A DNA stretch of 43,065 nt from Pseudomonadota bacterium (GTDB lineage: Bacteria > Pseudomonadota > Gammaproteobacteria > Steroidobacterales > Steroidobacteraceae). Positions 1-43,065 of the stretch are shown here, piece by piece. The notes under the pieces were generated by a model that worked only from the letters and a program-made list of their open reading frames with translations, had not been told where the DNA came from and searched no databases. The DNA lies in assembly GCA_021777555.1 (NCBI GenBank), contig JAJYDK010000034.1:1-43065 (forward strand), written 5' to 3'. Numbering within the stretch: position 1 is the stretch's first letter; the number at the start of each line of letters is the position of its first letter. Both the position numbers and the translations under genes were made by a program.

Positions 1-16
1 CGACGCCGGTCCCGGC

Positions 17-256
17 TCAGACTCCGCCCCACCCCCGGTTCGATCCCATCCGCCGCACCGCCTCCTGCATTTCCTCCTGCGTGACCTCACGCCGATGCGA
101 CCGGGCCGACGCAGCTCTGCTCCGGAAATTCGTCGGTGAGAAAAACGCGATGGAGTCGCCGATCCTCAGCGCCGCGTGCATCAGCCGGCCGTCCGGCCCG
201 GGGGCCCGCGAGAGTTCCTCGGCGCCGAAGGCGCTCCTGTAGAACTCGATGGCCCG
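17..256 (-). pseudogene. Broken VOC/PhnB-like glyoxalase-fold protein
   Basis: The minus strand reads without a stop and carries two recognisable pieces of a PhnB-type vicinal-oxygen-chelate protein. The first is the N-terminal helix and strand, with AIEFYRSAFGAEELSR followed by PGPDGR and an MHAALRIGDS-like stretch. The second is the C-terminal tail, with SHRREVTQEEMQEAVRRM. In intact relatives these two pieces are separated by roughly 50-60 residues carrying the second half of the fold; here they are almost adjacent, so the middle has been deleted. No in-frame ATG is visible upstream of the AIEFY segment. I read it as a dead gene. The family assignment is from motif memory. Confidence 0.6.
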
Positions 257-357
257 CGCCGCGCTGGCGCAGCGCGGGCCCGCCTGTGCCTCAGTGCGCG
301 GGCCTGAACGAGAACTTCTGCCCGGGCATCGTCGTCATCGGCCGGAGATACCCACCG

Positions 358-789
358 TCATGCTTTGAGGTCCACCGTCCATGTCACCGATGCGTCCGCG
401 ATCAGAGATGAGCGAACGCTGCAGTACTTCGTGACGGACAGCTCGATGGCTCGTGTCGCCTTCTGCACCGTCGTCCCCGGGGCCGTAATGGCGAAGTGCA
501 GTACGGCCGCCTCCAGGCGACGCGGAGTCGAGTCGACACGGCGTGCTTCAACGCGCACATTGAGCGCTTGGACCGGCGTGCGCTGCTTCGCCAGGATGGT
601 GACAACGTCCACCGAGGCGCACGTCGCAATCGCCGCCAACAGCAGATCGAACGGACTGGGCGCGCTCTGCGCATCTGCGTCGATGCGCATCTTCGGTCCC
701 TGAGGCCGTCCGGCCTCGAAGGCGACGCCGCCGACCCAGTGCACGTCGATCGACACGTGGCCGGTGGTTTTCGAGGTTGGATGGCTCAT
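358..789 (-). CDS. OsmC/Ohr-family protein
   Basis: A 143-residue protein with the OsmC-family layout. A glycine-rich beta start is followed by the helix signature SAPSPFDLLLAAIATCAS, which carries the first conserved cysteine, and a second cysteine lies near the C-terminus in KYCSVRSS. In this family the two cysteines and a nearby arginine and glutamate form a thiol peroxidase site that reduces organic hydroperoxides in the cytoplasm. The length matches the family. The sequence resembles the broad OsmC-like (YhfA-type) branch more than Ohr itself, so the substrate is uncertain. It stands alone, with the broken VOC gene downstream on the same strand and no gene close upstream. Confidence 0.8.
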   Translation of the reverse strand: MSHPTSKTTGHVSIDVHWVGGVAFEAGRPQGPKMRIDADAQSAPSPFDLLLAAIATCASVDVVTILAKQRTPVQALNVRVEARRVDSTPRRLEAAVLHFAITAPGTTVQKATRAIELSVTKYCSVRSSLIADASVTWTVDLKA

Positions 790-931
790 GTGCGACTCCG
801 ACGACCGAATCCCGGGCCGTTCGATACGGCGTCGGATCTTACCATCCCACCCTCCAGGGACCCGATCGGCCCGGCCGCCGTGCGGCCGGCCTCTCGTACC
901 CCCAGCACGCGCTGCGGGTCCTCGGAGAGAG

Positions 932-1126
932 TCAGTTGCGTGTGCGCGAGGAGGGTTCGCGGGCCGCGGCGAAGAAAGTTGATTGGACAGATGCCGTCAC
1001 GGGCAGTCGCTTGACGGGCTTCGCCAGCAGGTACCGATCACCCAGCCAGGCGATCGCCCTCGCCCGGGCCGCACTGTAATCAACTACCCAGGTGCTCATC
1101 CGCTCATCGTTGCTCGTTGGTCGCAT
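932..1126 (-). CDS. Small hypothetical protein
   Basis: A 64-residue frame starts at an ATG preceded by a GAGGG ribosome-binding-like sequence about 7 nt upstream. The frame stays open further upstream, but this start has the visible Shine-Dalgarno; a second ATG nine codons on is also possible. The central part (STWVVDYSAARARAIAWLGD, then RYLLAKPV) has natural-looking protein composition with one amphipathic helix; the tail after about residue 45 looks random. I do not recognise the family and assign no function. It could equally be a chance frame in a region that otherwise looks non-coding. Confidence 0.3.
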   Translation of the reverse strand: MRPTSNDERMSTWVVDYSAARARAIAWLGDRYLLAKPVKRLPVTASVQSTFFAAAREPSSRTRN

Positions 1127-1696
1127 TGCATTTCCCTCATTGACTGCAAACCAACGAGCAACCTCCATGCCATGATTGAAATTTCCCGCAAATTCAGTCG
1201 CTTGTATTCCTTGCGGTGGTTCCACCCCGGCGATGTGTAAAGACTTTCGACACGTCAGAAAGCCACCACAAGCACCCGATTTAACGTAACCACGCCTTGC
1301 GCCATCCGCGCAGGTCGAGCCCGCTCTCGCATCGTCGAAGGAGAGTCCATCGAGGCGCCACGGCGCTCCAGACTTTGGGCGCTGTCTGCGGGGCGGCGGG
1401 AGGGTTGCTCCATGTCTCGATGGACTGACGGTGCAGACTTCGGATGATATGTGGCGCACCGCGGAGCCTGGAGAAGGTGACGCGGGAAATGTGAGCGTCA
1501 TCTGACTGATTTGGAGAACATGGCCCTTGGCCGCCACGACCACCGGACAGGCGACATCCAACGGGACGGCCGCGAGCGCATCGCCGGGCGAATATGTGAA
1601 ATCAGGTCCGCACTCCGCACCGACATGGGATGAGGGTCACTGTCCAGCGCCGCGAACTCTGTCAGGGTCCCGCCAACAGGCAGAGAGGGCAGCGTC
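1127..1696. other. Stretch with no convincing gene
   Basis: About 570 bases between two small unknown genes. Both strands have frames open by chance from high GC, but none shows a recognisable motif together with a plausible start. One minus-strand stretch around 1500-1620 (containing DVACPVVVAAKGHVLQIS) has protein-like composition but has an in-frame stop upstream and no good start, so it may be a decayed gene. I see no repeat, RNA gene or clear promoter. Confidence 0.4.
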
Positions 1697-1906
1697 ATGA
1701 CCGGAAATCTGCATGATCATGGGATCGGCGCGCGACAGTCCCCGGAGTACAGCGAGCGATACCTTCTCGATCGCATGATGGCCGCGGGCGTCGGCTGCCT
1801 CGATGACTGGCGTGCCCTTTCCCCGCGGGAGAGACGCAACATCTTCGGCATCACCAGCGGCATGGCTCGCGCCATTGACCAGATGGCGAAGGCGCAGCGC
1901 AAGTAG
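1697..1906 (+). CDS. Small hypothetical protein (69 aa)
   Basis: A 69-residue frame from ATG to TAG. The second half (LLDRMMAAGVGCLDDWRALS, then PRERRNIFGITSGMARAIDQ) has the regular spacing of a small helical bundle and is rich in charged residues, which argues against a random frame. There is no signal peptide or membrane segment. The sequence before the ATG (GAGGGCAGCGTC) offers a possible ribosome-binding site. I do not recognise the family. It stands alone upstream of the TauE-like gene, about 180 bases away. Confidence 0.4.
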   Translation: MTGNLHDHGIGARQSPEYSERYLLDRMMAAGVGCLDDWRALSPRERRNIFGITSGMARAIDQMAKAQRK

Positions 1907-2089
1907 CGAGGCTGGGCCCCGGCCATCGAACGCCATGGACCTGCCGCCTGCGGCGGGCTCGGTGCGGCCACGCGCGGCCCAGGGGACGGCTCCTCGCTCT
2001 GCACGATGAGGCCGCTCTGCCGCGCGGCAGCGCACGGTGCGGTAATCCGCTACGCTTTGGTCCCTCACCTCGCATCTCCTGGCCTGCCG

Positions 2090-2899
2090 ATGCTGCTTTC
2101 CCTCGCCGTACTGCTCGTCGCCGGCGCCTCGGCCGGTTTTCTCAGCGGCCTGCTCGGCATCGGCGGCGGCCTGCTGGTGGTCGCGGCCCTCAGTCTGGCG
2201 CTGCCGGCGCTCGGGGTGCCCAGGGCGGAAGTGATGCACGTGTCGGTGGCCACCTCGATGGCCACGATCGTGCTGACCCTCGCCTCATCGGCCACCGCGC
2301 ACATCCGTCGAGGCAGTGTGGCGTGGGCGAGCGGGATGTGGCTTGCGCCCGGCATGGTGATCGGCGGCTTTGCGGGCGCGCATGTCGCGCAGCTGCTCTC
2401 GGCCCAGGCGTTGCGTTGGGGCATTACGGTGTTCTGCGCCGTGACCGCGTGGCGGATGGCATCGAGCAGGAAGCGCGCGGTGCGCGCCGACGGGCCCGAA
2501 GAAGTGCCGCGCTCGCCTTGGCTGCTGGCCGCCGGCACGGGGATCGGCGCGATCTCGGCAATGGTGGGCATCGGCGGCGGGTCGATGACCGTGCCTTTGC
2601 TGTTATCGCTCGGCGTCAAACCCGTGCAGGCGGTCAGCACCAGCGCGGTATGCGGGCTCGCAATCGCGATCTCGAGCGCGTTGAGCTACGCGCTGTCGGT
2701 GCACTCCCCGCTCCAGGCTCTGCCGTGGGGATCGGTCGGCTACTTGTACCTTCCGGCCGCAGCGGTCGCCGCGCTTGGATCGATGACGCTTGCACCCGTG
2801 GGCGCACGCGCCGCACACGCCCTCCCAGGCGCTGTGCTCGAGCGCGTGTTCGCAATCTTCCTGCTCATGGTCGGCGCTTTGATCGCAGCGGGTGGTTAG
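2090..2899 (+). CDS. Sulfite exporter TauE/SafE-family membrane protein
   Basis: A 269-residue inner-membrane protein with about eight hydrophobic helices in two similar halves. Each half opens with the family's glycine-rich signature: GFLSGLLGIGGGLLVV near residue 20 and GAISAMVGIGGGSMTVPLLL near residue 155. Family members move sulfite, sulfonates or other small organic anions across the inner membrane; the substrate here cannot be read from sequence. I chose the ATG at 2090 because hydrophobic sequence starts directly after it. The same frame opens 28 codons earlier, but those residues look like non-coding sequence. No operon partner is visible. Confidence 0.85.
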   Translation: MLLSLAVLLVAGASAGFLSGLLGIGGGLLVVAALSLALPALGVPRAEVMHVSVATSMATIVLTLASSATAHIRRGSVAWASGMWLAPGMVIGGFAGAHVAQLLSAQALRWGITVFCAVTAWRMASSRKRAVRADGPEEVPRSPWLLAAGTGIGAISAMVGIGGGSMTVPLLLSLGVKPVQAVSTSAVCGLAIAISSALSYALSVHSPLQALPWGSVGYLYLPAAAVAALGSMTLAPVGARAAHALPGAVLERVFAIFLLMVGALIAAGG

Positions 2900-2947
2900 C
2901 ATCCCCCACCCAAAAACGCGGTCCGTCGCGCCTGACACTGCCCGGCA

Positions 2948-3322
2948 CTACTTTGCCGCAGTCCCGTTCCCGCTCGGGCAGCGGTAGGCAATGCCTTCGA
3001 TCGGTTCGGCGAAGAAGTAGCGGGTGATCAGGCCGGTATTTCCGCCGAATCCGATCACGCGATTGCGAAACATGATTCTCGCCGAGGAGGCCGGCGCGTT
3101 GGGCAACGGTTGGATATTGCCCACGGGAGCGCAGCCGACTACCGCCGCGGGATTTTCGGTCAGCCGCACCTGGTCTGCACCCGGGGCCGAAACCACGGTG
3201 ACGCAGCCGACTACTGCGAGCAGGCATGCAATGATCGTGAGAGCGCCACACAGGCGCGAAACGGCAGGACGCAACCCGTTGCGCCGGACAGTGAACGACT
3301 CCGAATCGAACTGTCGTATCAT
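2948..3322 (-). CDS. Small lipoprotein, DUF4156-like
   Basis: The protein has a clear type II signal peptide: a basic start, the hydrophobic run LTIIACLLAVVG and a lipobox cysteine followed by VTVVSAPGADQVRL. The mature part is about 85 residues, with further cysteines in VVGCAPVGNIQ and AYRCPSG, and resembles the DUF4156 family of small enterobacterial and xanthomonad lipoproteins, which have no known function. The given ATG lies only 8 nt from the ATG of the divergent neighbour, which would force the two leaders to overlap. A TTG about 17 codons later would give a more typical signal peptide and may be the real start. Confidence 0.6.
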   Translation of the reverse strand: MIRQFDSESFTVRRNGLRPAVSRLCGALTIIACLLAVVGCVTVVSAPGADQVRLTENPAAVVGCAPVGNIQPLPNAPASSARIMFRNRVIGFGGNTGLITRYFFAEPIEGIAYRCPSGNGTAAK

Positions 3323-3330
3323 CGGCCACC

Positions 3331-3783
3331 ATGAGTCAAAACATCACGCCTTGGGAAATTGACGCGCAGATCGAAGCGCCATGCGCGGACATATCATTCG
3401 CGAGTCTGCCTGATCGGGCGCTTCGTGTCACGATGCATTTTTCGTCGGTGCGTGGCGGACTGCCAAACGACCTTGAAATAGTCTTCGGCCAGGCATACGC
3501 CCTGACCTGGCATAATGAATCCCTGCATTCGGTTTCCGTTCAGTGGCCGAAGCCCCTTCCTCAATTGTCATCCGGCAAGTGGAAGGGATGGACCTATCCG
3601 CTGCTGCGGATCCGCGGATCGGAATGGCTCAAGCGGTTCGACTTCATGCCGCAGGCCAAACAGATGGGTCACTTCGCATTGGTTGCGATGAACGACATCG
3701 TAGAGGTCGTAGCGGGTCCGGCTCCCGCGCATCACTGGCTGTCGCAGGCTGAGCCCGACTCGGCGAAGCGCACGCGATCGTAG
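3331..3783 (+). CDS. Hypothetical protein (150 aa)
   Basis: A 150-residue soluble-looking protein with alternating hydrophobic strands (LRVTMHFSSVRGG, LEIVFGQAYALTWHNE, HFALVAMNDIVEVVAGP) that suggest a beta-rich fold, and a conserved-looking tryptophan-rich middle (SGKWKGWTYPLLRIRGSEWL). No signal peptide is visible. I do not recognise the family. It is divergent from the lipoprotein, with start codons 8 nt apart. Confidence 0.55.
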   Translation: MSQNITPWEIDAQIEAPCADISFASLPDRALRVTMHFSSVRGGLPNDLEIVFGQAYALTWHNESLHSVSVQWPKPLPQLSSGKWKGWTYPLLRIRGSEWLKRFDFMPQAKQMGHFALVAMNDIVEVVAGPAPAHHWLSQAEPDSAKRTRS

Positions 3784-4202
3784 GCGCGGAAGGCCGAAGC
3801 CGGGCTTTCCAGGCGCGAACCCTGGTCAGTGGAAGCCCCGGCAGATGCGCCCAGGGCGACGCCGCCCGTCAAACGCCTGCTCCACTCGCGGAGCACCGCC
3901 TCTCCCGGACACCAACCTCCACGATGCAACCCGACCGGATGCCTCGAGCCGGCACCGTCTGAGGCTCGACGCCCAACGGCGATCTCGAGCCATGACCGGT
4001 CACTCATGGCTCCGTCGCACACGTCCCGGCAAAGGACGCTCAAGATCGCAGCGGGCGGTTCGTGCGGGCCGCTTCGACTTGCGGATCATGCCTGCGCTCC
4101 TCGATTGGAACGAACCTCATCGGCCGCCGCGGCGTCCGGCGCAGATACCGATCCCGGCGCCCGGTCGCAGGCTCGGGAGCGAGTCCCGGTCCGCGGTGGC
4201 GG
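3784..4202. other. Stretch with no convincing gene
   Basis: About 420 bases between convergent genes. Several frames are open on both strands, as expected at this GC content, but their translations are arginine- and proline-rich with no motif I recognise. No repeat or RNA gene stands out. Confidence 0.4.
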
Positions 4203-4649
4203 TCAATGAGTTTCGGGCCGACCCCGTGTCTCGAGTGCCGCCAGGTGCGGCACGCGCCGGCGCAGCGCCGCGAGGAAGCCCGATTTGTCTTCGTGGGAGA
4301 TCAGCAGCACGTGTCGCCCGCCCCAGGCGATTTCCAGGCGGTCCAGGGACAGCGCCGGACCCGAGCGCACGCTGTTCGATTCGCGCACCGCGGTGACATC
4401 CTCGAGCGGGATGCGCCAGGAGAATGGCCCGGAATGCGCCACGAGCTGATCGGCGGTGAATTCGTAGTAGGTCGACAGCACGATCCAGACGACCACGGCT
4501 GCGACCAACGTCGTGAGGAGCGCCAGCAGCAACACCGGCCCGTCGTTGCGGCCCGCACTCGTGCCGACCGCGATCAGCGCGACACAGGGCATCGCGAGCC
4601 CCACGAACCACATCCTGCCATCGATCTTCGAGCGGTACCGGGTGTTCAT
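4203..4649 (-). CDS. PH-domain-like membrane protein
   Basis: A 148-residue protein with two N-terminal hydrophobic helices (WFVGLAMPCVALIAVG; LLLALLTTLVAAVVVWIVL) followed by a bacterial PH-like module. The module has STYYEFTADQLVAHSGPFSW, then a RIPLEDVTAVRESNS strand, SGPALSLDRLEI and HVLLISHEDKSGFLAALRRR, the usual order for the YdbT/bPH group. Such proteins are inner-membrane and mostly uncharacterised. The start is the ATG at 4649. The TM2 gene ends 8 nt upstream, so the two are probably co-transcribed. Confidence 0.75.
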   Translation of the reverse strand: MNTRYRSKIDGRMWFVGLAMPCVALIAVGTSAGRNDGPVLLLALLTTLVAAVVVWIVLSTYYEFTADQLVAHSGPFSWRIPLEDVTAVRESNSVRSGPALSLDRLEIAWGGRHVLLISHEDKSGFLAALRRRVPHLAALETRGRPETH

Positions 4650-4657
4650 GCCGGGAG

Positions 4658-4978
4658 TCAGGTCCAGCGCTTGATCGTCTTTCCGTCGATGTCCCGGAAC
4701 GATCCGGAGAGGATCACGATGAGATCGATCAGCCACCAGATGCCGAGACCGCCCGCGGTGACCAGCATCAGCAGGCCGGTGCCGATCTTGCCCGCGTAAT
4801 AGCGGTGGGCGCCGAGGTAGCCCAGGAAAAAGCACAGCACGAAGGCCGGCAGGACGAGTCTCTCGGACTCGCCGGCGCCGACCTGGCGCGCGCCGCACCC
4901 GGGACAGGTCGGTGCGCTGATGTGGATCTCGCGCCCGCACGCCCGGCAATGGACCATCTGAGTATTCGCCGTATTCAC
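4658..4978 (-). CDS. TM2-domain protein with N-terminal zinc ribbon
   Basis: A 106-residue protein with a four-cysteine ribbon near the start (HCRACGREI and PTCPGCGARQ). It is followed by the TM2 signature: a first helix ending LCFFLGYLGAHRYYAGKIGT, then GLLMLVTAGGLGIWWLIDLI, and a short polar tail. Family members sit in the inner membrane and have no agreed function. I take the GTG at 4978 as start because AGGGGAGG lies a few bases upstream; the first ATG is seven codons later. The frame stays open further upstream but is not coding-like there. It is coupled to the downstream PH-like gene. Confidence 0.75.
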   Translation of the reverse strand: MNTANTQMVHCRACGREIHISAPTCPGCGARQVGAGESERLVLPAFVLCFFLGYLGAHRYYAGKIGTGLLMLVTAGGLGIWWLIDLIVILSGSFRDIDGKTIKRWT

Positions 4979-5118
4979 GATGCCTCCCCTGAGCCTGAAA
5001 CCGCGACGCCCCCGGCCGACGCTCCCGTTCGAGCCTCGGCCACTTTCCGGCCATGCGCTGCGCTCCCGGCGGCCGTCTGAGACGAGAACACCCGCAGGCC
5101 CGCAAAGTTGCAGCTCGC

Positions 5119-6048
5119 CTACCTGCGGTATACGTACTGCAGCGCGAGCCCGATGAAGATCACCATACCGACGTAATTGTTGTTGAGGAACGCGCGCAGG
5201 CAGGCGGCCGGCTCGCGCCGGCGCATCAGCCATTGCTGGTAGAGGAACAGCAGCGCCGCCGACACGAGCCCCGCCTCGTACCAGTGGCCGAATTTCATGT
5301 CCCGGCCGAGGAGCGCGAGCGCGGCCAGCATCACCGCCTGCAGCACCCCGATCAGCACCCGATCGAGGTCCGCGAACAGAATGGCGCTCGAGTGCACACC
5401 GATCCTGAGGTCATCGTCCCGGTCGACCATGGCGTACATCGTGTCGTAGACCACCGCCCATACCACCGCCGCGATGTACATCAGCCAGGCGATACGCGGC
5501 ACCGCCTCGCGCTGCGCCGCGAAGGCCATGGGGATGCTCCAGCCGCCGAAGGACAGCCCGAGGTACAGCTGGGGCAGCGGAAAGTACCGTTTCACGAAGG
5601 GATACGAGGCGGTGAGCACCGCCCCCACCACGGCGAGTCGGATCGTGAGCGCATTCAGCCGGGTCACCAGCCACAACGCGATCAGCATCAGCACGCCGAA
5701 CAACACCAGCGCCTCCATCGGCGACACGCGCCGGGCGGCGAGCGGCCGGTCGCGCGTGCGCTTGACGTTCGGATCGATGTTGCGGTCCGCGAAATCGTTG
5801 ATGACACATCCGGCGGCTCGCATGACGATCACGCCCGCCGCGAAAATGATGAGGACGCTCTGGCGAGGTCGGCCGTCGCCTGCGATCCACAGCGCCCACA
5901 GGGTCGGCCAGAGCAGCAGCAGCGTCCCGATCGGCCGATCGATGCGTGCGAGCCGCCCATATTCCTGCAGCCGCCGGGCCAGGCGGTGATGGAAGGGCGC
6001 TTCCGCGGACCGTGCGCCGGCGCCGAGCGGCTCAATCGTGGCTGACAT
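5119..6048 (-). CDS. ubiA: 4-hydroxybenzoate polyprenyltransferase
   Basis: A 309-residue integral membrane enzyme with about eight to nine helices. It attaches the polyprenyl chain to 4-hydroxybenzoate, the membrane step of ubiquinone synthesis. Both aspartate-rich metal and diphosphate motifs are present: [20 protein letters not shown] near residue 85 and [17 protein letters not shown] near residue 205. The segment [19 protein letters not shown] is typical of the bacterial UbiA subgroup. The length matches E. coli UbiA (about 290). It starts 6 nt after recG ends and is the last gene of the minus-strand run; no chorismate lyase gene (ubiC) is beside it. Confidence 0.95.
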
Positions 6049-6054
6049 CGTCGT

Positions 6055-8154
6055 TCATCCTACCCTGCCATACTGCTCGCCCCCGGCGATCCATCGCGCC
6101 GAGAGCGCGGCGATATTATCCGGGTATCGCGCCAGCAGCACTTCCGCGGCTTGCTGGACGCGCGGCAGCAGGTCCGCATCGCGGATCAGGTCCGCCACGC
6201 GCATCTGCGCCAAGCCCGTCTGGCGGGTGCCGAGCAACTCACCCGGTCCGCGCAACTCGAGGTCGCGCCGCGCGATCTCGAAACCGTCATTGGTCTCGCG
6301 CATCACCTCGAGGCGCTTGCGCGCGAGCGGCGAGAGCGGCGCCCGGTAGAGCAGCACGCAGCTGCTGGCGGCGGCGCCCCGCCCCACCCGGCCACGCAAT
6401 TGATGCAGCTGCGCGAGTCCCATGCGCTCGGCGTTCTCGATGACCATGAGCGTGGCGTTCGGCACATCGACCCCGACCTCGATGACCGTCGTGGCCACGA
6501 GCAGTTGGGTGCGGCCCGCCTTGAAGGCGAGCATCGCCTCATCCTTCTTCGCCGAGGGCATCCGGCCGTGCACCAGGGCAACCCGCAGCTGCGGCAGTGC
6601 CTCGGCCAGCGCCTCGGCGGTCTCCTCCGCCGCCTGCGAGCGCAGCTCCTCGGATTCCTCGATGAGCGGGCAGACCCAGTAGACCTGGCGGCCGGCCCGG
6701 CACGCCTGCTCCACCCGGGCCACCACCTGGTCCCGGCGCTGTTCGGGCACGACGACGGTCTGCACGGGCGTGCGCCCGGGAGGCAACTCGTCGATCACCG
6801 AGATGTCGAGATCGGCGTAGGCCGTCATGGCCAGGGTGCGCGGGATGGGGGTCGCCGTCATGATGAGCTGGTGCGGAAAGCGCCCGTGCCTGCGGCCCTT
6901 TTCCTGCAGCCGCAACCGCTGTTGCACGCCGAAGCGATGCTGCTCATCGACGATCACCAGCGCCAGGTTCGCAAACTCGATGCCTTCCTGGAACAGCGCG
7001 TGCGTGCCCACCACCACCCGCACCTCGCCCGAAGCGACGGTCTCGAGCGCGCTGCGCCGCACCCGCGCCGGCTGCGTGCCCGAGAGCAACGCCACGGGGA
7101 GTCCGAGCGGCTGGAACCAGTCGCGAAAGTTGCGCCAGTGCTGCTCCGCCAACAGTTCGGTAGGCGCCATGAGCGCGGCCTGCATGCCGCTGCCGGCGGC
7201 GCGCGCCGCGGCGAGGGCGGCGACCACAGTCTTGCCGCATCCCACATCGCCCTGCACGAGGCGGACCATCGGCACATCGGAGAGCAGGTCGGCCTCGACT
7301 TCTCCGAGGGCTCGGGCCTGCGCCCCCGTGAGGCGAAACGGCAGCGACGACATCAGCCGCGCCGAGAGTCCCCCGGTGTCCTCGAGAGCCCATGCCGGAT
7401 CCGTCTTGGCCGTGCGCTTCAGGAGCCTGAGGCTCGCCTGGTGCGCCAACAGCTCCTCGAACGCGAGCCGCCGCTGCGCGGGGTGGTGTCCCGCCGACAG
7501 CTCCGCCAGCTGCGCGTCCTTCGGGGGGCGGTGCACGTAGCGCAGCGCCTCGCGCAGGGACGGCAAGGCCATGCTGTCCACCAGCTCCCGTGGCAGCCAG
7601 TCGCGAATCTCCGCGGTATCGAGCTCGCGCAGCGCCTGGGCGATCAACATGCGCAGCCGCCCCTGAGTCACCCCCTCGGTCAGGGGATAGAGCGGTGTCA
7701 GCGTATCCTCCACCGGCTCGGACCGCTCGCTCACCCGTCGGTATTCGGGGTGGATCATCTCCAGCCCCTGCGGGCCGCGCCGCACCTCCCCGAAGCAGCG
7801 CAGGCGCGTGCCGCGCGCCAGGCCCTCCTGTTGGCTGGCCGAGAAGTGGAAGAACCTCAGGGTGAGAAATCCCGAGCCGTCGGAAAGCCGGGTGAGCAGC
7901 TGGCGCCGCCGGCGAAAGGCCACTTCCGTCAGCTGCACCTCGCCTTCGACGAGCGCGCGCATGCCCGGGACGAGTTGCCCGATGCGCTTGCAGTCGGTGC
8001 GGTCGTCGTAATCGACGGGCAGGATGAACAGCAGGTCCTGCACCTGCGTGACGCCGAGGCGGCGCAGCCGCTCGGCAAGGGCCGCGCCGACCCCGCGCAG
8101 CGCCGTGACCGGGCGCTGCTCGCTGGCACCCGGACTGCGCGCGGCTTCAGCCAA
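6055..8154 (-). CDS. recG: ATP-dependent DNA helicase RecG
   Basis: A 699-residue monomeric helicase that remodels stalled forks and D-loops. The N-terminal helix-hairpin segment ([17 protein letters not shown]) leads into the wedge/OB domain. Then come the helicase motifs: Walker A in [31 protein letters not shown] as motif [15 protein letters not shown] as motif III, and later [14 protein letters not shown] and QLRGRVGRG. The C-terminal RecG cap is present. The start is a TTG overlapping the ridA stop (8 nt overlap), as no ATG or GTG lies near the expected N-terminus; this suggests translational coupling. The length is normal. Confidence 0.95.
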
Positions 8155-8530
8155 GGTGCAGAACGCACTCGGCCTCGACCCGCGCGCCCTTCGGCAGCTG
8201 CGCGACGCCGACCGCCGCCCGCGCCGGATAGGGCTGCGGGAAGTACTGCGCCATGATCTCGTTGACCTTGGGGAAGTGGCTGAGATCGGTCAGGTAGAGG
8301 TTGACCTTCACGGCCTGCGCCAGAGTCCCGCCCGCGGCTTCGGCCACCGCCTTCAGGTTCTCGAACACCTGGCGGATCTCGGCCTCGATGCCACCGCCGA
8401 CGAGCTCCTTGGTGGCCGGGTCGAGCGGAATCTGGCCGGAGAGGTACACGGTGTCGCCCGCGCGCACCGCCTGGGAATAGGTTCCGATCGCCTGCGGTGC
8501 CTTGTCGGTGTGGATGATCGTGCGGCTCAT
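8147..8530 (-). CDS. ridA: RidA-family enamine/imine deaminase
   Basis: A 127-residue member of the YjgF/YER057c/UK114 family, which forms cytoplasmic trimers and hydrolyses reactive enamine and imine intermediates of PLP enzymes. The family start ([20 protein letters not shown]) and the SGQIPLDP motif are present. The catalytic arginine is in [20 protein letters not shown], near residue 104, with the glutamate near 120. The ATG at 8530 gives the standard length. It starts 7 nt after spoT ends; spoT-ridA-recG order is common in gammaproteobacteria. Confidence 0.95.
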
Positions 8531-8537
8531 GGGGTCC

Positions 8538-10757
8538 TCATGGAGTTTCGGGATTCGAATCCTGCTCGTCGAAATCGTCCTCGGCGCGACCGCCACGCGC
8601 ATGAGCGGCGATGGTCCGGCTGACGCGGGTCACGTCCGGCAATCGCCGGATGACGCGCATCACGCGCGCCAGCTGCTTGCGATCGCGGACTTTGAGCTGG
8701 AAGGTGAGGATCGACGCATCACCTTCCTGCTCCTCGATCGAGACATGATGGATGTTGGTGTCGGCGCTGGCAATGGCCGCGGCCACCCCGGCGAGCACGC
8801 CCGTACGGTTGGCCACGTTCACGCGGATCTCCGAGCTGAAGAGCCGATCCGGGGCGTTTTGCCAGCTCACCGGCAGCCATTTCTCGGGGTGCTTGCGATA
8901 GTCCTCGACGTTGACGCAGCGGTCGCGATGGATGACCACGCCGCGCCCGGCCGAGAGGAATGCGAACACCGGGTCGTTGGGCAACGGGAAGCAGCAGCGC
9001 GCATAGGTGACGAGCAACCCCTCGGTGCCGGCGATCGCAAGCGGCGCGGGCTTGTTCGCGCCTGCTTCCACGGCGGCCCCGGGCAGCAGGCGACGCGCCA
9101 CGAGCGGCGCCAGGCGCTCGCCGAGGCCGATCTTCTCGTGCAGCTCGTCGAAGTTCTTCATGCCGAACTCCCCGAGCATCGCATCCCGGCTCTCGGGGCC
9201 GACGTCCTCGAGGGACAGATGAAACTCCGCGAGCGCCTGCGAGAGCAGCCGGTGGCCGAGCTCGATCGCCTCGGTGCGCCGCAGGCTCTTCAGATAGTGC
9301 CGTATGGCGCTGCGCGCCTTGGCGGTGACCACGAAGCCGACCCAGGCGGGGTTGGGCACCGCGCCCTTGGCGGTGATGATCTCCACCGTCTGTCCATTGC
9401 GCAGCACGGTGCGCAGCGGCGTCAGGCGCCGGTCCACCTTGGCCGCGACACAGCGGTTGCCGACGTCGGTGTGCACGGAGTAGGCGAAATCGACCACCGT
9501 GGCCCCGCTCGGGAGCCTGAGGATCTTGCCCTTGGGGGTGAAGACATACACCTTGTCCGGGAAGAGATCGACCTTGACGCTCTCCAGGAACTCCTCCGAG
9601 CTCCCGTCCTCCTGCAGCTCCACCAGGCTCGAGAGCCACTCCCGCGCCCGCTGCTGCTGCATGGAGTCCGCGCCACCGCCGGATTTGTATTTCCAGTGGG
9701 CGGCGATGCCGGATTCGGCCACGCCGTGCATGTCCTCGGTGCGGATCTGCACCTCGATGGGCACGGCGTTCGGACCAAAGAGCGTCGTATGGAGCGACTG
9801 GTAACCGTTCACCCGGGGGATGGCGATGTAGTCCTTGAAGCGGCCGGGCATGGGCTTGAACACCGAGTGCACCACCCCGAGGGCCCGGTAGCAGGTGTCG
9901 AACTCATCGACCACGATGCGCAGCCCGTACACATCGACGATCTCAGAGAGGGAGGTGCGCTTGCGCAGCATCTTCTTGTAGATGCTGTAGATATGCTTCT
10001 CGCGGGTCTCGACCCGCGCCCCAATGCCCCGCTTCTCGAGCGCCGCCGACAGCTGCTCTTCGATCTTCTTGAGGAACTCCTTCTGGTTGCCGCGAGCCTT
10101 GCGCAGGGCGTATTCCAACACCCGGTAGCGCCGGGGGTACAGCGCCTGGAACCCCAGCTCCTCGAGCTCGAGTTTCAGGTTGTAGAGCCCGAGCCTCTCG
10201 GCGATGGGCGCATAGATCTCGAGCGTCTCGCGCGCGATCGCGCGCCGCCGGTGCGGCGGCATCGCGTCGATGGTGCGCATGTTGTGCGTGCGGTCGGCGA
10301 GCTTCACCAGGATGACGCGCAGGTCCCGCACCATCGCGAGCAGCATCTTGCGGAAGGACTCGGCCTGCGCCTCCTCGCGGCTCTTGAACTGGATGGCATC
10401 GAGCTTGGTCACCCCGTCCACGAGCTCCGCCACATCCGCGCCGAAGCGCTCCGCCAATTGGTCCTTCGGCGTGCGCGTATCCTCGATGACGTCGTGGAGG
10501 ATGGCGGCGATCAGCGTGTCGGGATCGAGATGAAGGTCGGCGAGAATCGCCGCCGTGGCGACCGGATGGGCGATGAAGGGCTCGCCCGAGCGGCGTCTCT
10601 GCCCTTTGTGGGCGGAGGCGCCGAACTCCGCCGCCTCGCGGACGCGCTCGACCTGCTCGGGCGGCAGGTAACGCCCGACCGAGGCGAGCAGATCCTTCAG
10701 CCCGGGTGTGCGCCTTCCGCCGGGGAGCAGTCCCAGGAGAGAAGACGCATAATCCAT
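8538..10757 (-). CDS. spoT: Bifunctional (p)ppGpp synthetase/hydrolase SpoT
   Basis: A 739-residue RelA/SpoT homologue with all domains in order. The HD hydrolase domain carries the intact metal motif ILHDVIEDT near residue 88 and [11 protein letters not shown] near 150. The synthetase domain has [20 protein letters not shown] near 310 and [13 protein letters not shown] follows ([19 protein letters not shown]), then the helical region, the conserved CCFPLPNDP stretch and a C-terminal ACT domain. Because the HD residues are intact it should hydrolyse as well as make (p)ppGpp. It lies between rpoZ (32 nt upstream) and ridA (7 nt downstream). The ATG has no strong Shine-Dalgarno. Confidence 0.97.
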
Positions 10758-10789
10758 ATGGAGTCAGGGAGAGCGCTGCCCCCTGGGCG

Positions 10790-11077
10790 TCATTCTCTCA
10801 GGCCGAACTGCGGGGCGCGGAAGGCAGACTGCATGTCCAGCTCCGGCACGGCGGGCGCGGCCTGCTCGGCCGGCGGCTCGGGCTCGCGCAGCATCTCGGC
10901 CGTGACGTTGCCCGCGGCAATCTCGCGCAGCGCGACCACGGTCGGCTTGTCGTTCTCCATGGGAACGGTGGGCTCGGCGCCGTTGGCGATGCGCCGGGCG
11001 CGCTGGGCCGCCAGGATCACCAGCTGGAAGAGGTTATCGACGTTTTGCAGGCAGTCTTCGACGGTGATTCGAGCCAT
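10790..11077 (-). CDS. rpoZ: RNA polymerase omega subunit
   Basis: A 95-residue omega subunit, which stabilises the beta-prime subunit and forms part of ppGpp site 1 in proteobacterial RNA polymerase. The family core is clear: [20 protein letters not shown], then [13 protein letters not shown] and [13 protein letters not shown]. The C-terminal tail after about residue 65 is proline- and alanine-rich, as is usual. It sits between the rdgB-gmk gene and spoT. The order gmk-rpoZ-spoT is conserved in E. coli and many relatives. Confidence 0.95.
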
Positions 11078-11154
11078 GGCGTGCGGGAACTCAGTGAACT
11101 TAAGGGGCGCGGCCGGCGCGCAAGATAACCGTACTATACGTCAAGAAGGCCTCA

Positions 11155-12399
11155 TCAGGCCAGCAGGCGCCTCAGGAGCGGTGCCAGCTCGGGCCTGCCG
11201 GCCGCCAGCGTCTCGCCTTGTCCTTTGACGATCCGCATCAGGTCCGTGACCGCGCGCTCGAAATCGTCATTCACCACGACGTAGTCGAATTCATTCCAGT
11301 GCGACATATCGCTCACCGCGTCCCGCAGCCGGCGGGCGATCACCTCGGCCGCATCCGTGGCGCGGCCCCGAAGCCGTTGTTCCAGCGCCTCCCGCGAAGG
11401 GGGCAACACGAAGATCGTCCGGCAGGCGGGCAGGGCGGCCCGCACCTGCCGGGCGCCCTGCCAGTCGATCTCGAGCACCACGTCCTGGCCCTGCGTGAGC
11501 GTGCGCTCGACCGGCTCGCGAGCCGTCCCATAGCAATTGTCGAAGACGCGGGCATGCTCGAGAAAGCGGCCCTCGTCCACCATCCGCTCGAACTCCGCCA
11601 CGGAGACGAAGTAGTACTCCCGGCCCTCAGTCTCGGTGGGACGCCGGGCGCGGGTGGTGTGCGAGGTCGACAGGCGCAGCTCCGGCAGGCGCGACAGCAG
11701 CTCGCGGACCAGGGAGGTCTTGCCGGCGCCCGAGGGCGCAGCGAGCACGTACAACCGGCCACGGGCGCTGGCAGAGCCGGGTTCCGAGGTCGAGGCGCCA
11801 AGCCAGGCGCCCACGCCCGCGGCCAAAGCCCGCAGCGCCTGTCCGCGGTGGCTGCGGGCGTTCTTGTCCTGCGCATCGAGCTCGGCCGCGGTACGGCTCG
11901 AGCCGGCGGGCAGGAAGATCGGGTCGTAGCCGAATCCGCCCGTGCCTCTCGGGGCCTCGGCGATGCGCCCCTCCCACGTCCCGCGGGCGATGAGCGGCTC
12001 GGGATCGTCGTGGCGCCGGACCAGGGCGATCACGCACTGGTAGCGGGCCTGCCGTCGCGCCTCGGGCACCCCGGCCAGATCGGCCAGGAGCTTGCGCAGG
12101 TTGGCCTCGTCGCTGGCGCCCTCCCCGGCGAATCGGGCGGAGTAGACCCCGGGACGGCCCTGCAGGGCGTCCACTTCGATCCCTGAATCGTCCGCAAGCG
12201 CCGGCAGCCCCGTGCTCTTCGAGGCATACCGGGCCTTGAGCAGCGCGTTGTCGAGGAAAGTCGTTCCGGTCTCGGGCGGCGGCACGAGGCCGAAGGCGCT
12301 CTGCGGCACGACCGAGAGGCCCGTGGGGGCGAGCAGCGACCCGAGCTCGCGCAGCTTGCCGGGATTGCCGCTGGCCAGGACGATTTTCATGCGCTGCAT
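11155..12399 (-). CDS. Fusion: RdgB XTP/dITP pyrophosphatase - Gmk guanylate kinase
   Basis: One uninterrupted 414-residue frame holds two complete enzymes. Residues 1-200 are RdgB, which removes XTP, ITP and dITP as monophosphates: substrate loop ASGNPGKLREL, ALADDSGIEVDALQGRPGVY, GFGYDPIF near 155 and SHRGQALRAL near 184. Residues 214-414 are guanylate kinase (GMP to GDP): P-loop APSGAGKTSLVRELL at 221, TSHTTRARRPTETEGREYYF, YGTAREPV, and VLEIDWQGARQVR near 308. The joint (about residues 201-213, GASTSEPGSASAR) is a short Ser/Ala/Gly linker with no Met, so no internal gmk start is obvious. Both halves have near-normal length and intact active-site motifs. In relatives rdgB and gmk are separate genes. 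The neighbours rph, rpoZ and spoT are the usual partners of each half. ATGs lie at residues 1 and 4. Confidence 0.93.
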   Translation of the reverse strand: MQRMKIVLASGNPGKLRELGSLLAPTGLSVVPQSAFGLVPPPETGTTFLDNALLKARYASKSTGLPALADDSGIEVDALQGRPGVYSARFAGEGASDEANLRKLLADLAGVPEARRQARYQCVIALVRRHDDPEPLIARGTWEGRIAEAPRGTGGFGYDPIFLPAGSSRTAAELDAQDKNARSHRGQALRALAAGVGAWLGASTSEPGSASARGRLYVLAAPSGAGKTSLVRELLSRLPELRLSTSHTTRARRPTETEGREYYFVSVAEFERMVDEGRFLEHARVFDNCYGTAREPVERTLTQGQDVVLEIDWQGARQVRAALPACRTIFVLPPSREALEQRLRGRATDAAEVIARRLRDAVSDMSHWNEFDYVVVNDDFERAVTDLMRIVKGQGETLAAGRPELAPLLRRLLA

Positions 12400-12481
12400 G
12401 CAGAGCGAACGGGACTCGACACGGCGCGTACCCCGTACGAAGGGCGGCGCGGCGCGCCGGCAGGACGCCTGATCGAGTCCC

Positions 12482-13201
12482 TCATGGATTCTCCAGGGCG
12501 CGAAGCTGCAGCGGGAACAGTCGCTCTATGCCGCCGGCCGCCAGGGCGAGCATGGCATCGAGCTCGTGCCGGCGGAACGCGTGCCCTTCGGCGGTGCCCT
12601 GCAGCTCGATGAAGGCGCCGCCGTCATTCATCACCACGTTCATGTCGACCTCGGCCTGAGAGTCCTCCCGGTAGTCGAGGTCGAGCACCGGATCGCCGCC
12701 CACGATGCCGACCGAGATCGCGGCCACCTGACCGTGCAGCGGATTCGCGGCGATCTGCCGTCGTTTGAGCAGCAGGCGGCATGCCTGTGCGAGCGCCACG
12801 TAGCCGCCCGCAATGGAGGCTGTGCGCGTCCCTCCGTCGGCCTGCAGCACGTCGCAGTCCACGGTGACGGTACGCTCGCCGAGCGCCTTGAGGTCGATGA
12901 TCGCCCGGAGTGAGCGGCCGATGAGTCGCTGGATCTCGAGTGTGCGGCCGCCCTGCTTGCCGCGAGCCGCCTCACGGGCGGATCGCGTGTGCGTGGCACG
13001 GGGCAGCATGCCGTACTCGGCCGTGACCCAGCCTTGACCCTTGCCCCGCAGGAAGGCCGGCACCGAGTCCTCGACGCTCGCGGTGCACAGCACCTGCGTG
13101 TCGCCGAACTCGACCAGCACGGAGCCTTCGGCATGTTTGGCGAAACGGCTCGTGAAGCTCACCTGCCGCATCTGATCGGGAGCGCGTCCACTCGGTCGCA
13201 T
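12482..13201 (-). CDS. rph: Ribonuclease PH
   Basis: A 239-residue phosphorolytic 3'-5' exoribonuclease that trims tRNA 3' ends and forms a hexameric ring. Family motifs: [17 protein letters not shown] at the start, [20 protein letters not shown], the [18 protein letters not shown] and RSLRAIID catalytic and phosphate-binding stretches, and [21 protein letters not shown] chose the ATG at 13201, which has GGAAAAG just upstream, over the in-frame TTG seven codons earlier. It follows the phosphatase gene by 28 nt and precedes rdgB-gmk by 82 nt; rph-rdgB adjacency is common in proteobacteria. Confidence 0.96.
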
Positions 13202-13229
13202 GTCTTTTCCGGTCTCTCTCAAACTTCGG

Positions 13230-13991
13230 TCATTTCGGGTCCAGCCACCGCAAAGCGGCGACGGATGTGTTGTCGCTCGCGGCGCCGACGCGCTTCACCG
13301 CGCGCCGGGCAAGCTCGAGCACCGTCTCGCGCAGCGGCGTGCCCGAGCCCAGCGCGGCCACCAGCTCGCCCTCCTTGAGTCCACCCCAGAGGCCATCGCT
13401 GCACACGAGCAACGTGTCGCCCGGCTCGAGCGCGACGCGGCGGGTGATCGCCATGTCGGGCAGGATCGGAATGCCGCCCAGGCAGCATTCCACATAATTG
13501 CGCATCGGATGAGCCTGCGCCTGCTCGGCGGTGATCAGGCCGTCACGCAGCAGTCCTTCCACGTGACTGTGGTCGCGGCTGCGTCCCACGAGCTTGCCGC
13601 GTCGCACATGGTAGATCCGGCTGTCGCCGACGTGCGCCCACCAGGATGCCTCCTGCTGCACGAGGCACAGCGCACAGGTGGCGCGCGGCCGCTGGTCAAT
13701 CGGCAGCGACTCGCCGAGCTTGACCACTTCATCGTGAGCGCGGCCGAGGGCCAGGTGCAGGAACCCCATGGGATCGAACAGCGGCCGCGGCACTTGCTTG
13801 AAGGCCTCGAGCACGACCTGTCGCGTGATCTCGGCGGCGCGCGCGCCATTGGCGTATCCGCCCATACCGTCGGCGACGAGCAGGAGCGACGCCTGCTCGG
13901 TCACGACGGTGGCGACCCGGTCCTGGTTCTCTGCGCGCCCGCCCAGCAGGCTGACGTCGGCATAGTCGATCCGCAAGGATGATCCGCGCAT
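13230..13991 (-). CDS. PP2C-type serine/threonine protein phosphatase
   Basis: A 253-residue PPM-family phosphatase with all the metal-binding aspartate motifs: GGRAENQDR near residue 17, [17 protein letters not shown] near 37, [17 protein letters not shown] near 117, CSDGLWGG near 197 and the final [11 protein letters not shown]. It has no membrane segment, so it is cytoplasmic and of the Stp1/PrpC type. Such genes often pair with a Hanks-type kinase; none is visible in the window. It is divergent from yicC (61 nt between starts) and leads the minus-strand run into rph, a placement seen in other gammaproteobacteria. Confidence 0.9.
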
Positions 13992-14052
13992 CTGTTAAGC
14001 TGTGGGGCCCGCTTTATATCATCACAGGACGCTGACAGCGTAGCGCTTCCCC

Positions 14053-14916
14053 ATGATTTCCAGCATGACCGGTTTCGCACGCCGCGAGCTCTCGGGCCCC
14101 TGGGGGATGCTCGTGTGCGAGCTGCGCAGCGTCAATCACCGCTTTCTCGAGGCGGGTTTCCGCCTGCCGGAGGAGCTGCGCGCCCTGGAAGGGGAGCTCA
14201 GGACCCGCCTCGCGCGCGACATCCGCCGCGGCAAGGTCGACTGCACCATCGCCTACCGGGCCGCGCACGCCGCCGCGGCCAGCCTCGAGGTGGACCCTCA
14301 GGTGCTCGAGCGCCTGACGGCCCGGCTCGATGAGCTGCAGCGGGTCATCCCGGTCGGCACGGTCAATCTGCTCGAGGTCCTGCGCTGGCCGGGCGTGCTC
14401 AAGGACGTGACGCCGAGCGGAGAGGAGCTCCTCACCGCGGCGCGGTCGCTGTTCGACGGGGCGACGGATGAGCTCAAGGCCGCCCGGGCGCGTGAGGGCG
14501 AGAAGCTGCGCGAGGTGCTCGAGCAGCGCTGCACCGGGCTCGAAGCCCTCGTCAAGCAGGTGCACGCGAGGCTGCCCGAGATCCAGACGCGCCTCACCAC
14601 GCGCGTGCGCGAGCGCGTCAAGGAACTCGCCTCGACGGCAGATCCCGACCGCCTGGAGCAGGAAATCGCGCTGCTCCTGCAGCGCCTCGATGTGGACGAG
14701 GAGCTCGAGCGCCTCACCGGCCACATCACGGAAGTCCGCCGCGTCATCGCCGCCGACGAGCCCGCGGGACGCCGTCTCGACTTTCTCATGCAGGAGCTCA
14801 ACCGCGAGGCCAACACCCTGTCCTCGAAGTCCCAGGACCTCGAGACCACCCGCACCGCGGTCGACATGAAGGTCATCATCGAGCAGATGCGCGAGCAGGT
14901 GCAGAACGCGGAGTAG
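14053..14916 (+). CDS. yicC: YicC-family endoribonuclease
   Basis: A 287-residue YicC protein. The N-terminal signature MISSMTGFARRE, then LRSVNHRFLEAGFRLPEELR and RGKVDCTI is typical. The long helical middle leads to the conserved C-terminal DUF1732 block, with ADPDRLEQEIALLLQRLDVD, EELERLTGHI, GRRLDFLMQELNREANTLSS and KVIIEQMREQVQN. E. coli YicC has been reported as an endoribonuclease acting on small RNAs. The length is normal (287 in E. coli). It is the only plus-strand gene in this part and is divergent from the PP2C gene. Confidence 0.95.
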   Translation: MISSMTGFARRELSGPWGMLVCELRSVNHRFLEAGFRLPEELRALEGELRTRLARDIRRGKVDCTIAYRAAHAAAASLEVDPQVLERLTARLDELQRVIPVGTVNLLEVLRWPGVLKDVTPSGEELLTAARSLFDGATDELKAARAREGEKLREVLEQRCTGLEALVKQVHARLPEIQTRLTTRVRERVKELASTADPDRLEQEIALLLQRLDVDEELERLTGHITEVRRVIAADEPAGRRLDFLMQELNREANTLSSKSQDLETTRTAVDMKVIIEQMREQVQNAE

Positions 14917-15223
14917 CGGTACACGGATAGGTGGTGATGAATGCCCGCCCCAGCTCCGGGTAGGGTGCCTGCCCGATCACGACCAATAACGCCACTCGAT
15001 TATCCATGACCGCCGCCCGCTCATTTGGCTTGTAGCGGATGCGCCGGTCATGGGTGACGGCGATCCAGCCTTTTCTGCCGACTTCCCGCAGCCAATTCTC
15101 ATCCGGACAGTCCGCTGCGAAGTGGTCCGCATGACGCTCTACCGTCAGGCCACCCTCACACAGGATGACGGGAAATTTCTTACCCAGGTCTCGGTCGGTG
15201 AAGAAGACCCGGCCCTGCCTCAC
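14876..15223 (-). CDS. VapC45-like PIN-domain toxin, probably C-terminally truncated
   Basis: A 115-residue frame with a PIN-like core: VFFTDRDLGKKFPVILCEGG with the first acidic residues, CPDENWLREVGRKGWIAVTH with the glutamate, then DRRIRYKPNERAAV and VALLVVIG. PIN toxins of this group are metal-dependent RNases. Relatives as I remember them continue after the FITTYP-like stretch with about 35 more residues (a PPFIAKVYRP-like tail). Here the recognisable part stops almost at the yicC stop codon, and the last 15 residues (CTATPRSAPARASAR) are the antisense of yicC. The GTG start overlaps the antitoxin stop by 3 nt, the normal arrangement for such a pair. It may be inactive. Confidence 0.5.
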   Translation of the reverse strand: MRQGRVFFTDRDLGKKFPVILCEGGLTVERHADHFAADCPDENWLREVGRKGWIAVTHDRRIRYKPNERAAVMDNRVALLVVIGQAPYPELGRAFITTYPCTATPRSAPARASAR

Positions 15224-15801
15224 GCGGCGCGCTCGTAGAGCACGGCCTCCCCGACCTGCTCAGGCGTCAGGTCATAGTCTTCGGCCAGATCCTCGATGAA
15301 TTCCCCGGCATCGATCCGCTCGACGATGGTGTGGGTCTGAATCCCCTTTTCGACAAGTTCCGGCCGGCCGAAAGCGATCTTTGGATCGATCGCAATAGGC
15401 TTGGCGACCTGCCCGGAGGCCGACAGCTCGATCAACTCACCATACCGCTCGAGGAGCAGCTTACCGGCATTGGCACGCAGCGCCGGACTCAGTAGCAATC
15501 GGTCGATCCCAAGATGCTGCTCTGCGTAATGGATGGCACGACGTAAAGCATCCATTTTCACGCCATGATCAGTACGCAGCGAGCGCAACACGTGGGCCTC
15601 GATCAGGTTCCAGAACTACAGCGTGGGCAGGGGATTCATTGCCGGCTGGATCAGCGGCTTGGAATGAACCGTATCACTCCCCTTGGGATAATCCCGACCG
15701 ACAAGCCACGCCCGCAGCGTCGCTTGCGCCACCTTCAGGTAGCGGGCAGCCTCGGCGAGGGTGTACGCCGGCTGAGAGCGGATATCGATCGAGACTCTGG
15801 A
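15220..15801 (-). pseudogene. DUF433 antitoxin gene (VapB45-like) with premature stop
   Basis: Reading through one stop gives a full antitoxin: a MerR-like helix-turn-helix (AYTLAEAARYLKVAQATLRA then WLVGRDYPKGSD), a linker (KPLIQPAMNPLPTL), FWNLIEAHVLRSLRTDHGVK, and the C-terminal DUF433 part (DPKIAFGRPELVEKGIQTHT then EDYDLTPEQVGEAVLYERA). A TAG at 15616-15618 falls between LPTL and FWNLIEAH, where relatives usually have Ser; one base change from TCG would explain it. No ATG, GTG or TTG precedes the helix-turn-helix: the frame begins directly behind the stop codon of the HNH gene. A restart at GTG 15591 could still give a 123-residue protein without the DNA-binding domain. Confidence 0.65.
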
Positions 15802-16794
15802 TCAGCGCCTCGAGACTCCGCGCGCCATACGCAGGACGTTCTCACGATGAAACTCGAGATACCGCCTCTGCCCCTCCGAGAAGATTCCGACATTCACCTG
15901 AGCCTCGCGATCGACTCCCATCCGTTTGAGCGACACCGGGTCAGCCACCGGCGACACAATGAGCTGTCCCGTGTTCTCGAAGGAAATGAACCCCTTGTCG
16001 AAGAGGTGATCCACGGTCGGGGTCAGGAGCAAGCCGTTTTCGCCATCGAGCCGCTGCTCGTTGCTGCTGTCGCGCCAGGGCTGGATGTGGCTCGCGATCA
16101 GGTGCTCCATGCGCTCCACTCGGGTAATGCGGCAGGCGCGCTCGATCGAGCGTACATTGTCTCGGAAGATCCCCTGACCGCGGCGCGCCTGGACCAGCGC
16201 CGTCCTCTCGGTCTGCGGGATCCTCGCGTTCGTGTCGATGGCGACCTCGATGCGCCTCTCCCATTCCTCGATGTCCCGTTCGGGCGCCGGGGAGTCGCGC
16301 TCGACTCGACTGATCTCCCTCCCCGCGTCCGCCACCCGGTTGGCCTCGGCACCGATCAGAGAAAAGAGCTCCGACGCCAGCACCCGGCCGATCTCAGTCA
16401 GGTAGATGCCCTGCAGGCCATTGCCGTCCTGAGTCAGGGGCGCGTACTGCCGTGGCAAGACCGATCGTAGCCGTCCGATATGATCCTTGGGACGAATGGC
16501 GTTAGAAAGGCGCTGCCAGCGAACGCCCACGCGCCAGCCGATCTGGCTCCAATTGGTGCCGGCGGTGCCGAATTCCTCCGGCTTCGGGCTCTCCCGGCAA
16601 TAGCCGCTGACGATGCCGAGCGCGGCAATGCGCGTGTCACAGAACGAGAAGACGAGATCGCCGGGGGCCACCTCACGCATGAACTCGTAGAAGGGATTGC
16701 GGTGGCCGTTCTTATTGCGTTTGGGCGACCAGAGATAGCCGCCGTCGATCTCCTGGCGGAAGGTCTGATTCTGGTTGACCCACCAGTAGCGCAT
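15802..16794 (-). CDS. EVE/PUA-like - HNH endonuclease, likely modification-dependent restriction enzyme
   Basis: A 330-residue two-domain protein. Residues 1-125 resemble an EVE/PUA-superfamily module (RYWWVNQNQTFRQEIDGGYL, then YEFMREVAPGDLVFSFCDTR and IAALGIVSG), a fold that in other proteins flips out and reads modified bases. Residues 215-285 are an HNH_2-type nuclease: ERACRITRVERMEHLIASHI with His236, then NEQRLDGENGLLLTPTVDHL with Asn253 and His263, and FDKGFISF. In the PUA-HNH group this pairing cuts DNA with modified cytosines, so a type IV-like anti-phage role is likely by inference. Its ATG overlaps the stop codon of the helicase gene by one base, so translation is probably coupled. 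Confidence 0.8.
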   Translation of the reverse strand: MRYWWVNQNQTFRQEIDGGYLWSPKRNKNGHRNPFYEFMREVAPGDLVFSFCDTRIAALGIVSGYCRESPKPEEFGTAGTNWSQIGWRVGVRWQRLSNAIRPKDHIGRLRSVLPRQYAPLTQDGNGLQGIYLTEIGRVLASELFSLIGAEANRVADAGREISRVERDSPAPERDIEEWERRIEVAIDTNARIPQTERTALVQARRGQGIFRDNVRSIERACRITRVERMEHLIASHIQPWRDSSNEQRLDGENGLLLTPTVDHLFDKGFISFENTGQLIVSPVADPVSLKRMGVDREAQVNVGIFSEGQRRYLEFHRENVLRMARGVSRR

Positions 16795-18740
16795 CAGCTG
16801 CTGTCGGAGTCCGGCTCAATGCCATAAGGCATGACGGGTTCAGCAACTTTCAACATGCCCTCCGTGCTTTGCGAACCGCAGGTCAACCGACTCCGCACGA
16901 AGTGCTCCAACGCCTTGTCGGTGAAGTACACGTAGCAGCCTTTCATCCCCCGGGTCATCAGCGTTCGATACGTGTTCTTGATGATCAGCTCCGCCTTCCG
17001 CTTCGCCTTCGCGGGCTCGGTCTTCAACAGGCTCCTGTATCCGTTCAGTGACTTATCGTGTGAAGATCGCATCTCGGGCTGTGCGATCACCCGGCCGCCC
17101 CGGAAGACGAGATCGGGGCCCACGATCACCCCGATGTAGTCGACTTCCAAGCCCTGGCACGTATGTATGCAGCCGATCTCGTTTATGGATTCGGGTGCAA
17201 CCATCCAAAGACCCCCGTCCTTGGTCAGATTCCACCGCATGGCAAAGCCGTGCTCCGGGAATGCGACGTCCTGCACCGAGGGATCCTTGCGGCTGCGCCA
17301 GTCCCAGCAGTATCCCGCCACCATTCGGGCCTTGTTGCGGGTCTTGTTGCGCTCCACGATTTCGCGCCGCAGGTGTTCGGGAGATGCAAATATCCGAAAG
17401 TCGAACTCGCCGGGGTCGAGCTTGTCGTTGGCTGTCGGCCGGACTCCGAGAGTGTCGTCGAGCCAAGCCAGATAACCGTCCGATCCGCTACATCGAAACT
17501 GCGACGCAAGCTGTAACGTCGTCACCTGCGCCCCCGCTTCGCGCGCGAAGCGCTCGATCTCCATCCGGTCCCCGATATCCTTGAGCGTCACCCGCTGATC
17601 TTCGTCGAGAAAGAAAATTGAACACTTCGCCGACCCTATGAGTTCCTGGATCTGGTTGTTTCCCCGGTTGCCGTACAGACCGGATTTCTCGTTCAGTCGG
17701 TGCGCCTCGTCTACGATCAACGCATCGAACGTGTTCGCGTGCGTCTCCGTGAACGACCCCGATCCGGAGAACAGATTGGAGATCTGGGACTTTCGATGCG
17801 TTCCGACCAGGACGCTCTCGAATACCTTGCGCGGAGCAGCATTCTTGGTAACGTATCGGGCCACCAGCCGCCGTCCCGTCAGGGCGACCAGCAGGTTGAT
17901 TGCGACCACTGACTTGCCGGTGCCCGGACCGCCCTCGACGATCACGACCTGTTTCGAATGGGCGGCGGCCCGCGCCGCCAGGGACAACGCCGTTTCGTAG
18001 ATCACCTTCTGGTCGTCCACGAGAACGAACTCCGGCTTGCCGGCCAGCATGCCCTTGAGGCTTTCGACGAGCCCTTTCGAAGGCCGGATCCGGCCATTTT
18101 CGATCCGATACAGCAGCGATCTCCGGTCCCCGTACCGGACGTGTTGCTTCAAGAACGCCCGAAGCTTTGCCCGCTCTTCCTCTCCCTTCAGGAAAACCGG
18201 CGCCAGCACCACGTAATGCGCGTAAAAGGAATCCGTCAGCACCCCGTCTTCCGTATAGTTGTGCAGATACGCGCACGGATGAAGCGCCACCCCTCCCTCA
18301 TACACCGTCTCGTTGAAATTCCTGAGCAGCGATGCGTACGACCACGCTTGATAGGACGGATGACTGACGTCGGCCTGGCCATGCCCGAATCGGGTGCTGA
18401 CGATGCCGTCGCGATCCGTCTTGCGGGCGCTTTCCCACTGCTTGAGCTCGATGATGATGATCTGCTCGACGCGCTCACCGCTTTCTCCGGTGATGATGAC
18501 GTCGACCCGCTTCGAGGTTTGCGGAATGCCGTATTCGATGGCGACTCCGCAGTCCCCCGGGATCGCCTCGTCATGAAGGACCTTGGCCACGGCGAGGAGC
18601 GACTCCTTCCATGATCGCACCTCCGAGCGCGCCACGCTTCTACCGGTACGCGCCCTGAAGTCCCGCAGCACCAGGTCCTCGATGTCCTTGCTGAACGCGT
18701 CCTGGAGAAATCCCGCCTTGCTGTTCTGGTATACGATCAT
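16794..18740 (-). CDS. DUF2075 / Schlafen-group-3 helicase with N-terminal nuclease-like domain
   Basis: A 648-residue protein. Residues about 40-180 resemble a PD-(D/E)xK nuclease: Glu69, then KRVDVIITG with Asp80, and IIIIELKQW with Glu98 and Lys100. A P-loop helicase of the DUF2075 type follows: Walker A VEGGPGTGKSVVAINLL at 268, Walker B ALIVDEAHRLNE at 340, IFFLDEDQRVTL near 375, LASQFRCSGSDGYLAWLD, IHTCQGLEVDYIGVIVGPDL and TLMTRGMKGCYVYFTD near the end. Pfam calls this helicase SLFN-g3. The family is widespread and often accessory, with little experimental work that I know of. It is the middle gene of a three-gene operon, 9 nt after the MazG-like gene and overlapping the HNH gene. Confidence 0.85.
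   Translation of the reverse strand: MIVYQNSKAGFLQDAFSKDIEDLVLRDFRARTGRSVARSEVRSWKESLLAVAKVLHDEAIPGDCGVAIEYGIPQTSKRVDVIITGESGERVEQIIIIELKQWESARKTDRDGIVSTRFGHGQADVSHPSYQAWSYASLLRNFNETVYEGGVALHPCAYLHNYTEDGVLTDSFYAHYVVLAPVFLKGEEERAKLRAFLKQHVRYGDRRSLLYRIENGRIRPSKGLVESLKGMLAGKPEFVLVDDQKVIYETALSLAARAAAHSKQVVIVEGGPGTGKSVVAINLLVALTGRRLVARYVTKNAAPRKVFESVLVGTHRKSQISNLFSGSGSFTETHANTFDALIVDEAHRLNEKSGLYGNRGNNQIQELIGSAKCSIFFLDEDQRVTLKDIGDRMEIERFAREAGAQVTTLQLASQFRCSGSDGYLAWLDDTLGVRPTANDKLDPGEFDFRIFASPEHLRREIVERNKTRNKARMVAGYCWDWRSRKDPSVQDVAFPEHGFAMRWNLTKDGGLWMVAPESINEIGCIHTCQGLEVDYIGVIVGPDLVFRGGRVIAQPEMRSSHDKSLNGYRSLLKTEPAKAKRKAELIIKNTYRTLMTRGMKGCYVYFTDKALEHFVRSRLTCGSQSTEGMLKVAEPVMPYGIEPDSDSS
18228..18350 (-). 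repeat. Source copy of a 123-bp duplicated segment
   Basis: This part of the DUF2075 gene (codons about 131-171, containing AWSYASLLRNFNETVYEGG) recurs at 20472-20594 in the same orientation, without gaps. I count 12 differences in 123 bases by eye, about 90% identity. The intact gene is here; the other copy is a fragment. Confidence 0.9.
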
Positions 18741-18749
18741 GCCGGCAGC

Positions 18750-19148
18750 TCAGAGATCCGTATATTTCTTGCTGGTGCCCCGCGCCTTGTGTACCGGGTA
18801 CTTCAGTGCGTTGACCGCCATTTTGTCCACGGCCGCGGACACCAGGTCGATGTCAAGTCTGTCGGCCAGTCGGATCAGGTAGAGCAGCACGTCCGCAAGC
18901 TCCTCGCGCACCTTCGCTCGCTCGCCGGGTGGCAACGCGGCCGATTCCCGATCCGGCATCCATTGGAAGTGCTCGAGCAGCTCCGCCACCTCCACGCTGA
19001 GGGCGATAGCCAGGTTCTTCGGGAGATGGAACTGATCCCAGTCGCGCTCCGCCGCAAACTGGCGCAAGGCGCTACGCAGCGCCCCGAGGGAGTCCGATCG
19101 ACTGTGCGATCGCACTCGTTTCGAATCCGTCGCCTTTCGTTGTGCCAT
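18750..19148 (-). CDS. MazG-like nucleotide pyrophosphohydrolase
   Basis: A 132-residue all-alpha NTP pyrophosphohydrolase. The N-terminal 18 residues are basic and probably disordered. The core has FAAERDWDQFHLPKNLAIAL, the metal-binding helix SVEVAELLEHFQW (ExxE) and EELADVLLYLIRLADRLDID (ExxD), then the C-terminal NALKYPVHKARGTSKKYTDL. That ending is typical of the single-domain dCTPase/RS21-C6-like branch rather than of housekeeping MazG. These enzymes cut (d)NTPs to monophosphates and pyrophosphate. It is the first gene of the operon, 9 nt upstream of the helicase gene; a role in removing modified or free dNTPs during phage attack is inference. Confidence 0.88.
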   Translation of the reverse strand: MAQRKATDSKRVRSHSRSDSLGALRSALRQFAAERDWDQFHLPKNLAIALSVEVAELLEHFQWMPDRESAALPPGERAKVREELADVLLYLIRLADRLDIDLVSAAVDKMAVNALKYPVHKARGTSKKYTDL

Positions 19149-19318
19149 CTCGATCCTCTGATGTCAGTGCGCCAGTCAGTCGGTGATGGGCCGATGCAGG
19201 AATTTTTCCGACAAAATGCCGTCGCCGCCGATGAGCAGTGTACGCTTCACCCTGAACGCCGCCGCGAAGGCCGCCGCTCCGGGATGTGCCCGCGGCGCCC
19301 GGGATCGTCGCCGCCAGA

Positions 19319-20005
19319 TTACGCGGTGACATTCGTACGCACGCGCATCCGCGACACCTGTAAGGCGACCTCGGTAATCATCAGGGGCACGGTCCAATTG
19401 ACCCATGTGCTCAGATCGTTGAGCGCCACGGCGCCGATCAACGGCTCGAGAAAGGACATGTCCTCGATGACCCGCACGATCACCAGTCCCGCATAGGCGA
19501 GCACGAACGCGCGAAGCATCCACTCCCGGTGAACCTGGATATTCCCTGTGCGGATCGCGTAATACGCAATGGATGCCGATACGAGGAAGAAGAAGGCGTT
19601 GAAAAACAGCCCAACTCCATAGACGACATCCCCCTCGACCGGGTGCAATCCCATGTACATCGCGGTGGCGGCAACGACGCAGGCCGTCGAGAGAAATACA
19701 TAGCCGCTCCATCGGTGCACTGTCGCGTGACGTCGACGCAGCCACGATGAGAACTGCAGGGGGCCGGAGGTGATCATCAACATAGCCAGCGCAATGTGCG
19801 AGCGGATCACCCAGCGCTCGGGCCAGAAGTGCTTGAAACTGACGGGCGTGTAGTCGAAGAGGTAGTGAAGCGCGTCCCGGTGCACGTAGTAGCCGATTGC
19901 GCCGACGATGGCAGACCACCAGAGGATTGCAAGGGTCGATCCGAAGGACCTTGTGCGTCTGTTTGCCGCGCCTGGAGCGAGCACGGAGTCAGCGGAGTGC
20001 GACAT
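19319..20005 (-). CDS. DUF2306 multipass membrane protein
   Basis: A 228-residue membrane protein with about six helices (for example LAILWWSAIVGAIGYYVHRD, IALAMLMITSGPLQFSSWLR, VFLSTACVVAATAMYMGLH and VGLFFNAFFFLVSASIAYYA). The pattern HRWSGYVF after a GPLQF loop, followed by a helix with HREWMLRAFVLAYAGLVIVR, is typical of DUF2306 proteins. The conserved histidines could bind heme or metal, but no function is established. It is on the same strand as the defence operon and about 170 nt upstream of it; there is no sign they act together. Confidence 0.75.
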   Translation of the reverse strand: MSHSADSVLAPGAANRRTRSFGSTLAILWWSAIVGAIGYYVHRDALHYLFDYTPVSFKHFWPERWVIRSHIALAMLMITSGPLQFSSWLRRRHATVHRWSGYVFLSTACVVAATAMYMGLHPVEGDVVYGVGLFFNAFFFLVSASIAYYAIRTGNIQVHREWMLRAFVLAYAGLVIVRVIEDMSFLEPLIGAVALNDLSTWVNWTVPLMITEVALQVSRMRVRTNVTA

Positions 20006-20314
20006 GATGTTAGCTTTCCGGAGCTGTCGTCATTCTCAATCAGGGCCCAGTTCCAACGCTCCAATCCCGCGAAGCGTGCGCGAGCGCGACGGGCAGCTCG
20101 GCAAGCAGATCATTCCCTTGGCGACGGGTATTGGCAAGCGATGGACGTACTCGGGCGCTGCGTCTCGAGGCGCGGCCGAAATCGAGCCCGGGAGGACATG
20201 CGCTGTCGAGCCAATATTCGATTCCGTCCGGCAATCCGCGTCTTGCCTGCCGCGTGATCCTACTCCAGATAGTCCAGGAGCGCACCCGCCGTCCGGGGCG
20301 GTGCTGAGAGTGGC

Positions 20315-20440
20315 AAACCCTTCCGGGATCGGCAACTGCGCGGCTTTGTTGCGCGCGTTGTTGAGGATGCAGGTCAGGTACGTCATTGGATTGACTGAAT
20401 TCGCCTTGCATGATTCAACGGGTGAATAGTAGATCGCCGC
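20315..20440 (-). mobile_element. IS66-family transposase C-terminal remnant
   Basis: A minus-strand frame reads AAIYYSPVESCKANSVNPMT then YLTCILNNARNKAAQLPIPE. This strongly resembles the end of IS66-type transposases, where a segment like YSLIESCKxNxINPxxYLxxVL closes the protein. Nothing before or after it resembles the rest of a transposase, and no terminal inverted repeats are visible, so only about 40 codons remain. The assignment is from remembered family pattern. Confidence 0.5.
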
Positions 20441-20471
20441 GACGTGCCGGGCCCGCGGGGAACCCACAAGA

Positions 20472-20594
20472 GGAGTCCGTCAGCGCCCCGTCTTGCGTGT
20501 AGTTGGGCCGATACGCGCACGGATGAATCGCCATTCCTCCCTCATACACCGTCTCGTTGAAATTTCTGAGCAGCGACGCGTACGACCACGCGTG
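20472..20594 (-). repeat. Partial duplicate of the DUF2075 helicase gene (fragment)
   Basis: This 123-bp segment matches 18228-18350 in the same orientation with about 12 mismatches and no gap. In the helicase frame it still reads HAWSYASLLRNFNETVYEGG followed by MAIHPCAYRPNYTQDGALTD, but there is no homologous coding sequence on either side. It is a gene scrap, probably left from a second, related helicase gene or a partial duplication. Confidence 0.85.
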
Positions 20595-20730
20595 CCGCTT
20601 CGGACTCGATTCCCTGGGTTCGCGCCACCTCCCCCCCCGCTCCGCGAAGACGGGAGCGCTGATGCAAGCCCCGCCCTGGCGCCCAGGGCGAATTGAGACA
20701 CTGATCGGTCGCGACGCCGCTCTCGGCGGT

Positions 20731-22863
20731 CTAGCGCAGCTCGTTCTCGAAGAAGATGAGCTCCATGGCCGCGTTGCCCACACGTTGGGCGAAGGAGGCA
20801 CCGATCCCTCCATGGCCCTCGCTGCGGCGCGTCACCAACAGCACGGGCCGGCGGGACACCGTCGCCGCCTGAAGCGCCGCCGCGAATTTGCGCGCCTGCC
20901 AGGGAGCGACGCGCGGATCGTTCTCACCCGTCTCGAGCAGCACCGCCGGATAGCGCGTGCGGGCACGCACGTTGTAGTAGGGCGAATAGGCGTAGAGCGC
21001 ACGGAACTGCGCGGCGTTCGCCACGCTCCCGTATTCCGTCTCGTTGTACCGGCCATTCGGGAACAGCTGGTGGCGCAGCATGTCGTAGATGCCGACGAAG
21101 CTCACGACCGCCCGATAGAGATGGGGGTGCTGCGTCAGCTCGGCACCCATCAACAGGCCGCCATTGCTGCCGCCGACGATGCCGAGATGCGCCGGAGAAG
21201 TCCAGCCGGCGGAAATCAACGCGTGCGCTGCCGCTGCGAAGTCATCGAAGACGTTCTGTTTCCGGGTGAGCATCCCCTGGCGGTGCCACGATTCCCCGAA
21301 CTCGTCACCGCCGCGGATGTTCGCAACGGCGTAGACGCCTCCGTGCTCCAGCCACGCGAGCTCCGTTCCGATGAAATGCGGCGCGACCGGGATGTCGAAG
21401 CCGCCGTAGGCCGTCAGGATGAGCGGTGTGTCAGGACTGCGCTTCGTCGAGGCGAGCGCCAGCACCGTCACCGGTATGCGCGCCCCGTCCTTCGAGAGGG
21501 CGGTGAGCCGGTAGGTGCGCACATTCGCGTAGCCCCGATCGGGCGGACGCACTTCGAACACGGTCCGCAGCGAGCCGCCGCGGCTGTCGTAGAGCGCCCA
21601 TCGGCTCGGGATCGTCCAGCCGGAATAGGCGATGAGCGCCTCGGGTGCGCTCGCATCGGAGGCGATGGCGCCGATGCCGATCCCGGTGCGCGGCAGCGGA
21701 ACCCGGCGCACGAACCGCCCCGCACGCGTGTACTCATCGACCCGCCAGTCCGGCCCCCAGAGTCTGGTGACGAGAAACCCGCCCTTGATCGGCGCGACGT
21801 CCTGCATCACCCAGTTCGGCGCCTCCTTCACCAGCGTCCTCACCGTCCCGTCGGGACTGACCGCCACGATGCGCCCATGATCACTCTTGCCGAAGGCGAC
21901 GAGCAGCAGCTGGTTACCCTCGAACGCCGCCGCTTCCACGCCTTCGCCAGGGCCAAACACTCGGCGCCAGGCCGTGCCATTGCGCAGATACACCCGGTAC
22001 GGCACTCCGTCGCCGAACTGCACGAGCGCCGCGGCGAGCCGCCCGCCCGGTGAGCTGAGCAGCCGGTACTCCGCCACGGGCGAGAGGCCCTGGCCAAATT
22101 CGGGGCGATCGCTCGACTGGGGCGTGCCGAGTCGGTGATGGTAGAGCGATATGCCGTAGGGCGACCCTGCGGGGAGCCTGGCGTAGGTGAAGCCGCGCCC
22201 GTCCGGGTCCCATGCGAGCGCCGAGGGGGTCGTCCCGCCCCCGGCGTCCACGAGCGCATCGGGCAGCAGCTTGCCCGTGCGGACGCTCACCACGCGAATG
22301 GTCGTCGCTTCACTGCCGTTGAGCGAGGTGCCGAAGGCGACGTAGCGACCCGAGGGCGCGGGCCAGAATCGCCCGATGGCGACATGCCCGCCCGACGGGT
22401 TGGTGTTGACGAGCACACGCTGCGGACCTCGAGGCCAGGGCTGCGAGACCAGCACCGCCTGCGCCTGCGGCGGCCGCTCGCGCAGGTAGAACAGCGTCCC
22501 GTGGACGAGCTTCGGCGCATACCGCTGAGGCGTCGTGATCGCGAGCTCCCGCACCCGCCTCGAGACCGCCGCCGCACCGGAATACCGGCCGAGCACCCGG
22601 TCCGCATAGGCGTTTTGCGCCGCGATCCACGCCTGAACCTTCGGGCTGCGCGCTTGCTCGAGCCAGCGATAGGGGTCGTGGACCCTGACACCCTGCATCA
22701 CCGAAACGGTGGAGTCGCGAGGTGTCGGCGGGGGATGCGCGGCCGCCATGCCGGCCAGCAGCCAGGGCGCTGCGGCCAGAGCGACCCCACGCGCGAGGAT
22801 ACCGGGGGCTGCGCGCTCCCCGTCAAGTCCACGGGCTGTCGTGGCTCGCGATTGCCGCCTCAT
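20731..22863 (-). CDS. Secreted prolyl oligopeptidase family (S9) serine peptidase
   Basis: A 710-residue enzyme with a signal peptide (basic start, then ILARGVALAAAPWLLAGMAA ending in AHP). The beta-propeller region starts at VHDPYRWLEQARSPKVQAWI, typical of S9A. The alpha/beta-hydrolase domain has the nucleophile in VGGSNGGLLMG, the acid in LLETGENDPRVAPWQARKF and the histidine in RSEGHGG, so the triad is complete. It should cut short proline-containing peptides in the periplasm or outside. I chose the ATG at 22863 because GAGGAG lies just upstream. It is divergent from acs. Confidence 0.9.
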   Translation of the reverse strand: MRRQSRATTARGLDGERAAPGILARGVALAAAPWLLAGMAAAHPPPTPRDSTVSVMQGVRVHDPYRWLEQARSPKVQAWIAAQNAYADRVLGRYSGAAAVSRRVRELAITTPQRYAPKLVHGTLFYLRERPPQAQAVLVSQPWPRGPQRVLVNTNPSGGHVAIGRFWPAPSGRYVAFGTSLNGSEATTIRVVSVRTGKLLPDALVDAGGGTTPSALAWDPDGRGFTYARLPAGSPYGISLYHHRLGTPQSSDRPEFGQGLSPVAEYRLLSSPGGRLAAALVQFGDGVPYRVYLRNGTAWRRVFGPGEGVEAAAFEGNQLLLVAFGKSDHGRIVAVSPDGTVRTLVKEAPNWVMQDVAPIKGGFLVTRLWGPDWRVDEYTRAGRFVRRVPLPRTGIGIGAIASDASAPEALIAYSGWTIPSRWALYDSRGGSLRTVFEVRPPDRGYANVRTYRLTALSKDGARIPVTVLALASTKRSPDTPLILTAYGGFDIPVAPHFIGTELAWLEHGGVYAVANIRGGDEFGESWHRQGMLTRKQNVFDDFAAAAHALISAGWTSPAHLGIVGGSNGGLLMGAELTQHPHLYRAVVSFVGIYDMLRHQLFPNGRYNETEYGSVANAAQFRALYAYSPYYNVRARTRYPAVLLETGENDPRVAPWQARKFAAALQAATVSRRPVLLVTRRSEGHGGIGASFAQRVGNAAMELIFFENELR

Positions 22864-23132
22864 CGGTGACTCCTCGGTCCGAGTTCGAACGGCGGCCCGG
22901 GAGGCACGCAACGCGTCTCACCCTCGGCGCCGATGCGCCGGCATTCTACGCTGCGCGCCTTGAAGCTCCAACTGAGCCTCGGGCGCCCTTCGGGCGGCCC
23001 CAGTATGCGCAGGCGCGGCCGCCTGCCGTAAGATGGCGGCACGTGATGCGACACCCGGTTGCGGCGCGCCGCGGTCCGCCGGCAGCCCCGCCCGGAGTGT
23101 TCCGATCAGGCTTCGCACGCGGAGTGAGCGAC

Positions 23133-25178
23133 ATGAGCAAGATCGATGTTGTAGCCGATGGAGCGATCATCGCCGCGCACTGGCGCGAGGAGAACCACAT
23201 CCCTCCGCCGTCACGATTCGTCGGCCAGGCCTACCTGACGGATGCGGCCGTTTTCGAGCGGTTCTCGGAGGAGAATTTCCCGGAATGCTTCCGGGAGTAC
23301 GCCGACCTTCTCGACTGGAAACAATACTGGCACACGACCCTCGACAGCTCCCGCCCGCCGTTTTTCAAATGGTTCGTGGGCGGCAAGCTCAACGCCTGCC
23401 ACAACTGCGTCGACCGGCACCTGGCGAGCCATCGCAACAAGACGGCCTTCTACTTCGTGCCCGAGCAGGAGGGCGAGCCGATCATCGCGCTCACGTACCA
23501 ACAGCTGTACCGGCGCGTCAACGAAGTGGCGGCGATGCTGCGGGACTTCTGCGGACTCAAGCGCGGCGACCGCGTCACGCTGCATCTGCCGATGACGCTC
23601 GAGCTGCCGATCACGATGCTCGCCTGCGCCCGGCTGGGCGTGATTCATTCGCAGGTGTTCAGCGGCTTCTCCGCCTCCGCTTGCGCGCACCGCATCGTCG
23701 ATTCCGCAAGCCGCGTGCTCATCACGATGGATGCATACCACCGCGGAGGCAAGCTGCTCGATCACGGCAAGAAGGCCGCGCCGACGGTCGCCGAAGCGGC
23801 CAAGGAGGGCGTGGAGGTCGAAAAGGTGCTCTTCTGGCGCCGATACCCCGGACAGTACCGGAGCGAGGCGCCGATGCTGAAGCAGCGGGACTTCTTCGTC
23901 GATGAGGCGCTGGCCGAGTACCGGGGCAAGGAAGTGGCGCCCGAGATCATGGACGCCAACGACACCCTGTTCCTGATGTACACCTCGGGCACCACGGGCA
24001 AGCCGAAGGCGGCCCAGCATTCGACCGGCGGCTACCTCGCCTACGTCGCCGGCACCTCCAAGTACATCGAGGACCTCCACCCGGAAGATGTCTACTGGTG
24101 CATGGCCGACGTCGGCTGGATCACGGGACATTCGTACATCGTGTACGGACCGCTCGCGCTGGCGGCGACCTCGGTGATCTACGAGGGGGTGCCCACCTTC
24201 CCGGATGCCGGACGCCTGTGGCGCATCGCCGAGGAGCTCGGTGTCAACATTTTCCACACCTCGCCGACGGCGATCCGCGCCCTGCGCCGCGCCGGACCCG
24301 ACACCCCGGCCAAGTACAACCACCGCTTCAAGCACATGACGACGGTGGGCGAGCCGATCGAGCCGGAGGCCTGGCGGTGGTATTGGGAGATGGTCGGAAA
24401 ACAGCAGGCGGTGATCGTCGACACCTGGTGGCAGACCGAGACGGGCGGACACCTGTGCGCGACCGTCCCCGGCATTCATCCGATGAAGCCCGGGTCCGCA
24501 GGACCCGGCGTACCGGGGATCTACCCGGCGATCTTCGACGAGAACGGCTTGCTGATCCCGCGGGGGAGCCCCGTGGCGGGCAATATCTGCATCCGCAATC
24601 CCTGGCCCGGCCGCATGCTCACCATCTGGGGCGATGACGACCGCTTCGTCAAGACCTACTACTCGCGCTATTGCAAGCCGGACAGCACGGACTGGCGCGA
24701 CTGGCCCTACTTCACCGGCGATGGCGCGCTACAGGCCAGCGACGGCTACATCCGCATCCTGGGCCGCATCGATGACGTGATCAATGTGGCGGGTCACCGG
24801 CTCGGCACCAAGGAGTTGGAGGCAGCGTGCCTCACCGTGCCGGAGGTGGCCGAGGCGGCGGTGGTCGCCGTGCCGGATGAGATCAAGGGCGCGATGCCGG
24901 ATGTCTACGTGTCGCTCCAGCCGGGCGTGTCGGCGGACGATGGAGTGAGCCGCAACATCGCGGCCGCCATCATCGATCAGATCGGCCCGATCGCGCGCCC
25001 ACGCTTCATCTGGCTGGTGCCGGATCTGCCGAAGACCCGTTCGGGCAAGATCATGCGCCGGGTACTGACGGCGATCTCCACCGGTCGCGACCCCGGCGAT
25101 GTGACGACGCTCGCCAACCCGGAGGTGGTCGAGGAGCTGCGCACACTGGTGGCGGAGAAAGTCACCGGCGTCGGCTAG
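23133..25178 (+). CDS. acs: Acetyl-CoA synthetase (acetate-CoA ligase)
   Basis: A 681-residue AMP-forming ligase that activates acetate to acetyl-CoA. Motifs in order: KWFVGGKLNACHNCVDRHL near the start, the P-loop LMYTSGTTGKPKA, WCMADVGWITGHSYIVYGPL, VDTWWQTETGGHL (the second tryptophan marks a small acyl pocket, favouring acetate), YFTGDGA, GRIDDVINVAGHRLGTKELE, and the C-terminal TRSGKIMRRVL with the lysine that is acetylation-controlled in relatives. The N-terminus is somewhat longer and less typical than in E. coli Acs. I take the ATG at 23133, with GGAG 9 nt upstream; the open frame extends back but is not coding-like. An 18-bp perfect palindrome straddles the stop codon (25168-25185). 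Confidence 0.93.
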   Translation: MSKIDVVADGAIIAAHWREENHIPPPSRFVGQAYLTDAAVFERFSEENFPECFREYADLLDWKQYWHTTLDSSRPPFFKWFVGGKLNACHNCVDRHLASHRNKTAFYFVPEQEGEPIIALTYQQLYRRVNEVAAMLRDFCGLKRGDRVTLHLPMTLELPITMLACARLGVIHSQVFSGFSASACAHRIVDSASRVLITMDAYHRGGKLLDHGKKAAPTVAEAAKEGVEVEKVLFWRRYPGQYRSEAPMLKQRDFFVDEALAEYRGKEVAPEIMDANDTLFLMYTSGTTGKPKAAQHSTGGYLAYVAGTSKYIEDLHPEDVYWCMADVGWITGHSYIVYGPLALAATSVIYEGVPTFPDAGRLWRIAEELGVNIFHTSPTAIRALRRAGPDTPAKYNHRFKHMTTVGEPIEPEAWRWYWEMVGKQQAVIVDTWWQTETGGHLCATVPGIHPMKPGSAGPGVPGIYPAIFDENGLLIPRGSPVAGNICIRNPWPGRMLTIWGDDDRFVKTYYSRYCKPDSTDWRDWPYFTGDGALQASDGYIRILGRIDDVINVAGHRLGTKELEAACLTVPEVAEAAVVAVPDEIKGAMPDVYVSLQPGVSADDGVSRNIAAAIIDQIGPIARPRFIWLVPDLPKTRSGKIMRRVLTAISTGRDPGDVTTLANPEVVEELRTLVAEKVTGVG

Positions 25179-25190
25179 CCGACGCGCCGG

Positions 25191-25217
25191 AAACGCCCGC
25201 GCGGCGGGGAGCGGGCG
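25191..25217 (-). terminator. Possible rpmE terminator
   Basis: On the minus strand, 8 nt after the rpmE stop, a 7-bp GC stem (CGCCCGC / GCGGGCG) with a 10-nt loop is followed by TTT. The U-run is short, so this is a weak candidate. Together with the palindrome at the acs stop it separates the two convergent genes. Confidence 0.4.
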
Positions 25218-25224
25218 CTGCGCG

Positions 25225-25446
25225 CTACTTGGCAGCGCCAGCGGTGGCCACGCCGTACTTCTTGCGGAACTTGTCCACGCGGCCGGCGGTGTCGACGATC
25301 TTCTGCTTGCCGGTGTAGAACGGGTGGCAGTTCGAGCACACCTCGACCTGCAGATCGTGCCCCAGCGTGGACTTCGTCTGGAACGAATTGCCGCAAGTGC
25401 AGGTGACCGCGATCTCTTTGTACTCGGGATGGATGTCGGCTTTCAT
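25225..25446 (-). CDS. rpmE: Ribosomal protein L31 (zinc-binding type)
   Basis: A 73-residue L31 of the C+ type. It has [40 protein letters not shown] and [20 protein letters not shown]. The cysteines of CTCG and CSNC form the zinc site that in many bacteria lets L31 serve as a zinc store, with a zinc-free paralogue used under starvation; no paralogue is in this window. The first ATG of the motif is used; the frame is open upstream but has no coding character. Confidence 0.96.
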
Positions 25447-25670
25447 GGGAAGGCTCGGGCGGCCCTCCCGTGCGCGTGAGGCGCAGCGGTCCGGCCTGGA
25501 GTGCCCTGGTTTGGAAAAAAGGGCGCGAAGTGTAGCCCTACTCGCCGTCTTCCTCAAGCACCTTGAGGACTCTTGCACCGTCCTCGCTCGAGCTGCTAGC
25601 GCGAGTGCCCACGGAAGGCGAGAAGGGACTCCGGCGAGGGCTCGTACGGCTTGCCGCAGGCCGTCAGGCA

Positions 25671-25693
25671 TTATCCACAAAAGCTGTGGATAA
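25671..25693. promoter_or_regulatory. Pair of inverted perfect DnaA-box matches
   Basis: TTATCCACA at 25671-25679 and its exact reverse complement TGTGGATAA at 25685-25693, separated by five bases. Both match the strict proteobacterial DnaA-box consensus TTATNCACA. A third match, TGTGAATAA, lies at 25875-25883, and a weaker one (TGTGGAATA) at 25697-25705. Function is unproven. Confidence 0.6.
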
Positions 25694-25874
25694 CTCTGTG
25701 GAATACTCCAGGTAGGGTCATGCGATTTGGCGGCCATATTGCGGTTTTGTTGCAATGACGAAAAAATGACCACCCCATTACTACCTTGATCATCAATGGG
25801 TTACGCGTACCTCATGGAGCAACTTGGCTGGTTTGGGAGCTAATTCACTCATTTCCCAAAGAGGCCCGGAGCGC

Positions 25875-25883
25875 TGTGAATAA
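25875..25883 (-). promoter_or_regulatory. Third DnaA-box match
   Basis: TGTGAATAA is the reverse complement of TTATTCACA, a perfect match to TTATNCACA. It lies about 180 bases from the inverted pair, in the same AT-rich, gene-free stretch. Confidence 0.45.
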
Positions 25884-25932
25884 GGCGCGCGGCAGAGCCC
25901 AGAAACTCCCCCGGAACCGTTGACAATTTAAA

Positions 25933-27144
25933 TTAGCCGCCCGTTTGCCTCGATTCCGGGAGAAAATGCGTCAGCACATCATTCAGGAAGCGCAGACCGA
26001 GAGGGCTCGCCCGGTAGCACATCCCTTCCCGCAGGATCAATTCCCGGCCGACGAGCTGATCGAGCGTCGGCCTCACGGCCTCCCAGTCGAGCCCCGTTCG
26101 CCGCGCAAACAGCCCGGCCTCGAACCCCTCCACCAGCCTCAGGGCGTTCAGCATGAACTCGAACGGCAGATCTTCGGCAGGCACGATCCTGCGATTGCCT
26201 GCGCCTGCGCCTGCGCTCGCCAGATACCGCCGGGGCTCCCGCGGCTGGGCGGACCGCCAGATCTCTCGGGCATCGGCCTGGGTCAGCTTGCCGTGTGCCC
26301 CGGCGCCAAGCCCCAGGTAATCCCCGAACCGCCAGTAGTTGAGGTTGTGGCGGCACCGGTGGCCGGGCGTTGCATACCCGGACACCTCGTACCGGCTGAA
26401 GCCCGCCACGCGCAGCCGCTCCTCGCACACCGCCAGCATCCTCTCGATCACCTCCTCGTCCGGCAGCGGCGGCGGGCGGGCGGCGAAGACCGTGCCGGGT
26501 TCCATCGTGAGCTGGTAGTGCGAAAGATGCGCCGGCGCCAGCAGGAGCGCCTCCCTGACGTCCCGCTCCGCGCCCTCGGCATCCTGCCCCGGCAGGCCGT
26601 ACATCAGATCGAGGTTGAAATTCGCGATGCCGGCCGCGTGCAGCTCCTCGACCGCCCGGCGAGTCTCCTCGGGCGAATGGATGCGGCCGAGGGCCCGCAG
26701 GCGCTCGGCATCGAAGCTCTGCGCGCCGAGGGACACGCGGTTGACACCCGCCGCGCGGTATTCCGCGAACCGACCACGCTCGATGGTCCCTGGGTTGGCT
26801 TCCAGGGTCACCTCGAGATCGGAGGCGAGGCGCAGGTGGCGGCCGACCGTCTCGAGCACACGGGCCATGGCGCGCGGCGAGAACAGGCTCGGCGTGCCCC
26901 CGCCGAGGAAGATGCTGCTCACTTCGCGTCCGCGCACGGCGGGCGCCTGGGCCGACAGATCCGCGCCCAGCGCCTCGACATAAGCGTCCTCCGCGAATCC
27001 ATCGCGCGCGGCATATGAGTTGAAATCGCAATACGGACACTTGCGCACGCACCAGGGAAAGTGCACGTAGAGCGCGAGCGGTGGGGTGTCGAGCACGGTG
27101 GTCAAGGCTGCCTGCGGCCGCAATAGTACGAGGATTGACGCCAC
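25933..27144 (-). CDS. hemW: HemW-family radical SAM protein (CPO-III-like heme chaperone)
   Basis: A 403-residue radical SAM protein. The cluster motif is CVRKCPYCDF, with the phenylalanine after the third cysteine that is typical of HemW and CPDH. FLGGGTPSLFSP, LEVTLEANPGT, GVNRVSLGAQSFD and NFNLDLMYGLPGQ follow, then HLSHYQLTMEPGT and HRCRHNLNYWRFGDYLGLGA, with the HNxxYW segment linked to heme binding in HemW. It lacks the extra N-terminal cysteine of HemN, so HemW rather than coproporphyrinogen dehydrogenase is the better call. The start appears to be GTG at 27144. Here it is separate from rdgB, its neighbour in E. coli. Confidence 0.92.
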   Translation of the reverse strand: MASILVLLRPQAALTTVLDTPPLALYVHFPWCVRKCPYCDFNSYAARDGFAEDAYVEALGADLSAQAPAVRGREVSSIFLGGGTPSLFSPRAMARVLETVGRHLRLASDLEVTLEANPGTIERGRFAEYRAAGVNRVSLGAQSFDAERLRALGRIHSPEETRRAVEELHAAGIANFNLDLMYGLPGQDAEGAERDVREALLLAPAHLSHYQLTMEPGTVFAARPPPLPDEEVIERMLAVCEERLRVAGFSRYEVSGYATPGHRCRHNLNYWRFGDYLGLGAGAHGKLTQADAREIWRSAQPREPRRYLASAGAGAGNRRIVPAEDLPFEFMLNALRLVEGFEAGLFARRTGLDWEAVRPTLDQLVGRELILREGMCYRASPLGLRFLNDVLTHFLPESRQTGG

Positions 27145-27169
27145 ATTTTAGATCACTCGCGGGTCTGCC

Positions 27170-27181
27170 TACCGGCCGGTA
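27170..27181. promoter_or_regulatory. 12-bp palindrome between hemW and gltA
   Basis: TACCGGCCGGTA is a perfect 12-bp palindrome 25 bases from the hemW start and 125 bases from the gltA start, in the only intergenic space shared by these divergent genes. It could be an operator; a single short GC-rich palindrome is weak evidence. Confidence 0.2.
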
Positions 27182-27306
27182 AGCTGCTCCGCCCACTTGT
27201 ACCTTGATTCGAGACGCGGACCGTGTAAACCTCCCGCTTCGTTCCCCCGACGCTCGAGTCCCCCCCGCTTGGGCGCCATCCGCTCAACAATGGAAGCGTC
27301 CACCGA

Positions 27307-28605
<1,299 letters not shown>

Positions 28606-28640
28606 CTTCCCCTCGCGGCCAGGCGCTGCGCATTCCGGAT

Positions 28641-28662
28641 GGGGTTCGCCCGCGGCGACCCC
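28641..28662 (+). terminator. GC hairpin between convergent gltA and the 28665 gene
   Basis: GGGGTTCGCC pairs with GGCGACCCC across a 3-nt loop, with one bulged base. It sits in the 59 bases between two convergent stop codons. No U-run follows on either strand, so it is only terminator-like. Confidence 0.35.
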
Positions 28663-28664
28663 CG

Positions 28665-29285
28665 TCAGTCCTGCGCGCGGGAGGTGAGCAGGCTCTCGAC
28701 CTCCAGCGCGTTCGCGCGGCGCATCGGGCGTCCGTCGACCGGGCTGACCGGTGACTGGCGGATCCCGTCGCACGGGAAGACCGTGGCCTCGATGGGCTGA
28801 TCGTCGATCTCGAAACGCACGCCAGGATAGGCGAGCACCCGCTCCGGGCTGATGCGCACGCGCTTCTCGGTCACCTCGTGCGCCACGCCGAAGTCCATCA
28901 GCTTGAGCACCACCGATTCGGCGCAATCGGCAAACAGATGCAGCTGCACCTCCGAGTACTCGGTGGCGGTGCCGCTCAACACCGGCCCGACCAACCTGGG
29001 CTCGAACTCGCCGAGGCGGCGCATCGCAGCAAGCGCCGCGCGTCGCTGCGCCTCGAGCGACTCCTCGTGCATCGCGCCGCCGAAGAGACGCTGGTATTCG
29101 GCGAGCGCCGTCTCGATCTCGGTGTTCTTGGGCAACACCGCACCCTCGGGCGCGCCGAACCGTTCCGCCGCCTTGCGCTTGGCCACTCCGAAATCGCGGA
29201 TCCCGTGCTCGGCCATGATGCGCGCGGCCTCCTGCGCGAGCACGCGCCGCAGGTTCTCCTCGCGGGATGTCCCTCGGCGGTTCAT
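28665..29285 (-). CDS. Conserved hypothetical protein coupled to PBP1A
   Basis: A 206-residue soluble protein. The N-terminal third is helical (ARIMAEHGIRDFGVAKRKAA), a pattern seen in helix-turn-helix-like starts. The second half alternates strands and helices (VGPVLSGTATEYSEVQLHLF, then LMDFGVAHEVTEKRVR and IDDQPIEATVFPCDGIRQSP) and ends with VDGRPMRRANALEVESLL. It resembles a conserved unknown protein of Xanthomonas and other gammaproteobacteria whose C-terminal half looks nucleotidyltransferase-like; that is a weak impression. Its ATG overlaps the mrcA stop by one base, so the two are probably translated together. Confidence 0.7.
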   Translation of the reverse strand: MNRRGTSREENLRRVLAQEAARIMAEHGIRDFGVAKRKAAERFGAPEGAVLPKNTEIETALAEYQRLFGGAMHEESLEAQRRAALAAMRRLGEFEPRLVGPVLSGTATEYSEVQLHLFADCAESVVLKLMDFGVAHEVTEKRVRISPERVLAYPGVRFEIDDQPIEATVFPCDGIRQSPVSPVDGRPMRRANALEVESLLTSRAQD

Positions 29286-31765
29286 CAGAATATCGAGGTC
29301 GCGGAACTCTGGCCCTGGGTCCCCTCACCGCTCGAGAGGGCGCTCTGGGCGCTCGGCAGATGGTTGGCCATGAACACCTCCGGGATGCCGTCCGGGCTCT
29401 CGTCACTCACGAGCAGACCGCTGCTCGGGGAGATACGCAGGGTCACGATGCCCGGGGGCATCGGCCGCCGCCACTCGGGAACACCCTCGAGCGCGTGACG
29501 CATGAAGCGGATCCAGATCGGCAGCGCCACGTGCGCCCCCTCCTCGCCGTATCCGAGGGAGCGATTGTCGTCGAACCCCGTCCAGACGGTGGCCTCGAGC
29601 TTTGGCGTGAAGCCGTTGAACCAGGCGTCCCGCCACTGGTTGCTCGTGCCCGTCTTGCCGGCGATGTCATCGCGGTGCAGCGAGAGGGCGCGCACGCCGG
29701 TGCCGTAGCGGATCACATCCCTCATCATCGAGGTCATGATGTAGTCGTTGTCCGCGCTGATGACCCGGGGCGCGATCTGTCCGGCCGGAAGGTAGGCCGA
29801 GCCGTCCCCGACCTGGGCCACCGCGGTGCACGGCGCCCCGGGATCGAGCGTCGGCGCCGATCCGCCGAGCGAGGCCGGCACCAGGCCGGCCGGAGCCGCC
29901 TGTTGGTTGCATCCGTGGCAGGCGATGCGCGGGGTGGCCTGCCAGATGACCTTGCCCGAGGCGTTCTCGATGCGCTCGATCAGGTACGGCGCGACGCTAT
30001 AGCCACCGTTGGCGAACACAGCGTAGCCGGTCGCCATCTGAAGCGGCGTGGCCTCCAGGGTACCGAGCGCCAGCGTCAGGTTCTGGGGCAGGACCTTGGG
30101 ATCGAACCCGAAGCGGGCGGCATATTGGGCGACATACGGAGTTCCGAGCGCGCGCATCAGCCGGATGGACACCAGGTTGAGCGAATGCGCCAGCGCCACC
30201 CGCAGCCGCACCGGGCCGCCGAAGGAGCGGGTGTCGTTGTGCGGCCGCCAGGTGGACTCCATGCCGGCGCCGCCGACCACCAGCGGAGCATTGAGAAAGG
30301 TGCTCGCCGCGGTGTACCCGTCGTGCAGCGCAGAAGAGTAATAGAACGGCTTGAATCCCGAGCCGGGCTGGCGCAGCGCCGAGGTGGCGCGGTTGAACTT
30401 GCTGGTGAAGTAATCGAACCCGCCGACGAGCGCGGCGATTCCCCCGTCATCGGGGTCGAGGGCCACCAGGGCGGCCTGGGCCTGGGGCACCTGGGCGAGA
30501 TCGGCATCGCCGGCCTCATGCCATACCACATACACGATGTCCCCCCGGGAGAGCACATCGGCGGCGGTCTTGGGCGCGGGCCCCGTCTCCCCCTCACCGA
30601 GCTCCTTGTCCGCCCACGAGAGCCCGCTCCAGGGGATCTTGGCGAACCCGTGCGCACGCACGTAAACGGTGGCGCTCTGGTTGCCGACCTGCACCACCAC
30701 CGCGGGGGAGAGCACGCCGATGGGCGCGTACTCATCGACCAGGGTCTGAAGTTGCCCCGCATTGGCGTTGCCCGCGAGCACGGTGTGCCCCGTCGGCCCG
30801 CGCCAGCCATGGCGCCGGTCATAGGAAATCAGGCCGAGCTGCACGGCCCGGTCGGCCGCCGCCTGCAGCCGCCCGTCAAGGGTGGTGTAGACGCGATACC
30901 CATCGGTTTCGGCCGTCGGCCCGAACTGCTGCAGCATCTGCTCCCGCACCATCTCGGCGACGTAGGGAGCCTGCACGTCGACGTGAGGCGCGTGCAGTCG
31001 GGCCTCGATGGGCATCCGGTCGGCCGCCTGGGCCTCTGCCGCATCGATGTAACCAAGATCGAGCATCCGGGTGAGGACGTACGAGCGGCGCAGAGCCGCC
31101 AGGTGAGGGTGCACGACCGGGTTGTAGAGCGAGGGCGCCTGGACGATGCCGGCCAGCGTGGCCGCTTCGGCCAGAGTGAGCTGGTCCAGGGGCTTGCCGA
31201 AGTAGGTCTGGGCGGCCGCGGCGACGCCGTAAGCGCGCTCTCCGAAGTAAATGACATTGAGATAGAGCCGGAAGACCTCGTCCTTGCTGAAACTGTGGTC
31301 CAGCCGGTACGCGACGATGCTCTCCTGGAGCTTGCGCCGCCAGGTCTTGTTCAGCGTCAGAAAGAGGTTCCGGGCGGCCTCCATGGTGATGGTGCTGCCG
31401 CCCTGGGCCTTGCGGCCCTCGATGACATTGATGATCGCCGCGCGCAGGAGGCTCCCCAGGTTGATCGCCCCTTCCTGGTAGAAGCGGTGATCCTCAGCCG
31501 CGAGAAAGGCCTCGCGCACCCTCAGGGGAATCTGGTCGAAGCGCACCGGGGTGCGCTGCTCGACACCGATCTGGGCGATCAGATCGCCACCCGTGGTGTA
31601 GATGCGCAGGGGTACTTTCAGCTCGACGTGACGCATCTGGGCCAGCGTCGGGAGAGACGGCTCCAGATAGACATAGGTGCAGGCATAGGCGTAGAGGCCG
31701 ACCAGCGCCACCACCACCCCTGCCGCAACGAGCAGGGCAGGAACTCGAAAACGCTTCCAGTTCAC
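29285..31765 (-). CDS. mrcA: Penicillin-binding protein 1A (class A PBP) with unusual GT motifs
   Basis: An 826-residue bifunctional peptidoglycan synthase. The membrane anchor is at residues 9-30 (VPALLVAAGVVVALVGLYAY). The GT51 domain has AFLAAEDHRFYQEGAINLGS near 85, QGGSTITMEAARNLFLTL near 120 and KDEVFRLYLNVIYFGERAYG near 160. An OB-like insert follows. The transpeptidase has SGFK as SxxK (RQPGSGFKPFYYSSAL), SLN as SxN and KTGTSN as KTG. The transpeptidase looks active. In GT motif 1 the usual HxGxD after EDxxF is missing, and in motif 2 the usual Q after STIT(M/Q) is E. Divergence from pilM, as seen here, is the standard gammaproteobacterial arrangement. Confidence 0.9.
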   Translation of the reverse strand: MNWKRFRVPALLVAAGVVVALVGLYAYACTYVYLEPSLPTLAQMRHVELKVPLRIYTTGGDLIAQIGVEQRTPVRFDQIPLRVREAFLAAEDHRFYQEGAINLGSLLRAAIINVIEGRKAQGGSTITMEAARNLFLTLNKTWRRKLQESIVAYRLDHSFSKDEVFRLYLNVIYFGERAYGVAAAAQTYFGKPLDQLTLAEAATLAGIVQAPSLYNPVVHPHLAALRRSYVLTRMLDLGYIDAAEAQAADRMPIEARLHAPHVDVQAPYVAEMVREQMLQQFGPTAETDGYRVYTTLDGRLQAAADRAVQLGLISYDRRHGWRGPTGHTVLAGNANAGQLQTLVDEYAPIGVLSPAVVVQVGNQSATVYVRAHGFAKIPWSGLSWADKELGEGETGPAPKTAADVLSRGDIVYVVWHEAGDADLAQVPQAQAALVALDPDDGGIAALVGGFDYFTSKFNRATSALRQPGSGFKPFYYSSALHDGYTAASTFLNAPLVVGGAGMESTWRPHNDTRSFGGPVRLRVALAHSLNLVSIRLMRALGTPYVAQYAARFGFDPKVLPQNLTLALGTLEATPLQMATGYAVFANGGYSVAPYLIERIENASGKVIWQATPRIACHGCNQQAAPAGLVPASLGGSAPTLDPGAPCTAVAQVGDGSAYLPAGQIAPRVISADNDYIMTSMMRDVIRYGTGVRALSLHRDDIAGKTGTSNQWRDAWFNGFTPKLEATVWTGFDDNRSLGYGEEGAHVALPIWIRFMRHALEGVPEWRRPMPPGIVTLRISPSSGLLVSDESPDGIPEVFMANHLPSAQSALSSGEGTQGQSSATSIF

Positions 31766-32217
31766 GGAATGAGAACTCTCTGTGCTTTAACGTCTCCCCC
31801 CTCCCTGGGGTCAGGGGATTCTCCCGATCCGCAGGCTACCGTTCCAGCCCGGGCACGCGCCATGTACCTGTACTCAACCCACGATTGCCGAGTCCCCCGC
31901 ACCAGATCCGCATTCCGCGGACCCGCTGGAACCGTGCCGGCCGCTTGCCGGTGGCCTGAAAAGCCTTTCGGCGGGCTGGATATTAGCACAGCCGCCCTGC
32001 CACCCCGCCGATGCGGGCCTGGGATGCCGAACTCAAAGACCTTCCCGCCCGGGGGAAGTTCGGGCCCTTCCCATGCCCCGGGGCGGGCCCTCCGGAGGGG
32101 GTGGCAGCAGATTCGTGAGGCGGCTCACGTTCAATTTAACCTTCTGCTGATATATATTGAAAGCAATGTTCACGAGGGGTGGCGATTTTCAGGCGTAAGA
32201 CCCTGAAAAGGAAAAAA
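31766..32217. other. Intergenic region between divergent mrcA and pilM
   Basis: About 450 bases that must hold both promoters. The pilM-proximal 80 bases turn AT-rich (TTCAATTTAACC, TGATATATATTG), a plausible promoter area, though I cannot place -35 and -10 boxes with confidence. Two GC-rich inverted repeats (near 32040-32060 and 32070-32100) could form hairpins. I see no gene; the open frames here are antisense to mrcA extended by high GC. Confidence 0.5.
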
Positions 32218-33282
32218 ATGTTCCTCTTCCCGCGGAAGTACCGGCCACTGATTGGACTTGACATAACCACGTCCTCGATCAAGCTCATTGAGCTCAGCGC
32301 GGCCGGCGGTCAGTATCGAGTCGAGTCATATGCTGCCGAGCCCACGCCTGCCAACTCGATCAACGAGAAGAGCATCGTGGATGCCGAGGCGGTAGGCGAA
32401 GCCGTGCGTCGCGCCGTCAAGCGCTCCGGCACGAAGAACACCGAGGTGGCGCTCGCCATCAGCGGCGATGCGGCCATCACCAAGATCATCCAGATGCCGA
32501 GATCCCTGCGCCTCAACGACCTCGAGGCGCAGGTCCAGATGCAGGCCGATCAATACATCCCCTTTCCCATGGACGAGGTGAGCTACGACTTCGAGGTGAT
32601 CGGACCCTCGGAGAAGGAGCCGGAAACCAACGACGTGCTGCTCGTTGCCACCCGCACCGAGAACGTCGAGCAACGGCAGGCGGCCGTGAAGGCTGCCGGT
32701 CTCACCACCCGGATCGTCGACGTGGAGGCCTTCGCGCTCGAGAACGCGTGCCGGCTGATGACGCACCAGATGCCCGATGGCGGCGTCGAGCGGACCATCG
32801 CGGTAGTCGACTTCGGCGCAAGCAGCACGACTTTCAGCGTGCTACGCAATCTCAAGGTCGTCTACACGCGCGATTTCGCCTTCGGCGGACAGCTGCTCAC
32901 CGAGGAGATCATGCGCACCTACGGCCTGTCCCTGGAAGAGGCCGGGCGCGCGAAGAAGGAAGGCGGGCTCCCGGGCAACTACCAGTCCGAAGTGCTCGAT
33001 CCCTTCATCGACGACATGACGCAGCAGGTCAACCGCTCGCTGCAGTTCTACCTCGCCTCCGGCTCCGGCCGCGAGCAGCCCGAGAAGATCCTGGTGTGCG
33101 GCGGCTGCGCCAACATTCCCGGGGTCGCCGATGTGATCGCGAGCCGCGTGGGCATCGCCGCCGAGAGGGGCGAGCCGCTCGGCCAGATGAAACTGTCGGC
33201 GCGCGCGCGCACCCAGGCGGTGCAGCGCGACGCGACCGCCCTGCTCACCGCCTGCGGTCTGGCCCTCAGGAGCTTCGACTGA
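32218..33282 (+). CDS. pilM: Type IV pilus assembly ATPase-like protein PilM
   Basis: A 354-residue cytoplasmic actin-like protein that binds the N-terminal tail of PilN and links the pilus inner-membrane platform to the motor. Actin-fold nucleotide motifs: IGLDITTSSIKLIELS at the start, VVDFGASSTTFSVLRN near 200 and KILVCGGCANIPGVADVIAS near 300. I choose the ATG at 32218, with AAGGA upstream; a GTG 13 codons earlier extends the frame with a basic stretch. It is first in pilMNOPQ, with pilN overlapping by one base. Confidence 0.95.
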   Translation: MFLFPRKYRPLIGLDITTSSIKLIELSAAGGQYRVESYAAEPTPANSINEKSIVDAEAVGEAVRRAVKRSGTKNTEVALAISGDAAITKIIQMPRSLRLNDLEAQVQMQADQYIPFPMDEVSYDFEVIGPSEKEPETNDVLLVATRTENVEQRQAAVKAAGLTTRIVDVEAFALENACRLMTHQMPDGGVERTIAVVDFGASSTTFSVLRNLKVVYTRDFAFGGQLLTEEIMRTYGLSLEEAGRAKKEGGLPGNYQSEVLDPFIDDMTQQVNRSLQFYLASGSGREQPEKILVCGGCANIPGVADVIASRVGIAAERGEPLGQMKLSARARTQAVQRDATALLTACGLALRSFD

Positions 33283-33896
33283 TGCCACGCATCAACCTGT
33301 TGCCCTGGCGCGAGGCGGAGCGCAAAGAGCGCAAGCAGCGCTTCCTGGTGGCCCTTCTGGCCGCCGCCCTCGGCGCGGGCGTCACCACCTTCGCCGTGCA
33401 CCTCATGTACACCGCGATGATCGACGCCCAGCACGCCCGCAATCAGCTGCTGCAGGCGCAGATCCAGCGCCTCAACCAGCAGATCGGCAAGATCAACACC
33501 CTGCAGAAGACCGAAAGACAGTTCATCGCGCGCATGCAGGTCATCGAGCGGCTGCAGCGCTCGCGGCCGCAGATCGTGCACGTGTTCGACCAGATCGTGA
33601 ACACCGTCCCGGATGGCCTGTACCTCACCGAAGTGCTGGAGAAGGGTGATCACATCCAGTTCAAGGGCGTCGCCCAATCGAGCACGCGGGTCTCCGATTT
33701 CATGCGCAACATCGACGGGTCGCAGTGGCTCACCAACGCCCAGCTCGAGGTGATCAAGGCCGGCAAGGGCGTGCCCGGCTCCACCTTCACGCTGGATGCC
33801 AAGGTGATCTCGCCCAAAGCGGCCGGCGGCGAGGCCGGTAACGGCATCAAGAGCGCCGCGACGGGCCACCCCACGGCGGGAGGGCACGCCCGATGA
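33282..33896 (+). CDS. pilN: Type IV pilus assembly protein PilN
   Basis: A 204-residue inner-membrane protein. The cytoplasmic start PRINLLPWREAERKERKQRF contains the INLLPWR motif that PilM binds. One helix follows (LVALLAAALGAGVTTFAVHL), then a coiled coil (about residues 47-90) and a periplasmic ferredoxin-like domain that dimerises with PilO. The ATG overlaps the pilM stop (TGATG). The C-terminal 20 residues are glycine- and alanine-rich. Confidence 0.95.
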   Translation: MPRINLLPWREAERKERKQRFLVALLAAALGAGVTTFAVHLMYTAMIDAQHARNQLLQAQIQRLNQQIGKINTLQKTERQFIARMQVIERLQRSRPQIVHVFDQIVNTVPDGLYLTEVLEKGDHIQFKGVAQSSTRVSDFMRNIDGSQWLTNAQLEVIKAGKGVPGSTFTLDAKVISPKAAGGEAGNGIKSAATGHPTAGGHAR

Positions 33897-34567
33897 ACGT
33901 CCAGGAAGTCCTCGACCAGCTGCGCGACCTCGATCCTCGCGATCCGGGCCGCTGGCCGCTCGCCGTACGCGCCGGCGCCGTGGCGGTGACGTTCCTGCTG
34001 CTGACGCTGATCCTCGTGTACCTCTTCGTCTGGCAATCGGTGCGGCCGCGGCTGCTGGCGAGCGAGGCCAAGGAGAGCCAGCTCCGCCAGGAGTTCGTGA
34101 TCAAGCACGGCGTGGCGGCCAACCTCAAGGTCTACCAGCAGCAGCTTCAGGATCTGCGCCGCTCCTTCGGGGCGCTCCTGCGCCAGCTGCCGAGCAAGAC
34201 CGAGGTTCCGAGCCTGCTCGAGGACATCTCCGACACCGCGAGCGCCGCGGGACTCTCGCAGCAGCTGTTCAAGCCGGGCAAGGAAATGGACAAGACCTTC
34301 TACGCCGTGCTGCCCATCAAGATGGTGCTCACGGGCGGCTACCACCAGTTCGGCGTGTTCGCGAGCGACATCGCCGCCCTGTCACGCATCGTCACCCTGC
34401 ACGACATCGAGATCAAACCGCTGGCCAAGGCAGGCGGCTTCGACTCGCTCTCGCTGACCCTGACCGCCAACACCTATCGCTACCTGACCGCCGACGAGAT
34501 GGCCGAACAGCATGCGAAATCGCACAAGGGCAAGTTCGTCCATCCGCCGCACCGCGGTCCGGGCTGA
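33893..34567 (+). CDS. pilO: Type IV pilus assembly protein PilO
   Basis: A 224-residue inner-membrane protein with one helix (AVAVTFLLLTLILVYLFVW, about residues 29-47), a coiled coil and a periplasmic ferredoxin-like domain (LPSKTEVPSLLEDISDTASA, YHQFGVFASDIAALSRIVTL, HDIEIKP). It pairs with PilN. It starts inside the pilN stop (ATGA overlap). Family members are usually near 205 residues; the extra length is a basic, His-rich tail after YLTADEMAEQ. Confidence 0.95.
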   Translation: MNVQEVLDQLRDLDPRDPGRWPLAVRAGAVAVTFLLLTLILVYLFVWQSVRPRLLASEAKESQLRQEFVIKHGVAANLKVYQQQLQDLRRSFGALLRQLPSKTEVPSLLEDISDTASAAGLSQQLFKPGKEMDKTFYAVLPIKMVLTGGYHQFGVFASDIAALSRIVTLHDIEIKPLAKAGGFDSLSLTLTANTYRYLTADEMAEQHAKSHKGKFVHPPHRGPG

Positions 34568-34589
34568 CGGCGCGAAGGAGCCAAAGGTA

Positions 34590-35105
34590 ATGACCCTCCA
34601 TCCAAGACCCGGCGCTCTGGCGCGCGTGTGCGCGGTACTCGGCTGCCTGGTCCTCACGGCCTGCTCGAGCGCCGACGACAACCTGCAGCACTTCATCGCG
34701 CAGACCGAGCGACAGCCGGGCAGCTACGTGAAGCCGCTGCCGGCGGTTCCGAAGTACCAGGCGTACACCTACGCCGACCAGGCCAAGCGCTCGCCGTTCG
34801 TGCCGAGCGAGGGCCCCGGCATGAATGCGGTGCGCCCGAGCACCTCGCGTCCGCGCCAGTATCTCGAGCAGTTCCCGCTCGATACGCTCTCGATGGTCGG
34901 TACGCTGCACATCGGCGCGACGCTCTACGGACTCGTCGAGACCAAGGACGGCATCGTCCACCGGGTGACGATCGGCAACTACATGGGTCAGAACGACGGC
35001 CGCGTCGTTCAGATCACACCGGCCCAGATCCGCCTGGTCGAAGTCGTGCCCGACGGACTCGGCGGGTACATGAAGCGCCCGGCCGCTCTGGGCCTCAGTC
35101 ATTGA
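34590..35105 (+). CDS. pilP: Type IV pilus assembly lipoprotein PilP
   Basis: A 171-residue lipoprotein that bridges PilNO to the PilQ secretin. The signal peptide ends in the lipobox VLTACSS (Cys25). A disordered proline-rich stretch follows, with RSPFVPS, then the small beta-barrel domain: SMVGTLHIGATLYGLVETKD, GNYMGQNDGRVVQITPAQIR and LVEVVPDGLGGY. AAGGAG lies 9 nt before the ATG. PilO ends 22 nt upstream. Confidence 0.94.
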   Translation: MTLHPRPGALARVCAVLGCLVLTACSSADDNLQHFIAQTERQPGSYVKPLPAVPKYQAYTYADQAKRSPFVPSEGPGMNAVRPSTSRPRQYLEQFPLDTLSMVGTLHIGATLYGLVETKDGIVHRVTIGNYMGQNDGRVVQITPAQIRLVEVVPDGLGGYMKRPAALGLSH

Positions 35106-35143
35106 ACCAACAGACAGCACATGCTCGAGCAGGGGTTGCAAGA

Positions 35144-37306
35144 ATGAAACGCCTTCCACCCAGACTCCGGATCCTGGAGGCAGCCGCCCTGTCCCTGCTG
35201 CTGGCCCTGCCGGCATTGCCGGCGCGCGCCTCCGCCGATGCGCAACTGAAGTCCATCGACGTGCAGCCACTGCCACACGCGCAGATGCAGCTGGCGCTGC
35301 ACCTCTCGGGCCCGGCGCCGAAGCCGCTCTCCTTCACGATGGATCACCCGGCGCGCATCGTCATCGATCTTCCCGCGACCCAGCTCGCGCTCGCCTCGGA
35401 CCTGATCAGCGTCAAATCGGGCGGACTCGAGTCGATCGTGGCCGCCGAAAACAAGCACCGCTCGCGCCTGGTGCTGACGCTCGATGAGATGACGGCCTAC
35501 TCGATGCAGCGTGAGGGGAATGACATTCTCGTAACCCTCGGGGCGACCTCGAGCGACGCGAGCAACACGAGCGAGAGCGCCCAGGCGGCGCCGGAGGCGG
35601 CTTCGGCGGCGGCGCCCGCCCCGCTCGGATCGGCTCCGTGGCAGATCCGCAGCATCGACTTCCGGCGCAGCACCGATGGCGCCGGCAAGGTCATCGTCCA
35701 GCTCTCCGATCCGCACATTCCAGTCAACCTGAGCCAGCTCGGCAACCATGTCATCGTGGATTTCGGCAAGACTGCGGTCCCGACGACGCTGCTGCGGCGC
35801 TACGATGCGACCGACTTCGGCACGCCGGTCACCGGTTTCGACGTGACCCGCACCGCCCGGGGCTCGCGGATCACCATCGACGCCAACGGGGCGTTCGATG
35901 AGATGGCCTACCAGGCCGACACCGAATACGTCGTGGAGCTGCGCCCCCTCAACCAGGCGCAGGCTCTAGTCGAGCAGCCGAAGTACACCGGCCAGCGCCT
36001 GTCGCTCAATTTCCAGGACATCAAGGTGCGCGCCGTGCTGCAGCTGCTCGCGGATGCGAGCGGTGAGAACATCGTGGTGAGCGACTCGGTGCACGGCAGC
36101 GTGACGCTGCGCCTGCACGATGTGCCCTGGGACCAGGCGCTGCATCTCATCCTTCAGACCAAGGGGCTCGGCGAGGAGAAGCAGGGGAACGTGATCCTCG
36201 TGGCGCCGCAGACCGAGCTCGCCGATCGGGAAAAGGCCGAGCTCGCCGCCAAGCAGGCCGTGCAGCAGCTCGAGCCGCTACGCTCGGAGTACCTGCAGAT
36301 CAATTACGCCAAGGCGGCCGATCTCGCCTCCCTCATCAAGTCGCAGGGGAACTCACTCCTGTCGAAGCGCGGCAGCGTCTCAGTGGACAACCGCACCAAC
36401 ACGCTGCTGCTGCAGGATACCCCGCAGCGGCTCGAGCAGATCAACAGCCTGGTGAAGCGGCTGGATGTGCCGATCCGCCAGGTGCTCATCGAGGCGCGCA
36501 TCGTGCTGGTCAACAACGATTTCGAGCGCCAGCTGGGCACTCGGTTGGGCCTGACGCACTATACGCCCATCGGCACCAACGGGATCGGCGTCACCACGGG
36601 CACGGCGGCCGGGACGGACACGATGCTCAGCTCCGCCCTGACCAATGTCCAGGGCGGCAAGCCCGCGGACTCTCTGGTCAACGTCCCGACGGGCTCGAGC
36701 GCCGCGGACCGTTACAACATCAACCTGCCGGTCTCGAACCCCGTGGGCTCGATCGCCTTCGGGATCCTCAGCGGCAACTACCTGGTCGACCTCGAGCTCT
36801 CGGCCGCCCAGGCCGAAACCGAAGCCAAGGTCATCTCCTCGCCGCGCGTGATCACCGCCGACCAGAAGGAGGCGACCATCGAGCAGGGCGTGGAGATCCC
36901 CTACCAGCAGTCCGCCTCGAGCGGCGCGACCTCCATCGCCTTCAAGAAGGCGGTGCTGCTGCTCAAGGCCACTCCGCAGATCACGCCGGACAACCGCATC
37001 ATCCTCGACCTGGAGGTGCGTGACGACCAGGTGGGCCAGACGTTCGTGGCCTCCGGCGGCGTCGATGTGCCGGCGATCGATACCCGCGAGATCACCACCC
37101 AGGTGCTGGTCAACGACGGTCAGACCGTGGTGCTCGGCGGAATTCTCCAGACCACCGCGCGCGACGTGCAGAACAAGGTGCCGTGGCTCGGCGACATCCC
37201 GGTCCTCGGGCACCTGTTCAAGAGCACCGACCGGACCAATAACAAGGACGAGCTGCTGGTGTTCATCACGCCGAAGATCGTCCGCCAGAATCTCTCGGTG
37301 CATTGA
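35144..37306 (+). CDS. pilQ: Type IV pilus secretin PilQ
   Basis: A 720-residue outer-membrane secretin with a signal peptide (MKRLPPRLRILEAAALSLLL, cleavage near ARASA). Two AMIN domains bind peptidoglycan (about residues 35-115 and 165-265). An N0 domain follows (LSLNFQDIKVRAVLQLLADA), then N1 (RSEYLQINYAKAADLASLIK, TNTLLLQDTPQRLEQI) and the secretin core with VEIPYQQSASSGATSIAFKK and VLVNDGQTVVLGGILQTT, ending in the GDIPVLGHLFKS and ELLVFITPKIV signature. A poly-Ala/Ser linker lies near residue 145. The length is normal. Confidence 0.96.
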   Translation: MKRLPPRLRILEAAALSLLLALPALPARASADAQLKSIDVQPLPHAQMQLALHLSGPAPKPLSFTMDHPARIVIDLPATQLALASDLISVKSGGLESIVAAENKHRSRLVLTLDEMTAYSMQREGNDILVTLGATSSDASNTSESAQAAPEAASAAAPAPLGSAPWQIRSIDFRRSTDGAGKVIVQLSDPHIPVNLSQLGNHVIVDFGKTAVPTTLLRRYDATDFGTPVTGFDVTRTARGSRITIDANGAFDEMAYQADTEYVVELRPLNQAQALVEQPKYTGQRLSLNFQDIKVRAVLQLLADASGENIVVSDSVHGSVTLRLHDVPWDQALHLILQTKGLGEEKQGNVILVAPQTELADREKAELAAKQAVQQLEPLRSEYLQINYAKAADLASLIKSQGNSLLSKRGSVSVDNRTNTLLLQDTPQRLEQINSLVKRLDVPIRQVLIEARIVLVNNDFERQLGTRLGLTHYTPIGTNGIGVTTGTAAGTDTMLSSALTNVQGGKPADSLVNVPTGSSAADRYNINLPVSNPVGSIAFGILSGNYLVDLELSAAQAETEAKVISSPRVITADQKEATIEQGVEIPYQQSASSGATSIAFKKAVLLLKATPQITPDNRIILDLEVRDDQVGQTFVASGGVDVPAIDTREITTQVLVNDGQTVVLGGILQTTARDVQNKVPWLGDIPVLGHLFKSTDRTNNKDELLVFITPKIVRQNLSVH

Positions 37307-37312
37307 CGGCGT

Positions 37313-37339
37313 CCCCGGGGCCGGCCACCGGCCCCGGGG
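37313..37339 (+). terminator. Strong GC hairpin between pilQ and aroK
   Basis: CCCCGGGGCCGG and CCGGCCCCGGGG form a perfect 12-bp stem with a 3-nt loop (CCA), beginning 7 nt after the pilQ stop. No U-run follows, so it may be an attenuating or RNA-stabilising hairpin inside the pil-aro operon rather than a full intrinsic terminator. Confidence 0.45.
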
Positions 37340-37416
37340 GCTCGCGCGGCGACGGACCGCAGGTTCGGTCGCTCAGCGGTTGATCGGGACTTGCCCTGGT
37401 ATGCTTGGCCCGGTCT

Positions 37417-37935
37417 ATGGCAAGCAAACCCCCCAATATCTTCCTCGTCGGACCCATGGGCTCCGGCAAGAGCGCGGTTGGGCGCAGCCTCGCGCGCCAT
37501 CTGCGGGTGCCGTTCTACGACAGCGACGCCGAGATCGAGCGGCGCACCGGCGTCGATATCCCGTTCATCTTCGAGAAGGAAGGCGAAGCGGGCTTCCGCG
37601 AGCGCGAGCGCGAGGCAATCGCAGCGCTCACCCAGCTGCGCCGCATCGTGCTCGCCACCGGCGGCGGCGCGATCCTGCATCCCGAGAACCGCCGCCTGCT
37701 GGCCGAGAACGGCTGGGTGATCTACCTTCGCACCTCGGTCGCGCAACAGGCCGAGCGGGTCAAGCCCGGCCGGCACCGCCCGCTGCTCAACGGGGTGGAC
37801 GATGCGACCGGCCGGCTTCGCGAGCTGATGGAGGTGCGCGATCCGTTGTACGAGTCCGTCGCCGATCTGACGATCGCGACCGATGGACGGCAGATCAAAG
37901 CCGTCGTGCGCGACATCATCCAGACGATCCGCTAG
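37417..37935 (+). CDS. aroK: Shikimate kinase
   Basis: A 172-residue P-loop kinase that phosphorylates shikimate. Walker A is in FLVGPMGSGKSAVGRSLARH, shikimate contacts in VPFYDSDAEIERRTG, then FIFEKEGEAGFREREREAI and the ATGGGAIL loop; the adenine-side RHRPLL motif is present. The ATG at 37417 is preferred over a TTG four codons upstream. It follows pilQ after the hairpin and precedes aroB by 9 nt, the usual pilQ-aroK-aroB order. Confidence 0.95.
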   Translation: MASKPPNIFLVGPMGSGKSAVGRSLARHLRVPFYDSDAEIERRTGVDIPFIFEKEGEAGFREREREAIAALTQLRRIVLATGGGAILHPENRRLLAENGWVIYLRTSVAQQAERVKPGRHRPLLNGVDDATGRLRELMEVRDPLYESVADLTIATDGRQIKAVVRDIIQTIR

Positions 37936-37944
37936 ATTCCACCC

Positions 37945-39021
37945 ATGGATACGCTGAACGTCGACCTGGACAGCCGCAGCTACCCGATTCTGATCGGGCC
38001 GGATCTGTTGAGGGACCCTGATGTGTTCCGCCGACACGTCGATTTCCGCGACATTCTGATCGTGAGCAACACCACGGTTGCGCCGCTTTACCTGAGTGCC
38101 CTCGAAGAGAGCCTGCGGCCGCGCAGAGTCGTCGCGACGCTCCTTCCGGATGGCGAGTCCCATAAGACCCTGAGCACCGTCGCCCGAATCGAGGATGTCC
38201 TCATCGCCAATCGATTCGCGCGGGACTGTGCCGTCGTGGCGCTCGGCGGCGGAGTGGTCGGGGACATGGCGGGCTTCGCCGCCGCGATCTACCAGCGCGG
38301 CGTCGCCTTCGTACAGGTGCCGACTACGCTCCTGGCCCAGGTCGACTCGGCCGTGGGCGGCAAGACAGGTGTCAACCATCCCGGCGGCAAGAACCTGATC
38401 GGGGCTTTTCACCAGCCCGAGGCGGTGATCGCGGATACCCGCACGCTGGCGACACTGTCCGCGCGGGAGCTGCGGGCGGGGCTGGCGGAGGTCATCAAGT
38501 ACGGCCTCATCTGCGACAGCGTGTTCTTCGCCTGGCTGGAGGCCAACGTCGAGGCGTTGCTCGCCGGCGATCAGGCAGCGCTGGCGCGGGTCATCCGCCG
38601 CTCCTGCGAGATCAAGGCGGCCATCGTGGGCCAGGACGAGCGCGAGCACGGCGAGCGCGCCCTGCTCAACCTCGGACATACCTTCGGGCACGCGATCGAA
38701 TCCGCCACCGGGTACGGGCAGTGGCTGCACGGGGAAGCGGTGGCGGCCGGCATGGTGATGGCCGCGCGCATGTCGCAGGAAAGCGGGTTGCTCGGCGCGG
38801 AGGATCTCGAGCGGATCATGCGGCTGACGGCGCGCATGGACCTGCCGGTGCGTGTCCCCGGCCTCACGCCCGAGGTGGTGCTCGAGCACATGCGCATCGA
38901 CAAGAAGGTGCAGGCGGGGCGCATTCGCCTGGTGCTGCTGCGCGGGATCGGCGCCGCCTTCGTCACGGCCGAGTATGATGAAGGGTGCCTGCGCCGCGCC
39001 CTGGAATCGCACCTGGGGTGA
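37945..39021 (+). CDS. aroB: 3-dehydroquinate synthase
   Basis: A 358-residue NAD- and metal-dependent enzyme of the shikimate pathway. It has the NAD motif [20 protein letters not shown], then [20 protein letters not shown] and [17 protein letters not shown]. Metal ligands are in [13 protein letters not shown] and the histidines of [12 protein letters not shown] and [14 protein letters not shown]. The length matches E. coli AroB (362). Confidence 0.97.
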
Positions 39022-39038
39022 GATCGGGACGCCCTCCC

Positions 39039-40211
39039 ATGAGCCACCCGGAACCCATCGCCGAAACCCTCGCGCCCTACGCGGCGCATGAAGACCGTTC
39101 TCGCGGGCGGCGCTACCCGGAGCCGCGGCCGGAATTCCGGGGCGAATACCAGCGCGATCGCGACCGCATCATCCACTCCAACGCCTTCCGGCGCCTGGTG
39201 TACAAGACCCAGGTGTTCGTCAACCACGAAGGCGATCTGTACCGCACGCGCGTCACCCACTCCATCGAGGTGGCGCAGATCGCCCGCTCGGTGGCTCGGG
39301 CGCTGCGTCTCGATGAAACCCTCACCGAAGCGATCTGCCTCGCGCACGACCTGGGACACACGCCCTTTGGCCATGCCGGTCAGGACGCACTGAACGAGTG
39401 CATGCGCGAGCATGGCGGCTTCGAGCACAACCTCCAGTCCCTGAGGGTCGTGGACGAGCTCGAGGAACGCTACGCGGACTTTCCCGGGCTCAATCTGACG
39501 TTCGAGTGCCGGGAGGGCATCCTCAAGCACTGCTCGGCGCGTGTCGCCCGGGAGCTGGGCGATGTGGGCGAGCGGTTCCTGAATCACCGCCAGCCCAGTC
39601 TCGAGGCGCAGATCGCCAACCTGGCCGACGAGATGGCGTACAACAATCACGATGTCGACGATGGCATCCGCGCTGGCCTGGTTGATCTCGAGCAGCTGCG
39701 GGAGATGCGCCTGTTCCGCCGGCAGTATGAGCAAGTCACCACTCGCCACCCCGGGCTCGGCGGCCGCCGGCTGATCCACGAGATCATCCGCGGCATGATC
39801 AACCACATCGTGGTGGACTTGATCCGTTGCAGCCACGCGCGGATCGAGCGGGCCGCGCCCGCTTCCATCGAAGAGGTGCGCGCCCAGCCGCACCCTCTGG
39901 TCTCGCTCGGGGATGACACCCTGGAAGAACACCGGGAACTGATGCGCTTCCTGCGCGAGCACGTGTACCGTCATTACAAGGTGCTGCGCATGACGACCAA
40001 GGCCCGCCGGGTGGTGCGCGAGCTATTCGATGCCTTCATGAACGAGACCCGCCTCATGCCCCCGGAACACCAGGCGCTCGCCGGCCGGGGTGAAGCCGAC
40101 CGCGGCATCGCCGGACGCGCCCGCGCCGTGGCGGACTACATCGCCGGCATGACCGACCGCTACGCGATCCTCGAGCATCGGCGGCTGTTCGACCCCGCGG
40201 AGCGCACTTGA
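39039..40211 (+). CDS. dgt: dGTPase-like HD-domain triphosphohydrolase
   Basis: A 390-residue HD-domain protein of the short (type 2) dGTP triphosphohydrolase group, which cuts dNTPs to nucleoside and triphosphate. Start motif [20 protein letters not shown]. The metal ligands are in [31 protein letters not shown] and [28 protein letters not shown] segment follows. I take the ATG at 39039; the frame also opens 18 codons earlier inside aroB. It sits 17 nt after aroB and 2 nt before the first DUF6502-like gene. Confidence 0.93.
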
Positions 40212-40213
40212 CC

Positions 40214-41113
40214 ATGTCCAGCGTCGGTCCTGGCCTCTCGATCGATGCTCGCCGGCACTTCCTGCACGCTCTGCGGCGCGTGCTGCGACCCATCATCCGC
40301 CTGCTGATCCGCAGTGGCATCAGCTACGACCAGTTCGCCGATGTGGCCCGCGGCGCCTATGTCGAGAGCGCGGTGCGCGACGGCATCGCAGCCAGTCCGA
40401 AGCCCACGCGCGAGCAAATTGCCCTGATCACGGGCATTCCCCGGCAGCGTGTCGATCACTACATCGATGACGAAGGTGCGCTGCCCACCGCAAAATCGAC
40501 GCTGACGGACGGCATGACCGAGGTCCTGCACAAATGGCACACCGATCCGCAATATCTCGGGCCCGATAGCGTGCCCCTGGAGCTGGAATACGAAGCGCCC
40601 AGCGGACCCAGCTTCCAGCGCCTCGTCGCCGAGATCAACGCGGAGGTCAATCCGGCGTTGGTGCTCGAAGAATTGCTGCGCGCCGGATCCGTGGCGCGCT
40701 CGGAATCGATGCGCATCCGCGCCCTGACTCGCCATTTCATATGGCTCGGGGGAGGCCCCGCCAGTATCGAATATTTCGGTATCACGCTGGCCGATCTGGC
40801 TCACACGCTCGAGTACAACTTCAATCCGGCGAATGCAAGCCACAAGCGCCTTGAGCGCTTCGTGTCCGCTGACAAAGGCCTTGCCCGGAGCTCAATATCG
40901 AGTTTTGAAGCTTACGCGAAAGACCGCACCAGCCAGTTTCTCACGGATCTAGACGACTGGCTCGCCCGCCACTCGGACGCAAATGCCAGCCAACCAGGCC
41001 CACGGGCGGACACGGGCTTGAACGTGTTTCTCTATCTAGAACCGCCGTCGGACGATGAGCCTCTCTCGGCCTTGGTTCGACGGCCTCGACATGATGGCTC
41101 CCGGGCGTCATGA
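40214..41113 (+). CDS. DUF6502-like protein, first paralogue
   Basis: A 299-residue soluble protein. The start RRHFLHALRRVLRPIIRLLI, then RSGISYDQFADVARGAYVES and PTREQIALITGIPRQRVDHY, reads as a helix-turn-helix or winged-helix segment. The rest is mixed helical (VNPALVLEELLRAGSVARSE, SFQRLVAEINAEV, ISSFEAYAKDRTSQFLTDLD) and ends with GLNVFLYLEPP. I recognise the pattern as the DUF6502 family, of unknown function. The ATG is 2 nt after the dgt stop; a TTG start would overlap it. The 3' end overlaps the second paralogue by 4 nt, so all three genes look translationally coupled. A transcription-factor role is inference from the N-terminal motif. Confidence 0.7.
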   Translation: MSSVGPGLSIDARRHFLHALRRVLRPIIRLLIRSGISYDQFADVARGAYVESAVRDGIAASPKPTREQIALITGIPRQRVDHYIDDEGALPTAKSTLTDGMTEVLHKWHTDPQYLGPDSVPLELEYEAPSGPSFQRLVAEINAEVNPALVLEELLRAGSVARSESMRIRALTRHFIWLGGGPASIEYFGITLADLAHTLEYNFNPANASHKRLERFVSADKGLARSSISSFEAYAKDRTSQFLTDLDDWLARHSDANASQPGPRADTGLNVFLYLEPPSDDEPLSALVRRPRHDGSRAS

Positions 41114-41988
41114 ATTCCGGAGATACGACAAAGCTACTGCTTCATGCGCTGCGGCGAGCTCTGCGCCCCGTGACACGCATGTTGATCCGGGCCGGCATTC
41201 GCTACGAGGAATTCACCGACGTGGCTCAATCCATCTACGTCGAAAGTGCAATCCGCGACTCGGACCACCACGGCGTCCTCCCAAGCAGGGAGCGCATCGC
41301 GGCGCTTACTCGATTGACTCGCCACCAAGTCGATTATTACGTAGACAACGAAAGAGCGCTGGCCACTGCTGCACCCACACTAACGGGCACGCTGCTTGAA
41401 GTCCTCCACAAGTGGCACACCAATGGCGATTACGTGGGGCCATACGGCATCGCTCTCGATCTGGAATTCGACACGCCGTCGGACCGTTGCTTTCGCAGTC
41501 TGGTCGCGCTCGTAGACCCCAAGGTAAATCCGCACGCCGTCCTCGATGAGCTTCGCCGCGCCGGCGCCATCATGCAGACCGGGGACAAGCACTTTCGAGC
41601 CGTGTCTCGTTATTTCATGATGCCGGACCCCACTTCTCCCAACCTGATCGAGCATTTCGGGAGGACGCTATCTCGCCTGGCGGCGACGATGGAATACAAT
41701 ATGGATCCGAAGCACGCCGGGAAGCGGCTGGACCGGCGTGTTACCGCCGATCGCGGTCTCCCGCTCGAAGCCATTCCAGCATTCGAGAAGCATGTGCGCG
41801 AAAAGTCGGTCGAGTTTTTGCTGGAATTGGACAACTGGCTTGCGTCCCATGCGGACGTTGACGCGGACTCAGGTGAACGAGTCGACCTCGGGGTAAACGT
41901 GTTCTTCTATGTATGCCCCCCAGCCGAAGAAGACCCATTGGCCGCTCTCGCCGGCAATTCAGAAGCCAAAACGGCCCTAAATAGCTAG
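41110..41988 (+). CDS. DUF6502-like protein, second paralogue
   Basis: A 292-residue paralogue of the preceding protein, roughly 40% identical by eye over its length. Shared landmarks: LLHALRRALRPVTRMLIRAG, YEEFTDVAQSIYVESAIRD, SRERIAALTRLTRHQVDYYV, EVLHKWHTNGDYVGP, VNPHAVLDELRRAGAI, and the end GVNVFFYVCPP. The helix-turn-helix-like N-terminal segment is kept; the basic tail of the first copy is absent. It starts at an ATGA overlap with the first copy. Its base composition looks less GC-rich than the upstream operon, which may point to later acquisition. Function unknown. Confidence 0.7.
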   Translation: MNSGDTTKLLLHALRRALRPVTRMLIRAGIRYEEFTDVAQSIYVESAIRDSDHHGVLPSRERIAALTRLTRHQVDYYVDNERALATAAPTLTGTLLEVLHKWHTNGDYVGPYGIALDLEFDTPSDRCFRSLVALVDPKVNPHAVLDELRRAGAIMQTGDKHFRAVSRYFMMPDPTSPNLIEHFGRTLSRLAATMEYNMDPKHAGKRLDRRVTADRGLPLEAIPAFEKHVREKSVEFLLELDNWLASHADVDADSGERVDLGVNVFFYVCPPAEEDPLAALAGNSEAKTALNS

Positions 41989-42116
41989 TCGGCCAGCCGC
42001 TTCATTTCGATCAGTTCGTCGCAGCCCGCTTCTGCTTCCTGCCGAAGCGCCGTATGCCTGTACAGCAGCGCTTCCGGTCTAGCTTCGGTTTTCCGTAATT
42101 CTTTGACCCAATTCAC
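41985..42116 (-). CDS. Possible 43-residue small protein
   Basis: A minus-strand frame from a GTG reads WVKELRKTEARPEALLYRHT then ALRQEAEAGCDELIEMKRLA, a highly charged helix-like sequence, unusual for random translation of this DNA. The frame stays open upstream through the palindrome. No good Shine-Dalgarno precedes the GTG. It converges with and overlaps the second DUF6502-like gene by 4 nt. I do not recognise it. Confidence 0.2.
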   Translation of the reverse strand: MNWVKELRKTEARPEALLYRHTALRQEAEAGCDELIEMKRLAD

Positions 42117-42155
42117 ACTTTCTTGGTACCCTACCTTACATAAGAAGCGCTTGAT

Positions 42156-42170
42156 ATTACATAATGTAAT
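42156..42170. promoter_or_regulatory. 15-bp perfect palindrome, candidate operator
   Basis: ATTACATAATGTAAT is a perfect inverted repeat with a single central base. It lies in the AT-rich gap 46 bases upstream of the start of the secreted repeat protein, where an operator would be expected. A TTGATA at 42151-42156 that could serve as a -35 box touches it. Which protein binds is unknown; the DUF6502-like proteins next door are candidates. Confidence 0.4.
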
Positions 42171-42216
42171 TAATAAGCTGCCGGCCCCGCCCGGCGCGGT
42201 TCGCCAGGAGGTTCAG

Positions 42217-43065
42217 ATGTCTCGGTTCGAACAGGCACGTTTGCGCAGCCTCACCATGTCCGCAGTGGCAGTTTTCGTGGCTGCTGCGCTCGTTGGGAAG
42301 GCGCACGCCGCCACGTTGACCGTTGGTCCTGTTGAACAGGTCAATCTCAAGTCATCAACCCTCGTTGTCCTGGGCCAGGTCTACCATATCGGCCCCTCGG
42401 TCTCCGTTCGTAACCAAGCCGGAGCGGTGATATCGCTGGGTTCCCTCGCGCCGGATACCGTGGTGTCCGTTGATGGGACCGAGACGGCGGCAGGCAAGGC
42501 AATCATCAAGAGCGTGACTGCCCTTCCTCAACTCGACGTTCCGGGGGCAACCCCATTGATGGTCACGGGCGTCGTGTCGCAGGTGACACCGATCGGTCAG
42601 ATCAAGATCGGCAACCTGATTGTTGACGTCAATGCAACCCTGACCAGTGACTCGCAGCAGGTTACGACCGGCGAGCTGGTTGAGATTGCGGGAACACAGC
42701 CAACCGGTGGCGGACTGTTCCTGGCTCAGAGCGCGGTGTCCCTGACTGGCGTCGGTGGCAGTGGCTTCAGGTCGAAGGCGGCAATTGGCGTCGGTGGTAG
42801 CGGCTTCAAGTCAAGCACTGCGATCGGTGTCGGTGGCAGTGGCTTCACGACGAACGCCGCGATCGGCGTCGGCGGCAGCGGCTTCACGACGAACGCCGCG
42901 ATCGGTGTCGGTGGCAGTGGCTTCAGGTCGAAGGCGGCAATTGGCGTCGGCGGCAGCGGCTTCACGACGAACGCCGCGATCGGCGTCGGCGGCAGTGGCT
43001 TCAGGTCGAAGGCGGCAATTGGCGTCGGCGGCAGCGGCTTCACGACGACCGCCGCGAGCAGAGTC
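42217..43065 (+). CDS. Secreted DUF5666-like protein with 13-residue tandem repeats (partial, runs off the end)
   Basis: 283 residues are visible without a stop. The ATG has AGGAGG five bases upstream. A signal peptide follows (TMSAVAVFVAAALVGKAHA, cleavage near residue 33). Residues about 34-110 and 114-175 are two small beta-rich units of the kind found in DUF5666 proteins (LTVGPVEQVNLKSSTLVVLG; VTGVVSQVTPIGQIKIGNLI). From residue 178 on the sequence is eight units of a 13-residue repeat, GVGGSGF plus six variable residues, mostly RSKAAI or TTNAAI. It is glycine-rich, with one phenylalanine per unit. The protein is exported; an extracellular or cell-surface role is inference. The C-terminus lies outside the window. 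Confidence 0.75.
   Translation, partial: MSRFEQARLRSLTMSAVAVFVAAALVGKAHAATLTVGPVEQVNLKSSTLVVLGQVYHIGPSVSVRNQAGAVISLGSLAPDTVVSVDGTETAAGKAIIKSVTALPQLDVPGATPLMVTGVVSQVTPIGQIKIGNLIVDVNATLTSDSQQVTTGELVEIAGTQPTGGGLFLAQSAVSLTGVGGSGFRSKAAIGVGGSGFKSSTAIGVGGSGFTTNAAIGVGGSGFTTNAAIGVGGSGFRSKAAIGVGGSGFTTNAAIGVGGSGFRSKAAIGVGGSGFTTTAASRV
42748..43059 (+). repeat. 39-bp in-frame tandem repeat, eight units
   Basis: Eight consecutive 39-bp units start at 42748, 42787, 42826, 42865, 42904, 42943, 42982 and 43021. The first 21 bases encode GVGGSGF in every unit with only third-position changes; the last 18 fall into an RSKAAI class (units 1, 5, 7), a TTNAAI class (3, 4, 6, and 8 as TTTAAS) and KSSTAI (unit 2). 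Units 4 and 6 are identical. The array may continue past the window. Confidence 0.95.

Follow-up and report, generated by a model that had tools for sequence, protein, structure and literature searches.

The minus strand of the window, as the whole analysed stretch of 43,065 nucleotides is called here, contains at positions 11155 to 12399 a single open reading frame of 414 codons without a stop, which constitutes an rdgB-gmk fusion gene. Residues 6-193 of the deduced protein (11821..12384, minus strand) match the Pfam family Ham1p_like (PF01725; E-value 9.2e-65; 218.5 bits, cut-off 22.5) and the equivalog TIGR00042 (177.4 bits, curated cut-off 145.35), the nearest structures being those of the E. 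coli RdgB (1k7k, 2pyu). Residues 214-392 (11224..11760, minus strand) match the family Guanylate_kin (PF00625; E-value 1e-51) and the equivalog TIGR03263 (235.4 bits, curated cut-off 160.45), with 7u5f, 2an9 and 1s96 as corresponding guanylate kinase (Gmk) structures. Frames for a stand-alone rdgB and a stand-alone gmk were also looked for in the window, and both halves lie in the same uninterrupted frame. The original prediction of an RdgB-Gmk fusion within one 414-residue frame, including both sets of motifs, was therefore borne out by the Pfam and TIGR profiles; it had not mentioned the minus strand.

The sequences SGNxGK, NALxKA, ADDSG, FGYDP and SHR, which we take to be the conserved motifs of the RdgB/Ham1 family with the roles generally assigned to them, are all present in the window protein. 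The Gmk domain contains the P-loop APSGAGKT (residues 221-228; 11716-11739, minus strand) that, together with the other conserved Gmk motifs, presumably serves its usual function. A database protein search yielded 2109 matches of which the best 120, including the window's own protein and reaching down to 63% identity, all comprise both domains and stem from several source databases. Among these 120 proteins the RdgB motifs are found as written in 108 (SGNxGK), 112 (ETGxTF), 120 (NALxKA), 120 (ADDSG), 120 (FGYDP) and 119 cases (KNxxSHR), and the Gmk motifs in 120 (APSGAGKT), 119 (SHTTR), 116 (GREY), 111 (FLEH), 120 (YGT), 119 (EIDWQGA) and 96 cases (VNDDF). Since only 6 or 7 residues precede SGNxGK in 89 of the 108 best-listed database fusions with this motif and nine in the open reading frame of the window, translation probably starts at Met4 (12390), giving a protein of 411 residues.

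No further match to rdgB or gmk was detected at E<=0.001 in the genome to which the window belongs (4.0 Mb, 97.4% complete), neither gene thus having the separate copy for which a search had been proposed. As the fused gene is the sole gmk of this genome, its Gmk half is suggested to work; in E. coli gmk is essential. In four other fused genomes (G003, G006, G024 and G026) a second, weak match to the fusion protein was found (28-34% identity; E-values 4e-6 to 2e-9), which we interpret as other P-loop kinases. Based on the protein sequence, the RdgB half is predicted to hydrolyse dITP, XTP and ITP and the Gmk half to convert ATP and GMP to ADP and GDP.

The fused gene is directly preceded by rph, encoding RNase PH (12482..13222, minus strand), followed further upstream by a gene for a PP2C-type phosphatase (pp2c; 13230..13991, minus strand) and by yicC on the opposite strand (14053..14916, plus strand). 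Downstream of the fusion rpoZ (10790..11077, minus strand) and a gene that we take to be spoT-like (8538..10757, minus strand) were identified, so that the flanking genes, rph upstream and rpoZ-spoT downstream, are those originally predicted. A presumably hemW-like gene (25933..27144, minus strand) is located 11 kb from yicC. The gmk-rpoZ-spoT order is common to fused and unfused relatives. The fusion therefore adds nothing to it and provides no reason to assume the shared (p)ppGpp control that had been proposed from this neighbourhood.

The same architecture, which had been suggested as a target for a search in other genomes, is found in 30 of the 58 genomes of the genus, among them that of the window, besides the best 120 of the 2109 database matches. 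According to the names of database records the genus belongs to the Steroidobacteraceae. The fused state comprises 29 complete frames, all of them free of the stop or frameshift at the joint that would have spoken against a fusion, and one genome (G020) with two contig fragments which each span the joint in frame. A further 17 genus genomes show an ATGA overlap between rdgB and gmk, so that overlap or fusion together account for 47 of the 58, and two have a spacer between the genes. The remaining states occur in single genomes: G229 has the inverted order with two TGA codons between the genes, rdgB is damaged and out of frame in G033, G010 is divergent, G005 retains the rdgB-hemW joint with gmk on another contig, and in G237 gmk is represented by its end alone, located at the edge of a contig. 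No match was obtained in four of the 58 genomes. Since the frame runs through the joint without interruption in 30 of the 58 genomes, chance is excluded as its source.

Among the matches listed, no two-domain match was seen in 159 genomes from other genera of the family or in 368 other genomes of the class; nor was one seen in 397 other genomes of the phylum at E<=1e-90, a threshold that could miss a distant fusion. Three loci with long matches (G496, G385 and G188) were considered as partial fusions and rejected, their gmk loci adjoining yicC and holding no RdgB match. Within the genomes searched the fusion thus seems to occur in one genus.

The unfused members of the family that were examined have the order hemW< rdgB< rph< pp2c< yicC> gmk> rpoZ>. 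Thirteen loci carry the divergent label, 12 of them in other genera of the family and one in G010. In all 13 rdgB and gmk are oriented away from each other, with rph and yicC between the two, and pp2c is also located there in 12 of them (it is missing in G122). In 12 of the 13 loci rdgB is followed by the hemW-like gene in the same orientation, the stretch examined at the thirteenth (G087) ending 974 nt beyond rdgB, and the matches of yicC and gmk are at most 48 nt apart in seven of the 13. Three more loci outside the genus, one from the family (G060) and two from the class (G496, G385), likewise show the divergent arrangement, with rph, pp2c and yicC between rdgB and gmk. G081 bore the label divergent by default only, its two genes being located on separate contigs. 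The inverted species, where the contig is long enough, show the order yicC< pp2c> rph> rdgB> gmk> rpoZ> spoT> ridA> recG>.

An inversion of the block from rdgB to yicC would place rdgB head-to-tail onto gmk and fits these gene orders, which a deletion does not. The fusion had originally been attributed to a deletion between adjacent genes. This origin is not supported, as rdgB and gmk are opposed in the divergent relatives with three genes between them (two in G122), and it is further disfavoured by the spaced inverted species G203 and G238, in which the hemW-like gene adjoins yicC with 105 and 129 nt between the matches. The latter arrangement is what an in-place inversion with breakpoints between yicC and gmk and between rdgB and hemW predicts. 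In five overlap species in which the hemW-like gene is within reach, it is located 1.9-3.3 kb from yicC, and none of the fused loci examined has kept the far joint of yicC and hemW. In the window the conserved flank gene at 27307-28599 (plus strand) is oriented as an inversion would predict. The hemW-like gene lies on the strand opposite to that in G203 and G238 and is flipped relative to this conserved neighbour. Because of this flip and its distance of 11 kb from yicC, the far side of the block must have been rearranged again in the lineage of the window. Within the 11 kb between yicC and the hemW-like gene, at 14876-18740 (minus strand), are the genes of a PIN_10/DUF433 pair, an HNH_2 protein and a Schlafen-group-3 helicase protein, which may form a defence or toxin-antitoxin islet.

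The junction between rdgB and gmk is found in several states. In the spacer species G203 and G238, 206 and 237 nt separate the matches of the two genes, while a 4-nt stop/start overlap, ATGA, is present in all 16 split neighbours tested and additionally in G016. In species with this overlap the start of gmk falls within the rdgB stop codon, and the frame of gmk differs from that of rdgB. The loss of this stop codon is therefore not favoured as a simple route from overlap to fusion, as a change of frame would be needed too. The joint of G229 (L131) combines the two in-frame TGA codons with an apparent GTG start of gmk, and the species is nested among those with the ATGA overlap. At 2547-3160 of L167 (G033) the FGYDP segment of rdgB is missing and the reading frame of rdgB shifts ahead of gmk, the gmk frame being continuous with the rdgB tail; the damage is either genuine or due to faulty assembly. 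Four close relatives, whose genomes are larger (5.8-7.9 Mb), vary in the state of the block (G005, L130/L181; G010, L174; G203, L182; G238, L183).

Phylogenetic trees were calculated from seven genes of the neighbourhood, rdgB and gmk excluded, after three of 67 species with less than 25% of the columns (G017, G025, G237) had been left out of the first set of rows. The 30 fused species form one clade with an SH-aLRT support of 100 both in the set of 54 rows (those of the 64 that were at least 45% filled) and in a set of 52 rows from which the long-branch species G075, G080 and G089 were left out and to which G063 was added. Trees based on the short alignment of rdgB and gmk only (one of 67 species, G237, left out of the first rows; 65 of 66 rows in the later tree, without G016) split the fused rows in two. 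A tree that held them together gave a higher likelihood for the same genes and was no worse in the AU test (p-AU 0.656). In the neighbour-gene tree the divergent G010, together with G005, is placed next to G203/G238, the inverted pair with a spacer. A single clade comprising every inverted row was rejected (p-AU 0.011), and the AU test gave p 3.6e-5 for a clade of fused and spaced rows, p 0.129 for fused rows with G033 and p 0.28 for fused and overlap rows with G229. A clade of fused and overlap rows with G229 and G033, the spaced pair set aside, was not rejected (p-AU 0.364). Given the rejection of a single inverted clade and the position of G010 and G005 beside G203/G238, the inversion either reverted or happened more than once; that it was the step behind the fused clade itself is presumed from the gene orders.

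Both halves of the fusion are under purifying selection, with dN/dS values of 0.10-0.37 for the RdgB half and 0.07-0.43 for the Gmk half in 11 pairs of fused species, the pairs sharing species and one of them having very few changes. The stretch between the domains (residues 194-213; 11761..11820, minus strand) has a mean majority identity of 43% in 29 fused species compared to 83% and 85% in the domains, and its length varies from 17 to 21 residues, always in frame. The linker had been described as 13 residues long and free of Met; the lack of Met in the window holds, and the poorly conserved stretch is longer, about 20 residues. In the ten pairs with changes there its dN/dS ranges from 0.13 to 1.6, exceeding 1 in three and falling below 0.4 in four, and due to these four low values its evolution is not simply neutral. 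An AlphaFold model built with 51 fused sequences consists of two confident domains (mean pLDDT 85; pTM 0.52) connected by a linker that is predicted to be disordered (pLDDT below 50 at residues 203-211). The pTM and the low pLDDT of the linker mean that no fixed mutual placement of the domains is predicted. As modelled, the fusion presumably consists of two independent enzymes on a flexible tether.

We consider it most probable, at roughly two in three, that the gene encodes a bifunctional protein of two complete, ordinary enzymes tethered to each other, that it arose after the inversion and that the fusion secures the synthesis of Gmk. According to this reading the block rdgB-rph-pp2c-yicC would have been inverted, moving gmk from its position behind yicC to a head-to-tail position behind rdgB and creating the same-strand run pp2c-rph-rdgB-gmk-rpoZ-spoT-ridA-recG. 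Different lineages would then have secured the translation of gmk differently, either through the ATGA overlap or, in the clade of the window, through the in-frame fusion. As a consequence of the latter each Gmk would carry an RdgB, and Gmk would be made from the rph-rdgB operon, with an XTP/dITP/ITP pyrophosphatase and a GMP kinase as the two halves on the flexible tether. The reason we infer for the fusion lies in securing expression and not in chemistry. Shine-Dalgarno scores could not separate true starts from random positions, the mean energy being -1.8 at the true gmk starts of the overlap species compared to -3.1 at random positions.

The alternative that survives best is a functional coupling of the two enzymes, in which the RdgB tether would lower the amount of non-canonical purine nucleotides where GDP and dGDP are made, or the two sites would alter each other's activity or oligomeric state. 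The prevalence of overlap or fusion in the genus (47/58) is in line with such a coupling, as are the E. coli Gmk structure entries titled oligomeric, since a tether could then build larger assemblies. However, the products of RdgB (IMP, XMP and dIMP) are not substrates of Gmk, which phosphorylates GMP and dGMP, and direct channelling or hand-over is therefore unlikely. The poorly conserved linker, the lack of a predicted interdomain placement and the confinement of two-domain matches to one genus, among the matches listed for family and class and at E<=1e-90 for the phylum, also argue against the coupling, which we regard as improbable. Slightly more doubtful still appears the wider proposal that the fusion is a working purine quality-control module, the tethered RdgB altering the nucleotide pool or the Gmk assembly, and that the repeated joining of rdgB onto gmk, with ATGA coupling or fusion as the next step, reflects adaptive convergence and not chance.

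A little less credible again is the possibility that the fusion gene gives rise to a separate Gmk via internal initiation or proteolysis of the linker, for which its predicted disorder would be suitable. An efficient internal start producing free Gmk only had been named as an observation that would count against the original prediction. In 21 of 29 fused loci a GTG is located six codons ahead of GAGK, but it falls inside the first Gmk strand. A Met is kept in the linker stretch of 25 of the 115 database fusions that could be parsed (five of the 120 could not), whereas the window linker has no in-frame ATG, and such a codon was found within the 39 codons before GAGK in only two of 29 fused loci. 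Moreover, all 29 complete frames stay open, which internal initiation alone does not require. In at least four database fusions (P0041, P0049, P0057 and P0065) a Met directly precedes Gmk as MRGK, possibly as a relic of the old gmk start, and fusions that keep a linker Met could still give rise to a separate Gmk. An assembly artefact or a one-off frame error has a negligible probability and assembly error is ruled out, since, even though seven fused loci with both domains are metagenome-assembled, the same open joint is present in 30 species, nine of them on contigs above 100 kb, and in several source databases, with a linker that varies in length yet stays in frame.

The locus is of interest beyond the single protein. 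The genus and family hold divergent, spaced inverted, stop/start overlap and fused states of a sole gmk with a housekeeping sanitising enzyme. These states form a natural series in which to study how operons merge, translation becomes coupled and genes fuse after a rearrangement, and whether the fusion has any role other than to secure expression. Annotators should note that one gene carries two activities here and that some records name the guanylate kinase alone.

Our literature search, which was limited in extent, revealed no published description of an RdgB-Gmk fusion, in agreement with the original statement that none was known. The RdgB half corresponds over its whole domain to the dITP/XTP pyrophosphatase RdgB of E. 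coli (PDB 1k7k, 2pyu, 2q16; 52-54% identity over 191-196 alignment columns), and the Gmk half likewise to the enzymes of P. aeruginosa (7u5f/8egl) and E. coli (2an9/1s96) with about 48-54% identity. All of these are stand-alone proteins, whereas each forms one half of the fusion in the window. A longer chain with an RdgB/Ham1 part is also known from the NCBIfam nucleoside-triphosphate diphosphatase NF002698 (328 positions). In that family, however, the extra part precedes RdgB, and the window protein matches positions 130-323 only, with 159.1 bits compared to a cut-off of 301. The two-domain architecture itself is shared by records that are known by their database names only, namely 'guanylate kinase/non-canonical purine NTP pyrophosphatase (RdgB/HAM1 family)' at JGI and 'guanylate kinase [Steroidobacteraceae bacterium]' at NCBI. 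Both enzymes are ordinary and their combination is already named in the JGI records; what appears to be new is a lineage-specific fusion whose neighbours document the earlier states in unusual completeness.
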